A stretch of DNA of 64,000 nt, taken from positions 3,286,001 to 3,350,000 of the forward strand of contig NC_013743.1 in the NCBI RefSeq assembly GCF_000025325.1. The letters are read 5' to 3'. Position 1 is the first letter of the stretch, and each line of letters begins with the position of its first letter. Made by a program: the position numbers and the translations under genes. Below are positions 1-64,000 of the stretch, piece by piece. Under the pieces are notes generated by a model that made no database searches, was not told the origin of the DNA, and was given only the letters and a program-made list of their open reading frames with translations. Origin of the DNA: Haloterrigena turkmenica DSM 5511. Lineage in GTDB: Archaea; Halobacteriota; Halobacteria; Halobacteriales; Natrialbaceae.

Positions 1-1
1 G

Positions 2-427
2 TTCCGCGCGTTCTTCGACTACCACGACGCGCTCGTCGAGGACACGGCCCTCGAGCGCGAGGAGATCGAGATGATCGTCGTCGCCGTCTCTGGCGTCAAC
101 CACTGCTACTACTGCAACGTCGCTCACGGCGCGCTCGTACGGATCTACGCCGAGGACCCGCTCCTCGCGGACCAACTGGTCGCGAACTACCGGACCGCCG
201 ATATCAACGACGCACACCGCACGATGCTCGACGTCGCCGTGAAACTCACCGAGCGGCCGACTGAGGTCGAGCCGGACGACCTCGAGGCGCTTCTCGAGGC
301 CGGCTTCAGCGAGGAAGCGCTCTGGGACATCGCGTCCGTGACGGCGTTTTACAACCTGAGCAATCGGCTCGCGATGTTCGCCGATATGCGTCCCAACGAG
401 GAGTTCCACACGCTCGGACGAGAGTGA
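2..427 (+). CDS. AhpD-like / carboxymuconolactone decarboxylase family peroxidase-related protein (5' truncated)
   Basis: The reading frame is open from base 2 and ends in TGA at 425-427, so the gene starts before the window and its N-terminus is missing. The visible part carries the family's redox centre HCYYCNVAHG (CxxC followed by His), preceded by the helix EREEIEMIVVAVSGVN. Members are peroxidase-related enzymes that use the CxxC pair as a reversible disulfide. The C-terminal helical part (SVTAFYNLSNRLAMFADM) is also typical. The exact substrate cannot be told from sequence. An internal ATG at 71 exists, but upstream in-frame residues match the family, so it is unlikely to be the start. 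Confidence 0.8.
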   Translation, partial: FRAFFDYHDALVEDTALEREEIEMIVVAVSGVNHCYYCNVAHGALVRIYAEDPLLADQLVANYRTADINDAHRTMLDVAVKLTERPTEVEPDDLEALLEAGFSEEALWDIASVTAFYNLSNRLAMFADMRPNEEFHTLGRE

Positions 428-487
428 CTGGTGGCTCGAGAACGGGGAGCTCAACCGAAAGAATGGAACGAACGGTCGGGTAGCCGA

Positions 488-5044
<4,557 letters not shown>

Positions 5045-5165
5045 ACACCCTCATTACGAGAACTGGTATAAGAGACTGTCCCATTATGGCTAAGTGTATT
5101 ATAAACACATATAATCGGATATAAGGCCTATAGGCATTCTATACAAGTATCATAATTGATCAGCG
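5045..5165 (-). promoter_or_regulatory. gltB promoter and AT-rich upstream region with CCTATAGG palindrome
   Basis: This AT-rich stretch contrasts with the GC-rich surroundings. It contains the TATA box for gltB at 5067-5072, correctly spaced for a leaderless start at 5044. Further upstream are several TATA-like strings and a perfect 10-bp palindrome, GCCTATAGGC, at 5126-5135. The TATA assignment is well supported by position. An operator role for the palindrome is inference; nitrogen control of gltB would be a natural reason for one. Confidence 0.6.
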
Positions 5166-5280
5166 TAATCCGTCGCTAGGGACGTGTACCGGCCGTTCAC
5201 CGCCGAAGCTGGTAAGCGAAACCCGTCTCTGAAAGTGGGTACTGTCTTTGAAAACCGACGTTCTCGAGCGGGAAGGAATC

Positions 5281-5403
5281 GCTGCCCGGGCAGGGCAGCA
5301 GTGTCAGAGGCACGTAGTGCTCACCCACCAGAGTGAACACCACATCCGTTCGTACTCTCTCTTCCCGTAAGGAAGATTCGGTTAAAGAGTTAGGCTCTGG
5401 TGG
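5281..5403. other. Intergenic region with nested inverted repeats, possible structured RNA
   Basis: The 512-base gap between gltB and proS holds no convincing protein gene. It contains a hairpin GCTGCC/GGCAGC (5281-5286 with 5294-5299), a long-range perfect 9-bp inverted repeat CCACCAGAG/CTCTGGTGG (5325-5333 with 5395-5403), and inside it a hairpin TCTTCC-CGTAA-GGAAGA. The nested arrangement looks more like an RNA fold than chance, but the strand and function are not known. It does not match conserved segments I recall for RNase P or SRP RNA. Confidence 0.35.
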
Positions 5404-5556
5404 TTACACCGAATTCACTATTCGTGGACAGTCTCGCCACCGACTCCACGTGAGCCGACTGCGGACGAGAAACGAGTTACGCCTCGAGTCGACGTGAGTA
5501 CGCTGCCCGAGTAGAACGGAAATACCCGACTGAAGTCGACGGCGAACCGACGGCGA

Positions 5557-7038
5557 TCAGTACGACTTCGCGAAGTAGGCGATCTCGTCGGCGGGATCGC
5601 CGCAGACGCCGCACTCGTCGTGCTCGGGTTCGGGCACCTCGCCGCTCGACTGTCCGCCCACGTCCTCGAGCGGTTGCATGACGATCTCGGCGGCGATCTT
5701 CTCCTTGATGGCCTCCTCACAGGCCTCGTCGCCGCACCACGGCGTTTTCACGTAGCCGCCGTGTTTACCGATCGTGCCGAGGATGTCTTCGGGGCTGTGG
5801 GCCTCGCGGATGTTCTCTTCTAAGTTCTCCTCGGCCGTCTCGTAGAGCTTGTCGTAGATCTCGTCGAGGTGTTCGTCGACGCTCTCGACGATTTCGTCGC
5901 GGTCCTCGACGGACTCCTCGTTGTCCGGCCGGTGGACCATCGTGACCTCCTCGTCTTCGACCTCGTAGGGGCCGATCTCCAGTCGCAGCGGCACGCCGTT
6001 GAGCTCGTGCTCGTTGAACTTGAAGCCGGGATTGCGCTCGTCGCGGTCGTCGAGTTCGACGCGGAAGCCGGCGTCCTCGAGTTCGTCGGCGATGTTCTCG
6101 GAGTACTCGAGAACGTCCTCCTTGGTGTCTTCCTGCCAGATGGGGACGATGACGACCTGCGTGGGAGCGATCGTCGGCGGGAGAACAAGCCCCTGATCGT
6201 CGGAGTGGGTCATGATGAGCGCGCCGAGCGCTCGCCAGGAGAGCCCCCACGAGGTGGTGTAGGCGGTCCGTTCCTCCTCATCCTCGTCGACGAAGGTGAT
6301 GTCGAACGCCTCCGCGAAGCTCTGGCCGAGGTTGTGGCTGGTCGCGCCCTGCACGGACTTGCCGTCGGGCATCAGCGCCTCGACGGTCGTCGTCGTGTCC
6401 GCGCCGGGGAACTTGTCGTGCTCGGGCTTCTTTCCGCGAAGCACCGGAATCGCGAGCACGTCCTCGTAGAGTTCTTCGTACTGTCCGAGTCGGGTCCAGA
6501 CCTCGTCCCACGCGCCCTCGTCGCTCGCGTGTGCGGTGTGGCCCTCCTGCCACATGAACTCCTTCGTCCGGAAGAACGGCTTCGTCTCGGTGGCCTCCCA
6601 CCGGACGACGGAACACCACTGGTTAATCCGCAGCGGCAGGTCGCGGTGGCTGCGCGTCCAGTCGGCCATGAAGGGCGCGATGATCGATTCGCTGGTCGGC
6701 CGGACCGCCAGCCGCTCCTCGAGTTCCTCGTGGCCGCCCTGAGTGACCCAGGCGACCTCGGGGTCGAACCCCTCGACGATGTCCTTCTCGCGCTCGAGGA
6801 AGCTCTCCGGGATGAACATCGGGAAGTAGACGTTGTCGACGCCGGTCTCCTTGAACCAGCCGTCGAGCGCGTCCTGAATACCCTCCCACAGCGCGTAGCC
6901 GCGGGGCTTCGTGACGATGAAGCCGCCCATCGGGGCGTAGTCCGCGAGGTTGGCCTTCTGGACGACTTCGGCGTACCACTCGCCGGGTTTGTGCGATTTC
7001 GACTCGGTGATTCCGAGTTCCTGGCTCTCGTCGCTCAT
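5557..7038 (-). CDS. proS: Prolyl-tRNA synthetase (archaeal/eukaryotic type)
   Basis: This 493-residue class II aminoacyl-tRNA synthetase charges tRNA-Pro. Motif 2 is seen around FRTKEFMWQEGHTAHA, with ATP-site residues in the TSWGLSWR region. The anticodon-binding domain begins near IAPTQVVIVPIWQ. The C-terminal extension has cysteine pairs (CGDEAC and CGVC) suited to zinc, and the protein ends in the aromatic pair FAKSY, as is usual for this form. Length matches archaeal type ProRS. The gene stands alone on this strand, with the BrkB gene just upstream. Confidence 0.97.
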   Translation of the reverse strand: MSDESQELGITESKSHKPGEWYAEVVQKANLADYAPMGGFIVTKPRGYALWEGIQDALDGWFKETGVDNVYFPMFIPESFLEREKDIVEGFDPEVAWVTQGGHEELEERLAVRPTSESIIAPFMADWTRSHRDLPLRINQWCSVVRWEATETKPFFRTKEFMWQEGHTAHASDEGAWDEVWTRLGQYEELYEDVLAIPVLRGKKPEHDKFPGADTTTTVEALMPDGKSVQGATSHNLGQSFAEAFDITFVDEDEEERTAYTTSWGLSWRALGALIMTHSDDQGLVLPPTIAPTQVVIVPIWQEDTKEDVLEYSENIADELEDAGFRVELDDRDERNPGFKFNEHELNGVPLRLEIGPYEVEDEEVTMVHRPDNEESVEDRDEIVESVDEHLDEIYDKLYETAEENLEENIREAHSPEDILGTIGKHGGYVKTPWCGDEACEEAIKEKIAAEIVMQPLEDVGGQSSGEVPEPEHDECGVCGDPADEIAYFAKSY

Positions 7039-7102
7039 TGGTATGTCATCCAGTCAGCGCGGTCTTAAACCATGCGAAGGCCGGACGCTCGGTGGCGAGC
7101 AT

Positions 7103-7879
7103 CTACGTCGTGCCCGCCGTCGCACCCCGACGGACGGCGTTCACCGCTGCGCCCAGCAGTATCACGATGCTCCCGAAGTACAACCAGGTGACGAACAGCA
7201 GGACGGCGCCGATCACGCCGTAGGCCGCGTACTTGCCGGCGTTGGCCGCGTAGATCCGAAATCCGATCTGCAGCAGGACCCAGCCGATCGCGGCGACGAT
7301 CGTTCCCGGGAGCACCGACCGCACGGAGACGTCCATCGGCGGCAGCACGTAGTATATCGGTAGGAACGCGATCGCCAGGACGACGATCAACACGAGCGAC
7401 CCGAGCACGTTGGCGAACGGAATCTGTAGGTTCAGTATCGAGAGCGCAGCGCCGACGGCGACGACGAGCGCGACGGAGAGGGCGATTCCGACGATGACGA
7501 CGATACCGTCCCAGACCTGTCCCAGGAGCGAGACGTCGACCTCGTCCGCGTAGATCTCGTCGAACGCCTGATCGAGGCCGCGAAAGAGTTTCAGCGCGCT
7601 CCACACTACCCCGAAGAATCCGACCACGGACGCGGCCGCCCGACCGGACGGGTTGGTGAGCGCCTGTGACACCATCTGCTGCCCCGAGGACGAGAGTTGC
7701 TGGCTGAGCATGCTGGCCACGCGATCGGCCAGCGCCTGTCCCCCGACGAACGACGCGATCGTCACGGCGAGCAGCAGCAACGGTATCGTCGAGACGAACG
7801 CGTAGTAGGCGATCCCTGCCGCCAGAAACGTGAGGTTCCGGTCTCTCGCGAGCGCGACGACGGAGCCGACGGTCGACAT
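7103..7879 (-). CDS. YihY/BrkB family membrane protein
   Basis: The 258-residue product has about six hydrophobic membrane segments and family signatures: LTFLAAGIAYYAFVSTIPLL near the N-terminus, the FRGLDQAFDEIY region, and the PGTIVAAIGWVLLQIGFRIY segment near the C-terminus. The family is often labelled ribonuclease BN in error; its real function is unknown and transport has been suggested. A paralogue lies at 32461-33297. It ends 65 bases upstream of the proS start, on the same strand. Confidence 0.88.
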   Translation of the reverse strand: MSTVGSVVALARDRNLTFLAAGIAYYAFVSTIPLLLLAVTIASFVGGQALADRVASMLSQQLSSSGQQMVSQALTNPSGRAAASVVGFFGVVWSALKLFRGLDQAFDEIYADEVDVSLLGQVWDGIVVIVGIALSVALVVAVGAALSILNLQIPFANVLGSLVLIVVLAIAFLPIYYVLPPMDVSVRSVLPGTIVAAIGWVLLQIGFRIYAANAGKYAAYGVIGAVLLFVTWLYFGSIVILLGAAVNAVRRGATAGTT

Positions 7880-8028
7880 AGCCGTTGTACGACGGCTACC
7901 CAGTTGAACCCGCTCGTGGCAGTCGCAACCGTCTTGGTTCGTTTCCCTCTCGATGACGGTGAACGCTCTCTCGGTTTCATCCGGTTCTGACAGCGTTATG
8001 TGTTCGACACCGGTACACGCATTCGATA

Positions 8029-9003
8029 ATGAAAGCGATCGAAGTCACCGAGTACGGCGACAGCGACGCGCTCGAGGTCGTCGACGCGGACCTGCCGGAA
8101 CCGAACGCGGGCGAGGTCCGCATCGAGGTCGAGGCCGCGGGGATCAACTTCGCGGACATCATGCAGCGCCGCGGAGTCTATCCGGACGGTCCCGACGCGC
8201 CCTACGCCCCCGGCATGGAGGCCGCGGGCACGGTCGATGCGGTCGGCGAGGGCGTCGAGGACGTCTCCGAGGGCGACCGCGTCGTCGCGATGCTGGACAC
8301 CGGCGGCTACGCGGAGTACGTCACCGCAAACGCCGCGATGCTCTTCCCGATTCCGGAGGGGACGAGCTTCGACGAGGCCGCCGGCTTCCCCGTCCAGTTC
8401 CTCACCGCCCACTCCTGTCTGTTCGAGTGGGGCGGGCTGGCTGAGGGCGAATCAGTGCTAATCCAGGCCGCCGCGGGCGGCGTCGGCACGGCCGCCGTCC
8501 AACTGGCCTCGAACGCCGGCGCTGAGGTGTTCGGCACCGCCAGCACGCAGGAGAAACTCGACCTCGTGGCCGACCTCGGCTGCGATCACCCGATCAACTA
8601 CACCGAGACGGACTTCCGCGAGGTCGTGGACAACGAAACGGACGGTGAAGGCGTCGACCTCGTCCTCGAGAGCGTCGGCGACGACGTCTTCGAGCGCAGC
8701 CTCGACGCGATGGCCCACTTCGGTCGGATGGTCACCTTCGGCGTCGCCAGCGGCGTCCCCGCCGAGGTCGAGAACCGACGGCTGCTCTTCGAGAACAAGA
8801 CCGTCAAGGGATATCACCTCGGGCAGGCCTTCGCCCACGACCCGGATCGCGTGCTGCAGGCCGTACCGGATCTCACCGAGGGACTGACGAGCGGCGATCT
8901 CGAGGTGATCCTCGGCGAGTCGTTCGCGCTCGAGGACGCCGCCGAAGCCCATCAGTACATCGAGGACCGCAAGAGTTCCGGGAAAGTCGTACTGAAGCCG
9001 TAA
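8029..9003 (+). CDS. Zinc-independent quinone oxidoreductase (MDR family)
   Basis: The 324-residue protein has the GroES-like N-terminal fold (residues 1-120, PGMEAAGTVDAVGEG) and a Rossmann domain with the NADPH-binding string AAAGGVGTAAVQLA around residue 150. Cysteine ligands for structural and catalytic zinc are absent, as in QOR/zeta-crystallin members that reduce quinones with NADPH. The C-terminal ends SSGKVVLKP, a very common family ending. It is transcribed alone, divergently from the BrkB gene. The electron acceptor is not predictable. Confidence 0.9.
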   Translation: MKAIEVTEYGDSDALEVVDADLPEPNAGEVRIEVEAAGINFADIMQRRGVYPDGPDAPYAPGMEAAGTVDAVGEGVEDVSEGDRVVAMLDTGGYAEYVTANAAMLFPIPEGTSFDEAAGFPVQFLTAHSCLFEWGGLAEGESVLIQAAAGGVGTAAVQLASNAGAEVFGTASTQEKLDLVADLGCDHPINYTETDFREVVDNETDGEGVDLVLESVGDDVFERSLDAMAHFGRMVTFGVASGVPAEVENRRLLFENKTVKGYHLGQAFAHDPDRVLQAVPDLTEGLTSGDLEVILGESFALEDAAEAHQYIEDRKSSGKVVLKP

Positions 9004-9032
9004 GCGTCGACCGGATCGAAATAGAGAGCTGA

Positions 9033-9776
9033 CTACTCGGAGTCGTCCGAGTCCCCTCCGTCGTCGGTTTCGTCGTCCGTGTCGCCCCCATCGTCAGTAT
9101 CGGACGTCTCGTCGGTAGTTTCGTCGTCCGTCTCCTCGTCGTCTGTTGTTCCGTCATCCGTCTCTTCGTCAGCGGTGTCGCCGTCCGAGGTCCCGTCATC
9201 GCCGTCTCCATCATCGGTGTCGTCGTCATCTCCGTCGTCAGAGCCGTCGCCGTCTCCATCGTCAGAGTCGTCGCTCGTCCCGCCGTCGTCTCCGTCGTCA
9301 CTCTCCGCGTCGCCTCCCGGATCGCTCTCGCTCTCATCTCCGCCCTCCTCGTCGTCCGTCTCTCCGCCATCGCCCTCGTCCCCGTCGTCCTCGCTGCTAT
9401 CGCCGTCTCCTCCCTCGTCATCGTCTCTTTCGTCGTCAGAGTCGCCCTCGTCCGTGCCGTCCGCAGCGTCTTCCTCATCCGCCCCGTCGTCCTCGTCTCC
9501 ACCGCTATCACTCTCGTCGGTATCGCCGTCTCCCCCGTCGTCTTCGGAATCGGCTTCGTCGCTTCCGTCCTCGTTCTCGTCGGCACCGTCGTCCGGGTCT
9601 TCCTCGACCGTGTCGCCGCCGGTATCGTCGGGCAGACCCGAATTGCTCTCTCGGAAAATCCCGTCCTCGGTGCTCTCTTCGCTGTCGTTGTGGGTCTCAC
9701 CGAGACAGCCCGCGAGCGCACCCACGGTTCCGACAACCGCTGCGACGAACGTCCGCCGAGGGGTCGTATCGGTCAT
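9033..9776 (-). CDS. Asp/Glu/Ser-rich low-complexity lipoprotein
   Basis: The chosen start gives MTDTTPRRTF followed by a hydrophobic stretch and LAGC, so it has a twin-arginine-like signal and a lipobox with the lipidated Cys at residue 24. After it, nearly all of the remaining 220 residues are runs of Asp, Glu, Ser, Gly and Thr with no recognisable domain. An ATG 21 bases further upstream is possible, but the signal peptide begins at the chosen Met. Such chains are common on haloarchaeal cell surfaces, either as a stalk or a charged brush. Function is unknown. Confidence 0.75.
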   Translation of the reverse strand: MTDTTPRRTFVAAVVGTVGALAGCLGETHNDSEESTEDGIFRESNSGLPDDTGGDTVEEDPDDGADENEDGSDEADSEDDGGDGDTDESDSGGDEDDGADEEDAADGTDEGDSDDERDDDEGGDGDSSEDDGDEGDGGETDDEEGGDESESDPGGDAESDDGDDGGTSDDSDDGDGDGSDDGDDDDTDDGDGDDGTSDGDTADEETDDGTTDDEETDDETTDETSDTDDGGDTDDETDDGGDSDDSE

Positions 9777-9847
9777 GCTCTCGAGGCGACCGTCCACGAG
9801 CGGATAGAAGAGTAATTAGGCGGTACTCAAGTCGGGGTCCGTACCGT

Positions 9848-9873
9848 CTGTAGTGGTTACAACCCACCTACAG
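9848..9873. other. Hairpin in the Nudix-lipoprotein gap
   Basis: An imperfect inverted repeat CTGTAG-TGG / CCA-C-CTACAG (nine pairs, one bulge, seven-base loop) lies downstream of the Nudix gene and upstream of the lipoprotein gene. It could be a transcript end or an operator. Nothing else is seen in this 187-base gap. Confidence 0.35.
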
Positions 9874-9963
9874 AGAATTACAGGTTTTCGAGAGAGACCG
9901 GTTCGTTATCATCTCGAGGGTGAACCCGGTCGGAGCGACGATCGACCGGCCACGGCCGTCGAG

Positions 9964-10512
9964 TCACGGATTTCGGCTATCGGAATCCTCGAGGTCGACG
10001 TCCCACTCGAGGTCGTGAGCGACGAAGTCGGCTTCGTCGAGCGGTTTCCCGCCCTCGAAGCGGAACTCGCCGGCGACCGTCCGCCCCTCGAGGACGCCCG
10101 GCAGCCAGAGGTGGTCGTCGTCCCACATCCGGTCGTAGGGCACTTCGTCGACGGGGATCCACTCCGGTCGGGCCTCCTCGCTGGCGGTCGGCTCGCCGGC
10201 GAACGACCGCGTTCGATAGACGTGACAGAACGTGTATTCCTCGCCGTCGAGGACGAACTCGAGTTCGCCCGCCTTCTCGAGGGCCGCAGGGTCGACCTCG
10301 AGTCCGACCTCCTCGCGGGTCTCGCGGACCGCACACTCGCGGGGCGTCTCGTCGGCCTCGAGTTTGCCGCCGGGACCGTTGTACCAGCCCGCGCCGAGTC
10401 CTCGTCGCTTCTCGATCAGGAGCACCTCGTCGGTCTCGGTCGTTTCGCCGTCGCCCGCCGCACCGTCAACCTCGCGGCTCCGCAGCGGAAAACACAGCGT
10501 CGTCTCGGTCAT
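9964..10512 (-). CDS. Nudix hydrolase, MutT/MTH1-like
   Basis: The 182-residue protein carries a complete Nudix box: GGKLEADE, then RETREEVGL (GX5EX7REUXEEXGU). The run WYNGPGGKLE just ahead resembles the 8-oxo-dGTP diphosphatases of the MTH1 group. It may clean the nucleotide pool, but other nucleoside diphosphate derivatives are possible. The start at 10512 (MTETTLCF) was preferred to one 117 bases further up because the protein's conserved part begins there and the upstream extension is Arg-rich and unlike haloarchaeal proteins. Confidence 0.85.
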   Translation of the reverse strand: MTETTLCFPLRSREVDGAAGDGETTETDEVLLIEKRRGLGAGWYNGPGGKLEADETPRECAVRETREEVGLEVDPAALEKAGELEFVLDGEEYTFCHVYRTRSFAGEPTASEEARPEWIPVDEVPYDRMWDDDHLWLPGVLEGRTVAGEFRFEGGKPLDEADFVAHDLEWDVDLEDSDSRNP

Positions 10513-10689
10513 ACGCCATCGTTCGGCCCGCTCGAGATAAAGCGCCCGCACTCGTGCGAACCGGTCGGCCGTCCGACGCACCACCCGCTGAAGGACCGTA
10601 CAGTGATGTTCTATTCTAACCGTTGTCATTTTCCCGGGAATCCTCGCCGCCTTCGACAGCCGTTAGGGAGTCTCCACCCGAACATCGGT

Positions 10690-11112
10690 ATGGAATATCT
10701 GGTGTGGGTTCTCGTCGCTCTCCTGGCGTACTCCGCGGTCGCGCCGCTGACGAGTTACGTCACGGAGGACGTCCCGCCGGCGCCGGGGCTGTTTCTCGCG
10801 ACGCTCGTCTTCCTCGCGATCGCGACCGTTGTGATGGTCGCCACGGGCACCGCCGACCCGTCCCTCGCGACGTCGGCCGGCGCGGGCTACGTCTACGCCG
10901 GCGGCGTCTTCCTGACGGTCGGCATCCTGGCGTACACGGCCGCGCTCGAGGTCGGCCCGGTGAGCGTCGTCGTTCCGATCTACGGACTCTTCATCGTCGG
11001 CAGTTCGGTCATCGGCATCCTGTTCCTCGACGAGACGCTGACGCTGACTCGAGCGGCCGGCATCGGCTTCGCAGTCCTCGCGATCGTCTGTAGTGCGGGT
11101 GGTGAACAGTGA
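10690..11112 (+). CDS. EamA/DMT-type half-transporter subunit 1
   Basis: At 140 residues with four predicted membrane helices, this is one EamA repeat instead of the usual two. The signature SVVVPIYGLFIVGSSVIGIL followed by LDETLTL is typical of the EamA domain. Its TGA shares four bases (GTGA) with the start of the next gene, a second half-transporter, so the two are translationally coupled and probably form a heterodimer. Substrate unknown; the superfamily includes drug and metabolite exporters. Confidence 0.85.
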   Translation: MEYLVWVLVALLAYSAVAPLTSYVTEDVPPAPGLFLATLVFLAIATVVMVATGTADPSLATSAGAGYVYAGGVFLTVGILAYTAALEVGPVSVVVPIYGLFIVGSSVIGILFLDETLTLTRAAGIGFAVLAIVCSAGGEQ

Positions 11113-11528
11113 AGCGGGACTACCTCGTCCTGTCCCTGCTGGCGTTCGCGACGTACAGTCTGGTCGCGCCCCTGCTGAAGATCGCGATGGAGTCGATTCC
11201 GAGCACGACCGCGGTCTTCCTGTCGAACGGGCTCATGACCGTGCTGCTCGGCGCGCTGATGGCCTACCGGGGGACGTCGCCGTGGCAGTACCTCTCACAT
11301 CCGAAGGCGCCCTACATCGCGGTCTGGGGAACGTTCCTCGCCGTCGGTCTGCTGGCCTACTACCGGGCGCTGGCGCTCGGCCCCGTCAGCGTCGTCGTCC
11401 CGGTTTACGGGCTATTCATCGCGATCAGTTCAGTCATCGGAATCGTCGTCCTCGAGGAGTCCCTGACGCTCAGGAAGGGGCTGGGAATCGGCTTCGCCGT
11501 GCTCGCGGTCGTCCTCATGTCGCTGTAA
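11109..11528 (+). CDS. EamA/DMT-type half-transporter subunit 2
   Basis: This 139-residue, four-helix protein starts at GTG overlapping the previous stop. It shares the core SVVVPVYGLFIAISSVIGIV and the LEESLTL turn with subunit 1, which points to duplication of a half-size ancestor. Together the pair would supply the eight to ten helices of a normal EamA carrier. Its end is 81 bases from the convergent helicase gene. Confidence 0.85.
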   Translation: MKRDYLVLSLLAFATYSLVAPLLKIAMESIPSTTAVFLSNGLMTVLLGALMAYRGTSPWQYLSHPKAPYIAVWGTFLAVGLLAYYRALALGPVSVVVPVYGLFIAISSVIGIVVLEESLTLRKGLGIGFAVLAVVLMSL

Positions 11529-11609
11529 CCGCGTCGCGGGTCGGCGCCGACCGACGAGTCGGTCGCCACTGAATCCGAGGGTCCTATCGGAGTCGATCGC
11601 TGTCCGCAG

Positions 11610-14600
11610 TCAGTCGTCGCCCAGGGTCTCGAGGTCATCGGGCCCGCAGCCGAGCGATCTGTGCGGGCAGTACTGACAGTGATCGCCCGGCGTCGTCTCG
11701 ACGAACGAGGGATCGTCGACCGCCGCGAGGCGCTCGCGGACGGTCGGCCACGGGGGCAGTTCGTCCGCGTCGAGCAGGTCGACGCGCGGCCCGACGGCCT
11801 CGCTGACGTAGACGTAGCCGACCGCCGCCACCGGCTCGTCGAACCGCCGCTCGCAGGCGCGGGCGTACAGCGCCAGTTGCGTGGCGTCGGCGGGCGCGAT
11901 CCGTTCGGCCGTCGCCTTGTAGTCGAGCACCGCCAGCTCGCCGTCGGGCGTCCGCCGAATCGAGTCGATATAGCCCACGACGTCGCCGGTCACGTCGGCG
12001 ACGTCCTCGAGCGAGAAGGGTAGCTCCGCGGCCACCGGCTCCCAGTCGGCGACCGGCGCGTCGTAGTCGGCCGCGGCGGCCTCGAAGAACCGATCGATAC
12101 AGCCCAGAACGCCCTCGCGGTACTCGAGCAGGTCCCGTGCGGTGAGCTGGCGGACGGCGGCCTCGCGCCACGCCTCGCGGGTACGGTACTCGCGGTAGAA
12201 CGCCTCCTCCGCGACGTCGTGGAAGACGGTGCCGACGAGCCGGGAGCCGGACTCGAGCGGTGAGTCCGTTGCCGTCGCTGCGTCCGTCTCCGGTCGCGCC
12301 GTCGTTCCGCCGACGCCCGCCGTCGGATCGTCGAACGCACGTACGACGTGATCGAGGTAGTGCTTTCGCGGACAGGTGTCGTGGGTCTCGAGGGCGGTGT
12401 AGCTGTGGCGGAGCGCGACCGGCAGCGTCGTCGCGTTCGAGAGGGTCTCGACGGGGAACCGGACGGTATCGGTCGTCAACGCGGAGAGCCGGCGGCCGGT
12501 CGGAACCCGTCGCGTCGAATCCGCCTCGCCGATCTCGGCGGCCGCGTCGCCCTCGTCGCCTCGATCGGTTCCAAACCGTCCAAACGCCTCGAGCGCGTGA
12601 CTCGCCGCGTCGGCGGCCGGCAACAGCGTCTCCCCGCGCAGCAGCCGTCCCAGTCGGTGGACCGTCCGAATCGCGTCCCGCGTCTCGAGCGGTTCGACGT
12701 ACCGGTCGTCGTAGCCGGCGTAGTAGGTGATCGTCCCCGGATCGACGCTGGCCGCGGCCGCGAGTTCGTCGGTGCGGTCGACGACGGTCTCGGGGTAGGT
12801 CTCCCGCACCCGCTCGAAGCTCGCGCGGAGCGACGACCACAGCTCCATCCGCTCGCCGGCGACCGACCACTCGATGTCGCCGGAGAGGCAGGCGTCAGCG
12901 GTCGCACAGCCGAGTTCGTCCTCGTCGCCGTCGTAATCGTACACGCTCCCGAAGACGAACAGGTGGTTCTCGGCCCGCGTGAGCGCGACGTGGAGCACCC
13001 GCCACTCTTCGCCGACGGTCTCGGTCGCGAGGTCGGCCAGCAGCGGCGACTCGATCTCGTCGTCGAGCGTCGCCGCGAGCAGCCGATACCGGGCTCGTTG
13101 GGCGTAATCGCGCTCGACGCACCACTCCTCGTCGGAGAGGTACGGGACGAGGACGGTGTCGAACTCCAGCCCCTTCGCCTGGTGGACGGTCATCACGTCG
13201 ATCGAGTCCGCCGACTGGGTCCCCCGCGTTCGCTCGCTGCCTCCGCCCTGAAGCGTCCGCTCGAGCGCGTCGACGAACGACGGCGTCAGCGTCCCGATCA
13301 CCGAGTCGCCGGTGTAGGCGTCGACGAACCGCTCGACGCGCTCGAGTTCCTCGCGCTCCTCGCTGGTGAGGAACCACTCGAGGCGGGTCACCTCGCGGAA
13401 CCGCTGGACGAACCCCGACAGCGGGTAGACGTCTCGCACGTCCTCGAGTTTCGCGAGGTGGTCGCGCGCCCGCCGGACGCGATCGGGGTCCTCGAGCGCC
13501 GTGGACTCGACTTCCGCGTCCGGACCGACCGCCATCACGGCGTCGTACAGCGAGCCGTCCGCGCGCTGCAGCGTCGCGAGGTCGGCCTCGGAGAGCCGGT
13601 ACCGGTAGAGCAGCACGCGCCGGAGGTGGGCGTCGGCGTCGGGATCGACGAGGACCCGGAGGTACGAGACGAGCGTCCGGATCCCGGGGTCGATCTCGCC
13701 GCGCGGCGAGCCGGAGATCTCGTAGGGGATCCGTCGCTCCCGGAGCTCGTCGGCGACGGCCTGCGCGTGGCGATTCGTGCGGACGATGACCGCGATGTCC
13801 TCGAGCGATCGCCGGGGGACGTTTTCGGCTTCGCCGTTTAGCAGCCTCGAGACGGTCGTCGCGACCTGATCCGCCGGCGACGGGCCGACCGCGTCGCTTT
13901 CGATCTTGACGACGCGATCCGGCCGGTCTTCGTCCGTTTCGAACCCTGTCTCGCGACCTGCCGTCGCGTCGCTATCCGTCCGGTACTCACCAGGGGTCCG
14001 CCCGACCTCGCGGAGCCGTTTCGAGGACTGGGAGCCGTAGTCGCAGTGGTTGGTGAGATCGAGGATCTCCTGGCGCGACCGGAAGTTGAGCTCGAGTTCG
14101 ATCCCCCGGTGGTCGTCGTAGGCGTCGGCGAGCCGGTCGAGCCCCTCCCGGTCGGTCCCTCGCCAGCCGTAGATCGCTTGATCCTTGTCGCCGATCGCGA
14201 GCAGGTCGGGTCGGTCCGGCCCGTCCGTGAGTTCGGTGATGAGCGCGAACTGGGTCTCGTCGGTGTCCTGGAACTCGTCGCAGTAGACCTGCGTCCACTC
14301 GCCGGTGATCTCGTCGGCGATCGTCTCACGGGTCGCCGACCCGTTCGACCCGTCCGCGGAACGGTGTTCCGCGCCATCCTCGAGCAGTCCGGTCGCCGTC
14401 CGGACCAGTTCGTCGAAGTCGAGCGCGCCCTCCTCCGCGAGGGCGTCGTGGTAGTCGGCGTAGACGTCGGTGTAGTGGCGGGCCAGCCGCAGGAACTCGA
14501 CGTAGTGTTTCAGCCGGCCGAACGGGCTCTGCTCGATGCGCTCGGTCGCGGTCCGCCAGATCTCGTTTCCGAAGAGCGCTCGCGGCAACTGTTTGGTCAT

Positions 14601-15482
14601 CCGATCCTCGAGCGAGAGCGCCTCGATCGCGTTCGTCACCGTGTCCTGCATGACCCGGAGATAGCGATCGATATCGCGAACGACGGCGTCCTCGCGGAAC
14701 GGTTCCGGTGCCTCCGCGATCTTCTCGCGGCAGTACTCGAGGAGTTTCCCGTACTCGACCAGCGACGAGCGGGACTCCTCGAGGTGATCGTCGGCGTTGA
14801 AGTAGCGAAGCGCCTCGTTGTCGAACGAGAGGTCCTGGCCGGCGGTCCGCTCGAGCCAGAGGACGAACTCGTTGCAGAGCTCGAGGGTGCGGACCTCGGG
14901 GAGCCGCTCTCGGAGCTCGTCGGGCGTGACGTCCTCCTGGCTCATCGACTGGATGAAGTCGTCGACGGCGGCGGTGAGGTCGTCGGGCGAGCCGTCGCCC
15001 CGCGTCGCGGTCGCGAAGCCGTAGTCGTTGGTCGCGAGCAGTCGGCCGACGATCCGGCGCCGCTTGCGCTCGGTGACGACGTCGAACTCCGGCGAGTAGC
15101 CCAGGTAGTAGGCGTAGTCTCGGACTAGCCGGTAACAGAAGGAGTGGTAGGTGTAGACGTCGATCGCCGCCGCGGCCGCGGGATCGAGGCGTTCCGCGAC
15201 CGCCTCGCGGATGCTCCCGGCGGCCTCGTTGGCGAAGGTCAACACCAGCACGTCGTCGGGGTCGACCTCGCCGCGTTCGATCGCCCGCTCGATCCGCATG
15301 AGCATCGTCGTCGTCTTCCCGGTGCCGGCACCGGCGTCGACGGAGGTACAGTCCGCTCGGCTCTCGATGACGGCCCGCTGGTTGCCCTTCGGCTCGAGGG
15401 CGCTCAGAGCATCGGCGACGCTCGAGCCCGCGGTCTCCTCGGCGTCCGAACGCGGTCCGCGTGCGTCCTCGTCCTCAGCCAT
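11610..15482 (-). CDS. UvrD/AddA-like helicase with C-terminal Fe-S PD-(D/E)XK nuclease
   Basis: A 1290-residue SF1A helicase. Visible motifs: Walker A GAGTGKTT (residues 51-58), Walker B YCDEFQDTD, motif III LLAIGDKDQAIYGWRG, motif IV LNFRSRQEIL, motif V IDVMTVHQAKGLEFD, motif VI VLHVALTRAENHLF. The C-terminus is a RecB/AddA-type nuclease with GYID (Asp1173), LDYK (Asp1187, Lys1189), then QLALYA, and an iron-sulfur cluster formed by a Cys before the domain (HDTCPRK) plus Cys1269, Cys1272 and Cys1279. The start at 15482 overlaps the previous stop by eight bases (ATGGCTGA), which decides it against an upstream in-frame ATG. Expected role: processing of double-strand ends for recombination. Confidence 0.92.
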   Translation of the reverse strand: MAEDEDARGPRSDAEETAGSSVADALSALEPKGNQRAVIESRADCTSVDAGAGTGKTTTMLMRIERAIERGEVDPDDVLVLTFANEAAGSIREAVAERLDPAAAAAIDVYTYHSFCYRLVRDYAYYLGYSPEFDVVTERKRRRIVGRLLATNDYGFATATRGDGSPDDLTAAVDDFIQSMSQEDVTPDELRERLPEVRTLELCNEFVLWLERTAGQDLSFDNEALRYFNADDHLEESRSSLVEYGKLLEYCREKIAEAPEPFREDAVVRDIDRYLRVMQDTVTNAIEALSLEDRMTKQLPRALFGNEIWRTATERIEQSPFGRLKHYVEFLRLARHYTDVYADYHDALAEEGALDFDELVRTATGLLEDGAEHRSADGSNGSATRETIADEITGEWTQVYCDEFQDTDETQFALITELTDGPDRPDLLAIGDKDQAIYGWRGTDREGLDRLADAYDDHRGIELELNFRSRQEILDLTNHCDYGSQSSKRLREVGRTPGEYRTDSDATAGRETGFETDEDRPDRVVKIESDAVGPSPADQVATTVSRLLNGEAENVPRRSLEDIAVIVRTNRHAQAVADELRERRIPYEISGSPRGEIDPGIRTLVSYLRVLVDPDADAHLRRVLLYRYRLSEADLATLQRADGSLYDAVMAVGPDAEVESTALEDPDRVRRARDHLAKLEDVRDVYPLSGFVQRFREVTRLEWFLTSEEREELERVERFVDAYTGDSVIGTLTPSFVDALERTLQGGGSERTRGTQSADSIDVMTVHQAKGLEFDTVLVPYLSDEEWCVERDYAQRARYRLLAATLDDEIESPLLADLATETVGEEWRVLHVALTRAENHLFVFGSVYDYDGDEDELGCATADACLSGDIEWSVAGERMELWSSLRASFERVRETYPETVVDRTDELAAAASVDPGTITYYAGYDDRYVEPLETRDAIRTVHRLGRLLRGETLLPAADAASHALEAFGRFGTDRGDEGDAAAEIGEADSTRRVPTGRRLSALTTDTVRFPVETLSNATTLPVALRHSYTALETHDTCPRKHYLDHVVRAFDDPTAGVGGTTARPETDAATATDSPLESGSRLVGTVFHDVAEEAFYREYRTREAWREAAVRQLTARDLLEYREGVLGCIDRFFEAAAADYDAPVADWEPVAAELPFSLEDVADVTGDVVGYIDSIRRTPDGELAVLDYKATAERIAPADATQLALYARACERRFDEPVAAVGYVYVSEAVGPRVDLLDADELPPWPTVRERLAAVDDPSFVETTPGDHCQYCPHRSLGCGPDDLETLGDD

Positions 15483-16569
15483 CGAACCGCACCTCCGCGG
15501 CGATGTAGTCCCCACAGCAGACCGTGTAGTCGCAGTCGGGACAGGCCTCGCTCGAGATTTCGTCCCAGCGGCCGGTGTCGGTCGGGTCGAACGCGCCGGC
15601 GACGAGGTCGCCCACGACGCGCGCGAGACGATCGTCGACCGTCCGATTTCGGTGTTCGTGGGTCATACCGTAGGTGTGGTGATCGATGTAGCGGTCGGTC
15701 AGATCCATCGTCTCGAGGCTCGTTTCGACGGTCTCGCGGACCCAGTTGACCGCAGTACGCGAGCGGTCCGCCAGCGGGATCTGGACGTATCGGCAGGTCC
15801 GGTCCTCGAGGCCGAGCCGATCACAGCGGTTCCGGAGGCCGTCGAGGACGACGGCGGTCTCGAAGAGCGCGCCGACGAACGACGGCTCGAAGGCGTCCGC
15901 GTCGGGGTCGAAGTGGTCCGTGAACTGGCCGGCGATGTCACCCTCCCACTCGGAGCGGTAGCGCAGGAGCCCCAGCGGCGCCAGCGTCGGAACGAAGCGA
16001 ACGCCGACGACCGACGAGCCGTCCGCGTAGACGTAGTCGACGGTCGCGTCGACCGCGACGCTGCCGGGGATCGCTCCCGTATCGGCGGCTCCATCACTGT
16101 CCCCATCCCGTTCGGGCAGCGATATCGTACTCGAGAGCGGCAGGTTCGGGCCGATCAACTCGCCGCCCGCCGTGTCGGCCGCGAGCGCCTCGATGCCGGC
16201 GGCGTGCTCGGCGCCGACCGCCTCGACGTAGGCCTCGAGGGTCGCCTCGAGGACCCGCCGTTCGTGTCGGCGCTGGGCCAGCGAGTGAAACTGCTCGTCG
16301 TGATCGTCCCAGAGCGCTGCGAGTCGGTCCCGCGCAGTGTCGAGCAGGGCCTCGCGGTCGGTCTCGCCGCGGCGCAACGCGTCACAGATCGCGGTCCGCA
16401 GGAGGTCCACGCGGTCGTCGATCGACGACTCGTCGCCGTCGCCCTCGAGACCGTACGCGTGGGCGAACTCGTACCGACGGGGGCAGTGGAGAGCAGTCAC
16501 GACGGCGTCGGTCGAGAGCGCGTCGGGAGCGTTGCCGCTGTCGCCGTCGGCGCCGTGGCCGTCAGTCAT
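15475..16569 (-). CDS. PD-(D/E)XK-like Fe-S protein, probably without nuclease activity
   Basis: The 364-residue protein keeps the four-cysteine pattern of Cas4/AddB nucleases: Cys29 in LHCPRRYEF and a C-terminal set Cys343, Cys346 and Cys351/352 in ACPDCDYTVCCGDY. The active-site hairpin is changed: where GxxDxx...DYK is expected, it reads VDATVDYVYADG then VVGVRF, with neither the acidic residue nor the lysine. I infer a structural or DNA-binding role. It overlaps both neighbours by eight bases, so the three proteins are made together. It could still be an active nuclease with shifted residues. Confidence 0.72.
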   Translation of the reverse strand: MTDGHGADGDSGNAPDALSTDAVVTALHCPRRYEFAHAYGLEGDGDESSIDDRVDLLRTAICDALRRGETDREALLDTARDRLAALWDDHDEQFHSLAQRRHERRVLEATLEAYVEAVGAEHAAGIEALAADTAGGELIGPNLPLSSTISLPERDGDSDGAADTGAIPGSVAVDATVDYVYADGSSVVGVRFVPTLAPLGLLRYRSEWEGDIAGQFTDHFDPDADAFEPSFVGALFETAVVLDGLRNRCDRLGLEDRTCRYVQIPLADRSRTAVNWVRETVETSLETMDLTDRYIDHHTYGMTHEHRNRTVDDRLARVVGDLVAGAFDPTDTGRWDEISSEACPDCDYTVCCGDYIAAEVRFDG

Positions 16570-18823
16570 CGCGAACCACCTCGCCCGCGGCGAACTCGAA
16601 CTGCGAGCGGACCGCCTCGGCGAGTTCGTCGTCGACGTCGCCCTCGGCGAGGACGACCGCGATCTCCTCGAAGAGTTCCTCGGTCGCGCCGAGGTCGGCC
16701 TCGCCGCCGGTGCTCGCTTCCCGGAGGATGCGCTCGAGTTCGCCCCGCGGCTGGGCCAGCAGCGCCTCGAGGGCGTTGGACTCGCCGTGGATCGCCGCGT
16801 CCGTGTCGGCGTCGACGGCCCGGAGTTCGAGCTCGGGCGTCGCCTCGAGTTCCTGCAGGTAGCGCGACTCGTCGTAGGTCCGCCGCAGGCCGCCGGCACC
16901 GCGTTCGTACGAACAGCAGTAGAGGCGGCTCCGCGCGGCGCGGGAGCCGAGCGCGAGGCGCCGTCGGGAGCGCTGGGCGTGATAGGTCTCGAACGGATCG
17001 CCGACGCCGTCGGCGTCGACGGTGGCGAACGTCGCCGTCACGTCCTCGACGTCGGGATCCGTGACGGCCGGGTAGCAGTCCATCTCGCGGAGCCACGCCG
17101 TCGGGAACAGTTGCGTGAGGAACTGCTCGCCGGGGTAGGTGTCGTCGATCAGATCCAGCAGGAAGACGGCCTCCCGCGAGTCGTACTTGAGGTCGTCGAC
17201 GGCACAGACCGTCACGCCGCCCGTCGGCGGCTGGGTCTCGACCGCGTGGACGTACGGCGCGTCGTACTGGATCGTTCGCCGGAGCATCCGTCGCAGTCCC
17301 CGCCAGTCCGGGCCGACGAGGTCGGTCTCCTCGACGAACCGGGCGATCTCGAGGACGCGACGAACCCCCGCGTACCCCTCGCGGGCGTCGATCCAGTCCT
17401 CATCGCGGGCGATCCGGCCCTTCAGGTCCGTTCGGCGGAGCCACCGCTCGAGCGACTGCGAGACGCTCGCGCCGGCGCAGTCGGCCAGCAGCTCCGGCGA
17501 GAAGTCGTCGACGCGGGCTCGGAGCCGCTCTACGGCGACCGTCTCCGGATCGTCCGCGTCGCGGTCCGGAGGCCCGCGGTCGCCGGCGAGCGCGGCGTCG
17601 ATCCGGTCGTTGCTATCGCGCTCGCGCGCACACTGCAGCGTCACGAACGCGTAGAGTTCGTTGACGGCCGGATCCTCGGCGAGCGACGGTGTGCCGATCG
17701 TCGCCGTCGGGATCCCGGCCTCGCGGAGTTGCGTCCTGGTTTCGGGAACCCGCTCGATCCGGGGGACGGCGACGGCGACATCGTCGTAGCTCCAGCCGTT
17801 CCGATCCCGGAGCGCCTGGATCTCGGTGGCGACGGACCGGACCTGTTCCCTGGCGGTCCGTGTGCGGATCCGGCGGGCGTCGTCGTGTTCAGTGTGGCCG
17901 TTCGACCGCGGCGTCTCGCCCATCGCCAGTACCCGCGTCACGGCGCGGTGCGGCGGCGTCCCGGTCCCGGGTTCGGGCTCGCGTCGGTTCTCGTCAGACT
18001 CGAGGACCTCGATTTCCAGCCCGTCGCCGACGTGGTCCTCGATCGAGCCGGACTCGACGCGGGTACGTTCGACGCTGGCGTGGCGCTCGCCGAGACAGAC
18101 GAGGTCCGCGTCGACGGTCAGCGCCGCGAGGTAGCGCCGGTCGAGCCGTCGGTACTCCTCGAACTCGATGGCGAGGACGGCGTCGATCGACTCGCCGATC
18201 CGCGTCCGTAGATCGTCCGTGTTCGCCTCGAGCGCGTCGACGGTTCGGGGGATCACGTCCGCCCGTTCGACGTAGTCCCGGTCCTCGAGTTCGGCGTGGA
18301 ACCGGTCGTTCATCGCGTACAGGAAGGCCAGCGCGTCGTGGGGATCCTCGCTCTCGACGTCCGCGAGGCGCAGCCGCTGGCGCGTCGCCTCGAGCAGCAG
18401 TTGCCCGACGTCGCGGGCGAAGCTCTCGTGGTCGGCGGCGCGCTCGAGGTAGGCCGGCACCTCGCGGCTGGCGCCGTCGATCACCAGCGAGATGAGTTCG
18501 ATGCGCTCCTCGTACTCGAGTCGGTCGAGCGTCGGGTCCAGCGCCTCGAGGACCTTCGAGGCGTGTTCGGGCAGCGACTCGACGCGAGGGGACTGGGGCG
18601 TGCCGTCCGTCGCCCCGACGGCGGCCAGCGCGGCGGTGAGGCGCTCGAGGCCGGCGGGATGGCGTTTCAACACCAGCACGTTCCGCGGGCCGTACTCGGC
18701 CGCGAGGGCGGCGTACTCGCCGGCGATCCAGTCGAAAAGCTCGTCGCTGGGGGCCGGTTCGGCGCGGAGTTTGCAGGTCCCCTGAAGGGATGCCGGTGAC
18801 GGAGCCATCGATCGGTCTGTCAC
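16562..18823 (-). CDS. AddB-like protein with degenerate helicase motifs
   Basis: The 753-residue protein has the layout of a UvrD-family helicase but no Walker A: the N-terminus reads CKLRAEPAPSDELFDWIAGE. Remnants of later motifs remain: VTVCAVDDLKYDSREAVFL where motif V (AKGLEFD) is expected and RRRLALGSRAARSRLYCCSY where motif VI is expected. Bacterial AddB is likewise a dead helicase paired with AddA, although its nuclease is fused while here it is a separate gene. It is the first gene of the operon. The start is a GTG at 18823; an ATG at 18808 is equally possible. Confidence 0.75.
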   Translation of the reverse strand: MTDRSMAPSPASLQGTCKLRAEPAPSDELFDWIAGEYAALAAEYGPRNVLVLKRHPAGLERLTAALAAVGATDGTPQSPRVESLPEHASKVLEALDPTLDRLEYEERIELISLVIDGASREVPAYLERAADHESFARDVGQLLLEATRQRLRLADVESEDPHDALAFLYAMNDRFHAELEDRDYVERADVIPRTVDALEANTDDLRTRIGESIDAVLAIEFEEYRRLDRRYLAALTVDADLVCLGERHASVERTRVESGSIEDHVGDGLEIEVLESDENRREPEPGTGTPPHRAVTRVLAMGETPRSNGHTEHDDARRIRTRTAREQVRSVATEIQALRDRNGWSYDDVAVAVPRIERVPETRTQLREAGIPTATIGTPSLAEDPAVNELYAFVTLQCARERDSNDRIDAALAGDRGPPDRDADDPETVAVERLRARVDDFSPELLADCAGASVSQSLERWLRRTDLKGRIARDEDWIDAREGYAGVRRVLEIARFVEETDLVGPDWRGLRRMLRRTIQYDAPYVHAVETQPPTGGVTVCAVDDLKYDSREAVFLLDLIDDTYPGEQFLTQLFPTAWLREMDCYPAVTDPDVEDVTATFATVDADGVGDPFETYHAQRSRRRLALGSRAARSRLYCCSYERGAGGLRRTYDESRYLQELEATPELELRAVDADTDAAIHGESNALEALLAQPRGELERILREASTGGEADLGATEELFEEIAVVLAEGDVDDELAEAVRSQFEFAAGEVVRDD

Positions 18824-18971
18824 CCAGTATAGCCGAGTTCGTACTTAAACCTGCGCCGCGGACTGAACGTGGTTTTCGCGGCTCGGCGTGTCGGTAGGCT
18901 GATCGATCGGCAGTCTCGCGTGTCCCGATCGACCCGTCGACCATCGGCGAGCGACTCGACTTCGACAATTC

Positions 18972-18979
18972 TTATAGTG
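18972..18979 (+). promoter_or_regulatory. TATA box for the CBS-domain gene
   Basis: TTATAGTG sits in an AT-rich patch about 26 bases before the ATG at 19000, the spacing expected for a leaderless transcript. This is the reason for choosing 19000 over the in-frame ATG at 18994. Confidence 0.55.
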
Positions 18980-18999
18980 TATAAAGAATACAGATGTGT

Positions 19000-19404
19000 A
19001 TGGACGATATTTTCGTCGGACGGGTCATGTCCTCGTCGCTTCACACGGTGACGCGGGACACGCTCGTCGAGGAAACCGCACAACTGATGCTCGAGAACGA
19101 GATCGGCTCGGTCGTCGTCACCGACGACGACAACCGACTCGAGGGGATCCTGACGACGACGGACTTCGTCCGCATCGTCGCCGAACGGAAACCGAAAGAC
19201 CAGACGCCGGTCTCAAAGTACATGACCGAGGATATCGTGACGGTCTCGGCCCAGGACAGCATCCGCGACGCCGCGGACGTCATGGTCGAACACGGCTTCC
19301 ACCACCTCCCCGTCGTCGACGACGAGGTGGGCGTGATCGGGATGGTCACGACGTCCGATCTGACGTCGTACCTCTCGCGCGAGGAGACGCCGAGCCCCAA
19401 GTAG
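19000..19404 (+). CDS. Tandem CBS-domain protein
   Basis: The 134-residue protein consists of two CBS motifs (residues about 8-60 and 73-130), each with the usual ending GILTTTDFVR and GMVTTSDLT. CBS pairs bind adenine nucleotides and act as energy sensors, often by contact with another enzyme or channel. No effector domain is attached and no partner gene is adjacent, so its target is unknown. An alternative start is the ATG two codons upstream at 18994. Confidence 0.9.
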   Translation: MDDIFVGRVMSSSLHTVTRDTLVEETAQLMLENEIGSVVVTDDDNRLEGILTTTDFVRIVAERKPKDQTPVSKYMTEDIVTVSAQDSIRDAADVMVEHGFHHLPVVDDEVGVIGMVTTSDLTSYLSREETPSPK

Positions 19405-19510
19405 TTCTTTTCGCCGCCGGTCGGCGTTCAGTCGCGGTGTCCGCTCTCGGGCCATCGGGCTCGTTTACCTGATTGGCGGGAGAATCGCTCTCGGGGCCGT
19501 CAGAGCGGCG

Positions 19511-19870
19511 TTAGCCATCCGTCTCGCCGTCGCCGTCCGGCATCCAGCGGATCGTCTCGTCGAGGCGATCCCGGAGCCGTCGGGCCTCCGCCGGCGTCAG
19601 TTCGACGTCCGCGTGGCCCGTCCCGTGATCGCCGGCCATCGCGTCGATGCTCACGACGACCCGGTCCCCGTCCTCGGACTCCGGACGGACGGAGACGTCG
19701 GCCCGATCCGGATAGTCCCGCGGCGGTCCGATCTCGAGGTCGGTCTCGCCACGGGTAACACCGATGTGGACGCGCTCGGTGAGCTCGAGATCGATCGCGT
19801 CCGTCGGATCCTCCTCGATCGGCTCCGGTTCCCGCTCGTCGGCTCCGTCATGAGTGGTGTTCTCACCCAT
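19511..19870 (-). CDS. Acidic haloarchaeal protein of unknown function
   Basis: A 119-residue, strongly acidic protein. After a disordered N-terminus it shows alternating hydrophobic residues suggestive of beta strands (RVHIGVTRGETDLEI, DRVVVSIDAM), then a helix (LTPAEARRLRDRLDETIRWM). The LTPAEARRL ending is frequent in small haloarchaeal proteins. I do not recognise a named domain with confidence. The start at 19870 (MGENTTHDG) is preferred over one 48 bases upstream that adds a basic stretch. Confidence 0.65.
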   Translation of the reverse strand: MGENTTHDGADEREPEPIEEDPTDAIDLELTERVHIGVTRGETDLEIGPPRDYPDRADVSVRPESEDGDRVVVSIDAMAGDHGTGHADVELTPAEARRLRDRLDETIRWMPDGDGETDG

Positions 19871-20026
19871 AAGTAGCCGTTCGATCGCATCCGCCTTGGG
19901 TGTACGCCCGGACCCCATCGCTCGAGAACCGAGTACAGAGGATACGGTACGTCGAACTGCGGTGTGTCAGTGTGTTCTGTACTCGCGTCCGCTCGGAACG
20001 GGCGACGGCCGTCGTCGCGTCACCTC

Positions 20027-20629
20027 TCACTCGACCTCGATTCGGTGGCCGTCGTCGCCGTCCTCGGCGATCGGCATGTGGACCTCGAGGACGCCGTTGT
20101 GGTAGGTCGCCGTGATCTCGTCGGCGACGATTTCCTTCGGGACGGGGACGTGGCGGCCGACCCGGCGCGACCGGACGGATCGAGCGGTGTCGGTGCCCGA
20201 CTCGACGTCGGTCCGGGCGTCGATCGTCAGGCGACCGTCCGTGTAGCTGAGGCCGATGTCCGTCTTCTCGAAGCCCGGCAGGTCCATCACGAAGACGTAG
20301 GCGTCGCCCTCGTCCTCGAGGGTCGCCGCGTCGCCCATCGCGGCGCCGGTCTCCCCTCCGAAGCCGCCGAAGACGGGCCACTGCGAGCCGGATACGGGGC
20401 GTCCGGACTCGAGGGAAGCGTCATCGGGTTCGAGAGTCCGGCGGTCGGTTTCGGGGGCGTGTCGGTCCGTTTCAGAGGCGTGTCGATCCGAATCAGGCCC
20501 GGTGTGACCGGACTCGAGGGTCCCGCCGAAGCCGGGCGACGCGAACTCGTGCATCCAGGTCGTGCGGAGTTGGTCGAAGGCGCGGTCCATCTCGCGAAAC
20601 ATGCGGTTCATCTCGTCGAAGGATGTCAT
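20027..20629 (-). CDS. Hsp20 / alpha-crystallin family small heat-shock protein
   Basis: The 200-residue protein begins MTSFDEMNRMFREMDRAFDQ, typical of haloarchaeal Hsp20. A low-complexity insert of repeated DRHA/ETDRR units follows (about residues 45-75), and the alpha-crystallin domain fills the C-terminal half (VFVMDLPGFEKTDIGLSY, VPKEIVADEITATYHNGVLEVHMP). It should hold unfolding proteins in an ATP-independent manner. The charged insert between arm and core is longer than usual. A palindrome in the promoter suggests regulated expression. Confidence 0.9.
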   Translation of the reverse strand: MTSFDEMNRMFREMDRAFDQLRTTWMHEFASPGFGGTLESGHTGPDSDRHASETDRHAPETDRRTLEPDDASLESGRPVSGSQWPVFGGFGGETGAAMGDAATLEDEGDAYVFVMDLPGFEKTDIGLSYTDGRLTIDARTDVESGTDTARSVRSRRVGRHVPVPKEIVADEITATYHNGVLEVHMPIAEDGDDGHRIEVE

Positions 20630-20640
20630 CGATAATCGAC

Positions 20641-20652
20641 GTCCTATAGGAC
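20641..20652 (-). promoter_or_regulatory. Perfect palindrome GTCCTATAGGAC upstream of hsp20
   Basis: This 12-bp palindrome lies 12 bases upstream of the hsp20 start, next to AT-rich TATA-like DNA (ATTATTAAT, about 20655-20665). Its position suits a repressor that blocks transcription initiation at low temperature. The core CCTATAGG also occurs as a palindrome upstream of gltB at 5127-5134. Function is inferred. Confidence 0.45.
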
Positions 20653-20675
20653 ACGATTAATAATAAGGATTGCTG

Positions 20676-20695
20676 GACGCGTGATAGCACGCGTC
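20676..20695 (-). terminator. Terminator-like hairpin after the flavin disulfide reductase gene
   Basis: GACGCGTG-ATAG-CACGCGTC forms a perfect 8-bp stem touching the TAG stop of the upstream gene. On the minus strand it is followed by a T-rich run (CCTTATTATTAAT), the layout of an intrinsic terminator. The same T-rich patch forms part of the hsp20 promoter region. Confidence 0.55.
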
Positions 20696-22173
20696 TACAG
20701 CGCGGTATCGCGCGAATCGGGACCGACGCACTGCTGGCGGTCCTCGAGTTCGGCGCAGGCCTCGCGGAAGAGGCCGTCGAGGATCTCGGGCGTCGTGGGG
20801 TGGTAGGCCCGGTCGGGGACCTCGCGAACGTCCAGTCCCATCTCGACGACGACCTGCATCGTCTTCGCCATCACGTCGGCGTGCAGATGGACGCCCTGAT
20901 AGCCGAGGACGGCCCCGTTGTCGGCGTCGATCACCAGCGTCGCCCGCCCCTCCGGGTGGTCTTTCGTCGCGAAGACACCGTCGGACGACGCTTCGCGGGT
21001 GACGACGAACGTGTCCATTCCCGATTCGGCCGCCGTCGCGGGCGTGTGGCCCACCCTGGCAACGGGGTAGACGCCCAGCCCCGAGAAAATCACGTGGTGG
21101 GGGACGTTCGCGTAGGGCTCGAGGTCCTCGCCGCGCGCGTGGTGGACGATGTTCTCGGCGGCCGCGAAGCCCTGCTCCTTGGCGACGTGGAGAATCGGCT
21201 CGCGACCGTTCGCGTCGCCGACCACGAAGACGCGCTCGTCGTCGGTCGCCTGCATCGTCGAGCCGACCCAGCCGTCGCCGGGATCGAGCCGCGTATTTTC
21301 GAGGTCCAGTCCCTCGAGGGTCGGGTTACGACCGGTGAAGCAGTAGAGTTCGTCGGCCTCGACGGCCAGTTCCTCGCCGCCGTCTCCGCGCCCGCCGTCG
21401 CCTGCCCGCTCGGCGAACAGGCGAACGCCGCCGTTGGCGGTCGGCTCGAGGCGCCGCTCGTCCGTCGTCGTCAACACCTCGATCCCGAACTGTTCGCGGT
21501 AGATCTCGAGGAGGGTGTCGCCGTAGGCGTCCGGAAACGCGTCGAGGGGACGTTCGTCGTGCTCGATCACGGTGAGGTCGACGTCGCCGACCTCGCTCAG
21601 ATAGGGTCCGAGCTCGAGGCTGATGTAGCCGTTGCCCAGCACGATCCCGGAGTCCGGAAAGGCGGTCGCGTCGAGGACGTCCGCGCTCGTCCGCACCGGC
21701 ACGTCATCGATGCCGGGCAGATCGGGAATGTTGGGACTGGACCCGGTCGCGACCACGACGTAGTCGGGTTCGATCCGTCTGTCGCTGACCGCGAGGACGC
21801 GGTCGTCGACGAACCGCGCCGTCTCGCGAAGCAACTCGACGCCCTCGCGCTCGGCCAGTTCGTGGACGTGCTCGCGGCGGTGTTCGGCGAATCCCGAGAC
21901 GTGGTCGTCCTTTCGGGTAACGACCGCCTCGGGATCGACGTCGGGGACGCCCTCGAGTCGGTCGTCGTGGCGCGCCTGGTAGCGGTGCTGACCGGCCGAG
22001 AGGACGTCCTTACTCGGCATGCAGCCGCGCAGAATGCAGAGGCCGCCGCCGGGGTCGCCGTCGTCGATCAGCGTCAGTTCGAGGTCGGAGAGTTCCCCGC
22101 GGCGCTCTACGAGTTCGTCGGCGACGGCGACCCCCGCGCTGCCGTACGCGCCGACGATCGCGACGTGTACCAT
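20695..22173 (-). CDS. Class I flavin disulfide reductase (dihydrolipoamide dehydrogenase-like)
   Basis: The 492-residue protein starts with an FAD-binding Rossmann fold (VHVAIVGAYGSAG). The redox-active disulfide is in CILRGCMPSK (CxxxxC), a central NAD(P) domain follows (IVLGNGYISLELG), and the C-terminal interface contains the catalytic His-Pro pair in YHPTTPE. This set is shared by Lpd, mercuric reductase and related enzymes. No pyruvate or oxoacid dehydrogenase genes are nearby, so the substrate is open. The start at 22173 begins exactly at the FAD motif; an extension 69 bases upstream looks spurious. Confidence 0.85.
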   Translation of the reverse strand: MVHVAIVGAYGSAGVAVADELVERRGELSDLELTLIDDGDPGGGLCILRGCMPSKDVLSAGQHRYQARHDDRLEGVPDVDPEAVVTRKDDHVSGFAEHRREHVHELAEREGVELLRETARFVDDRVLAVSDRRIEPDYVVVATGSSPNIPDLPGIDDVPVRTSADVLDATAFPDSGIVLGNGYISLELGPYLSEVGDVDLTVIEHDERPLDAFPDAYGDTLLEIYREQFGIEVLTTTDERRLEPTANGGVRLFAERAGDGGRGDGGEELAVEADELYCFTGRNPTLEGLDLENTRLDPGDGWVGSTMQATDDERVFVVGDANGREPILHVAKEQGFAAAENIVHHARGEDLEPYANVPHHVIFSGLGVYPVARVGHTPATAAESGMDTFVVTREASSDGVFATKDHPEGRATLVIDADNGAVLGYQGVHLHADVMAKTMQVVVEMGLDVREVPDRAYHPTTPEILDGLFREACAELEDRQQCVGPDSRDTAL

Positions 22174-22274
22174 ATCCGGGGTACAGCGGCGCGACAAAAA
22201 GGCGTTCCTCAGGTGGTGGGTGAGCGAAAGCGGTCGATACACTGAAAACGCGGTGCGGGGCGGACGGCGGAACG

Positions 22275-23456
22275 CTAGCTGCGGACGCGAGCGCCGACGC
22301 CGATCAGCGCAGCGATCAGGGCCGCGCCGGCGCCGAAGCCGGGCATGCTATCGCCGTCGTCGCCGTGCTCGACATCGTCCGCGCTCTGGATCGCCACGTC
22401 TCGCTCCGAGAAGTGGTCGATCGCGACGAGCACGTCGGCGGCCGCCTCAGCGTCGCTCGAGGAGGTCACCATGTAGCGAGGATCTTCGCCAATCCCGCCT
22501 TCCAGTTCGCTGTACGAGGAGACCTCCGCGGCGGCCTCGCCGTCGACGGTCACCGCGAGATCCTCGGCGCTGCCGACGGCCTCGAGGGCGGCCTCGGAGA
22601 CGGAGACGATCACGATCTTCCCCTCGCTCTCGGCGCGTTCGACGGACATCTCGAGGCGCTCTTCGGCCTCGGCGCCGGTCTCGACGGCGGTGTCGTGGCC
22701 GTAGGTCGCGACGTCGACGACGCGCTCGCCGTCGACCGCGTCGGCGTAGACCTCGGCGGTCGCCGTCCCCTCAGCGATCAGCCGTTCCTGCTCTTCGGCG
22801 TTCTCGTCGCGCTCGCCGCTCTCGTACGAGCGGAAGACCAGCGTCGACTCGCTGCCGAGGTCGGCGGTCACGTCGCCGTTGTCGTTGACCGCGACCTCGC
22901 CGTCGCCGGCGACGACGAGCGCGCCGGTTCGGTTTTCCGTTTCGACGAGGACGCGGTCGCCCTCGTCGCTGGCCGTCGCGTTGCTCTCCTCGGAGAGATT
23001 CAACTCGACGTACTGGGCGTCCTCGCCCGCGTTGACGGTGAGAATGCCGCGTTCGGTGTCGTGGGCGGACAGCGACGCCGAGCCGTCGGTCGCGACGTCG
23101 GCGCGCGTCTCGCTCTGCGCGTCGAGGGAGAGTCCCAGACCGGAGAGATCGACCACGGCCGAGAGCCGGGCGTCGGCCCCGGCCTCGGTCCGGCTCTGGT
23201 GGTCGCTCTGGCTGGCGACGGTCACGTTCTCGAAGACCGTCTCGTCGTCGACGCGGTAGTCGACGATCGCGTTACTCGAGGTCTCGAACGCGACGTGGGT
23301 ACCGGCGTACGCCTCGCCGTCGGCCGTCGCGTCCTTGGCGGTCATCGCGTGCGATTCGGAGGGCTGTGCTGCGCCCGCAGCGCCGCCGACGACGGCGACC
23401 GACAGGGTCGCCATCGTCACGAGGGCTGCGAGTGCAACGGCTGCGATTCGGGACAT
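22275..23456 (-). CDS. PGF-CTERM surface protein, paralogue A
   Basis: A 393-residue secreted protein with an N-terminal signal (MSRIAAVALAALVTMATLSV), an acidic beta-rich body with many Ser/Thr, and a C-terminal MPGFG followed by a membrane helix and Arg residues. PGF-CTERM tails are processed by an archaeosortase and lipid-anchored to the S-layer face. It aligns along most of its length with paralogue B: GEAYAGTHVAF, LSAHDTERG, ATASDEGDRV, HFSER. Function unknown. A 17-bp element shared with B lies upstream. The start at 23456 has a TATA-like TTTACA 26-31 bases upstream, suggesting a leaderless mRNA. Confidence 0.82.
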   Translation of the reverse strand: MSRIAAVALAALVTMATLSVAVVGGAAGAAQPSESHAMTAKDATADGEAYAGTHVAFETSSNAIVDYRVDDETVFENVTVASQSDHQSRTEAGADARLSAVVDLSGLGLSLDAQSETRADVATDGSASLSAHDTERGILTVNAGEDAQYVELNLSEESNATASDEGDRVLVETENRTGALVVAGDGEVAVNDNGDVTADLGSESTLVFRSYESGERDENAEEQERLIAEGTATAEVYADAVDGERVVDVATYGHDTAVETGAEAEERLEMSVERAESEGKIVIVSVSEAALEAVGSAEDLAVTVDGEAAAEVSSYSELEGGIGEDPRYMVTSSSDAEAAADVLVAIDHFSERDVAIQSADDVEHGDDGDSMPGFGAGAALIAALIGVGARVRS

Positions 23457-23491
23457 TGCACTCCGCCGGGAGACACTGGGGTGTAAAGGGC

Positions 23492-23508
23492 CTTCTGACA
23501 AAGTCGTC
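23492..23508 (-). promoter_or_regulatory. Shared upstream element of paralogue A
   Basis: The plus-strand sequence CTTCTGACAAAGTCGTC lies directly upstream of the TATA-like box, 36 bases from the start codon. A close copy lies at the same distance from paralogue B (25028-25044). As read toward the gene it includes an inverted repeat of the form GAC-N6-GTC. A transcription factor site overlapping the BRE position is the natural reading. Confidence 0.55.
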
Positions 23509-23649
23509 CAACTGTGGGAGCAAACACCCTCCTTGTCCGGAAATGTTGCTAAAAAGTAACCTGTGTGGAACTACATTCGGGAAGAGAAACGAACCCGAAC
23601 GAATCGATTCGCTGCACTCATCGACTCGGCTCACACCGACGCCTTCGAG

Positions 23650-24993
23650 TCAGTCCTGCAACCGGGCGAACAGGCCGGCGACGGCGATCGCGATGACGGC
23701 GACGCCGACACCGAAGCCGGGCATCCCGTCGCCGCCGTCCTCGCCGGTGTCGTTTCCACTGCTGACCTCGGTCTCGCCGTCGCCGTCGCTGGTCTCGCCG
23801 TCCGCGTCGCCGCCGTCCTCCGCATCGGTCTCGCTTCCGTCATTCGTCTCGTCGCCGCTATCGGTTCCGTCGTCTGTGCCGTCCGTCTCGTCGCTATCGT
23901 CCAGGTCGCTGTCGGCACCGTCGATCGTCGCCGTTCGCTCGGAGAAGTGGTTGACGGCGATGTAGACCGTCGCCTCGGCCGACGCCTCCGACTGCTGGGC
24001 GATCATATATCGGGTCTCGTCGCTCCCGATCGCGCCCACGAGTTCGCTCTTCGAGGAGACCTCCGTGGCGGCCTCGCCGTCGATTCGGACCTCGAGATCC
24101 TCGAGGCTGCCGACGGCCTCCTCGGAGACGGTGGTCAGCACGACCGTCCCCTCGTGGGTAGCGCGGTCGATGGTCACGTTGACCCGATCGCGCGCCTGGG
24201 TTTCGACTTCGGCGCTGGTCCCCTGGCCGTACGTGACGGCCTCGCCGACCGCCTCGCCGCTCCGGTCCTCGACGTGGACCTCGACGGCCGACTGGCCGTC
24301 GGCGATCAGCGATTCCTCGTACTCGTCGGTCTCGTCGCGCTCGCCCTCCTCGTACGACCGGAACGCCAGCATCGCGTTCTCGGCGAGTTCGGCCGTGACG
24401 TTGCCGTCGTCGGTGACCGTCACCTCGCCGTCGCCGACGACGAGGAAGGTTCCCTCGTGGCCGTCGGTCTCGACGCGGACGCGGTCGCCCTCGTCGCTGG
24501 CCGTCGCGTCGGCCGCGAGCTCGGCCCGAACGTACTGGCTCTCCGAACCGCTCTCGACCACGAGCGTGCCGCGTTCGGTGTCGTGGGCCGACAGCGTCGC
24601 GCCGCTCTCGGCCTGCACCTGGGCGCTCGTCTCGGACTGGGCGGCCAGCGAGAGGCCGGCGCCCTCGAGGGTCGTCAGCGTCTCGAGGTCGACCTCGGTT
24701 CCGAGATCGGCACCGGCCTCGGCGTCGCCGGTCGACTGGACGGCCACCGAGGAGAACGTCTCGTCGCCGCCGACCCGGTAGTCGGTGATCGCGTCGCCCT
24801 CGAGGTCGAACGCAACGTGCGTGCCGGCGTACGCCTCGCCGCCGGCCGTCGCCGCGCTCGCCGTCTCAGTTTCGCCGTCGGTGGTCGTACTCGATTCCGT
24901 GTCGGTCGACGCGCCCGCGCCGGCTCCGAACGCCGCGCCGACGGCGCTCGTCGCCAGGAGCAGCGCCACGATCACTGCGAGTCCACGGTTCAT
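23650..24993 (-). CDS. PGF-CTERM surface protein, paralogue B
   Basis: A 447-residue paralogue of the preceding gene. It has a signal peptide (MNRGLAVIVALLLATSAVGA), a conserved beta-rich body, then an added low-complexity Asp/Gly/Thr stalk (about residues 345-420), absent in A, before the MPGFG tail and final helix. The stalk probably lifts the domain through the S-layer and is a likely O-glycosylation site. A TATA box (TTATAT, about 25017-25022) lies 24-29 bases before the ATG. The two genes are separated by about 190 bases, so each has its own promoter. Confidence 0.85.
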   Translation of the reverse strand: MNRGLAVIVALLLATSAVGAAFGAGAGASTDTESSTTTDGETETASAATAGGEAYAGTHVAFDLEGDAITDYRVGGDETFSSVAVQSTGDAEAGADLGTEVDLETLTTLEGAGLSLAAQSETSAQVQAESGATLSAHDTERGTLVVESGSESQYVRAELAADATASDEGDRVRVETDGHEGTFLVVGDGEVTVTDDGNVTAELAENAMLAFRSYEEGERDETDEYEESLIADGQSAVEVHVEDRSGEAVGEAVTYGQGTSAEVETQARDRVNVTIDRATHEGTVVLTTVSEEAVGSLEDLEVRIDGEAATEVSSKSELVGAIGSDETRYMIAQQSEASAEATVYIAVNHFSERTATIDGADSDLDDSDETDGTDDGTDSGDETNDGSETDAEDGGDADGETSDGDGETEVSSGNDTGEDGGDGMPGFGVGVAVIAIAVAGLFARLQD

Positions 24994-25027
24994 GACAGTC
25001 GCAGCTTCCGACTGGGATATAACATAG

Positions 25028-25044
25028 CTTCTGACAAACCCGTC
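25028..25044 (-). promoter_or_regulatory. Shared upstream element of paralogue B
   Basis: CTTCTGACAAACCCGTC on the plus strand, identical to the paralogue A copy at 14 of 17 positions and at the same distance (35 versus 36 bases) from the start codon. It abuts the TATA box. Read toward the gene it shows TTGAC-N6-GTCAG. Confidence 0.55.
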
Positions 25045-25105
25045 AAAATGAACGCCACGAAGATGGTGGGGCCCTCGAGCGGAGCGCCACGAGGTCGTCT
25101 TCGCT

Positions 25106-26059
25106 CTACCGGGAGAGGTCGGTCCCGCCCGATTTGACGACCGCGTCGACCTCCTCTTTGGAGACGAGCGCGACGTCGCCCGGAATCGTCCGCTTGATCG
25201 CCGCCGTCGCCGCGGCGTACTCGAGGGCGGTCGGGACGTCGTCGCCGTGGAGGCGGCGGGCGATGAACGCGCCGGTGAAGGCGTCGCCGGTGCCGATCGA
25301 CGAGACGGTGTCGGTCTCGTAGGCCGCCTGTTCGTGGACGACGCTGTCGTGCCAGCCGATCGCTCCCTCGGCGCCGCGGGTGACGACGACGGTCGTGAAG
25401 TCGTACTGCGAACCCAGCCGGTGGGCCAGTTGGCGCGGATCGCCCTCGATGCCGAGGACGGTCCGAGCGTCTCTGGCGGCGATGACGAGCACGTCGATTC
25501 CCGGGAACAGTTGGGTCAGGGTCTCGCGGGCCTCGTCGGGCGACCAGAGCTTGTTCCGGTAGTTGAAATCGAAGGTGGTCGTCGTCCCGCCCTGTCGGGC
25601 CGCCTTGAGCATGTTCGCCGTCGTCTCTCGGAGCGTCGAGGAGAGCGCGGGCGTGATCCCGGTCGTGAAGAAGACGCGCGCGTTCTGGATCCGATCGATG
25701 TCGAACTCGCGGGCTTTCGCCGTCGAGACGGCGGTGTTCTCCCGGTCGTAGATCACGTTCGTCCCGCGGGGCTTGCCCGCCCGCTCGAGGTAGTACGTGC
25801 CCTGACGCCCGCGGTGGCTCCAGACGACGTCGGTGTCGATCCCGTGCTGCCGGAGTTCGCCGACGACGCGCTTCCCCAGCGGCGTCTCCGGTACCTTCGA
25901 AATCCACGACGCCGTCGCGCCCAGCCGACTCGCCGCGATCGCGACGTTGCTCTCCGCCCCCGCCGCCCGGACCTCGAACTCGTCGACGTCCTCGAGGCGC
26001 TCGTTCTGCGGCGGCGACAGGCGGAGCATCGTCTCCCCGAACGTGACGATGTCGCTCAC
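25106..26059 (-). CDS. kdgK: PfkB-family sugar kinase, probable 2-keto-3-deoxygluconate kinase
   Basis: The 317-residue ribokinase-fold protein has the N-terminal signature (GAESNVAIAASRLGA, residues 34-49) and the catalytic GTGDAF (256-261, base Asp259). Overall it resembles KDG kinases, including the opening IVTFGETMLRLSPP. It would phosphorylate KDG or KDGal in the semi-phosphorylative Entner-Doudoroff route of haloarchaea. Translation starts at a GTG that overlaps (GTGA) the stop of a 16-codon ORF, and the promoter is placed for that short ORF instead. Neighbouring sugar-acid genes lie 4-8 kb away. Confidence 0.85.
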   Translation of the reverse strand: MSDIVTFGETMLRLSPPQNERLEDVDEFEVRAAGAESNVAIAASRLGATASWISKVPETPLGKRVVGELRQHGIDTDVVWSHRGRQGTYYLERAGKPRGTNVIYDRENTAVSTAKAREFDIDRIQNARVFFTTGITPALSSTLRETTANMLKAARQGGTTTTFDFNYRNKLWSPDEARETLTQLFPGIDVLVIAARDARTVLGIEGDPRQLAHRLGSQYDFTTVVVTRGAEGAIGWHDSVVHEQAAYETDTVSSIGTGDAFTGAFIARRLHGDDVPTALEYAAATAAIKRTIPGDVALVSKEEVDAVVKSGGTDLSR

Positions 26060-26106
26060 TGATCGGCCCCCCGGACCGAGTCGCCGGTGCTGTCTGCGTC
26101 GGTCAT
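26056..26106 (-). CDS. Possible leaderless leader peptide upstream of kdgK (16 residues)
   Basis: ATG at 26106 opens MTDADSTGDSVRGADQ, whose TGA overlaps the kdgK GTG start in another frame. A TATA box (TTATAT on the minus strand, about 26130-26135) sits 27 bases before this ATG, so the mRNA should begin at or near it. kdgK would then be translated by coupling. Whether the peptide itself matters is unknown. Confidence 0.45.
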   Translation of the reverse strand: MTDADSTGDSVRGADQ

Positions 26107-26194
26107 ACCCGGAGCAACGGACGGCGGCGATATAAGTTATGGCGATGAGTTAATCGCTGCGTAAGAGCCGTTGACCACGGTTTCAGCCCTCGAG

Positions 26195-27349
26195 TCAGGA
26201 ATCGATGGTCGAGTCGACCGTCACCAGCGCCGGCCGAGCGGCATCGGCCGTATGATCGGTCTCGCCCTCGGTACCGTTCGGCGCGTCGCGCTCGAGTTCG
26301 AGTCGGAGATCGGCGCCGAAGGCCTCGAGTAACTCGCGACTCGTCGCCACGTGGTCGGTGACAGCAGGGATCCGGACGCGACCGCCAGCGAGCGCGAGGA
26401 AGACGAGCAACTGATCGGCCATGTGGCGGTCGACGGGCGCCGGTCCGCTCCCGGCCTCGATATCGCGTTTCAGGAAGCGGTTCGCGGCGTCGGCGGCGTC
26501 CTCTCCGACGCGCTCGGCCGGTTTTCCGCGCTCGCCCAGCGCGGTAAAGCCCGCGATTCCCGTCCCGTGATCGACGCGGAGCACGATCGCCGAGCCAGGC
26601 GATGGGCTCTCGACCGTCCGTTCGCAGCGGTCGACGACCTCGAGGTCGGCCTCCGCGAGCGCCAGCCGCTCGAGGGCGCCCTCGGCCTGCCGGTACGCGA
26701 CGTCCCGATCGGCCAGCGACGCGGACTCGGTCGAGTAGAGTCGGACGCCCTCGAGCGGACCCCGCTCAGCGAGTTCGATCGGCTCGAGCGTCGAGGGCGC
26801 GAGATGCAGCGTGGCCCGCCCGCCGCCGTCGGGGTAGAACCCCCGACGATCGACCTCGACGGCGGCGGTGAGCCCGACCCGCCGGAGCAGCGGCAGCTTC
26901 ACGCGTCGCACGTAGTCCAGCGGCGGCGACCACGCCACGTCGGTGCCGCCGGTGACCGTCACCGACAGCTGCGACTCGAGCACCGAGGCGAGCGGCAGGA
27001 GCGCGTCGAATAGCAGCGTCGCGCTCCCCGCGGTGCCGATATCGACCTCGTAGGTGCCGCCCGCGAGCCGGCCGCGTCCGGCGCCGCTCCAGCCGCTGGC
27101 GTCAGCAGTGGACTCGAGGCCGGGCTCGAATTCGACCGTCTCGGCGCCCAGTTCCGCGCCCGAAACGTCGGCGTCGCAGACGGCGGCCATCGTCTCGAGG
27201 ACGGCCAGATGCTGGTGGCGCAGTCCCGGCGTGGATCGATTCCCGCGGACGTTCTCGATGCGGACGGGTTCGTTCTCGAGGACCGACAGCGTGAGCGCGG
27301 TCCGGACGAACTGGCCGCCCGCGGTCGCGCCGTCGAGATCGATCGTCAT
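26195..27349 (-). CDS. rtcA: RNA 3'-terminal phosphate cyclase
   Basis: This 384-residue protein converts RNA 3'-phosphates to 2',3'-cyclic phosphates with ATP. It opens with the family start IDLDGATAGGQFVRTALTLS, followed by the NVRGNRSTPGLRHQHLA segment, the FYPDGGGRATL loop, and near the C-terminus the adenylylated histidine in RHMADQLLVFLALAGG. It is slightly longer than the usual 340 residues because of acidic insertions. The start at 27349 fits the family; longer upstream frames are basic and not coding-like. Confidence 0.93.
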   Translation of the reverse strand: MTIDLDGATAGGQFVRTALTLSVLENEPVRIENVRGNRSTPGLRHQHLAVLETMAAVCDADVSGAELGAETVEFEPGLESTADASGWSGAGRGRLAGGTYEVDIGTAGSATLLFDALLPLASVLESQLSVTVTGGTDVAWSPPLDYVRRVKLPLLRRVGLTAAVEVDRRGFYPDGGGRATLHLAPSTLEPIELAERGPLEGVRLYSTESASLADRDVAYRQAEGALERLALAEADLEVVDRCERTVESPSPGSAIVLRVDHGTGIAGFTALGERGKPAERVGEDAADAANRFLKRDIEAGSGPAPVDRHMADQLLVFLALAGGRVRIPAVTDHVATSRELLEAFGADLRLELERDAPNGTEGETDHTADAARPALVTVDSTIDS

Positions 27350-27606
27350 GGACGGCCGTTCGGCGTCGATCCCCGTACCGTTGCCGATCGCGCGACGGGC
27401 GACGGGCGTCGCGGGATTCACCGTCCCGCGCGAGGGGCAGTGCGGCGCCCTAGAGGGTGGCCGGCACCGGATCCGTCTTCGCTTCAGTTCTCGAGAGCGA
27501 GCAGATCGACGAAATCTCAGCCGCACCGGCCGGAAACCGTGCTACGGCGTCGACGGCAGCCGTCGCAGGCCGTCCCGTTACGACGGCCGAACGACGAGGG
27601 GTGCGT

Positions 27607-27810
27607 ATGACCGAACTCGGAGACCGGCTCGTCATCCTCGTGATCGCGGTGACCGGAGTGCTGGTGTTCGCCCTCGGCTGGGCGGGCGGGCTGGTCGAAG
27701 CGGAAGCGTCGTCGGAGCTACTCTTGTTCGGCGGACTGGCCCTGCTGGCCGGCCTCATCGTGATCGGGATCTGGAAGGGGTTCGACCGGATCAACAGTCG
27801 GCCGGACTGA
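27607..27810 (+). CDS. Small membrane protein, two helices
   Basis: A 67-residue protein with two hydrophobic segments (LVILVIAVTGVLVFALGWAGG and LLLFGGLALLAGLIVIGIW) and a short basic tail. I recognise no family. The start at 27607 places the first helix right after a short polar N-terminus. It is divergent from rtcA, across a 257-base gap with no other feature seen. Confidence 0.6.
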   Translation: MTELGDRLVILVIAVTGVLVFALGWAGGLVEAEASSELLLFGGLALLAGLIVIGIWKGFDRINSRPD

Positions 27811-27862
27811 GACCATCCGAGCCCGCGTTTCGATTGAGGGAACCAGTCCGAACGCAGCCCGC

Positions 27863-30079
27863 TCAGCCCTGGTGGCCCGGGTAATCCCGCTCGAATCGAT
27901 CCTCTATCTCGCGCTCGTCGAACCGAACGATCACCGGTCGCCCGTGCGGACAGGCGTACGGATTCTCACAGTCGTCTAAGGCCTCGAGGAGGTCGACCAC
28001 TGACCCCTCGGTCAGCGACGTGTTCCCCGTGATCGACGGGTAGCAGGCCAGATCCCCGAGGAACTCGTCGGCCAGCGCGTCGACCGTCTCCGCGCCCGCC
28101 TCGCGGTCGCCCTCGACGAACGACGCGAGGACGTCCCGCAGCCGCTCGGGCGCGATGGTCTCCTCGAGTACCGCAGGTACCGTCGTCACGGCCACCGTCC
28201 GGTCGTCGGTCCGGTCGGCGTAGAAGCCCAGCCGCGAGAGCGCCTCGCGGTAGCCCTCGAAAGCCTCTGCCTCAGCGGCGGTCAACTCGAGTTCCACGGG
28301 CTCCGCCAGCGCCTGCGCGGCGGGATCATCGGCGAACGCCTGCTGCAGGCGCTCGTAGTTGACCCGCTCGTCGGCGGCGTGCTGGTCGATCAGGACGAGG
28401 CCGTCGTCGGTCTCGCAGACGAGGTAGGTGTCGTCAAGCTGTCCCAGCACGCGCAGGGCGGGCAGCGAGTCGAAGTCGGTCTCGTCTCCGGTCGCGGGCT
28501 CGCCGGAGAGCGTCCGCTGTTCGGTGGCCGCGGCGAACTTGCGCTCCGGCTGGCGGTCGCTCCGATCGGAATCGTCGTCTCTGTGATCGACGCTCGAGTC
28601 TCCTCGAGACGCCGTCGACTCGGTCGTCGGAGCGTCGCTCGAGGCGCGTCGCGTCGACTCGCTCGAGGCGGTTCCCGACGGCGTTTCAGACGTACCACTC
28701 GAGTCGCTGCCGGACGGACCGCTCGAAGCGGTTCCCGACGGGCCGCTCGAGGCGCCGCCGGCCGGTGGTGATCCGGCCGAACCCGTCGTCGAACCGCTGT
28801 CGGCGGATTCGGCGTCGACTGTCGACGGCGACCGCGACGAGGCCGCTGCGGTATCGTCGGCCGTCGGTTCGGATGGCGACTCGGATCCCGATTCCGACTC
28901 ACCGTCGCCCTCGAGCGCGGCCGGGAGGTCCTCGGTCGTCGGCTCCCCGTCGCTCGTCCCGCGAGGGGCGTCGCCGGGAGCGACGCTGGCCTCGCCGGGT
29001 GCCGACCGGCCGCGGGGCGCCCGCGAGCGCAGCAGGCCGTGCTCCAGCAGCGCCGACTCGACGGCGGCGTCGACCTGCCGGCGGACGGAATCATCGTCGT
29101 CGAACCGCACCTCCCGCTTCCGGGGGTGGACGTTGACGTCGACGGCCTCGCCGGGCACCTCGAGAAAGAGCGTCACGAACGGGTAGCGATCGCCGCCCAG
29201 CTGGGCGCCGTAGGCGCCCATGATCCCCTCGCGGACGGCGTCGGCGGTGACCGACCGACCGTTGACGTAGGTCGCGAGGTACTCCGGACTCGAGCGGTTG
29301 GTTTCGGGGTGAGAGACCAGCCCGGAGACCGACTCGAGCGGCCCCGGCGGGAGGTCGTCGCCGTCGGCCTCGACGGCGATCATCGCCGAGGCGACCTCGC
29401 GGCCGTAGACCGCCATGACGGCCGCTTGGAGGTCTCCCTGTCCCGTCGTCGCGAACACCTCGCGACCGTCGTGAGTCAGCGAGACCGCGACGTCGGGGTT
29501 CGCCAGCGCGTAGCGCGTGACGACGCGGTTGACGTGGGCGAACTCCGTCGCCGTCGTCTTGAGGAACTTCCGGCGGGCCGGCGTGTTGTAGAACAGATCC
29601 TCGATCTCGACGATCGTCCCCTCGGGACAGCCCGTCGGCTCGACGCCCGTCACCTCGCCGCCCTCGTAGGTCAGCTTCGTTCCCGCACCGCCGGACTCGT
29701 CCCCGTCGCGTGGGCGCGATTCGATCGTCACTCGCGAGACGGAGCCGATGGTGTGTAAGGCCTCGCCGCGGAAGCCCAGCGTGGCGACGCCCGATTCGAG
29801 GTCCTCTAGCCCCTCGATCTTGCTCGTCGTGTGCTCGCGGACGGCCGCGCGGACGTCGGCCTCGCCCATGCCGCGGCCGTCGTCGGCGACCCGGATCAGT
29901 TCGGTGCCGCCCGCTTCGACGGTGACGTCGACGCTGTCGGCGTTCGCGTCGAGGCTGTTCTCGACGAGTTCCTTCACCGCGCTGGCGGGGCGTTCGACGA
30001 CCTCGCCGGCGGCGATGCGGGCGACGGTGTCCTCATCTAGCTGGCGGATCTCGGTCTCCTGTGGTGGCTCGTCGGTCAT
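27863..30079 (-). CDS. mutL: DNA mismatch repair protein MutL
   Basis: 738 residues. The GHKL ATPase N-domain shows IAAGEVVERPASAVKELVENSLDA, DDGRGM and TLGFRGEAL. A long disordered linker rich in Ser, Gly, Thr and Asp (about 345-520) joins it to the C-terminal dimer and endonuclease domain, which keeps the metal-binding motif DQHAADERVNYE (around residue 565) and the CPHGRP motif near the end. It should therefore be a nicking MutL. mutS lies about 6.4 kb away on the same strand with several unrelated genes between. The linker is unusually repetitive. Confidence 0.96.
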   Translation of the reverse strand: MTDEPPQETEIRQLDEDTVARIAAGEVVERPASAVKELVENSLDANADSVDVTVEAGGTELIRVADDGRGMGEADVRAAVREHTTSKIEGLEDLESGVATLGFRGEALHTIGSVSRVTIESRPRDGDESGGAGTKLTYEGGEVTGVEPTGCPEGTIVEIEDLFYNTPARRKFLKTTATEFAHVNRVVTRYALANPDVAVSLTHDGREVFATTGQGDLQAAVMAVYGREVASAMIAVEADGDDLPPGPLESVSGLVSHPETNRSSPEYLATYVNGRSVTADAVREGIMGAYGAQLGGDRYPFVTLFLEVPGEAVDVNVHPRKREVRFDDDDSVRRQVDAAVESALLEHGLLRSRAPRGRSAPGEASVAPGDAPRGTSDGEPTTEDLPAALEGDGESESGSESPSEPTADDTAAASSRSPSTVDAESADSGSTTGSAGSPPAGGASSGPSGTASSGPSGSDSSGTSETPSGTASSESTRRASSDAPTTESTASRGDSSVDHRDDDSDRSDRQPERKFAAATEQRTLSGEPATGDETDFDSLPALRVLGQLDDTYLVCETDDGLVLIDQHAADERVNYERLQQAFADDPAAQALAEPVELELTAAEAEAFEGYREALSRLGFYADRTDDRTVAVTTVPAVLEETIAPERLRDVLASFVEGDREAGAETVDALADEFLGDLACYPSITGNTSLTEGSVVDLLEALDDCENPYACPHGRPVIVRFDEREIEDRFERDYPGHQG

Positions 30080-30272
30080 AGCTCGATCTCCGCGTGCGAA
30101 CGGCCGGCCGACTCGAGGAGCGGTATGGAACTGCGGAGCCCTGCTCGAGTGCGTCCGACGCCGTTCGCTCGGTTCATGGCGGTCGCTCTCGCTCGAGCGA
30201 GGTTAATCTGTGGGTTAGTGACTGTCCGGTTCGCCGGATCGTCTCGCTCGACGATATCGGCTCCGCGGGGTG

Positions 30273-31169
30273 CTACTCGCTCGCTTCGAGAAGCCCGTCG
30301 ACGGCGGTCCCGATCGTCTCACGGCCCTCCTTGGGGACCTCGACCAGCGGCGGGCGCACGGCGTCCGAGGGGATCACGCCGCGGTACTCGAGCGCCGTCT
30401 TCGCCGCCGGCGCGAACCCGTGAGCGGCGCAGGCGCCGAACAGTTCGCTGACGGCGTCCTGGAGTCGGTCGCCGCGCTCGTCGGCAGATGCCTCGTACAG
30501 TTCGGTCAACTGCTCGGGCACGGCGTTCGAGAGCGCGTTCACGCCGCCGTCGGCGCCCATGCGCAACGCGGGGACGAGCAGGGCGTCGTACCCCTGCAGC
30601 ATCAGGAAGTCGTCGGGCGTTCGGCGCATGACCGATAGGAAGTACTCGAGGTCGCCGCTCGAGTCCTTCAGGCCGACGATATTCTCGTGGGCGGCGACGG
30701 CCGCGACGGTCTCCGGTTCCAGTCGCTGGCCGGTACAGGCCGGGATGTTGTACAGCAGGAGCGGCAGCGGGGACCGGTCGGCGATCCGTTCGAGGAACCG
30801 CTGGTTGCCGTCGGGCGCGTTCGCCGTGTGGAAGTACGGCGGCGTGACGACCGCCGCGTCGGCGCCGATCGCGGCCGCGTCCTCGGCGTAGTCGACCGCC
30901 TCGGCGACGCTCGTGGCCGCGGCGCCCGCGAGGACCGGCACCTCGCCGTCGACCGCGTCGACCGTAATCTCGTGGACGCGGTCCCGTTCCTCCGGTGCGA
31001 GGCTGGCGAACTCGCCCGTGGTGCCGCAGGGGAAGACGGCGTCGATGTCGTTCTCGAGGAGGTGCTCGAGGAGGTCGCGGAGCACGGGTTCGTCGATATC
31101 GCTCGAGTCGGGATCGAAGGGGGTGACGAGCGGAGTGGTGATTCCACGGAGTGCCTGCTGAAGTTCCAT
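30273..31169 (-). CDS. DapA/KDG aldolase family class I aldolase
   Basis: The 298-residue TIM-barrel protein shows GTTGEFASL (phosphate/carboxylate loop), the conserved Tyr in LYNIPACTG and the Schiff-base Lys in IVGLKDSSGD. Members include dihydrodipicolinate synthase and KD(P)G aldolase. No lysine-pathway genes are nearby while a KDG kinase, an SDR and another sugar kinase are, which favours a keto-deoxy sugar acid aldolase. The start at 31169 fits the family (MELQQALRGITTPLVTPF), with a weak TATA-like TTTTTGCA about 27 bases upstream. Confidence 0.82.
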   Translation of the reverse strand: MELQQALRGITTPLVTPFDPDSSDIDEPVLRDLLEHLLENDIDAVFPCGTTGEFASLAPEERDRVHEITVDAVDGEVPVLAGAAATSVAEAVDYAEDAAAIGADAAVVTPPYFHTANAPDGNQRFLERIADRSPLPLLLYNIPACTGQRLEPETVAAVAAHENIVGLKDSSGDLEYFLSVMRRTPDDFLMLQGYDALLVPALRMGADGGVNALSNAVPEQLTELYEASADERGDRLQDAVSELFGACAAHGFAPAAKTALEYRGVIPSDAVRPPLVEVPKEGRETIGTAVDGLLEASE

Positions 31170-31323
31170 ACGTGGATGTTTCTCGGTGGGTGCAAAAACG
31201 TACTCGCTCTCTCGATTTCGATTAGGGAGCACTCGAGTCGGCCGTGATCGCTCGCTTGAGTACAGTTTCGGCGGGTTTTCGATCGTCGCCGACCGTTACG
31301 GACATCGTGCAGATCCTGCTCGC

Positions 31324-31463
31324 GTGGCAACGGGAATTGCCACCTCCTCCCCGACCGATTGCTGCTCACGGGCGCTGCGGGACGGCTCTGCCGTCCCGAC
31401 AATCGCGGCGCGTTGCGCCGCGCTCTGCCCGTTCGCTCGGTCCGCGGAACCGTTGGTTCCGCG
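31324..31463. repeat. Run of four perfect stem-loops between the SDR gene and the aldolase gene
   Basis: Four perfect inverted repeats occur in 140 bases: 31324-31343 (arm GTGGCAA, loop 6), 31378-31398 (arm CGGGACGGC, loop TCT), 31404-31422 (arm CGCGGCGC, loop GTT) and 31443-31463 (arm CGCGGAACC, loop GTT). The last one touches the SDR stop codon. They may act as a transcript end for the SDR gene or as processing sites. The remaining part of this 294-base gap holds only the weak aldolase promoter. Confidence 0.6.
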
Positions 31464-32275
31464 CTACTCGAGCCCCAGATCCTGCGACATCGAGTTCCCG
31501 GCCCGCGGGACCCCCTTCGCGGTCACGGTCTCGCCGTTCATGAACGAGGCCGCGGGACTGGCGAGGAACTGCACGACGTCGGCGATCTCCTCGGGGTGAC
31601 CGATGCGGCGCTCGGCTTTCTCTCGAGGCGGCATGTCCTCGCTGTCGATGCCCAACGTCTCGGCGACGCCCGGCGTTTGAACGAGTCCCGGCGCGACGCA
31701 GTTGACGCGGATGTCGTGTTCGGCCCACTCGACGGCCAGCGTCTCGGTCAGCCGGATGATCGCCGCCTTCGAGGCGCCGTAGTGGCTCTCGCCGGGCGCG
31801 GCGTGCTGGCCGTTGACCGACGAGAGGTTGATGATGACGCCACCGTCGCCTTCGCGCATGACCTCGCCGGCCAGTTGCGTGCAGTGGACGGTACTATTGA
31901 GGTTGAGGTCGATGATCGTCTGCCAGCCGTTCTCGGAAATCTCCTCGAGGGGGCGACGAACTCCCCGCCGGCGTTGTTCACGAGGATGTCGACGTCGCCG
32001 AACTCGTCGACGGTTTCGTCGACCAGATTCTGCACCCGCTCGCGCTCGCGGACGTTGCACTCGACGGCCAGCGCCTCGCCGTCAGCCTCGCTCTCGTTGA
32101 TCTCCTCCGCGACCGGTCCCACGCGGTCCATCGACCGCGAGCAGATCGCGACGTTCGCGCCGCCGGCCGCGAGCGTCTTCGCGATCGATTCCCCGATACC
32201 CTGACTCGCGCCGGTGACGATCGCGGTCTTCCCCGCGACGCCGAACTCCGGTTCGTGCATCGTGTTAACTCGCAT
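31464..32275 (-). pseudogene. SDR-family oxidoreductase interrupted by a one-base frameshift
   Basis: Two frames together make one complete short-chain dehydrogenase. The first (from 32275) has TGASQGIG and ILVNNAGGEF; it shifts at the G run 31949-31953 (a C run on the coding strand), where one more C would restore APLEEIS. The second frame continues with INLSSVNG, the catalytic YGASK and a normal end at 31464. All active-site residues are therefore encoded, but not in one frame. Homopolymer sequencing error, recent mutation or programmed shifting cannot be told apart here. The substrate is unknown, perhaps a sugar or sugar acid given the neighbours. An alternative start is at 32260. Confidence 0.8.
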
Positions 32276-32460
32276 CCCACCGAGACATAGCAGTACCGAT
32301 CTCTCGCTTTCAAGGGTCCAGCCTCGACCATCCGTCGCCCGATCTGCGTCGCTCGTCTCCGTCGACCGAGGAACGACTCTCGAGGCTCGAGCGCCCCTCA
32401 GTGCGACTTAGTGGCACACGCCGGCGGCGGTCTTTTCGGCGCCGCTCGCATCGAATCTGT

Positions 32461-33297
32461 ATGGACGCGCGACGGAGCTACGCCGTCGCCCGGGAGGTCG
32501 TCGCGGTCATCGACGAGCACAACGTGACGTTCATGGCGGGCAGCATCGCCCACGCCGCCTTTCTCTCCCTATTGCCCCTCCTACTCCTGCTGTTTCTCGT
32601 CGCTGGCGCGGTCGGCAACGAGTACCTGACCGAACAGCTCGTCGCGATGGCTCGCGACCACCTGAGTCCCGCCGGCCAGGGGCTGGTCTACGAGGCGCTG
32701 ACTCACGCCTCCGAGCGCGGCGGCGCGTCGCTGATCGGACTCGTCTCGCTGCTGTGGGGGATGTTGCGGATCTTTCGCGGCGTCACGACGGCCTTCGACG
32801 AACTCTACGCGGACGGCGAGAACTCGTTCCCGGAGAAGGTCGTCAACGGCGCCGTCGTCTTCGCGGTCATCCTGATCGCCACCGTCGGCGCCGGCTTCGG
32901 GGCGACGACGCTGGCCTCGGTCGACCACCCCGTCGTTCAGGCGGCGACGCCGATCGGCCTGTTCGTGGCTCTCTCAATCGCGTTCTTTCCGATGTACTAC
33001 GTCTTCCCGGACCCGGACGTCTCCGTTCGAGAGGCCCTTCCGGGAACGCTCATCGCCGCCGGTGGCTGGGTCGTCCTCGAGACGGTCTTCGGGATCTACG
33101 TGGGGCTGGTGAACACCGTCGGGACGTTCGAGACGTTCGGCGCGGTCATCCTACTGTTGATCTGGCTCTACGGCAACGCGCTGATCCTGCTGGTCGGCGC
33201 GGCGGTCAACGTCGTGATCGGCGGCCACCGCGCGATCGACCGCGAGGACGATCGCGATTCCGAGGACGGGAACGCTCAGGAACCGGTCGGTGCGTGA
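32461..33297 (+). CDS. YihY/BrkB family membrane protein (second copy)
   Basis: 278 residues with about six membrane segments and the same landmarks as the copy at 7103-7879: VTFMAGSIAHAAFLSLLPLL, FRGVTTAFDELYAD, FPMYYVFPDPDVSVREALPG. The two are clear paralogues. The start at 32461 is followed by a short helix typical of the family. It is divergent from the SDR gene and converges with the PfkB gene. Function unknown. Confidence 0.87.
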   Translation: MDARRSYAVAREVVAVIDEHNVTFMAGSIAHAAFLSLLPLLLLLFLVAGAVGNEYLTEQLVAMARDHLSPAGQGLVYEALTHASERGGASLIGLVSLLWGMLRIFRGVTTAFDELYADGENSFPEKVVNGAVVFAVILIATVGAGFGATTLASVDHPVVQAATPIGLFVALSIAFFPMYYVFPDPDVSVREALPGTLIAAGGWVVLETVFGIYVGLVNTVGTFETFGAVILLLIWLYGNALILLVGAAVNVVIGGHRAIDREDDRDSEDGNAQEPVGA

Positions 33298-33349
33298 GAC
33301 CTCGTCGCCCCGGTCGGTGCTCGAGATCGACGCGACCGTCGAGATCGGC

Positions 33350-34384
33350 TCAGCCGCCCAGAAACGCACGGAAATCGTCTCGAGTACCGGTCTCGCCCGT
33401 CGCGACGTAGTAGGACGCCGCGCAGTTCCCGAGCGCGAGCGCCGTCTCCCAGTCCCAGCCGCGTGCGCGGGCGACGGCGAGGCCCGCGCCGAACCGGTCG
33501 CCGGCGCCCGTCCGCCGTTCGAGGTCCTCGAGGGCGACGTTCTCGACGACCGTCGTCTCCGCCCGCGTCGCGACCGCCGCGTGCTCGGTCTCGTGGAGAA
33601 CGGCGGCCGTGATCCCCGCCATCTCCCGAACACTCTCGAGGCGCTCGAGGTCGGCGTTCGTCCCGGACGCGTCCGATTCGGCGTCGATCGCGTCCGCCGT
33701 GTCCTCGAGTTCGGCCCGATTCACGCTGTAGACGATGTCGGTCGTCTCCTCGAGTTCGCCGAGCGCCTCGAGGAGGTCGAGCAGAGCCCCGTCGGACCGC
33801 GTATTCACGGGCCCGGGATCGAGAACGAACGTCGGTGCCTCGAGCGAGCCCTCGGCGAGCGTCTCGAGCGCGTCGGTCAGCCCCTCGACGGACGCCCAGT
33901 TGCCACAGCAGACGGCGTCGGCCGCCAGTGCCTCGCCGGCGTCGCCGCTCGGCGCCGCGGCCTCGAGGTCGGCCAGCGACCAGTTCGCGACGGCCGAGGA
34001 CCGCTCGGAGAGCAGGAGGTCGTCGTCATCGAAGGAGAAGACCGAGATCCGCGACGGCTCGCCCATCGACACCGTCTCGAACGGCAGGTCGTCGAAGATC
34101 GGATCCTCGAGGTGGCCGTAGAGCGTCGGTTCGTCGCCCAGTGCGTGGGCCTGTCGGGCCATGTTCACCGCCTGCCCGCCCGGCTCCCGGGCGTCGCGCT
34201 CGATCGGAACCGAGTCGCTGTCGCCGCGAGCGATCCGATTCCCGAACGTCTCGCGGTCCGCAATCCGATCGCCCGCCGCGTCGAACGGGGTGTAATAGGT
34301 ATCGACGCTGCCGTCCGGAAACACCGCGATCCGCCGCTCGCGATCGTCACTCGCGAGTCGATCGACGAGCGCGTCGTAGCTCAT
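33350..34384 (-). CDS. PfkB-family carbohydrate kinase, divergent
   Basis: The 344-residue protein keeps the PfkB signature 1 region (EPGGQAVNMARQAHALG) and the catalytic loop RRTGAGDRFGAGLA (GAGD, base Asp). It differs from kdgK in having acidic insertions and little similarity in the sugar-binding part, so its substrate is probably different. It is followed upstream by the histidine kinase gene on the same strand, separated by about 70 bases. The start at 34384 is chosen because the conserved part begins there. Confidence 0.8.
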   Translation of the reverse strand: MSYDALVDRLASDDRERRIAVFPDGSVDTYYTPFDAAGDRIADRETFGNRIARGDSDSVPIERDAREPGGQAVNMARQAHALGDEPTLYGHLEDPIFDDLPFETVSMGEPSRISVFSFDDDDLLLSERSSAVANWSLADLEAAAPSGDAGEALAADAVCCGNWASVEGLTDALETLAEGSLEAPTFVLDPGPVNTRSDGALLDLLEALGELEETTDIVYSVNRAELEDTADAIDAESDASGTNADLERLESVREMAGITAAVLHETEHAAVATRAETTVVENVALEDLERRTGAGDRFGAGLAVARARGWDWETALALGNCAASYYVATGETGTRDDFRAFLGG

Positions 34385-34457
34385 ATCGGATCCGCAACGC
34401 CCGCCGGCAAAAACCACTGCGCTGCGCTACGGTCGCTGCCAGCGTCCGTTCCCGTCG

Positions 34458-36422
34458 TCACTCGTCCGCGCGCGGGAGTTCGATCCGAATCGTCGTTCCG
34501 TCCGGGCCCGTTTCCTCGATGTCGATCGTCCCGCGGGAGAGGGAGACGATCCAGTGAACGAGCCAGAGCCCCATCCCGAGGCCGTGATAGAGGGGTTCGA
34601 CCGTCCCGTCGCCGGTGATGATCCGCCGCTCCTCCTCGGGAAGGCCGGGACCGTCATCGACGATCCGGAGGTGGACCGTTTCGGGTCGCCGCTCGACGCG
34701 GAGTTCGACGGACGGCGACGCCCGATCGCCGTGGACGACGCCGTTTACGAGGAGCTCGTGAATCGCCGTCTCGAGCGTTGGAATCCCGACGACGGTCGCG
34801 TTCGGATCGCCCGCGAGCGTAACGTCGGCGTGGGGGTAGTCCATGCGGACGCTCCGACACGGTCGGCGACAGAGCGGCTCGAGTGCGATCGGCTCCGGCG
34901 TCGGTCGCTCGCTCAACAGGCGGACGATCGAGCGGTGTTTATCGGTCAAGCCGAGCAGTTGGTCGGCCTCCTCGACGATCGTCTCCGCGGCGGCTTCGGT
35001 GTCGCCGCCGGACCGCTCGGCGAGCTGTTCGGCGGTCCCCCGGATGATGCTCATCTGGTTGGCGAGGTTGTGTCGCAGGACGCGGTGGAGCACGCGGAGC
35101 TGTCGCGTCGCTTCCTTGCGCTCGGTGACGTCCTGCTGGAACCCGACGTAGTTCGTCACGTCCCCGTTCTCGTCCGCCACCGGTGCGACGGTGACCCGGT
35201 TCCAGAACTCACTCCCGTCCTTCCGGTAGTTGCGGAGTTCGACGGTGTTCGATCGTTCCGCGTCGATCGCCGCGCGCAGGTCATCGACTGGCTCAGTCGC
35301 GGTTCGCTCGCCCTGGAGGAACCGACAGTTTCGACCGAGGATTTCCTCGCGGGCGTATCCGGTGAGCCGTTCGAACTGATCGTTGGCGTAGACGAGCGGA
35401 TTGTCCGGCCGCGTGGCGTCGCTGAGCGTGATTCCGATCGGCGCTTCGTCTATCGTCCGGTTCTTCAACTCGAGTTCGTCCTGTCGCTCCCGTCGCTCCG
35501 TGATGTCGCGGACGAGCCAGAGGCGACCGTACTGCGTTCCCGCGTCGCTGCGAACCGGCGTCGAGTAGAGCTCGAACACCCGGCCGTCGTCGAGCGCGAG
35601 CTCGTCGTGGCTCGTTTCCGCGGGGTTCTCGGTGAGGTGTTCGACCCGGCGGATGAACGCCGCCGGGTCCGTGACCCGGTCGCGAATGCGGTCGAGGACG
35701 GCGTCGCCGCGGGGCGGCTCGAGCCCGTCAGCCGAGAGGTTCCACAGATCGCGAAACCGGGTGTTCCAGGTGTGGAGCTCGCCGCCGTCGCCGACGACGA
35801 GGACCCCGTCGGGCATCGCCTCCTGCTGGGCCTCGAGGAGCGATCGGCGGAACTCGAGCTCCCGTCGCTGCTCGGCGCTGCGGTGGTTGCGCAGGGCCCG
35901 ATGGACGACGTCGGCGACGTCACCGGCGAACTGGATCTCGGTCTCGGTCCACTCGCGCGTCCGGCCGACCTGTTCGTGACAGACGACGCCGATCACGTCG
36001 CCTTCCGAACGGAGCGTCGCGTCGAGCAGCGATTCGACCCCCGTCGGCTCGAGATAGTCGGCCGTCAGTTCCCGCGTTCGCGGATCCGTACGGGCGTCGC
36101 CGGCGCTGATCGATCGGTGCGTCCGTAACGCCTCGAAGTACGCGGGATAGTCGGCCGAGACCAGTTCCGTGCCGCCGGTGTGGTCGTCCGTGCGGTCGTC
36201 GTAGCGGTCGACACAGCGGAGGCGGTCGCCGCCGTCGTCAAACAGCCAGACGCTGACGCGAGTCGCACCGACGATTTCGGCGGCGGTCTCCGTGACCGAA
36301 CGGAGGGCTGCGTCGAAGGCGCCCTCGACGACGTCGTCGTCGGTCATGAGATCGAGGACCGCCTCGTGATAGCGTTGGCAGTGCCGCCGTCGCCGCTCGT
36401 CGGACTCGTCCTCGGCGGTCAT
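34458..36422 (-). CDS. LOV-domain sensor histidine kinase (GAF-PAS-LOV-HK), probable blue-light receptor
   Basis: 654 residues: a GAF domain (about 20-180), a PAS domain (about 190-310), a second PAS of LOV type (about 320-435) and a histidine kinase core (His451 in VLRHNLANQ; ATPase with NGVVHGD, DDGPGLP and GLGMGLWLV). The LOV domain has the flavin-adduct motif GRNCRFLQG with Cys366, the NYRKDG...FWN pair of asparagines (398, 408) and Gln430 in GFQQDVTER. These are the residues needed for FMN binding and photochemistry. No membrane segment is visible, so it is cytoplasmic. No response regulator is adjacent, as is common in haloarchaea. Confidence 0.9.
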   Translation of the reverse strand: MTAEDESDERRRRHCQRYHEAVLDLMTDDDVVEGAFDAALRSVTETAAEIVGATRVSVWLFDDGGDRLRCVDRYDDRTDDHTGGTELVSADYPAYFEALRTHRSISAGDARTDPRTRELTADYLEPTGVESLLDATLRSEGDVIGVVCHEQVGRTREWTETEIQFAGDVADVVHRALRNHRSAEQRRELEFRRSLLEAQQEAMPDGVLVVGDGGELHTWNTRFRDLWNLSADGLEPPRGDAVLDRIRDRVTDPAAFIRRVEHLTENPAETSHDELALDDGRVFELYSTPVRSDAGTQYGRLWLVRDITERRERQDELELKNRTIDEAPIGITLSDATRPDNPLVYANDQFERLTGYAREEILGRNCRFLQGERTATEPVDDLRAAIDAERSNTVELRNYRKDGSEFWNRVTVAPVADENGDVTNYVGFQQDVTERKEATRQLRVLHRVLRHNLANQMSIIRGTAEQLAERSGGDTEAAAETIVEEADQLLGLTDKHRSIVRLLSERPTPEPIALEPLCRRPCRSVRMDYPHADVTLAGDPNATVVGIPTLETAIHELLVNGVVHGDRASPSVELRVERRPETVHLRIVDDGPGLPEEERRIITGDGTVEPLYHGLGMGLWLVHWIVSLSRGTIDIEETGPDGTTIRIELPRADE

Positions 36423-36497
36423 CGGAATACGTCCCGTTTCGTGACGGGTCGAATGAAGTTTTGGGCCCGTCCGATTCGATCCCGGCTCACGAGGGGA

Positions 36498-39185
36498 TCA
36501 GCGGTCCGTCTCCTCGAGGCGCTCCTGGAGCTTCTGGACCTCCGAGACCAGTTCGATCGGCGGCGTCGTGTTCACGTCGATCTCCGCGAACTCCTCGAGG
36601 ACGGCCTTCGCCTCAGGATCGATCGTCTCGCCGGCGGCCGAGTCGTTCGCCTCGGCCGATTCGCCGCCGTCGGAGGGGCGCTCCCCTCCGTCGGCGTTCG
36701 CCGGCCCGCGGAACTCGCCGTCGCCGAGGTCGAAGACGGTCTGGACGGGCTCGCTCGAGGAACCCCCCTTCGCTTCGATCGCCTTCTCCTCGCGCAGGCG
36801 CTCGAGGACGTCCCGCGAGCGGTCGACGACGGGGTCGGGCACGCCGGCGAGGTCGGCGACGTGGATCCCGTAGGAGCGATCCGTCGGGCCGTCCCGGACC
36901 GTCCGGAGGAAGGTCACGTCGCCGTCCCGCTCGTCGGCGGCGACGTGGACGTTGGCGACGCGAGGCAGCTTCTCGGCGAGGCCAGTCAACTCGTGGTAGT
37001 GGGTGGCGAAGAGCGTCTTCGCCTGCACCTCGTTGTGCAGATACTCCGTCGCGGCCCACGCGATGGAGATGCCGTCGTAAGTCGCCGTGCCGCGGCCAAC
37101 CTCGTCGAGGATCACCAGCGAGTCCTCGGTCGCAGTGTGGAGGATGTTCGAGAGTTCGCTCATCTCGACCATGAACGTCGACCGCCCCTGCGCGAGTTCG
37201 TCCAGCGCGCCGACGCGGGTGAAGATGCCGTCGACGAGTCCGATTTCGGCCGACTCGGCGGGGACGAAGCTACCGATCTGAGCCAGCAAGACGATCCCGG
37301 CGACCTGTCGCATGTACGTCGACTTGCCGGACATGTTGGGACCGGTGACGACGAGGAAGCCGCGGTCTTCATCCAGACGCACGTCGTTGGGAACGAACTC
37401 AGTTGTCTGCTCGACGACCGGGTGCCGTCCCTGCTCGACGTCGAGGCGGTCGCCCCGATGTAACTCGGGCTGGACCCACCGATTCTCGGCCGCGTGGGTC
37501 GCCAGACTCGCCAATGCGTCGACGGTCGCCAGCGCCCGCCCGACGTTCTGGAGCAGTTCCGCCCGCGCGGCGACCTCCTCGCGCAGTTCCTCGAACAGTT
37601 CGTACTCGAGGTTACCCCGTTGCTCCTCGAGTCGGAGGATCTCCCGTTCCTTCTCCTCTAATTCGTCGGTCGTAAAGCGCTTGGAGTTCTTGAGCGTCTT
37701 GATCTCCTCGTAGTGATCGGGGACGCCGTCGGCGGCCGACTTGCCGACCTGAATGTAGTAGCCGTCGGTCTTGTTCCGGTCGACGGTCACGTGGCTCAGA
37801 CCGTACTGTTTTTTCTCCCGGTCGGCGAGCGTATCGAGCCACCGCTTGACCTCCTCGTGGCGGTCGATCACCTCGTCCAACTCGTCGTCGTAGCCCTTCC
37901 GGAAGAGTCCCCCCTGCGTCACCGTCGACGGCGGCTCGTCAGCGATAGCTTCCTCGAGGGCTTCCCGCAGTTCGCTCGCGGCTTCGCGGTCGGGCCGGTC
38001 GACGATCTCCGACAGCGGCGACGCCGCGAGATCGGGATTCGACGCGATGGTTTCCGCGAGCGCGGGCAGAACTGCGAGCGTCTGTCGCACCGAGAGCAGG
38101 TCTCGTGCGTCGGCGCTACCGTGACTTGCCTTCGAGGCCAGCCGCGCCAAGTCGTAGGCGTCGCCGAGCCGGTCCTGTAACTCGTCGCGGGCCAGCGCCG
38201 CCGACGCCAGCGCGGCGACGCTCTCCTGGCGGCGCTCGAGCGTCTCGAGCGACCGTCGCGGCCGCTGGAGCCACTCCTTCAACAGGCGACCGCCCGCGCT
38301 GGTCTCGGTGTGGTCGATCGTCGCGAACAGGGACCCCTCGCGTTCGCCCTGCATCGTTTCGGTCAGCTCGAGGTTACGCTGGGTGGTCGCGTCCAGCGTG
38401 ACGTGGTCGTCGCCGTGGTGGGCCTGAATCCGGGTCATCGAGGCGAGCACGCCGGTGCCGGTCTCCGCGACGTAGTCGAGCACCGCGCCGGCGGCCGCGA
38501 GGGTCGAGTCGCCGACGGCGAGCCGGTCGACCGTCTCCTCGCCGAACTGCTCCCGGACGGTGTGGGCGGCTCGTTTGGGCGCGAACGCCTCGGTCTCGTG
38601 GAGCGTCAGCGCGGCGTCGATGCGCTCTCGCACGAGGCCGAGCAGGTCGTCGTCGGTTCGCACGTCGGGGCCCGGCAGCACCTCGACGGGATCGAACCGG
38701 TATAGCTCCGTCAGCGCGTCGTCGGCGTCTTCCGCGTCGGCCACGAGGAAGCGGCCGGTCGTCACGTCCGCGAAAGCGAGGTCGTAGCCGCCGTCGCTTG
38801 CGGACTCGGTGCCGTCGACCACCGCCGCCAGATACTGCGCGTCGGCGTCGGTCGTCTCGAGCAGCGTCCCGGGGGTCACGACGCGGACGATCTCGCGGGC
38901 GTGGCCGGAATCGGTCTCGTACTGGTCGGCGACGGCGACGCGGTAGCCGCGCTCGACTAAGGCCTTCAGATAGGGCGTCAGATCGTCGATCGGCACGCCG
39001 GCCATCGGATACGACGAGCCGTGCGAGGACTTCTGGGAGACCTTGAGATCGAGTTCGTCGCTGACGGTCTCGGCGTCCTCGCCGAAGAACTCGTAGAAGT
39101 CGCCACACTGCATCGCCAGCAGATCGGCGTCGGTGTCCTCCTTGAGCGAGAAGAACTCCCCGACGATACCCGTCGCCTCTGTCAT
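36498..39185 (-). CDS. mutS: DNA mismatch repair protein MutS
   Basis: 895 residues. The mismatch-reading motif GDFYEFF is near the N-terminus, then connector, lever and clamp domains. The ATPase has Walker A GPNMSGKSTYMRQ (about residue 615), the STFMVEMSE segment, DEVGRGTATYDG and TLFATHYHEL. Domain order and length match MutS1, active in mismatch repair with MutL. An acidic low-complexity stretch lies before the C-terminal helix. The start at 39185 begins at the conserved MTEATGIVGEFFSLK; the upstream extension is not family-like. Confidence 0.96.
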   Translation of the reverse strand: MTEATGIVGEFFSLKEDTDADLLAMQCGDFYEFFGEDAETVSDELDLKVSQKSSHGSSYPMAGVPIDDLTPYLKALVERGYRVAVADQYETDSGHAREIVRVVTPGTLLETTDADAQYLAAVVDGTESASDGGYDLAFADVTTGRFLVADAEDADDALTELYRFDPVEVLPGPDVRTDDDLLGLVRERIDAALTLHETEAFAPKRAAHTVREQFGEETVDRLAVGDSTLAAAGAVLDYVAETGTGVLASMTRIQAHHGDDHVTLDATTQRNLELTETMQGEREGSLFATIDHTETSAGGRLLKEWLQRPRRSLETLERRQESVAALASAALARDELQDRLGDAYDLARLASKASHGSADARDLLSVRQTLAVLPALAETIASNPDLAASPLSEIVDRPDREAASELREALEEAIADEPPSTVTQGGLFRKGYDDELDEVIDRHEEVKRWLDTLADREKKQYGLSHVTVDRNKTDGYYIQVGKSAADGVPDHYEEIKTLKNSKRFTTDELEEKEREILRLEEQRGNLEYELFEELREEVAARAELLQNVGRALATVDALASLATHAAENRWVQPELHRGDRLDVEQGRHPVVEQTTEFVPNDVRLDEDRGFLVVTGPNMSGKSTYMRQVAGIVLLAQIGSFVPAESAEIGLVDGIFTRVGALDELAQGRSTFMVEMSELSNILHTATEDSLVILDEVGRGTATYDGISIAWAATEYLHNEVQAKTLFATHYHELTGLAEKLPRVANVHVAADERDGDVTFLRTVRDGPTDRSYGIHVADLAGVPDPVVDRSRDVLERLREEKAIEAKGGSSSEPVQTVFDLGDGEFRGPANADGGERPSDGGESAEANDSAAGETIDPEAKAVLEEFAEIDVNTTPPIELVSEVQKLQERLEETDR

Positions 39186-39350
39186 AGGCGGTGACTGTCC
39201 CTCCACCGCAAAAACCCTGCGGGATCCGCGGCGGACGTGATCGGTCGGCGACGGATCGACGGTTCGAGACGCGGCCGACGAGACGGTTCCGGTCATCGAC
39301 ACGGGAGGGCTATATGGCGCCCACCGTGGTAGGAAGACGGACCACCAGTT

Positions 39351-40169
39351 ATGTCTTCACCCCGCGACCATCGCGTGCTGGTCCCGGTCGACGTCCTCGA
39401 GGGCGAGTCCGTTCCGCAGACGATCGTCGACGCGTTCGCGTCGATCCCGGTCGTCCTGCTGGGCTACCGCGAGCTCCCCGACCAGACCTCGACCGACCAG
39501 GCGCGCGACCAGTACGGCGACCGCGTGCGGGCCGAAATCGAGGAGCTCCGAACGGTGTTCGAAGACGCCAACTGTGACGTCTCGTCTCGGATCGTGTTCA
39601 CCCACGACCGACTGAAGACGTTCGAGCGCGTCGCGGTCGACGAGTCCTGCGACGCCGTCCTGTTGCTCAACCCGGCGCCCGTCCTCGAGACCGTCCTCGT
39701 CGCGGTCCGGGGCGACGTGAACGTCGAGTACATCGCTCGACTGCTCCGGACCGTCCTAGACGGCACCGACCTCGAGGTGACACTCTTTCACGTGGCAAGC
39801 GACGAGTCGGATCGAGAGGCGGGTGTGGAACTGCTTGCAACGGCCCGCGACGCGCTGGTCGACGAGGGCGTCCCGAGCGAGCGCATTGACAGCACCGTCA
39901 CCGTCGACGGCTCGCCGACGGAGGAGATCCTCGATGCGGCGGCCGATCACGACCTGCTGGTCGCCGGCGAGAGTCGACCGTCGATCCGTCGCTACGTCTT
40001 CCGAGACCGGGCCGAGCGACTGGCTAAACGGACGGTCGATCCGGTGCTCGTGATTCGCGGCGAGTACCTCGAGGCCGAGGATGAGCGGGAATCGGTCGAC
40101 GCTCCCGACGACGCTGACCCGAACGGTCGTTCCGGGGAGATTACCAGCGGTGATCGAGAAGCCGAGTGA
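39351..40169 (+). CDS. Tandem universal stress protein (UspA family)
   Basis: 272 residues, two Usp folds: the first begins RVLVPVDVLEGESVPQ, the second VLETVLVAVRGDVNVEYIARLL and ends with SRPSIRRYVFRDRAERLAKR and PVLVIRGE. It is a paralogue of the gene at 40734-41432, sharing the odd opening LVPV.ILEGE and the LPDQT..DQAR...Y motif. A TATA-like CTATATG lies about 40 bases upstream. The C-terminal 30 residues are an acidic tail. Confidence 0.85.
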   Translation: MSSPRDHRVLVPVDVLEGESVPQTIVDAFASIPVVLLGYRELPDQTSTDQARDQYGDRVRAEIEELRTVFEDANCDVSSRIVFTHDRLKTFERVAVDESCDAVLLLNPAPVLETVLVAVRGDVNVEYIARLLRTVLDGTDLEVTLFHVASDESDREAGVELLATARDALVDEGVPSERIDSTVTVDGSPTEEILDAAADHDLLVAGESRPSIRRYVFRDRAERLAKRTVDPVLVIRGEYLEAEDERESVDAPDDADPNGRSGEITSGDREAE

Positions 40170-40383
40170 ACGGAGTTCGTCGGTCGAACTCACTTCGAGG
40201 AGTCCGCCTTGGTATCGACGCCGCGGATATCGAACGAGAGCCTCAGTTGCGAGTAACTCACAATCAGGAGTGAAGACCGCCCTCTCGAAGGTTTGAACCG
40301 GTGATTTGAACGGGTTTGCCTGCTAGTGCACCCGACAGTACCACACCGTCTGGAGTGTGAGGATGGTTCGAGTCACACAGTGT

Positions 40384-40725
40384 ATGTCTTCGACGAATTC
40401 GAACTGCTCCGACGGTTCAGACTCCACGATACGGGTCGAGCACCAGTACGACGGTGATACGCCGCCGAGTATCGCGATCGTTCGAGCCATCGCCGTCATC
40501 GAGGACGTCGATCCGATGGATTCCCCGGCCGAACTCGGACTCACGCTCTTCGACCACGTCGATCCGACGGCGCTCGACCGACTGGTCGCCGAAACTCCCG
40601 GTCGCAGTACCGTCACCGTCGACCTGACGATTCATACTGATCACTACTATTGCGTACGGATACGAGGAAACCACCTGATCGTCGAAAAAGCGTCGAGCAA
40701 TTCTGGAGAATCGGCGACCGACTAG
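40384..40725 (+). CDS. HalOD1-domain protein
   Basis: 113 residues with a single HalOD1 output domain (PPSIAIVRAIAVIEDVDPMDS, AELGLTLFDHVDPTALDRLV). The family is found almost only in haloarchaea, often fused to signalling domains; here it stands alone. Its role is unknown. Alternative in-frame starts exist at 40357 and 40363. It lies between the two Usp genes. The preceding 190-base gap shows only a small hairpin-like CACAC/GTGTG repeat. Confidence 0.75.
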   Translation: MSSTNSNCSDGSDSTIRVEHQYDGDTPPSIAIVRAIAVIEDVDPMDSPAELGLTLFDHVDPTALDRLVAETPGRSTVTVDLTIHTDHYYCVRIRGNHLIVEKASSNSGESATD

Positions 40726-40733
40726 ATCGCGGG

Positions 40734-41432
40734 TCAGTCACTCCCGTTTTCTCGGACGACGAGCACCGGCGCGATCGATTCGGTAGCGATTCGTTCGGCC
40801 GCCTCGCCGAAGACCAGCGAGCGGAGCGACGGCGCCTGCTCCCCGATGACGACGGCGTCGTGGGCGGCCGCGGCCTCGAGCAGCGCCTCGAAGGCCGGGA
40901 CGTCGATAGCGAGTTGCGTTTCGACGTCGATACCGTGGGCCGAGAGGGAGTCAGCCGCCGTCTCGAGCAGTTCCGCGCTGGCGTCTCGCCCCGACTCGTC
41001 GCTCGCCAGAAAGAGCGTGACGCCGATCTCGCGGTCGGCGATCAGCGCGGCGACGAACCGGATGATTCGATCGACGGCGACGTCGCCCGTCAGCGCGACG
41101 AGGAGCCGATCGACCTGCCCGCTCGCGCCCGTGATCGCGTAGGCGTCGGCGGCCGTCTCTGCCGCGACCCGGTCGATCGTCTGCTCCCGGTCGCGGGTGA
41201 ACACGAGGCGGTGATCGGCGCTCGTGGCCGCCGTCTCGAGGGTCGCGACGAGGTCCTCGAGGGCAGCGGTCGCCCGGTCCTCGTACTGCAGTCGCGCCTG
41301 ATCGGGCGGCGTCTGCTCGGGCAAGACGTGGTAGCCCAGCACGGTCGCGTCGACCGGCTCGAGCAGCGCCGTCAGTCCGGGCGAGAGCGCTTCGCCCTCG
41401 AGGATCGCCACCGGGACGAGGACCCGTGTCAT
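40734..41432 (-). CDS. Universal stress protein (UspA family), partner of amino-acid permease
   Basis: 232 residues, two Usp-like halves (opening RVLVPVAILEGEALSP; end EQAPSLRSLVFGEAAERI and VLVVREN). It follows the APC permease gene by 49 bases on the same strand, so the two are probably one operon. Usp partners of haloarchaeal amino-acid transporters are thought to modulate transport or stability. It is a paralogue of 39351-40169. Confidence 0.83.
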   Translation of the reverse strand: MTRVLVPVAILEGEALSPGLTALLEPVDATVLGYHVLPEQTPPDQARLQYEDRATAALEDLVATLETAATSADHRLVFTRDREQTIDRVAAETAADAYAITGASGQVDRLLVALTGDVAVDRIIRFVAALIADREIGVTLFLASDESGRDASAELLETAADSLSAHGIDVETQLAIDVPAFEALLEAAAAHDAVVIGEQAPSLRSLVFGEAAERIATESIAPVLVVRENGSD

Positions 41433-41481
41433 CGGCGCTCACCTCGGCAGAGCAGCGTTCGGGGCATCGATGGTCGGGGCA

Positions 41482-42903
41482 TCAGAGCTCACCTCGCAGG
41501 CTCACGTCTCGAGCGTAGTAGGCGTACCAGCCGGCGGTCGCGACCATGATCGCGACGCCGACCACCTGAGACGCGGGCTGCATGAAGCCGATCATGACGA
41601 AACTGGCGACCGCGCCGAGAGCTGGCACGACCGGATAGCCGGGCACTCGAAAATCGGGGTCGTACCAGTCGGGTTCGTTCCGGCGGAGCGCGATCAGCGC
41701 CACGCAGATCAGCCCGTACATGACCAGATGTAGGACGGAGGCGACTTCGGCAAGCAGTTCGACCTGCCCGGTCGCGGTCAGGACGAGAATCGGCCCACCG
41801 GCCATCCCCAGCGCGACGTGGGGTGTCCCGTAGCGGAGGTTGATCCGACTCGCGCGCCGCGGCAACAGGGCGTCCTTCGAGACGGCGTAGATGGCTCGGG
41901 AGGTGCTGAGCACCGAGGCGTTGGCACTGGACATCGTCGCGAGCAGCCCGCCGAAGACGATCGCGACCGCGCCCGCGGTCCCCAGATAGTGGCGGCCGAC
42001 CTCGACCATCGCCGTCTCGCCGAACGTCGAGAGTCGCTCGCTTCCGAACGCGCTCGTCGCGACGAAGATGGTCACGACGTAGAGCAGGCCGACGGTCAGC
42101 ACGGAGCCGACCATCGCCAGCGGCAGGTTCCGGCCGGGATCTTTCATCTCCCCGGCGACGGTCGCCACCTGCGCGAACCCGAGATACGAGGTGAAGACCA
42201 GCGCCGCGGTCGTGAACACTGACATCGCGCCGAACGGGGCGAACCGCTCGGGCGTCGCTGGCTCGCCCACGAGGCCGACCGCGTCGAGGCCGCCGTAGCC
42301 GAGAAACGCCACGAGGATCGACAGCAGCAGGGCGACGATCCCGTTCTGCAGTTTCGCCGCGTTCTCCGTCCCGGTCACGTTCAGCACGGTGAAACCCGCA
42401 CCGAACAGCACGGCGACCGGGATGACCAGCCCCTCGCCGACCGCGATACCGAGTTCGGCGAGCGTATCGACCGCGTAGTAGCCGAAGCCGACGAGGTAGA
42501 AGGCCGTCGCGAACACCAGGCCGAACCACAGCGAGAGGCCGACGACGGCGCCCGCGAGCGTCCCGAGCGCTCGCGAGATGAAGTAGTAGCCGCCGCCGCT
42601 CTTTGGCATCGCCGTCGCGAGTTCGGACGCCGGCAGCGCCACGAGCAGGGCGACGACCGCTCCGATAGCGAACGATCCCGCCGCGGCGGGTCCGGCCCGG
42701 CCGACCGCCAGCCCCGGGAAGACGAAAATTCCCGCGCCGATCATCGTCCCGATGCCGATTGCGAGGCCGCCGGTGAGTCCGAGGGTCCGCTCGAGTTCGG
42801 CGTCGTCGGTGATCGTCGCCTCGTCGGTCTCGATCGTCGGGTCGGCTCGAGGCGACTCGCCCTCGATGTTCGTCCCCTCGGCCGACGGCGGCTGCCCGCC
42901 CAT
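41482..42903 (-). CDS. APC-family amino-acid permease
   Basis: 473 residues with about twelve membrane helices and an acidic cytoplasmic N-terminal tail. Signatures: [20 protein letters not shown] (first helix with the unwound GAGIF), [21 protein letters not shown], and the [18 protein letters not shown]-like segment [19 protein letters not shown]. It would take up or exchange amino acids; the specificity is not readable. It is first in an operon with the Usp gene. Confidence 0.92.
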
Positions 42904-43013
42904 ACCGGCGGAATCACGGCCGAACGTATAGATCTCCGTACAGTCTCGGATGACTGTTCGCGGTCCGATACTGTCTCCCGCAAGAAGAGGTACACCGCGT
43001 CAGTAGGGGCGTC

Positions 43014-43343
43014 TCAGAACAGCGGGCCGCCCAGCGGCACGTCCTGTTCGGGTTCGACGAGCACTGGGAACTCCTCCTCGTCGGGCACGCCGACGGTCAG
43101 CGCCTCGGATTTGAAGCCGGCGATCCGAACCGAGCCGAGGTTCGTCGCACATAGCACCTGTCGGCCCTCGAGTTCCTCGGGGTCGTAGTGGTGATCGTAC
43201 TGCGCGGCCGACTGGACCTCGCCGTGTTCCTCGCCGAGGTCGATCCACAGCTTGGTCATCTTCGGCTTGTTCGCCTCGGGAAACGGTTCCGCCTCGAGTA
43301 CCTCGCCAACGCGGATTTCGACGCCGAACGGACTCTCGACCAT
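43014..43343 (-). CDS. tRNA-binding (CsaA / MetRS-beta-like) domain protein
   Basis: The 109-residue protein is a single OB-fold EMAP/tRNA-binding domain: VEIRVGEVLEAEPFPEANK, LWIDLGEEHG, VLCATNLGSVRIAGFKSEAL. Stand-alone versions include CsaA, a chaperone-like tRNA-binding dimer, and the C-terminal domain of MetRS. No MetRS gene is adjacent. It probably binds structured RNA. Confidence 0.88.
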   Translation of the reverse strand: MVESPFGVEIRVGEVLEAEPFPEANKPKMTKLWIDLGEEHGEVQSAAQYDHHYDPEELEGRQVLCATNLGSVRIAGFKSEALTVGVPDEEEFPVLVEPEQDVPLGGPLF

Positions 43344-43445
43344 GCGAATCGCTATTTCGGCCTCGAGAATGAGTGTTCGGTTTCCGGAACCGCGACTCGC
43401 TCGTCACGACGCCCGGCCCGACTTCGCCGGTCGACCGCGCCGCTC

Positions 43446-44039
43446 TCAGAGATTGCGTCCCGAGAGGGTGTCGCGCCGGCGAGTGAAGTTCCGGAGGAGG
43501 CGATCGCCGAACAGGAGGACGAGGACTGCGCCGAGGAAATCGAACGCGAGGTCGAAGAGGGTGTCGCGAACGCTGTACGGAATCAGGACCGGTTCGAGAC
43601 CGAACCGATCGCTGAGAGCGTGAACGGTGTACTCCATAAGTTCCCAGAGAACGCCGCTACCGACGACGACCGCGAGCACGCGAGGGAGGGGATCGCGGCC
43701 GCGGCGGCGCGCGGCGGCGTGGACGGTTCCTCCGAGGAGCGTCGCTGAGAGCGTGTGCGTAACGTGGTCCCACCACCACGTCTCGTCGTACGGACCGAGC
43801 ATTCCGACGGCGTGAGCGAGCATGGCGATCTCCGTGTACACGCGTTGCCACGGCCGGAATTCGACGTCGTACCGACGCTCGATGACCGCGGGAAGGTAAG
43901 CGCCCGCTAGTCCCAGTCCGGCGTTTACGATCGCGCCCGAGTTCGCTCGGCGATAGCCCGCGACGAACACGGCAACGATCGAGCCCCTGATACCGCGCTC
44001 GGCCCGCCGCGTCATCGGGGTCCGCGTAGTCTCTCTCAC
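43446..44039 (-). CDS. Membrane protein, DUF2238/YjdF-like
   Basis: 197 residues with four to five membrane helices. The polar-aromatic motifs YDETWWWDHVTHTLSATLLG and LWELMEYTVHAL, and DTLFDLAFDFLGA, match the DUF2238/YjdF group, where the conserved His, Glu and Asp residues lie inside the membrane part. Function unknown. A start at 44015 is possible. It is downstream of the thiDN/LLM operon, separated by about 48 bases. Confidence 0.7.
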   Translation of the reverse strand: MRETTRTPMTRRAERGIRGSIVAVFVAGYRRANSGAIVNAGLGLAGAYLPAVIERRYDVEFRPWQRVYTEIAMLAHAVGMLGPYDETWWWDHVTHTLSATLLGGTVHAAARRRGRDPLPRVLAVVVGSGVLWELMEYTVHALSDRFGLEPVLIPYSVRDTLFDLAFDFLGAVLVLLFGDRLLRNFTRRRDTLSGRNL

Positions 44040-44087
44040 GAGTTCCGGTAGGCCGGTACCGAAGACAAATGTGCTGGTTGCCGAGCG

Positions 44088-45062
44088 CTAGGCGAGGACC
44101 TCGTCGGCCAGCAGCTCGAGGCTCTCATCCCCGTCGTCGGCCGCGTCGGGAACCACGAGCATGACCTCCTCGATGCCGGCGTTGGCGTAGTCCGCGAGTC
44201 GGTCGCGGACGTCCTCGGGCGTCCCCGTCGGCGCCGTCTCGACGTACCCCAAGAGGAAGAACTCGCGGGGCTCGGACGGCTCGTCTGGCAAGAACGCGTC
44301 GACGAACCGCTCGCGCTTCGCCTCGGCGTCGTCGGTCGTCTCGCCGACGAAGACGAACAGCTCGGCCGATTTGCGGATCTCGTCGTAGCGCGCCTCGCTC
44401 TCGCAGTGCTCGCGCAGAACGTCGAGCTTGTCGGCGAATCCCTCGGGCTCGAGCGTGCCGAAGTTCCAGCCGTCGGCGAGTTCGGCGGTGTACCGTAGCG
44501 TGAACTCCTCTCCCCCGCCACCGATCCAGATCGGCGGATGGGGCTCTTGGACGGGTTGCGGTTCGCAGAAGGCCTCCTCGAGGTCGACCTCGAGGTGCTC
44601 GCCCTCGTGACTGTACGTTTCGTTCGTCCACAGCCCCTGGAGAATCTCGACCGTCTCGGCGAGCCGTCGGAGCCGCTTTGCCGGGGGTTCCCGGAACTCG
44701 TAGCCGAAGCGGTCGTACTCGGCTTCGTACCAGCCCCCGCCGAGGCCCAACTCGAGGCGGCCATCGCTGACGCGGTCGACTTGCGCGGCCATCTTCGCCA
44801 GCAGCGCAGGGTGGCGGTAGTCCTGACTCGTGACGAGCGTGCCGAGTCGGATTTCGTCGGTGGCTTCCGCGAGGGCACTGAGGGTCGTCCAGCACTCGTG
44901 GACTCCCCGCCGCGGGTCACCGATCCACGACTGGAAGTGGTCCTCGAGCCAGACCGCGTCGTAGCCCAGCGACTCGGCCTCGAGGGCGGTATCGCGGACC
45001 GTCTCTATCGCGGTGCCGTACTGCGGGAGGACGAGCCCGACGTCGAGGTCGCTCGCGCTCAT
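44088..45062 (-). CDS. LLM-class oxidoreductase, probably F420-dependent
   Basis: The 324-residue luciferase-like barrel shows LVLPQYGTAIETVRDTALEAE, GYDAVWLEDHFQSW, EIRLGTLVTSQDYRHPALLAK and GRLELGLGGGWYEAEY. Haloarchaeal members usually use F420 rather than FMN. Its ATG overlaps the thiDN stop (ATGA), so it belongs to that operon. A link to thiamin supply is suggested by context only; the substrate is unknown. Confidence 0.85.
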   Translation of the reverse strand: MSASDLDVGLVLPQYGTAIETVRDTALEAESLGYDAVWLEDHFQSWIGDPRRGVHECWTTLSALAEATDEIRLGTLVTSQDYRHPALLAKMAAQVDRVSDGRLELGLGGGWYEAEYDRFGYEFREPPAKRLRRLAETVEILQGLWTNETYSHEGEHLEVDLEEAFCEPQPVQEPHPPIWIGGGGEEFTLRYTAELADGWNFGTLEPEGFADKLDVLREHCESEARYDEIRKSAELFVFVGETTDDAEAKRERFVDAFLPDEPSEPREFFLLGYVETAPTGTPEDVRDRLADYANAGIEEVMLVVPDAADDGDESLELLADEVLA

Positions 45063-46420
45063 CGTTCGACCTCGCCGTTCAGCGCCAGCGCCCGCTCGGC
45101 GAGCGTCTCCGGATCACTGGCGACGAGTTTCACCATCGCCTCCTTCCCGATCTCGCCGCGGTCAACGACCGCGACCGGCGACTCGTCGCGATCTACGAAG
45201 GCCTGCCGAGCGCCCCAGCCCATCGTCGACCCGTCGGTTTCGGCGACCTCGTCGGGCTGTTCGTCGCGGTCGTACTCGGCGACCGACCACTCGAGGGTCT
45301 CGAGCGCGTCCTCGACGTCGTCGTCGAACCGACAGTTGACCGCGAACCGGAGGTCGGGGAAGAACTCGCGGGCCGCGAGCAGGAAGCGGGCGACGTGACT
45401 CGAGGCGCCGAACCGAACGCCGCGGTTGGGCTGGGCGCCCGAGAGCGTGCGCGTGATCCGGCCCTCGACGGCCGCCGTCTCCGCGACCGATTCGGCGTAG
45501 GGGGTCGCGCCGGCGACGTTCATCCCGACTTCGGGGACCAGCGCCGACACGTCCGCGTCGACGAACCGGTCGACGACGGCCTGGACCTCCTCGGCGGTCA
45601 GTTCGCGGCTGGCCTCGTTTCGCAGGGAGACCATGTGATTGACCGCGCCGTGGCCCTCGCCGACGTCGTAGTAGTAGCGCACCGCGCGGGCGAGGAACTC
45701 CGTCGCCCCCTCGACGGCCGTCTCGAGGGGCTCGCCCGTCGCGAGGCGGGCCGCGATCGCCGACCCCAGCGTACAGCCCGAGCCGTGGGTCGCCTCGGTG
45801 CCGACCCGCGGGTGTTCGAACGTCCGGACGCCGTCCTCGGTGACGAGGGTGTCCCGGACCGTCTCGCCGGGGACGTGACCGCCCTTGACCAGCACGGCGT
45901 CGACGCCGGTCTCGAGGATCGCCTCGCCGGCCGCCACCGCGCTCTCGCCGTCGGTCACCTCGATATCCGTCAGCACCTCGGCCTCGTCGGCGTTGGGCGT
46001 CGCCAACGTGGCTTCCCCGAGCAGGTCCTCGTATGCGCGCTCGGCCTCGGCCTCGAGCAGCCGATCGCCCGAGGTCGCGACCATCACGGGATCGACGAGC
46101 AGCGGGAACTCGAACTCGCGGGCGTAGTCGGCGACGGTCTCGATGACCGGTGTCGTCGCGAGCATCCCCGTCTTCGCCGCGCCGACCGCGAAGTCGCCGG
46201 TGACGGCCTCGATCTGGGCCTCGATCTCCGCCGTCGGCAGGACGTGCGAGGACTCGACGCCGCGGGTGTGCTGGGCCGTGACGGCCGTGATCGCGGACGT
46301 GCCGAAGACGCCGTGGGCGGCCATCGTCGCGAGGTCGGCCTGGATGCCGGCGCCACCGCCGGAGTCGCTGCCGGCGATCGTCAGGGCTACCGGGCGCGAA
46401 TCGGGTGCTGGCGTTCTCAT
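45059..46420 (-). CDS. thiD: Bifunctional HMP/HMP-P kinase - thiamin-phosphate synthase ThiDN
   Basis: 453 residues. The N-terminal ThiD kinase domain (about 10-265) has [22 protein letters not shown] and GSGCTLGSA. The C-terminal ThiN domain (about 270-453) has [39 protein letters not shown] and [13 protein letters not shown]. ThiN replaces ThiE in archaea and joins HMP-PP to thiazole phosphate, so one protein performs both phosphorylations and the coupling. It starts the operon with the LLM enzyme. No clear TPP riboswitch is seen in the 170 bases upstream. Confidence 0.94.
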
Positions 46421-46590
46421 ACGTGGCTCGTATTTTCCGGTTGTACAAAGCGGTCATGGTCGACGATCGTGAGAGTCGACTTTCCCGGCATACCTGAGAG
46501 CAGCGAACGGGTGAAAGGAACGGCGCAGAAGAACAGCGAAGTCACGTCCTCGATTCTCGTTCAAGGCAGCAGCTCGTTCCTGAAACCCGG

Positions 46591-47646
46591 CTATTCGCCC
46601 GCTGAATCGGCCAGTTCGGCGTACGCCCGCCACGAGGGGTCGACGCTCGGGTGCGGAAGTCGGTCGCCGTCGACGACGACCTCGCCGTCTCCGTCCGTAC
46701 CGCTCGGTTCCTCCACCCGGCCGATTTCGGCGACGACGGTGTCCCGGTCCTCGAGCGCCGCGACCACGTCGTCGACACCCTCGGGAGCGACCGCGAGCAG
46801 CAACGAGCCGCTGCTGGTCGCGGCCCAGGGATCGATCTCGAGGTGGTCACACACCTCCTGTACTCCGGGACGCATCGGAACGGCGTCTCGATCGACCGAA
46901 AACCGAGCGCCGGCGCCGTCGGCCATCTCGTTCAACGCGCCCGCGAGACCGCCCTCGGTGACGTCGTGCATCGCCGTCACCGGCCCCGCGGCGGCCGCTG
47001 CGAGGGCGTCCCGGACGCAGTAGACCTCCTCGAGTCGGTCCTGCGCGTCGTCGATCACGTCGCCGGGTAGCGCCGCCTCGAGTTGGTCGGCGAACAACGT
47101 ACTCAAGAGCCCCACTGACTCCACGGCGGGGCCGGTCGTCAGGAGCAGCCGATCGCCCGGACGGGCGCCGTCGGGTCGGACGATCTCGTCGGGGTCGCCG
47201 ACGGCCATCGCGGTCGCGGCGCCGACCCACGGGTGGGAGGGGTCCGAGTAGCGGGCGGTGTGGCCCGTCACGACGGCCACGCCGAGGTCGACGCACTCCT
47301 CGTGGATCGTCTTCCAGACGGTCGCGAACTCGTCGTCGGTCATCGTCTCGGGGAGGGTAAAACAGATCGAGAGGTGCGACGGCGGGATCCCGCTGACGGC
47401 GACGTCCGCGAGCACGAGGTCCAGCGCGAACCGGGCCGCGCGCTCGAGGCCCAACTGGGGCATGATCGAGACGGGGTCGGTCGCGGTCACCAGCGCCTGC
47501 CCGCCGATCTCGAGGACGCCGAAGTCGACGCCGTGCTGGGGGCCGACGGCGACGTCGTCGCGGTCCGCGCCGAGGTTCGGCGCGACGTGGCGGTCGAAGA
47601 ACTGCCGATCGATCTTGCCGAGGTCGCTCACGAGCGAGAGGTCCAA
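46591..47646 (-). CDS. AIR synthase-related (PurM/HypE/ThiL superfamily) protein
   Basis: 351 residues with the two-domain PurM fold: an N-terminal ATP-binding part (GADRDDVAVGPQHGVDFGVLEI, LVTATDPVSIMPQLG) and a C-terminal half (GDRLLLTTGPAVESVGLLST, AMHDVTEGGLAGALNEMA, ATSSGSLLLAVAP). It resembles HypE most, but no hydrogenase genes are in the window and the HypE C-terminal Cys is absent. Position just upstream of thiDN suggests, without proof, a role in a thiamin or purine related phosphorylation. Confidence 0.8.
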   Translation of the reverse strand: MDLSLVSDLGKIDRQFFDRHVAPNLGADRDDVAVGPQHGVDFGVLEIGGQALVTATDPVSIMPQLGLERAARFALDLVLADVAVSGIPPSHLSICFTLPETMTDDEFATVWKTIHEECVDLGVAVVTGHTARYSDPSHPWVGAATAMAVGDPDEIVRPDGARPGDRLLLTTGPAVESVGLLSTLFADQLEAALPGDVIDDAQDRLEEVYCVRDALAAAAAGPVTAMHDVTEGGLAGALNEMADGAGARFSVDRDAVPMRPGVQEVCDHLEIDPWAATSSGSLLLAVAPEGVDDVVAALEDRDTVVAEIGRVEEPSGTDGDGEVVVDGDRLPHPSVDPSWRAYAELADSAGE

Positions 47647-47736
47647 CGGAGCCGCCTTAGCGATAGTGGTTTCGGGGCGACACGAGCGCTCGCGGAGAAT
47701 TCGACACTCACCGACCGAGCACCGGTCGCACAGCGA

Positions 47737-47958
47737 CTACCGCTCGCGGACGCCCTCGAGGAAGAGCGTGGCGATCCAGACGATCGCGAACGCCGCGACT
47801 GCTAGCCCGCCAACACCGAGCAGAACGTGGTCGCCGGAGGCGGCCGCACGGAGGAACCAGCCGAGCCCGATCAGCGCGACGACCGCGAGCGAGACGCCGA
47901 GCAGCGAGCGGTGGAGCGAGGCGACGAAGCGCTCGGTATCGAACGGAGCGTCTGCCAT
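47737..47958 (-). CDS. Small membrane protein, two helices
   Basis: 73 residues with two membrane helices (LLGVSLAVVALIGLGWFL and VLLGVGGLAVAAFAIVWIATLFL) and a basic end. No family recognised. It lies between the AIR-synthase-like gene and another hypothetical gene, all on the minus strand. Confidence 0.65.
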   Translation of the reverse strand: MADAPFDTERFVASLHRSLLGVSLAVVALIGLGWFLRAAASGDHVLLGVGGLAVAAFAIVWIATLFLEGVRER

Positions 47959-47995
47959 ACGCGGCTATTTAGTCGGACGTGTAACAATTAGTTCG

Positions 47996-48319
47996 TTACT
48001 CGAGTCGCCGCCAGCGGCTCGCCGACTCCAGTTTCGGCAGCGCCGACTCGAGGTCCTGCTCGGCGGCGCCGTAGAAGCGCTCCCGGCCGACGGGCGTCTC
48101 GACTCGCATGACGACGGTGTTGGTCGTCACCCGAAAGATCGTCAGCAGCCACGAGCGGCCCGCCCGGGCCCACTCGCTGTGTCGAACGACGTCCTCGCCG
48201 TCGACCACGCGCGATCCGAGTTCCCAGCTCAGTCGCGATAAGTGCGGCAGATCGAACGGTACCGCGTCGGGGAGGGAGACGCCCGCGCCGGCCCCGTCCT
48301 GAAAGCCATGGGTAGCCAT
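47996..48319 (-). CDS. Hypothetical haloarchaeal protein
   Basis: 107 residues. The central part alternates hydrophobic and polar residues (SWELGSRVVDGEDVVRHSEWAR, SWLLTIFRVTTNTVVMRVET), which suggests a small beta barrel or sheet; a helix follows (AAEQDLESALPKLESA). Not recognised. The start at 48319 is preferred to longer forms because the upstream frame crosses an AT-rich promoter with TATA-like TTTATAAA at about 48368-48375. Confidence 0.6.
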   Translation of the reverse strand: MATHGFQDGAGAGVSLPDAVPFDLPHLSRLSWELGSRVVDGEDVVRHSEWARAGRSWLLTIFRVTTNTVVMRVETPVGRERFYGAAEQDLESALPKLESASRWRRLE

Positions 48320-48505
48320 ACCACGCGATTCGACACTCGAGCGGAAAAAGACATTCATCCGTGTTCGTTTATAAAAGATCACAGAGGATGGCGGTAGCGA
48401 CGGGTCGAGCGGGGATGAAACTGGAACGGTGATCACGAACTCGAGCGACCGACGGCGAATTGCTGTCAAGAACGAATACCGGGGCCGGTGGACCGCCGCG
48501 TTCGG

Positions 48506-50014
48506 TTAGTCGCCGGGCGAGGAGCCCGACTCGGGACGGTAGCTCCGGCTGATGACCTTCCAGGAGCCGGTCTCGAACCGGTAGTAGGTGACGACGGCCG
48601 GAACGAGCGTCTCGAGGACTAAGGCGGCGTAGAGCGCGCCGATGCCGAGCGGTGTCGCGGCCTCGAGACCCGGCACCGGAACGGCGGCGGCGCCGAGGTA
48701 GGCGACGGGGATCGCGAAGACGTACAGCCCCAGCGCCTGCCCGTAGAACGGCCAGTTGGTGTCGCCGCTGGCTCGCAGCGGGCCGGTCGCGCCGCCGCTG
48801 ATCCCGCGAAAGACGACGCTGACGCAGGCGACGGCGATGAACGTCGTCACCAGCGGGAGGATCGACGGATCGTCCACGAAGACGCGGCCGACCTGCTCGG
48901 CGAAGACGAAGACGATCGTCGCGCTGATGAGATAGACGCCGGTGCCGAACCAGAGCACCTCGCGGCCGTAGGTGTCAGCGGAGCGTTCGTCGCCGGTGCC
49001 CAGTTCCTGTCCGACGAGGCTGCTCGAGGCCAGCGAGAAGCCCCAGCCGGGGGTGTCCATCAGGTCTCGGACGCGGCGGGCGACGACGTAGGCCGCGAGG
49101 ACGTTCGGCCCGAACAATGCGACGATCGCGAGCATCGGGAACTGGGCGGCCCGGCGGGCGCCGTTCGTAAAGACCAGCGGCGTACCGATCGAGAGCACGT
49201 CGCGGACGTCGGCCCGCGTTACGGGGGGCCACTCGAGGTCGAGCGTGACGGGGAATTCGCCGATAACCGGGAGACGGCCGGTCGTGAAGCCGACGACGAA
49301 GGCGGTCAACACGAGGACGTTCGCGACGACCGTCCCGATCGCCGCGCCGACGACGCCCATCTCCAGGACGAAGATCAACACGGCGTTGATCGCGACGTTG
49401 ACGACGGCGCCGCCGGCCCGGAGCATCATCGGCGTCCACGCGTCGTCGGCGCCGACGAGGGTCCGGCTCCCGATGAGGTTCAGCCCGGCGAACGGGACGC
49501 CGAGAGCGAGAACGCGGAGGTAGTCGGTACCGTAGGCGATCGAGGCGGCGTCGTTGCCGACGAGTCCGATCAACCATTCGGGGACCGTCCCGTAGAGGAC
49601 CCCGAGCGGCAGCATGATCGCGGCGGTGACGAGTGCGCAGGTCGTCACCGCGAGCGAGAGGTCGCGGACGGTTCCGCCGGTGTAGCGCTGGGAGACCAAA
49701 CTGATCGTGGCGCCGGCGATTCCGCCGCTGATCCCGAAGGCCAGCCCCCAGTAGGGGGTCGCAAGGCCGACGCCCGCGATCGCCGCCGGCCCGAGGGCGA
49801 TCCCGACCATCGCGACGTCCGCCGCGGACTTCGACATCCGGGCGAGCCCCGTGACGATCCGCGGCCACGCGAGGTCGGTCGTCCGCTCGACGCGCTGGGG
49901 AGCGATCACGCCCAGCCGCGCGAGCAGATACCCGACGGAGAGCAGCAGCCAGCGGAGGGGATTCGGGACGGTACGCAAGCGAGAACTCACAACGATGCGT
50001 CCGTGACCGAGCAC
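48506..50014 (-). CDS. MATE-family efflux transporter
   Basis: 502 residues, twelve predicted helices. Family marks: LARMSKSAADVAMVGIALGPAAIAGVGLATPYW in the N-half and FTNGARRAAQFPMLAIVALFG at the start of the second half. It would export cationic compounds using a sodium or proton gradient. The start is GTG at 50014; a GTG at 49990 gives a shorter version. The 216-base gap upstream to moeA carries divergent promoter DNA and no gene. Confidence 0.9.
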   Translation of the reverse strand: MLGHGRIVVSSRLRTVPNPLRWLLLSVGYLLARLGVIAPQRVERTTDLAWPRIVTGLARMSKSAADVAMVGIALGPAAIAGVGLATPYWGLAFGISGGIAGATISLVSQRYTGGTVRDLSLAVTTCALVTAAIMLPLGVLYGTVPEWLIGLVGNDAASIAYGTDYLRVLALGVPFAGLNLIGSRTLVGADDAWTPMMLRAGGAVVNVAINAVLIFVLEMGVVGAAIGTVVANVLVLTAFVVGFTTGRLPVIGEFPVTLDLEWPPVTRADVRDVLSIGTPLVFTNGARRAAQFPMLAIVALFGPNVLAAYVVARRVRDLMDTPGWGFSLASSSLVGQELGTGDERSADTYGREVLWFGTGVYLISATIVFVFAEQVGRVFVDDPSILPLVTTFIAVACVSVVFRGISGGATGPLRASGDTNWPFYGQALGLYVFAIPVAYLGAAAVPVPGLEAATPLGIGALYAALVLETLVPAVVTYYRFETGSWKVISRSYRPESGSSPGD

Positions 50015-50230
50015 TAAATGACTTCATATGTTGAGGTGTCTCGAGATATCCTCACACATTCAACCAGTAGTATACCATTATCGTTCATTATCGAAATCTC
50101 TCGATTCTGACATGCGGCCGCGAAAGCGCCGACCGACGGGACGGTGTTCATCCGATCGCTCGGACGCGGACCGCTCGAGTCGTCGCCGCGTTCGACCGAC
50201 GTTTTTACCCCCGGGTCGCTAACTGCGGGT

Positions 50231-52102
50231 ATGGAACGCAAGGAGTTTCGCGATCTCGCGACCCCCGAGGAGGCGCGGGCGGCGATCGACTCGCTGTCGC
50301 TCGAGGGCGGCCTCGAGCGCGTCTCGCTCGAGAACGCTCGCGGCCGGGTGCTGGCGGCGCGACTCGACGCCGAACTCGACGTGCCGGGGTTCGACCGGGC
50401 GAGCCTGGACGGCTACGCGCTCCGGGCCCGAGACACGTTCGGCGCCGACGAGGCCGATCCGGCGCGACTCGCGGTGGTCGGCGAGGTCCACGCCGGCGAG
50501 GAACCGGATGTCGCGCTCGAGGAGGGCCAGGCGGTCGAGATCTCGACGGGCGCGGTGATGCCCGACGGCGCGGACGCGATGGTCCCCGTCGAGCGGACCG
50601 ATATCGACGGGGAAGGCGACGACGTACTGGTCCGAACGTCGGTCGCGCCCGGCGACAACGTCATGTTCGCCGGCGCGGACGTCGCGGCGGGCGAACGGGC
50701 GCTCGGCCCCGGGACGCAGATCACCCCCCGCGACATCGGCCTGCTCTCGGCGCTCGGGATCGACGAGATTCCCGTCCGCGCGCCCCCGAAAGTCGGCATC
50801 GTCTCGACGGGCGACGAACTCGTCCGACCCGGTGAGGACCTCCACAGCGACCGCGGCGAGATCTACGACGTCAACAGCTACACGATCGCCGCGGGCGTCG
50901 AGGACGCCGGCGGCGAGGCGGTGCTCTACCCCCACGCGGGCGACGAACAGGACGAGATGGAACGCATCCTGCGGGAGGCCGCCGAGGAGTGCGACCTCGT
51001 GCTCTCCTCGGGGTCGACCAGCGCGAGCGCGGTCGACGTCATCTACCGAGTGATCGAGGAACAGGGCGAACTGCTGCTCCACGGCGTCAGCGTCAAACCC
51101 GGGAAGCCGATGCTCGTCGGTCGCCTGCAGGACTCCGCGTACGTCGGGCTCCCCGGCTACCCCGTCTCCGCGATGATGGTCTTTCGCACCTTCGTCGCGC
51201 CCGCGATCCGCGAGGCTGCCGGCGTGCCGGAGCCCCGAGCCGCGACCGTCACCGGGGCGATGGCCCGAGAGGAGCGCTACGCGGAGGGCCGAACGCGGCT
51301 GATGCCCGTCGGCTTGATCGAGGATTCGAACGGCGAGACGCTCGTCTACCCCGTCGACAAGGGCAGCGGTGCGACGACCAGCCTCGCCGAGGCCGACGGC
51401 GTCGTCGAGGTCGGCCCCGAGACCGACTACCTCGAGGAAGGCGAGTCCGTCACCGTCCGCCTGTTCTCGCCGGACGTCCGGCCGCCCACGCTGCTGGGCG
51501 TCGGCGAGGACGATCCGACGCTCAACGGGTTGCTCGACGGCCTCGAGAACCCGCGCTACCTCTCGGTGGGCACCCGTCCCGGACTGCGACGGCTCCGCGA
51601 GGGCGTGCCGGACGTCGCGGTCGCGGCGGGGCCGCTCGATCGGACCGTCGACGCCGAGGAACTCGGCCGCTGGAGCCGCGAGTGGGGACTGGTCACGCAG
51701 GCCGGCAACCCGAAGGAAGTGGAGGACCTGGCCGACCTGGTCGAGCGCGACCTGCGCTTCGTCAACCGGACGAGCGACTCGGGCCTGCGCTCGAGCCTCG
51801 AGGCGGCCCTATCGGACCTCGCAACTGACCGCGACGCGAGCGCCCGCGACCTCCGCGAGGCCATCGACGGCTTCGACCTGGGCCTTCGGGCCCACGAGAG
51901 CCCCGCCCGCAAGGTCATCGCGGGCGAGGCCGACGTCGCCCTCGGACTGCGCGAGACCGCCGACCGGCTCGATCTGGGCTTCGTCCCCGTCGGCGAGCAG
52001 TCGGTTCGCGTCCTCGCGAACCCCGATCGGACGGGCAAGGAGAGCGTGCGGGAACTCGCCGCCGCCCTCGAGGGCGAGTTCGGGACCGAGTCCGACGAGT
52101 AA
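50231..52102 (+). CDS. moeA: Molybdopterin molybdotransferase MoeA fused to a PBP-like domain
   Basis: 623 residues. The MoeA part (1 to about 400) has FDRASLDGYALRA, IVSTGDELVRPGEDL, SSGSTSASAVDVIY, and VKPGKPMLVG followed by GLPGYPVSAMMVF. It inserts molybdenum or tungsten into molybdopterin. The C-terminal 210 residues form a periplasmic-binding-protein-like domain (GTRPGLRRL, VTQAGNPKEVEDL, RSSLEAALSDLA, EADVALGLRETADRL), probably sensing molybdate or tungstate in the cytoplasm. A TATA-like TTTTTAC lies about 27 bases upstream, so the mRNA is probably leaderless. Confidence 0.95.
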   Translation: MERKEFRDLATPEEARAAIDSLSLEGGLERVSLENARGRVLAARLDAELDVPGFDRASLDGYALRARDTFGADEADPARLAVVGEVHAGEEPDVALEEGQAVEISTGAVMPDGADAMVPVERTDIDGEGDDVLVRTSVAPGDNVMFAGADVAAGERALGPGTQITPRDIGLLSALGIDEIPVRAPPKVGIVSTGDELVRPGEDLHSDRGEIYDVNSYTIAAGVEDAGGEAVLYPHAGDEQDEMERILREAAEECDLVLSSGSTSASAVDVIYRVIEEQGELLLHGVSVKPGKPMLVGRLQDSAYVGLPGYPVSAMMVFRTFVAPAIREAAGVPEPRAATVTGAMAREERYAEGRTRLMPVGLIEDSNGETLVYPVDKGSGATTSLAEADGVVEVGPETDYLEEGESVTVRLFSPDVRPPTLLGVGEDDPTLNGLLDGLENPRYLSVGTRPGLRRLREGVPDVAVAAGPLDRTVDAEELGRWSREWGLVTQAGNPKEVEDLADLVERDLRFVNRTSDSGLRSSLEAALSDLATDRDASARDLREAIDGFDLGLRAHESPARKVIAGEADVALGLRETADRLDLGFVPVGEQSVRVLANPDRTGKESVRELAAALEGEFGTESDE

Positions 52103-52228
52103 CGGGGTCTCGGATCCGCCGCCCGAGGACGAGCCGCGATAGTCGATCGTCCCCGGCGGTATCAGCGAGAGCGACAGTCAGCTCCGTCTGAACAGCGCTT
52201 TTTACTCCAGTAGGGTGTACGAGTGGTA

Positions 52229-52882
52229 ATGTCCACGATCGCCGAGTTCCGCCTTCCGGCTGCGGAGACGACACTGGGGGTCGCCCTCGAGCACGTTCCC
52301 GACGCCACGTTCGAACTCGAGTCCTCGGTGTCGAAGACGCGACCGTCCCTCTGGCTCTCCGACGTCGACCGCGAGCGGGCCGAGGCCGCCTTCGAGGCGG
52401 ACCCATCGGTCGCGGGCCACGAACTCCTCGTCGAGACCGAGTCCCGGCTGCTGTACGACGTGACCTTCGTGGACGAGACGGTGCGGCTCAGCGACGAACT
52501 GCTCGCCGAGGGCGGCTCCCTGCTGGAGATGTGGGGCACCGACGGCTGGTGGCAGGTACGGGTCCGGTTTCGCGACCGCGACGCCCTCGTCGACGCCTAC
52601 GACCGCCTCGAGGAGGCGGGTATCTCCGCCGACCTGCGCCGGGTCAGCGACGTCAACGGCGTCGCGGACGACGAGACGCAGCTCACCCCCCAACAGCAGG
52701 AGGCCCTCGAGGCCGCCCTCGAGCACGGCTACTTCGAGATTCCCCGCGGCATCTCGATGGAGGAACTGGCCGACGAACTGGGGATCTCCCATCAGGCGCT
52801 GTCCGAGCGGTTCCGCCGGGCCTACGAGACGCTGGTCGACGACGAACTCCAGCCGGCGAGTAACCGATCGGACCTCGAGTGA
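52229..52882 (+). CDS. Bat-type HTH transcriptional regulator
   Basis: 217 residues. The C-terminal 55 residues form the bacterio-opsin activator HTH (LTPQQQEALEAALEHGYFEIPR, LADELGISHQALSERFRRA). The N-terminal part is a small alpha-beta domain of the kind that precedes this HTH in stand-alone members. No PAS or GAF sensor is attached. A TATA-like TTTTTAC about 27 bases before the ATG at 52229 suggests a leaderless mRNA and decides this start over the GTG two codons upstream. Target genes unknown. Confidence 0.9.
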   Translation: MSTIAEFRLPAAETTLGVALEHVPDATFELESSVSKTRPSLWLSDVDRERAEAAFEADPSVAGHELLVETESRLLYDVTFVDETVRLSDELLAEGGSLLEMWGTDGWWQVRVRFRDRDALVDAYDRLEEAGISADLRRVSDVNGVADDETQLTPQQQEALEAALEHGYFEIPRGISMEELADELGISHQALSERFRRAYETLVDDELQPASNRSDLE

Positions 52883-52971
52883 CGCGAGCGGTCGTCGATT
52901 TCCCGCTCGCCGGACGCGACTGCGGGCGGCGACGAATGCATGGCTAAGGGTTACGCCCTCGAACGACGACG

Positions 52972-53244
52972 ATGCCGTACATGCTCGAATTCTACCAAGC
53001 GGAGGGCTGTCCCCACAGCGCCGAGGTCCGAGAAACGCTCACCGATCTCGGCCTCTCGTACGTGATCCACAACCCTCGACGGCCCGGATCGGAGGGCGGC
53101 GACACGCTCAACGAACTGACTCAGCAGGCGATGGTCGACATCGGCGGCGAGGACGCGATTCCGTTTCTCGTCGACACCGACCGCGGCGAGACGCGCTACG
53201 AAAGCGAGGAGATCGTCGACTACCTCGAGACGCACTACGAGTGA
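52972..53244 (+). CDS. Glutaredoxin/GST-N-like thiol protein
   Basis: A 90-residue thioredoxin fold with a monothiol active site GCPHS (Cys13, Ser16), the cis-proline in DAIPFLVD, and the C-terminal ESEEIVDYLETHY helix as in GST N-terminal domains. It should handle thiols; haloarchaea use gamma-glutamylcysteine rather than glutathione. Monocistronic. Confidence 0.88.
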   Translation: MPYMLEFYQAEGCPHSAEVRETLTDLGLSYVIHNPRRPGSEGGDTLNELTQQAMVDIGGEDAIPFLVDTDRGETRYESEEIVDYLETHYE

Positions 53245-53370
53245 CGGCCGGGTGCGTCTCTATCGATCGTCTCGAGCACGCTGGCAGCGAATCGGGCTGT
53301 ATGCACAGCTGACGAAGGGTAGTCGACGTATTCAGAACCCGCCATAGCAGCCGCTCTCGAGTGTTGAAGT

Positions 53371-53444
53371 GACGGGGTAGGTCAAGGCAGGTGAACCCAC
53401 GTGGAGACCACGCGGGCTGAAAGGTGACTGCTGACCGTGCCGTC
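53371..53444 (+). ncRNA. Candidate structured ncRNA with K-turn-like internal loop
   Basis: The 328-base gap 53245-53572 has no convincing protein gene but folds strongly. From outside in: GACGG/CCGTC (53371-53375 with 53440-53444), GGTCA/TGACC, GCAG/CTGC, then an asymmetric loop with GTGAA on one side and CTGAAAGGTGA on the other, then CCC-A-CGTGG closing on AGA with CCACG-C-GGG. The GA-rich loop resembles a kink-turn as bound by L7Ae, and only the plus strand carries it. CTGA and GTGA boxes also allow a C/D-type guide RNA. I know no named family match. A second small hairpin lies at 53296-53309. Confidence 0.45.
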
Positions 53445-53572
53445 TACCCTCCCTTTCGCCTCTCGTCATAAAACACCACCGGTATGCGACTCCGATAGGG
53501 CCGAACTGATGACCGACGAACCGAGCGGTCGCCGCCACATCGGCCCGGTCCGCGGAAAATCCGAGTCGAAAG

Positions 53573-53770
53573 TCAGTCGCTCGAGGGGACCAGATCGTCG
53601 ACGAAGATCTCGGCGGGGACGTCGGGCAACTGCGGGGGGATGACGCCGTCGCTCGAGTCGACGGCGTGGCCGGTCTCGACGTGGTGGTCGATCGCCGCAC
53701 GCGATCGAGCCCGGGCGGACGGTTCGTCGGTCGCGCTCGCATGCCAGTCGCAGTGCAGACAGTACTTCAT
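53573..53770 (-). CDS. Small zinc-ribbon-like protein
   Basis: 65 residues beginning MKYCLHCDWHAS with a CxxC pair, followed by a HHVETGH helix, the ligand arrangement of a C2H2-type zinc site. The rest is acidic and hydrophobic (PPQLPDVPAEIFVDDL). Many haloarchaea carry such short proteins, a few of which act in regulation. Function unknown. Confidence 0.65.
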   Translation of the reverse strand: MKYCLHCDWHASATDEPSARARSRAAIDHHVETGHAVDSSDGVIPPQLPDVPAEIFVDDLVPSSD

Positions 53771-53836
53771 TCGTCTCTATCGCTATCTGCGACCACGCTC
53801 CTGAAGCTTTTTCGGTGTTCGGGAACCGCGAGTCGA

Positions 53837-54466
53837 TCAGAACAGTTCGTCGAACGACTCGACGCGGTAGTCGCCGCGGACGCACCGACCGCGGCGCTCG
53901 TGGCCGACGCGCTCGACGTGGATCGCGTCGAGGCCGGCGTTCCAGGCCGCGCCGACGTCGCCGGCGCCGTCGCCAGCGAGGACGCCCGCGTGACCGTTCT
54001 CGCCGACGCCGAGGTCGTCCATCACGCGGTAGACGGGGTTCGGGTCGGGTTTCCACCCCGTCTCGGGCGTACAACAGAGGCGGGCGTCGAACCAGTCGCG
54101 AATGCCGAGGCGGTCGAGCACCGGCTCGCAGAGGAACTCCTGGCAGTGGGTCACTAGCCCCACGGGTTCCTCGAGGTCGGCGACGAACGCGGCGTCGTCG
54201 TGGAGATACGTCTGTTCGGCCCGCACCATCGGATCCTCCTCGTCGTGGAAGACGGTCCAGAACTCGTCGGGATCGATGCCCCACTGTCGGAGCTGTCGGT
54301 CTCGAGAGCCGGTCAGCCCGCTCCAGAGGATGTCGGCCTCCCGGTCGGTGAATTTGTACTCGAGTCGTTCACCGACCCGGTCGAACACGTCCCGGGTGTA
54401 GGACCACTCGACGTCGACGAGCGTGCCGTCGAGGTCGAGCAGCCAGAAGTCGTACTCGCCGTCCAT
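53837..54466 (-). CDS. HAD-superfamily hydrolase
   Basis: 209 residues. Motif I is LLDLDGTLVD (nucleophile Asp), motif II is GLVTHC, Lys of motif III is in GWKPDPNPVY, and motif IV is LAGDGAGDVGAAWNAGL. A helical cap follows motif I, as in phosphoglycolate phosphatase-like (subfamily I) enzymes. The substrate is a phosphate ester of unknown identity. The start at 54466 leads directly into motif I; upstream frames are not family-like. Confidence 0.9.
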   Translation of the reverse strand: MDGEYDFWLLDLDGTLVDVEWSYTRDVFDRVGERLEYKFTDREADILWSGLTGSRDRQLRQWGIDPDEFWTVFHDEEDPMVRAEQTYLHDDAAFVADLEEPVGLVTHCQEFLCEPVLDRLGIRDWFDARLCCTPETGWKPDPNPVYRVMDDLGVGENGHAGVLAGDGAGDVGAAWNAGLDAIHVERVGHERRGRCVRGDYRVESFDELF

Positions 54467-54651
54467 CGGACACTGTGGTACGAGCGTCTCGAGTAAAGAT
54501 GTATCGCCCCTTCGCAGCCGAGCACGGCGGCCCGTCGCGACCGGTAGTGGGACCCGGGCACAAATATCACACTCAGTAGCGGTAAATCGCACGGCCGTCG
54601 AGAGAGGCACTATCCACAATATATAACCGAGTGGTACCAGTCAATTATACT

Positions 54652-55089
54652 ATGACGAAGAACGACGATAGTAGTCGAAACGGGACAGAGACTCCGACGG
54701 ACGCGGTCGACGGCGGCGGATCCGATCTCGACGAATTCCTGCGGTTGCTGGGCGAACGGCGGCGGCGCTACGCGCTGTACGTGATGCGCGAACGGAACGT
54801 CGAGGAACTGTCTGTCCTCGCGAGACGGATCGCCGCGGAACTGGCCGGGGCGACTCCCGACGCCGTCGACGAGACACACCGGAAAGAGGTCGAAACGATG
54901 CTCGTCCACGCCGACGTCCCGGCGCTGGCGGCCGCGGGCATCGTCTCGTACGATCGGCGAACCGAAACGCTGCGTCTCGAGCACCTCCCGGAACCGCTCG
55001 AAGCGGTACTCGAGGCGTGTGCGACGCCCGACGGTGTAGACTCGTTGACAGGAGAGGGCGCGGACGGGGCGCCGACCGATCAGGGCTGA
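54652..55089 (+). CDS. DUF7344-like winged-helix protein
   Basis: 145 residues. After a disordered N-terminus it shows FLRLLGERRRRYALYVMRER, VEELSVLARRIAAELAG and VPALAAAGIVSYDRRTETLRL, the layout of the haloarchaeal DUF7344-type winged helix (a relative is at 61025-61408). It probably binds DNA. A TATA box (ATATATAA, about 54617-54624) lies about 30 bases upstream. Confidence 0.72.
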   Translation: MTKNDDSSRNGTETPTDAVDGGGSDLDEFLRLLGERRRRYALYVMRERNVEELSVLARRIAAELAGATPDAVDETHRKEVETMLVHADVPALAAAGIVSYDRRTETLRLEHLPEPLEAVLEACATPDGVDSLTGEGADGAPTDQG

Positions 55090-55135
55090 AACGAGCCGTC
55101 GCGGTGCTCGCGACCGAACCCGATGCGGTTCGGCG

Positions 55136-55525
55136 CTACTCGTCCTCGGTATCCGTCACTCGGATGCTCGAGCCGAGATACTTCGAGAGCACCTCCGACA
55201 CGTTGTCGGCGTTAAAGAGGTCGAGGTCGTCGGCGATCGCGTCCTTCAGCGCCGCAAAGTACCCCTCGTCGACCTGTAGCTCGCGAAACGAGACGGACTC
55301 GACGGGTTCGCCGAGCCACTCCTCGGCGAGTCGGCGGCCGTAGTCGGCGTCGCCCACCTCGCCGCGCCACAGCGCATCGCGGAAGAAGAGCCAGCCCTCC
55401 TCGCCCGGCTCCGGGGCCTCGCGAAAGACGGTGACGGTCGTCTCGGTCGTCGACGGCTCGAGGCGGACCCCGGGCTCGTCGGCCTCGAGGCGGAGTTCGG
55501 CGCGGAAGACGTACCGGGCGTCCAT
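55136..55525 (-). CDS. LWR-salt family protein
   Basis: 129 residues with the family motif FFRDALWRGEVGD, an N-terminal RYVFRAELRLE strand and a C-terminal helix ending in an acidic tail. LWR-salt proteins are small haloarchaeal proteins of unknown function. The gene lies two bases after the stop of the pterin dehydratase gene, so they form an operon. Confidence 0.8.
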   Translation of the reverse strand: MDARYVFRAELRLEADEPGVRLEPSTTETTVTVFREAPEPGEEGWLFFRDALWRGEVGDADYGRRLAEEWLGEPVESVSFRELQVDEGYFAALKDAIADDLDLFNADNVSEVLSKYLGSSIRVTDTEDE

Positions 55526-55527
55526 CC

Positions 55528-55809
55528 TCAGGCGTCGCGCTCGGACTCGATCAGTTCGGCCATCTCGATGTCCTGGTCCGTGATCCCGCCCTCCTCGTGG
55601 GAGGTCAGGCGGATCTCGACTTCCTCGTAGCGGATGACGATCTCGGGATGGTGGAACTGCGCCTCGGCGATCTCGCCGACCATCTGGGCGAAGTTGACGC
55701 CGCGGAGGTAGTCGTCGAACTCGTAGGAACGAACGATCTCGTCGCCCTCGCGGGTCCACTCGTCGGGCAGTTGCGCGTCGATCTCGTCGTCGGAAAGTAG
55801 GTCGGCCAT
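55528..55809 (-). CDS. Pterin-4a-carbinolamine dehydratase
   Basis: 93 residues. The core FDDYLRGVNFAQMVGEIAEAQFHHPEIVIRY includes the catalytic HHPE motif, and VEIRLTSHEEGGITDQDIEMA is the usual last strand and helix. It dehydrates 4a-hydroxytetrahydropterin, recycling the cofactor for aromatic hydroxylases. First gene of the operon with LWR-salt. A start at 55830 would add only an unlike N-terminus. Confidence 0.9.
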   Translation of the reverse strand: MADLLSDDEIDAQLPDEWTREGDEIVRSYEFDDYLRGVNFAQMVGEIAEAQFHHPEIVIRYEEVEIRLTSHEEGGITDQDIEMAELIESERDA

Positions 55810-56041
55810 AGTCGCTCGAACGGAAGCCAATCAGATAACGATTGTGCCACGGCGTATTCGCCGCGACGGGTCTCGAGACCCCCTCGAGCGGATCAAATCG
55901 AGATGCAGCGGCCACGATGACAATAGTCGCGTCATACGACAACGTACATTACAAGCCGAATCGATAGCCGGAGCCGAGGCCGCGGACGATCGTGGCGCCG
56001 ACAAGGACTTATCCACGAACGGAGTACGTGCTGGCAGTGTA

Positions 56042-56221
56042 ATGTGTGACCGGTCAGGCGACTGTGCGAACGACGAGACGTGCCAACTCGTTCTCAAAAA
56101 CGAACACACCGGGATCGAGACGACCGAGTACTACTGCAAGGCACACCTCGTCCTCAGAATATGGGAAGTCGAAGCCGACGACGCCCTCGATATCGTCGAC
56201 GCGACGAAGCTCTGGCACTGA
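56042..56221 (+). CDS. Small cysteine-rich protein
   Basis: 59 residues: three Cys in the first 14 (MCDRSGDCANDETC), then YYCKAHL near the middle, which gives a possible zinc site Cys...Cys...C-x-x-H. The C-terminal half is helical and acidic. It is not recognised, but codon use is normal for the window. It converges with hemA four bases away. The 230 bases upstream hold no other gene. Confidence 0.55.
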   Translation: MCDRSGDCANDETCQLVLKNEHTGIETTEYYCKAHLVLRIWEVEADDALDIVDATKLWH

Positions 56222-56224
56222 CCG

Positions 56225-57559
56225 TTAGTCGTCGTCGGTCGCCTCGAGCGGCGAGGCGGTGCCGGTGACGGGTGGGGCGACCGGGCCGTCGTCGCCGGCG
56301 AAATCGGGATCGAACAGCTGAAGGGCGGTGTTGATCGTGCTCCAGTCGTCTTCGGCCGCCGCCTCGCGGAGGCTCTTGGTCGGTGGCGCGAGCAACTGGT
56401 TGACCAGCGCGTCGGCCATCGCCTCGACGACCTCTCGCTGTTCCGCGGTGAACTCTTCGCCCTCGAGTCGCGACAGGGCCGTCTCGAGTTCGCGCTCTTT
56501 CATGCGCTCGGCGGACTCGTACATCGCGGCGATCACTTGGTCGGCGCGGGCACGTTTGTACTGGTCACAGAGCAGGTCGAACTCGCGGTCGACCATCGAT
56601 TCGACCTCACTGGCCGCGTCCGCGCGCTGTTCGCGGGTCTCCTCGGTGATCGATTCGAGGTCGTCCAGGTCGTAGACGGCGACGGTCGAGAGTTCGCCGG
56701 CAGCCGGCTCGACGTCACGGGGCTGTCCGAGGTCGACGACGACCCGGTCCGTCCCGGCCTCGGCGTCGGCGCCGCCGTCGGTTGCGAGGTGGTCCGGCTC
56801 GAGGATCGGCTCCTCGCTGCCGGTCGCGGTGACGACGACGTCGGCGTCGCCGGCGACGGCGGAAAGCGCCTCCAGCGGGACTGCCTCGGCGTCGACGTCG
56901 AGTTCGGCCGCGAGGTGTTCGGCGTGGGCGACCGTCCGGTTCGCGACGACCACTTCGTCGACCCCGGTGTCGGCGAGGCTACGAGCCGCGAGCCGACTCA
57001 TTTCGCCGGCGCCGACGACGAGCGCGGTCGTTCCATCGATATCGATTTCGCGGCCGGCGAGTTTCGTCGCCGCTGACCCCAGCGAGACGACGCCCTCGTT
57101 GATCTCGGTCTCGGTGCGCGCCCGCTCGCCGACGTGGATCGCCTTCGTCACGGCGGTCTCGAGCATCTCGCCGATGCCACCGATGGTCCGGGCGTCCTCG
57201 TAGGCGGTCCGAACCTGTCCGAGAATCTGATCCTCGCCGAGGACGACCGACTCGAGGCCGGCCGCGACCGACAGCAGGTGGTGTAAGCTCCCGTCGTGGT
57301 CGCTGACGACGACCGCGTCGTCGTCGACCGCCGCGAAGAACTCCTCGAGTGCGGCTCGCCCGACGGAGGCGTCGGTGCCGACGACGTAGGCCTCGACGCG
57401 GTTACAGGTCGAGAGCACGTACGCCTCCTCGATCTCCGGCACCGAACACAAGTCGGCGACGGCGTCGCGCTGGCTCTCGGGACTCGCGTCCGCGAGGTCG
57501 TCGACGCTGCCGCTCTCGTGTGTTACGCGCGCAGCCGTGACGACTCCGGCCGAGATCAT
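56225..57559 (-). CDS. hemA: Glutamyl-tRNA reductase
   Basis: 444 residues. The catalytic Cys52 is in LSTCNRVEAY, with LHHLLSVAAGLESVVLGEDQ holding the conserved His and Gln residues. The NADPH-binding domain begins ALVVGAGEMSRLAARSL, and the C-terminal dimerisation helices follow. It makes glutamate-1-semialdehyde from Glu-tRNA, the first committed step of tetrapyrrole synthesis. The ATG overlaps the stop of the upstream sirC-like gene (ATGA), so it is the last gene of the haem operon. Confidence 0.96.
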   Translation of the reverse strand: MISAGVVTAARVTHESGSVDDLADASPESQRDAVADLCSVPEIEEAYVLSTCNRVEAYVVGTDASVGRAALEEFFAAVDDDAVVVSDHDGSLHHLLSVAAGLESVVLGEDQILGQVRTAYEDARTIGGIGEMLETAVTKAIHVGERARTETEINEGVVSLGSAATKLAGREIDIDGTTALVVGAGEMSRLAARSLADTGVDEVVVANRTVAHAEHLAAELDVDAEAVPLEALSAVAGDADVVVTATGSEEPILEPDHLATDGGADAEAGTDRVVVDLGQPRDVEPAAGELSTVAVYDLDDLESITEETREQRADAASEVESMVDREFDLLCDQYKRARADQVIAAMYESAERMKERELETALSRLEGEEFTAEQREVVEAMADALVNQLLAPPTKSLREAAAEDDWSTINTALQLFDPDFAGDDGPVAPPVTGTASPLEATDDD

Positions 57560-58212
57560 GGTCGATCACTCCCAGTATATAGCTCTTCGCCCAGCACGTC
57601 CTCAATCACTTGACGATAGTTGGAAGTACCGGTACGTAAAGCTGTCCAAAGGTCCGGAGAATTGACGACGTCGGTGACGATCTCCCGCCGTCGCTCGGGC
57701 GAGATATCGTGGGATTTCAGTTCCGTGCGCAACGCGGCACAGACCCGCGCCATCTCCCCCGCGCCGGCGAGCGTCTCCTCGAGGTCCTGTCGGAGATACT
57801 TGCTCAACGCGGGCGCGGTGCCGCCGGTCGCGATCGAGACGACGACGGGATCCTCGCGCACGGTCGCGGGGACGACGACGCTGCCGACGTCGCGCTCGCC
57901 CGATCGATCGGCGCGGTTGACCAGCGCGCCGCGCGCTCGGGCCGCCTCCGCGACGGCCTCGTTGAGCGCCGCGTCGTCGGTCGCGGCGACGACCAGCGCG
58001 GGGTCGGTCCGCTCGAGCCAGTCGTCGATGTCGGCCGGGTTAGGTGCGGCCCGGATCAGTTCGGCCGAGCCGAAGTCCCGATCGGCGAACGCGGGACTGA
58101 CGACGACCACGTCGGCCTCGCGGGCGAACCGTCGGGCCTTCCGCGAGCCGACCCGACCGCCGCCGAAGACGAGCACCGTGGCGCCCGTGAAATCGTGCAG
58201 GAGTGGGATCAT
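57556..58212 (-). CDS. Precorrin-2 dehydrogenase (SirC/Met8/CysG-N type)
   Basis: 218 residues. The Rossmann fold begins ATVLVFGGGRVGSRKARRF, and the dimer and tail region shows APALSKYLRQDLEETL. It oxidises precorrin-2 to sirohydrochlorin with NAD. Iron insertion may need a separate chelatase. The start at 58212 (MIPLLHDFTG) is the only in-frame ATG that fits the family; it lies 30 bases after the upstream gene ends. Confidence 0.9.
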   Translation of the reverse strand: MIPLLHDFTGATVLVFGGGRVGSRKARRFAREADVVVVSPAFADRDFGSAELIRAAPNPADIDDWLERTDPALVVAATDDAALNEAVAEAARARGALVNRADRSGERDVGSVVVPATVREDPVVVSIATGGTAPALSKYLRQDLEETLAGAGEMARVCAALRTELKSHDISPERRREIVTDVVNSPDLWTALRTGTSNYRQVIEDVLGEELYTGSDRP

Positions 58213-58241
58213 TCTGGTATCGAGCGCTCGTTCGTCATCCG

Positions 58242-59324
58242 TTACTCGGCCTCCGTGTTCGCATCGGCACGCTCGTCCAAACGAATACCCGTTTTCTTCA
58301 ATATCTGTGTGGAGTGCAAGGTATCCCAGTCGTCGGCAGTTACGTCCCAGTAGTCGTCCATCCGTTCCCGAACCTGTTCGATTCGCCGCCGGCTCTCGTC
58401 CTCGCTGCGGCCGTGGGTCATCGCGAAGAAGTTGTACGGCCAGACCTCCTCGTGGCGCGGGCGCTCGTAACAGTGGGTGACGAAGGGGAGGGCGGCGATC
58501 TCGGGACCGACCTCCGCGACTCTGTCGTCGGGCACGTTCCAGACCGTCATCCCGTTCTCCGTGTAGCCCAGCGCGTAGTGGTTCGGCACGACGCCGATCC
58601 GGCGGATCTTCCCCTCCCGTTCGAACCGTTTGATCGTCTCGAGGACCCACTCGGTCTCTCGACCGATCGCGTCGGCGACGTCGGCGTACGGCGTCTTGGT
58701 GAGGGGGAGCCCGTTCTGGACCTCGAGGAGCAGGTCGCGTTCGGCCGGCGAGAGCGTCTCGCTGTCGACCGGAGTCACGTCGGGGCCCAGCTCGGTGCAG
58801 TCGATTCCGGCGCGCTCGACGTCGCCGTCGCCGTCCAGCGGGCCGTCGACGTAGAACTTCGCCTCGACGCGGAACTCCCGCTGTTTGGGCAGGTTGTACG
58901 TTTCCTGTCCGGTCTCGGCCTCGATCGCCGCGAGGACTTCTTCGACGCGATCCCCGTCAGCCACCGAGACGACGAACCACACGTTGAGATGGGGGTGTTC
59001 GCGCTCGTAGTTGTGGGCGACCTCGCGGTGGGCGTTGACCTGCTCGACGATCTCGTCGAACCGATCCTCGGGGGCGTGCATGGCGACCAGCGTCGCCGCG
59101 CCGCCGATCTCCTGGGCGTTGACGAGCGGGCCGAACCGGGAGAGGACGCCGCGCTCGTCCAACTCGCGGATCGTCTCGAGCAATCCGTCCGCCGTGATGT
59201 CGACCCCGCGGTCGCGCATGGCGGCTGCGGCCGGTTCGAACGGCCGTTCAGTGACCGGGAATCCGCCCTGAAAAGCGTTGACGACCGCCCGCTCGCGCTC
59301 CGTGAGGTCGACGTCAGTGGTCAT
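58242..59324 (-). CDS. Siroheme decarboxylase, fused AhbA-AhbB
   Basis: 360 residues made of two Lrp/AsnC-like halves. Each half has a winged helix, then a RAM-like domain: HNYEREHPHLNVWFVVS in the first (104-120) and HCYERPRHEEVWPYNFFAM in the second (284-302). These are the signature loops of AhbB and AhbA, usually two proteins that together decarboxylate siroheme to 12,18-didecarboxysiroheme in the alternative haem pathway. Here they are one chain. It is the first gene of the operon with the dehydrogenase and hemA. A GTG at 59333 is an alternative start. Confidence 0.9.
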   Translation of the reverse strand: MTTDVDLTERERAVVNAFQGGFPVTERPFEPAAAAMRDRGVDITADGLLETIRELDERGVLSRFGPLVNAQEIGGAATLVAMHAPEDRFDEIVEQVNAHREVAHNYEREHPHLNVWFVVSVADGDRVEEVLAAIEAETGQETYNLPKQREFRVEAKFYVDGPLDGDGDVERAGIDCTELGPDVTPVDSETLSPAERDLLLEVQNGLPLTKTPYADVADAIGRETEWVLETIKRFEREGKIRRIGVVPNHYALGYTENGMTVWNVPDDRVAEVGPEIAALPFVTHCYERPRHEEVWPYNFFAMTHGRSEDESRRRIEQVRERMDDYWDVTADDWDTLHSTQILKKTGIRLDERADANTEAE

Positions 59325-59451
59325 ACGCGGCACTCCGGACTACCGAACTATAAGGAACTCGGAGACGTGCTCCTCGGGACGACTCGGACCCGCTCGAGGG
59401 TCCCGTACGGAGGCGACAGCTGTCCGAAAATCGCCGCGTCGGCTCGGTCCC

Positions 59452-59859
59452 CTACTCGTCGCCTCGGACGCCGGTGACCTCGTGGCCGAGCTCGCGGATA
59501 TCCTCGAGAATGGCCTCGTGGTCCGCCGTCGCCCGGTAGTAGATGACGATGTCGAAGCTCCCATCCCGAAGCAGTTGCTGACACTCCCAGACGAACTCCT
59601 CGTCGTCCAGGGTCAGCCCTTGGTGTTGGTTCGAGGAGAAATCGGGGTCGTCGTTCCCCGAGTAGACGTAGCAGTCCTCGGGATCGTACTCCGAGCGCTC
59701 GGCGATGATATCGCCGACGTCGAGGGTCGCCTGCATCATCTGGACGTCTGCCTGACCGTCGTAGTCGGTGTGAACGATCGCCCCGTTGAGATCGATCTCG
59801 CCGGGCTCGAGCAGTGCCTTGGTTCGCTGGTAGAGGTCGTCGTCGATCGCGTCTGCCAT
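59452..59859 (-). CDS. Haloarchaeal hypothetical protein (DUF5778-like)
   Basis: 135 residues of mixed alpha-beta character, acidic, with no membrane segment. Marked strings are SGNDDPDFSSNQHQGLTL and IVIYYRATADHEAILEDIREL. It is well conserved-looking with normal codon use and resembles the haloarchaeal DUF5778 family as I recall it. Function unknown. Upstream of it is a 117-base divergent promoter region shared with the prenyltransferase gene. Confidence 0.7.
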   Translation of the reverse strand: MADAIDDDLYQRTKALLEPGEIDLNGAIVHTDYDGQADVQMMQATLDVGDIIAERSEYDPEDCYVYSGNDDPDFSSNQHQGLTLDDEEFVWECQQLLRDGSFDIVIYYRATADHEAILEDIRELGHEVTGVRGDE

Positions 59860-59976
59860 TGTCAGAACTGAACGGGGCCGAACGGATAGCGGTCACGATT
59901 TTCTCGAGGAGCTTGCGTTCTCATGCTGCTAGATGCCACACAAGACACATAGGGATAGAAGACCTTTACTCCGATA

Positions 59977-60933
59977 ATGAAGCGGTGGCTCCGTGAACGC
60001 GTCGACGCTGCCTACGAGGGGTTGCTCTCGCGGGAGATTTCCGGCGCACCGACCCACGTCGCAGTGATTCAAGACGGGAACCGACGGTACGCCCGCCGCA
60101 AGGGCGACGACGCTCCCGAGGGCCACCGCGAAGGTGCACAGACGACCGAACGGGTCCTCGAGTGGTGCCAGGACATCGGCGTCGAAGAGTTGACGCTGTA
60201 CACGTTCTCGACGGAGAACTTCGATCGACCCGACGAGGAGAACGAGCAACTGTTCGATCTCCTCGAGAGGAAACTCCACGAGTTCGGGGACGCCGACCGC
60301 GTCCACGACAACGGGGTCCGCATCCGAGCGCTCGGCGACGTCGACCGGCTCCCCGAGCGGGTCCGCGAGGCCGTCGACTACGCCGAACGGCGCACCCGCG
60401 GCTACGATCAGTTCGTGCTCAACATCGCGCTGGCCTACGGCGGCCGCTCCCAGCTGCTCGAGGCCGCCCGAGGCGTCGCGACCGACGTCGAAAACGAACG
60501 GCTCGAGCCCGACGAGATCGACGTCGAGACGATCGAGGACCGCCTCTACGAGCGGCCGGTTCGGGACGTCGACCTGATCATCCGGACCGGCGGGGACGAA
60601 CGGACCTCGAACTTCCTGCCGTGGCACGCCAACGGCAACGAGGCGGCCGTCTTCTTCTGTACGCCCTACTGGCCGGAGTTCTCCAAGACGGACTTCCTGC
60701 GGGGGATCCGAACCTACGAACACCGCGCCGAATCCTGGCGGCGGAACCGCGCTCGACGCGCGCTGGCCCTTCTCGGCGCCGTCAGCGACGCCGAACTCGC
60801 GGAGGCGAAGTCGGTCGTCGAGCGGTTCCGCGACTCGCTCCCGACGGCCGAGCAGCCCGATCCAGAGGAGTTAGACGCGATTCAAAACGAGCAGGGCGAC
60901 GGGATCGACTCGAGCAGTCGGGCCGCCGACTGA
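59977..60933 (+). CDS. uppS: Cis-prenyltransferase (UppS-like)
   Basis: 318 residues. All catalytic motifs are present: HVAVIQDGNRRYARRKG with Asp33, GHREGAQTTERVLEWCQDIGV, LTLYTFSTENF, LNIALAYGGRSQLLEAAR, and DLIIRTGGDERTSNFLPW with the Arg and diphosphate ligands. It elongates an allylic diphosphate with IPP in cis, giving the precursor of the dolichol-type carriers that haloarchaea use in protein glycosylation. The acidic C-terminal tail is longer than in bacterial UppS. A second homologue without the Asp lies at 61477-62109. Confidence 0.93.
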   Translation: MKRWLRERVDAAYEGLLSREISGAPTHVAVIQDGNRRYARRKGDDAPEGHREGAQTTERVLEWCQDIGVEELTLYTFSTENFDRPDEENEQLFDLLERKLHEFGDADRVHDNGVRIRALGDVDRLPERVREAVDYAERRTRGYDQFVLNIALAYGGRSQLLEAARGVATDVENERLEPDEIDVETIEDRLYERPVRDVDLIIRTGGDERTSNFLPWHANGNEAAVFFCTPYWPEFSKTDFLRGIRTYEHRAESWRRNRARRALALLGAVSDAELAEAKSVVERFRDSLPTAEQPDPEELDAIQNEQGDGIDSSSRAAD

Positions 60934-61024
60934 TCGTTAGCGACCGCTGACACGCTCGCAGTCGCAGCAGGAGACCCGCCACGATCCAAAAAATTTTACC
61001 AGTATATGTATAAAAGTAATAACC

Positions 61025-61408
61025 ATGGTAGTTGCTGGCAGCGTCGTCGACATCGAGCGGCTCACGCAACTGGCGAATTGCTCGACAGAGGCGGCTGCGA
61101 CCCTGCTCGGGAGTTCGCGGACGCGGATCGCGCTTCGGGTGCTGTCGCGGTGTGACCCGCCGGTCTCGCTCGACCGACTGGCGGCCGACGTCGCCGCGGT
61201 CGACGACGGGCGGACTCGGACAACGGCCCGCATCACGCTCGTTCACGTGACACTGCCGAAACTCGAGGACTACGGACTGCTCGAGTACGATCTCCGAGCC
61301 GGAACCGTCCATCTGTCGGGCCCCGTCGTCGCCCTCGAGGAGCCGCTGGGAACGCTGCCGGACGACGACGACCGCGAGTCGAGCGACATTCGCGACCGGC
61401 GTCGTTAG
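61025..61408 (+). CDS. DUF7344-like winged-helix protein
   Basis: 127 residues: LLGSSRTRIALRVLSRC, VSLDRLAADVAAVDD, RITLVHVTLPKLEDYGLLEYDLRAGTVHL. It is of the same haloarchaeal DNA-binding type as 54652-55089. The upstream DNA is strongly AT-rich, with TTTTACC about 27 bases before the ATG, giving a leaderless start. It lies between the two prenyltransferase homologues and could control one of them; this is inference. Confidence 0.75.
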   Translation: MVVAGSVVDIERLTQLANCSTEAAATLLGSSRTRIALRVLSRCDPPVSLDRLAADVAAVDDGRTRTTARITLVHVTLPKLEDYGLLEYDLRAGTVHLSGPVVALEEPLGTLPDDDDRESSDIRDRRR

Positions 61409-61415
61409 CTGAAAA

Positions 61416-61480
61416 TGAGGGCGCTAAGCCCCCGTCCTCAAGGAGTTCGCGAAGCGGGCGAGTAGGCAGGGGTAGTTCAC
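61416..61480. other. Structured relic resembling a haloarchaeal IS200/IS605 (tnpB) right end
   Basis: Between two convergent genes lies GGGC-GCTAA-GCCC, then a stem CCCC-GT-CCT with AGG-CA-GGGG (61430-61438 with 61464-61472) enclosing a CGC-GAA-GCG hairpin, ending in GGGGTAGTTCAC. I recall very similar ends after haloarchaeal tnpB genes, where this part forms the 3' portion of the guide RNA scaffold. No tnpB or tnpA is present, so it would be a remnant. The end sequence runs into the stop codon of the minus-strand gene. This rests on memory, not on a search. Confidence 0.35.
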
Positions 61481-62109
61481 CGACCGAACCGACGCGAGCG
61501 GTTACAGTACTCCCGGACGGCCCGCAGGAAGTCCCGCTTGCGGAAGTCTCGCCAGTTGACGTCCGTGAAGTACAGCTCCGAGTAGACCGACTGCCAGATC
61601 ATGAAATCCGAGAGCCGCTCGGCACCGGTCTTGATCACGAGGTCGGGCTCGGAGGGGAAAACGAGGTGATTCTCGACCCGCTCGTCGTCGATCTCCTCGG
61701 GCGCTAGCTGCCCGTCGTCGACGTGTTCCGCGAGCGTCCGGACCGCGCTGGTGAACTCGTGTTTCCCGCCGAGTCCGATTCCGATGCGAATGGGTGCCTC
61801 CGCTGGCGTTCGATCGTCTGGGCCGCGGACGGCCACCTCGCGGGGCGCCTCGAGGGTCTCGAGTTCGCGTCGCAGGGCCGGCACCGCCGCGGCGTCGAGG
61901 ACGCTGACGTAGACGGTCACCTGGGTGGCGTACTCGAAGGCCCACGCGAAGAAGTCCGTCAGCGTTCCGTAGGCGTCCCGCTCTAAGAGGTCGCGCTCGG
62001 TAATGACGAGCGCGATATGATCGGGGAGTTCGCCGTCGTGGCGACGGATCCGGAGGCCGAGATACTGTTCGTACAGACCCACGGTACTGCGTTTCCCGTC
62101 CGATCTCAT
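61477..62109 (-). CDS. Degenerate cis-prenyltransferase homologue without the catalytic Asp
   Basis: 210 residues. The UppS fold is clear: HIALVITERD aligns with HVAVIQDGNR, IGIGLGGKHEFTSAVR with the ALAYGGRSQL segment, and DLVIKTGAERLSDFMIWQ with the RTGG motif, ending RRFG as active enzymes do. But the catalytic Asp is replaced by Thr37, and the FSTEN string is absent. This is the pattern of the non-catalytic NgBR-like subunit in heteromeric cis-prenyltransferases. It may partner the intact enzyme 540 bases away, whose own motifs are complete. Confidence 0.8.
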   Translation of the reverse strand: MRSDGKRSTVGLYEQYLGLRIRRHDGELPDHIALVITERDLLERDAYGTLTDFFAWAFEYATQVTVYVSVLDAAAVPALRRELETLEAPREVAVRGPDDRTPAEAPIRIGIGLGGKHEFTSAVRTLAEHVDDGQLAPEEIDDERVENHLVFPSEPDLVIKTGAERLSDFMIWQSVYSELYFTDVNWRDFRKRDFLRAVREYCNRSRRFGR

Positions 62110-62246
62110 ACCGGTTTCGGGTTTTCGCGGGCAGCGATTCCCGGTCTCGGCCGGCGATCGTCCGGCCCGTGGCCGAACCGTCGGCGTCAGAACGGTGGGG
62201 TTCCGACGAAACACCCAGTGAGGCGTGTCAGAACGGCCACAGCGAA

Positions 62247-62268
62247 GTTCACGAAGGTTCAAGTGAAC
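62247..62268 (+). promoter_or_regulatory. Inverted repeat GTTCAC-N10-GTGAAC before the DUF92 gene
   Basis: Perfect 6-bp arms, 23 bases before the GTG start. Just upstream the string GTCAGAACGG occurs twice (62186-62195 and 62227-62236). This could be an operator. No stronger TATA box is obvious. Confidence 0.4.
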
Positions 62269-62290
62269 GCCACAGAAAGGACTCGATATC

Positions 62291-63640
62291 GTGACAGCAC
62301 CTGTTCGGCGAGCAGGCGTGTTTGCAGCCCTCTGTACGCTCGCACTCGCCGTTCCGCTCGGTAACCCGCGGGTCGGGGCTGCGATCGCCGCCGTCGCGGT
62401 CCTCGGGGCGCTCGCCGTGACCGACGGGCCGCTCTTCGAACTGCTGGCCTATCCGAGCGACTACGAGGCGGGGCGTCTCTACGGCATCGTCACGCTCGTG
62501 CTCGCAGGGGCCACGCTCGGTCTCATCGCGGTTACGACGTCGATGTCGGTCGCGGTCTTCGTCGGGACCGTCCTGCTGGTCGGGTACGGCAACCTCGCCG
62601 AGCAACTCGCCCACCGGTGGACCGATCGCGACGTCGTCCACACGGCAGCCTTCTGCGTCGTCGCGACCGTCGCCGCCGTCGCCGGCCAATCCGCGGCGCG
62701 CTCGATCGCCGACGGCGCCACCCTCGAGTCGCTGTCGCCGGCGCTGCCGACGATGCTCTTCCTCGGGGCCAGCGGCGCGTTGCTGGCGTCGCTGCTCCGG
62801 GACATCCTGTTCGCGAACGACGATCCCGTCGTCATGCTCACCGTCGGCCTCCTCGGCTGGCTGCTCGCGGAGCTCGAGCCGGCGCTGGCCCTCTCTGGCG
62901 GCGAGATCGTCGCCGCGCTCGCGGTCACCGTCGCCTTCGGCTACGCCTCCTACGCCCTCGAGACGGCCTCGATCGCGGGGATGCTCACCGGCATCCTGCT
63001 GGGGCTGCTGACGATCGTCCTCGGCGGCTACGGCTGGTTCGCCGTCCTCATCTCCTTTTTCGCCATCGGCGGCCTCTCCTCGAAGTACCGCTACGAGGAG
63101 AAAGCCGAACGGGGCGTCGCCGAGGATAACAACGGCGCCCGGGGCAGCGGGAACGTCCTGGGCAACGCCGCCGTCGCGCTCGGGGCCGTCCTGGGTTATG
63201 CGGCCAGTTCGGCGACGCTGTTGCCCGGCAATCCGGAGCCGAGCCTGTTCCTGTTCGCCTTCGCCGGCTCCGTCGCCACGGCGATGAGCGACACCCTCTC
63301 GAGCGAGATTGGCAGCGTCTTCGAGACGCCGCGGCTGATAACCACCTTAGAGCCCGTCGAACCCGGCACCGACGGCGGTGTCACCTGGCAGGGCGAGATC
63401 GCCGGCGTCGCGGGCGCCGCTGTCGTCGCCGGCATCTCCTACGGCCTCTTCGACGCGGTCACGACCGTCGGCGCGGCGATCATCGTCGCCGCCGGCGTCG
63501 TCGGCATGACCGTCGACAGCCTGCTGGGTGCGACCCTCGAGGGACGGGTGCTCGGCAACCAGAGCGTCAACTTCCTCGCGACGCTCTCGGGCGCGCTGGT
63601 CTGTGCACTGTTGGTCCTGTCGTTTGCCGTGCTCGGCTGA
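62291..63640 (+). CDS. DUF92-family membrane protein with N-terminal kinase-like membrane domain
   Basis: 449 residues with about eleven helices. The C-terminal part is DUF92 (TMEM19/VTE6): GMLTGILLGLLTIVLGGYGWF, GSGNVLGNAAVALGAV, ATAMSDTLSSEIGSVF and GMTVDSLLGATLEGR. The plant DUF92 member VTE6 is a phytyl-phosphate kinase, so an isoprenoid phosphate kinase activity is plausible. The N-terminal half resembles membrane CTP-dependent dolichol kinase-type proteins, less surely. Starting with GTG, it lies divergent from the degenerate prenyltransferase gene. Confidence 0.85.
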   Translation: MTAPVRRAGVFAALCTLALAVPLGNPRVGAAIAAVAVLGALAVTDGPLFELLAYPSDYEAGRLYGIVTLVLAGATLGLIAVTTSMSVAVFVGTVLLVGYGNLAEQLAHRWTDRDVVHTAAFCVVATVAAVAGQSAARSIADGATLESLSPALPTMLFLGASGALLASLLRDILFANDDPVVMLTVGLLGWLLAELEPALALSGGEIVAALAVTVAFGYASYALETASIAGMLTGILLGLLTIVLGGYGWFAVLISFFAIGGLSSKYRYEEKAERGVAEDNNGARGSGNVLGNAAVALGAVLGYAASSATLLPGNPEPSLFLFAFAGSVATAMSDTLSSEIGSVFETPRLITTLEPVEPGTDGGVTWQGEIAGVAGAAVVAGISYGLFDAVTTVGAAIIVAAGVVGMTVDSLLGATLEGRVLGNQSVNFLATLSGALVCALLVLSFAVLG

Positions 63641-63712
63641 GACGGGAACACCGAGCGACAAGTGCTGCGAAAACGAGACGTATTCCATCCGCTCGACCGC
63701 GACTGACTGGCC

Positions 63713-63913
63713 TCAGTCGTCGGCGGTACGGAACGAGCGTTCGGCGGTTCTCTCGGTCGACGCCTCGAGGTCGTCGAGTCGACTGTCGGGAACGATGTTA
63801 TCGGGTCGGTCATCGGCGTGCGCTTGCGTCGTCGCGCTGGTAGCGGTCGCCCAGAAGACCGTGAGCATCCAGACGCCGAGCAACGCGAGCGCAGCTGTTC
63901 CCGGTGGTGTCAT
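63713..63913 (-). CDS. Small membrane-anchored acidic protein
   Basis: 66 residues: one N-terminal membrane helix (AALALLGVWMLTVFWATAT), then a polar acidic tail. No family recognised. A TATA-like TTGATAAG (minus strand, about 63936-63945) lies 27 bases upstream, matching a leaderless start. Bases 63946-64000 show no further gene. Confidence 0.55.
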   Translation of the reverse strand: MTPPGTAALALLGVWMLTVFWATATSATTQAHADDRPDNIVPDSRLDDLEASTERTAERSFRTADD

Positions 63914-64000
63914 TACCGCTCGCTCAGCGCTATCGGCTTATCAATTACTCGCCCGAGTCCCGCTCGCTGGGAGTCCCCGCGAGCGCCGCGTTATTAGCCA

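Follow-up and report, generated by a model that had tools for sequence, protein, structure and literature searches.

In Haloferax volcanii, 145 intergenic sRNAs have been described and 27 of them have been deleted, and of the haloarchaeal sRNAs examined through deletion most are reported to be confined to their species, which makes comparative work on structure and targets hard; three of the 27 studied, H225.2R (96 nt), htsf359 and hts10 (161 nt), occur in more than ten other haloarchaea (the portion of PMC3956466 drawn on here). The cited part of another report describes abundant, untranslated, ribosome-associated sRNAs, among them sRNA_61, a 111-nt noncoding chromosomal RNA with high ribosome occupancy (PMC12482152). 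The element that we describe here lies in a 64,000-nt stretch of the Haloterrigena turkmenica DSM 5511 genome (hereafter the window). Like the H. volcanii intergenic sRNAs in the portions cited, it is intergenic, about 100 nt long and haloarchaeal, but it spans many genera, whereas most of those sRNAs are species-confined (PMC3956466). Its likeness to those sRNAs of Methanosarcina mazei that act by masking ribosome binding sites, as the cited excerpts present them, is limited to a pairing near translation starts that we propose below (PMC12482152, PMC3510493). Like archaeal H/ACA guides it forms a hairpin whose internal loop is topped by about 10 pairs, and an A-rich box can follow the base helix; it differs from them in lacking a kink-turn, in a box that is not general to its members, and in having no target that matched the one pattern searched.

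Rfam 15 gave no match in the window, with two chance-level matches appearing only at E up to 10, in agreement with an earlier note on this DNA that could assign the element to no family, and ARAGORN found no tRNA or tmRNA in the window. Topic and sequence-string searches of the literature, the latter with matches judged by title, in part, returned no description of this RNA as a family. It may coincide with a published, uncharacterised Haloferax sRNA, for example H225.2R, hts10 or sRNA_61. Comparison of its homologues indicates that it is a real, conserved and structured haloarchaeal RNA gene that is absent from Rfam 15. We consider it very probable (about 0.93) that the minus strand carries here a free-standing gene for a small RNA, which has its own promoter and belongs to an RNA family specific to haloarchaea. 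Its parts are as follows.

53468..53483, minus strand: promoter-like block ACCGGTGGTGTTTTAT, with a conserved motif of the ACCGGAGG type ahead of a TATA-like TTTTAT
53448 to 53345, minus strand: putative RNA gene of about 104 nt, covariance model match of 106.7 bits
53440..53444, minus strand: helix 1, 5' strand GACGG, 99.8% of cells paired among 94 distinct members
53437..53439, minus strand: internal loop, 5' side CAC, 1.9-2.0 bits per position among 94 distinct members
53428..53436, minus strand: helices 2 and 3, 5' strand GGUCAG-CAG, changes on both sides in 7 of 10 pairs
53419..53424, minus strand: unpaired CCUUUC bulge, in 93 of 94 distinct members
53394..53418, minus strand: apical helix AGCCCGCGUGG-UCU-CCACGUGGGUU with a 3-nt end loop, changes on both sides in 10 of 11 pairs
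53380..53390, minus strand: helices 2 and 3, 3' strand CUG-CC-UUGACC, from pairing and folds
53376..53379, minus strand: internal loop, 3' side UACC, with a nearly invariant UA and variation in the next two letters
53371..53375, minus strand: helix 1, 3' strand CCGUC, from pairing and conservation
53345..53370, minus strand: 3' tail, a pyrimidine/A-rich linker and a conserved GAGCG..GC, GAGC in 93 of 94 distinct members

Strand and fold

The earlier note had placed a strongly paired RNA at 53371-53444 and read it on the plus strand. Its hairpin and coordinates are sound, in that this strand does fold with 23 pairs, an AGA end loop and a GTGAA / CTGAAAGGTGA internal loop. The choice of strand did not hold up, since z-scores, G·U counts, consensus energy and the position of the promoter block all favour the minus strand. 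On the plus strand the 74-nt hairpin had a z-score of -2.03 (5 of 200 shuffles equally good), which became -0.12 when 20 nt of flank were included on each side (88 of 200). The minus strand gave -4.13 for 83 nt at the same site, with none of 200 shuffles equally good; read on the plus strand, the identical 83 nt reached -1.83 (11 of 200). Twelve of 13 further members that were folded had values from -3.2 to -6.9, the remaining one, L012, standing at -1.86.

Sixteen copies were aligned with MAFFT, once per strand, after one of 17 loci from a DNA search (L016, a 24-nt match in apparent coding sequence) had been dropped. The consensus fold energy was -23.66 kcal/mol on the minus strand versus -13.28 on the plus strand, and G·U cells numbered 37 versus 6 on a hand-named structure whose middle helices had been drawn with the minus strand in mind. 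Mismatches that recur when the element is read on the plus strand correspond to G·U pairs on the minus strand. A larger alignment gave a strand count of 191 (minus) versus 42 (plus), but it was fitted to the minus model, so that only the MAFFT count is independent with respect to strand.

The compensating changes that the earlier note had proposed to look for are present. In the MAFFT alignment both partners have changed in 12 of 26 pairs, in 22 cells compared to 7.3 +/- 2.5 in shuffled alignments, none of 500 of which reached as high a count. Among 94 distinct members, in an alignment fitted to the model, 92.8% of cells pair, both partners have changed in 17 of 26 pairs, and cells with such changes number 157 versus 52 +/- 7.8; three loci scoring 38-44 bits (L066, L088 and L089) were excluded from this alignment, and eight weak opposite-strand matches from the later counts. 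The covariation among homologues thus bears out an unannotated structured intergenic RNA, and these comparisons indicate that the paired element is real and is made from the minus strand.

Because the strand was wrong, the kink-turn-like reading of its loop is wrong too. The GAAAGG that the earlier note had singled out is the plus-strand complement of the CCUUUC bulge, which on the RNA strand is invariant and has no G·A pairs. Even on the plus strand the motif is not kept: (C/T)TGAAAGG occurs in 56 of the 94 distinct members, and the opposite-strand RTGA in only 30. A kink-turn guide bound by L7Ae on the plus strand was accordingly rejected. From the suggestion of an unannotated guide or regulatory RNA, the regulatory half probably stands, and the L7Ae-bound guide, lacking G·A pairs, is not supported. 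Nor is an archaeal C/D guide supported, as neither the C box RUGAUGA nor the D box CUGA could be read in the conserved positions of the minus-strand consensus.

Extent and parts of the RNA

The ends of the gene are inferred from how far conservation extends and from the distance to the promoter. Beyond the GAGCG element at the 3' boundary the sequences stay conserved for only about 5 nt, which sets the length at about 104 nt, from 53448 to 53345. The RNA start reads GGUA and is followed by the helix GACGG/CCGUC, the loop CAC/UACC, the helix GGUCAG/CUGACC and a short second helix, with a mismatch or bulge at the joint of helices 2 and 3. In the base helix and its loop the letters are kept among the 94 distinct members, and not pairing alone. 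The CCUUUC bulge is unpaired in minimum-energy folds, its last base being paired in some, and the GAGCG..GC of the tail could possibly form a 3-bp hairpin with a 4-nt loop. The earlier note had asked whether the sequence might be part of a protein frame; the 94 distinct members range from 100 to 109 nt irrespective of codons and 89 of them have no ATG, indicating that the RNA is not a reading frame.

Promoter

A promoter-like block, ACCGGAGGTGTTTTRT, precedes the 5' end of the RNA on the minus strand; its best match was 38, 39 or 40 nt ahead of the first helix in 13, 32 and 51 loci, respectively, accounting for all 96 of the 96 distinct loci checked. The TTTT of the block lies about 25 nt ahead of the GGUAG start, the distance expected of an archaeal TATA box. 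At the orthologous Haloferax site, a transcript from the minus strand would start near GGUAGACGG. In having its own promoter block, an intergenic position and no coding frame, the RNA resembles haloarchaeal trans-acting intergenic sRNAs.

Within its own genome the block has no second site with fewer than two mismatches, and a shared promoter regulon was rejected on that ground; at up to two mismatches there were 16 sites, compared to 7 for the reversed pattern. A link to denitrification found no support in the promoter, as the regulatory motif CGAAYATDKTYG, as given in the cited part of PMC11218638, is unlike the promoter block of the RNA.

Distribution among haloarchaea

An initial DNA search found the RNA in 16 of 61 genomes. 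A covariance model detected it in 56 of the 125 genomes from the window's family and, at E<=0.1, in 130 of 391 haloarchaeal genomes across the class, 125 of them scoring at least 43 bits and five 22-25 bits. A second model, built from 98 members, found it in 126 of the 391 genomes and 34 of 86 genera, with one marginal case (G159, 28.6 bits). All 15 Haloferax genomes searched carried it. A phylum-wide draw of 392 genomes yielded 23 matches, all within the window's own order, in a draw for which the output does not give the share lying outside that order.

Carriers identified by a pattern search were Haloterrigena salina, Natrinema, Natronococcus, Natronorubrum, Halovivax and Haloferax, and further Halobaculum, Halolamina, Haloplanus, Halorussus, Natronomonas and Halorientalis. 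Of the 60 loci from that search, 53 were confirmed with scores of at least 64 bits; the seven bacterial loci were discarded as chance matches, at no more than 21.1 bits among the scores listed.

The distribution is patchy, and genomes within a single genus differ in whether they have the RNA. A repeat search of 24 non-carrier genomes under relaxed filters gave a best score of 23.6 bits, suggesting that the absence is real, as far as the model can tell. The RNA is mostly single copy with changing neighbourhoods, and as an accessory gene it is readily gained and lost. Carriage by viruses or plasmids was rejected, as viral contigs held no copies and only two of 72,556 plasmid records held one. 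The two records are NZ_CP119800.1 (Halomontanus rarus) and NZ_CP044525.1 (Halorussus halophilus), both large plasmids with no annotated feature at the copy.

Extra copies were also observed. In genus g7, one genome (G011) has three copies and another (G068) two, and two extra copies in this genus (L088 5005-5111 and L089 5001-5107; 38-42 bits) have the same promoter, base helix and tail as standard copies, with an apical part that does not align to them. A diverged second copy (L090 5005-5109, on G094:C33) lies beside a standard one, with a tail in which GTACGGGTGGTA replaces GAGCG..GC.

Possible function

We tentatively favour, at slightly less than even confidence, a regulatory RNA that acts in trans. 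The CCUUUC bulge would serve as a seed that pairs close to translation starts with purine tracts resembling GAAAGG. A protein or the ribosome would dock at the invariant base (GACGGCACGG / CCUAnnCCGUC, together with the CAC/UA internal loop), as conservation there extends to the letters and not to the pairs alone. Our weakest suggestion is that the UCUCU-type linker and the GAGCG hairpin of the 3' tail might be an Lsm-binding or end-forming part. A seed of 6 nt is short, and the sequence conservation of the helices exceeds what a pure antisense RNA would need. Ribosomal RNA was rejected as the pairing target, since complementarity to it was at or near the level of chance, with 1511 of 3000 shuffles equally good for the bulge, 180 of 3000 for the 3' strand and 131 of 3000 for the 5' strand.

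The conservation of helix letters beyond pairing also fits a doubtful reading, which is nevertheless not much less likely than the trans-acting one, in which the RNA is the core of an RNP or is associated with the ribosome, a protein or the ribosome binding the base helix, the CAC/UACC loop and the CCUUUC bulge, with no pairing to mRNA. Ribosome-associated sRNAs are described for H. volcanii in the cited portions of PMC6104027 and PMC12482152. Against this, the presence of the RNA varies within one genus, which would be odd for a part of the ribosome.

Examination of the gene neighbourhoods makes it unlikely that the element is a cis-acting leader or a 3' UTR element of an adjacent gene. The RNA is flanked in the window by a gene with a thioredoxin-fold/glutathione-S-transferase N-terminal domain (52972-53244, plus strand) and by a small gene (53573-53770, minus strand) for a 65-aa protein with CxxC, several histidines and no Pfam match; at a Haloferax locus (L059) the RNA lies between a DUF7388 gene and an FAD-dependent oxidoreductase gene. 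The next downstream gene, from a rough gene caller, runs in the same direction at 32 of 78 loci, as a cis element would allow, but in the opposite direction at 46, and among the compared loci no neighbour gene is common across genera at a fixed place. These mixed directions and differing neighbours argue for an independent transcription unit and not a leader, and the RNA has its own promoter block at every locus checked. As further observations on this neighbourhood, the gene for the 65-aa CxxC protein is the upstream neighbour of the RNA at three loci of the genus (L034, L035 and L038), and a BAT/HTH_10 regulator (52223-52882, plus strand) lies two genes from the RNA.

It is distinctly improbable that the RNA is an archaeal H/ACA guide with the CAC/UACC loop as its pseudouridylation pocket. 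Of 94 distinct members, 48 have an ACA at a distance of 14-16 nt from where the 3' loop strand begins and 68 have any ANA there, and the stem above the loop has about 10 pairs, but ANA is lacking in 26 members and the kink-turn is absent, as ACCUUUC, facing a short CAC-type strand, offers no G-A pairs for L7Ae. Letters three and four of what would be the 3' guide also vary, and the one target pattern searched, GRKAU-N-GUG, is absent from the organism's own 16S and 23S rRNA.

That the palindrome acts as DNA, as a protein or recombination site, is very improbable; the conserved promoter block is itself DNA, but the asymmetry of G-U versus A-C would be meaningless for a DNA element, and copies are missing from viral contigs and confined to two among plasmids. 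Scarcely credible, and rejected for want of co-occurrence, is a Y-RNA of Ro60 (TROVE) proteins, for which a stem-loop RNA with an invariant base helix would be suitable, but the window's own genome has no TROVE match and only three (G017, G111 and G118) of the 12 among 125 family genomes with TROVE carry the RNA. The TROVE-domain proteins of these 12 genomes match most strongly over profile positions 273-361, and we know of no RNA partner for them.

Significance

More speculatively, and with less confidence than we place in either leading reading, the family might be a new structured class of haloarchaeal RNA, its invariant base helix and CCUUUC bulge being the core of either an undescribed RNP or a global translation regulator, with a dedicated transcription factor reading the ACCGGAGG block, and with the whole module gained and lost across the order. 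Its covariation-supported fold, invariant bulge, fixed promoter, natural presence and absence among close relatives, and occurrence in all Haloferax genomes searched make this RNA well suited to testing how sRNAs act in archaea.
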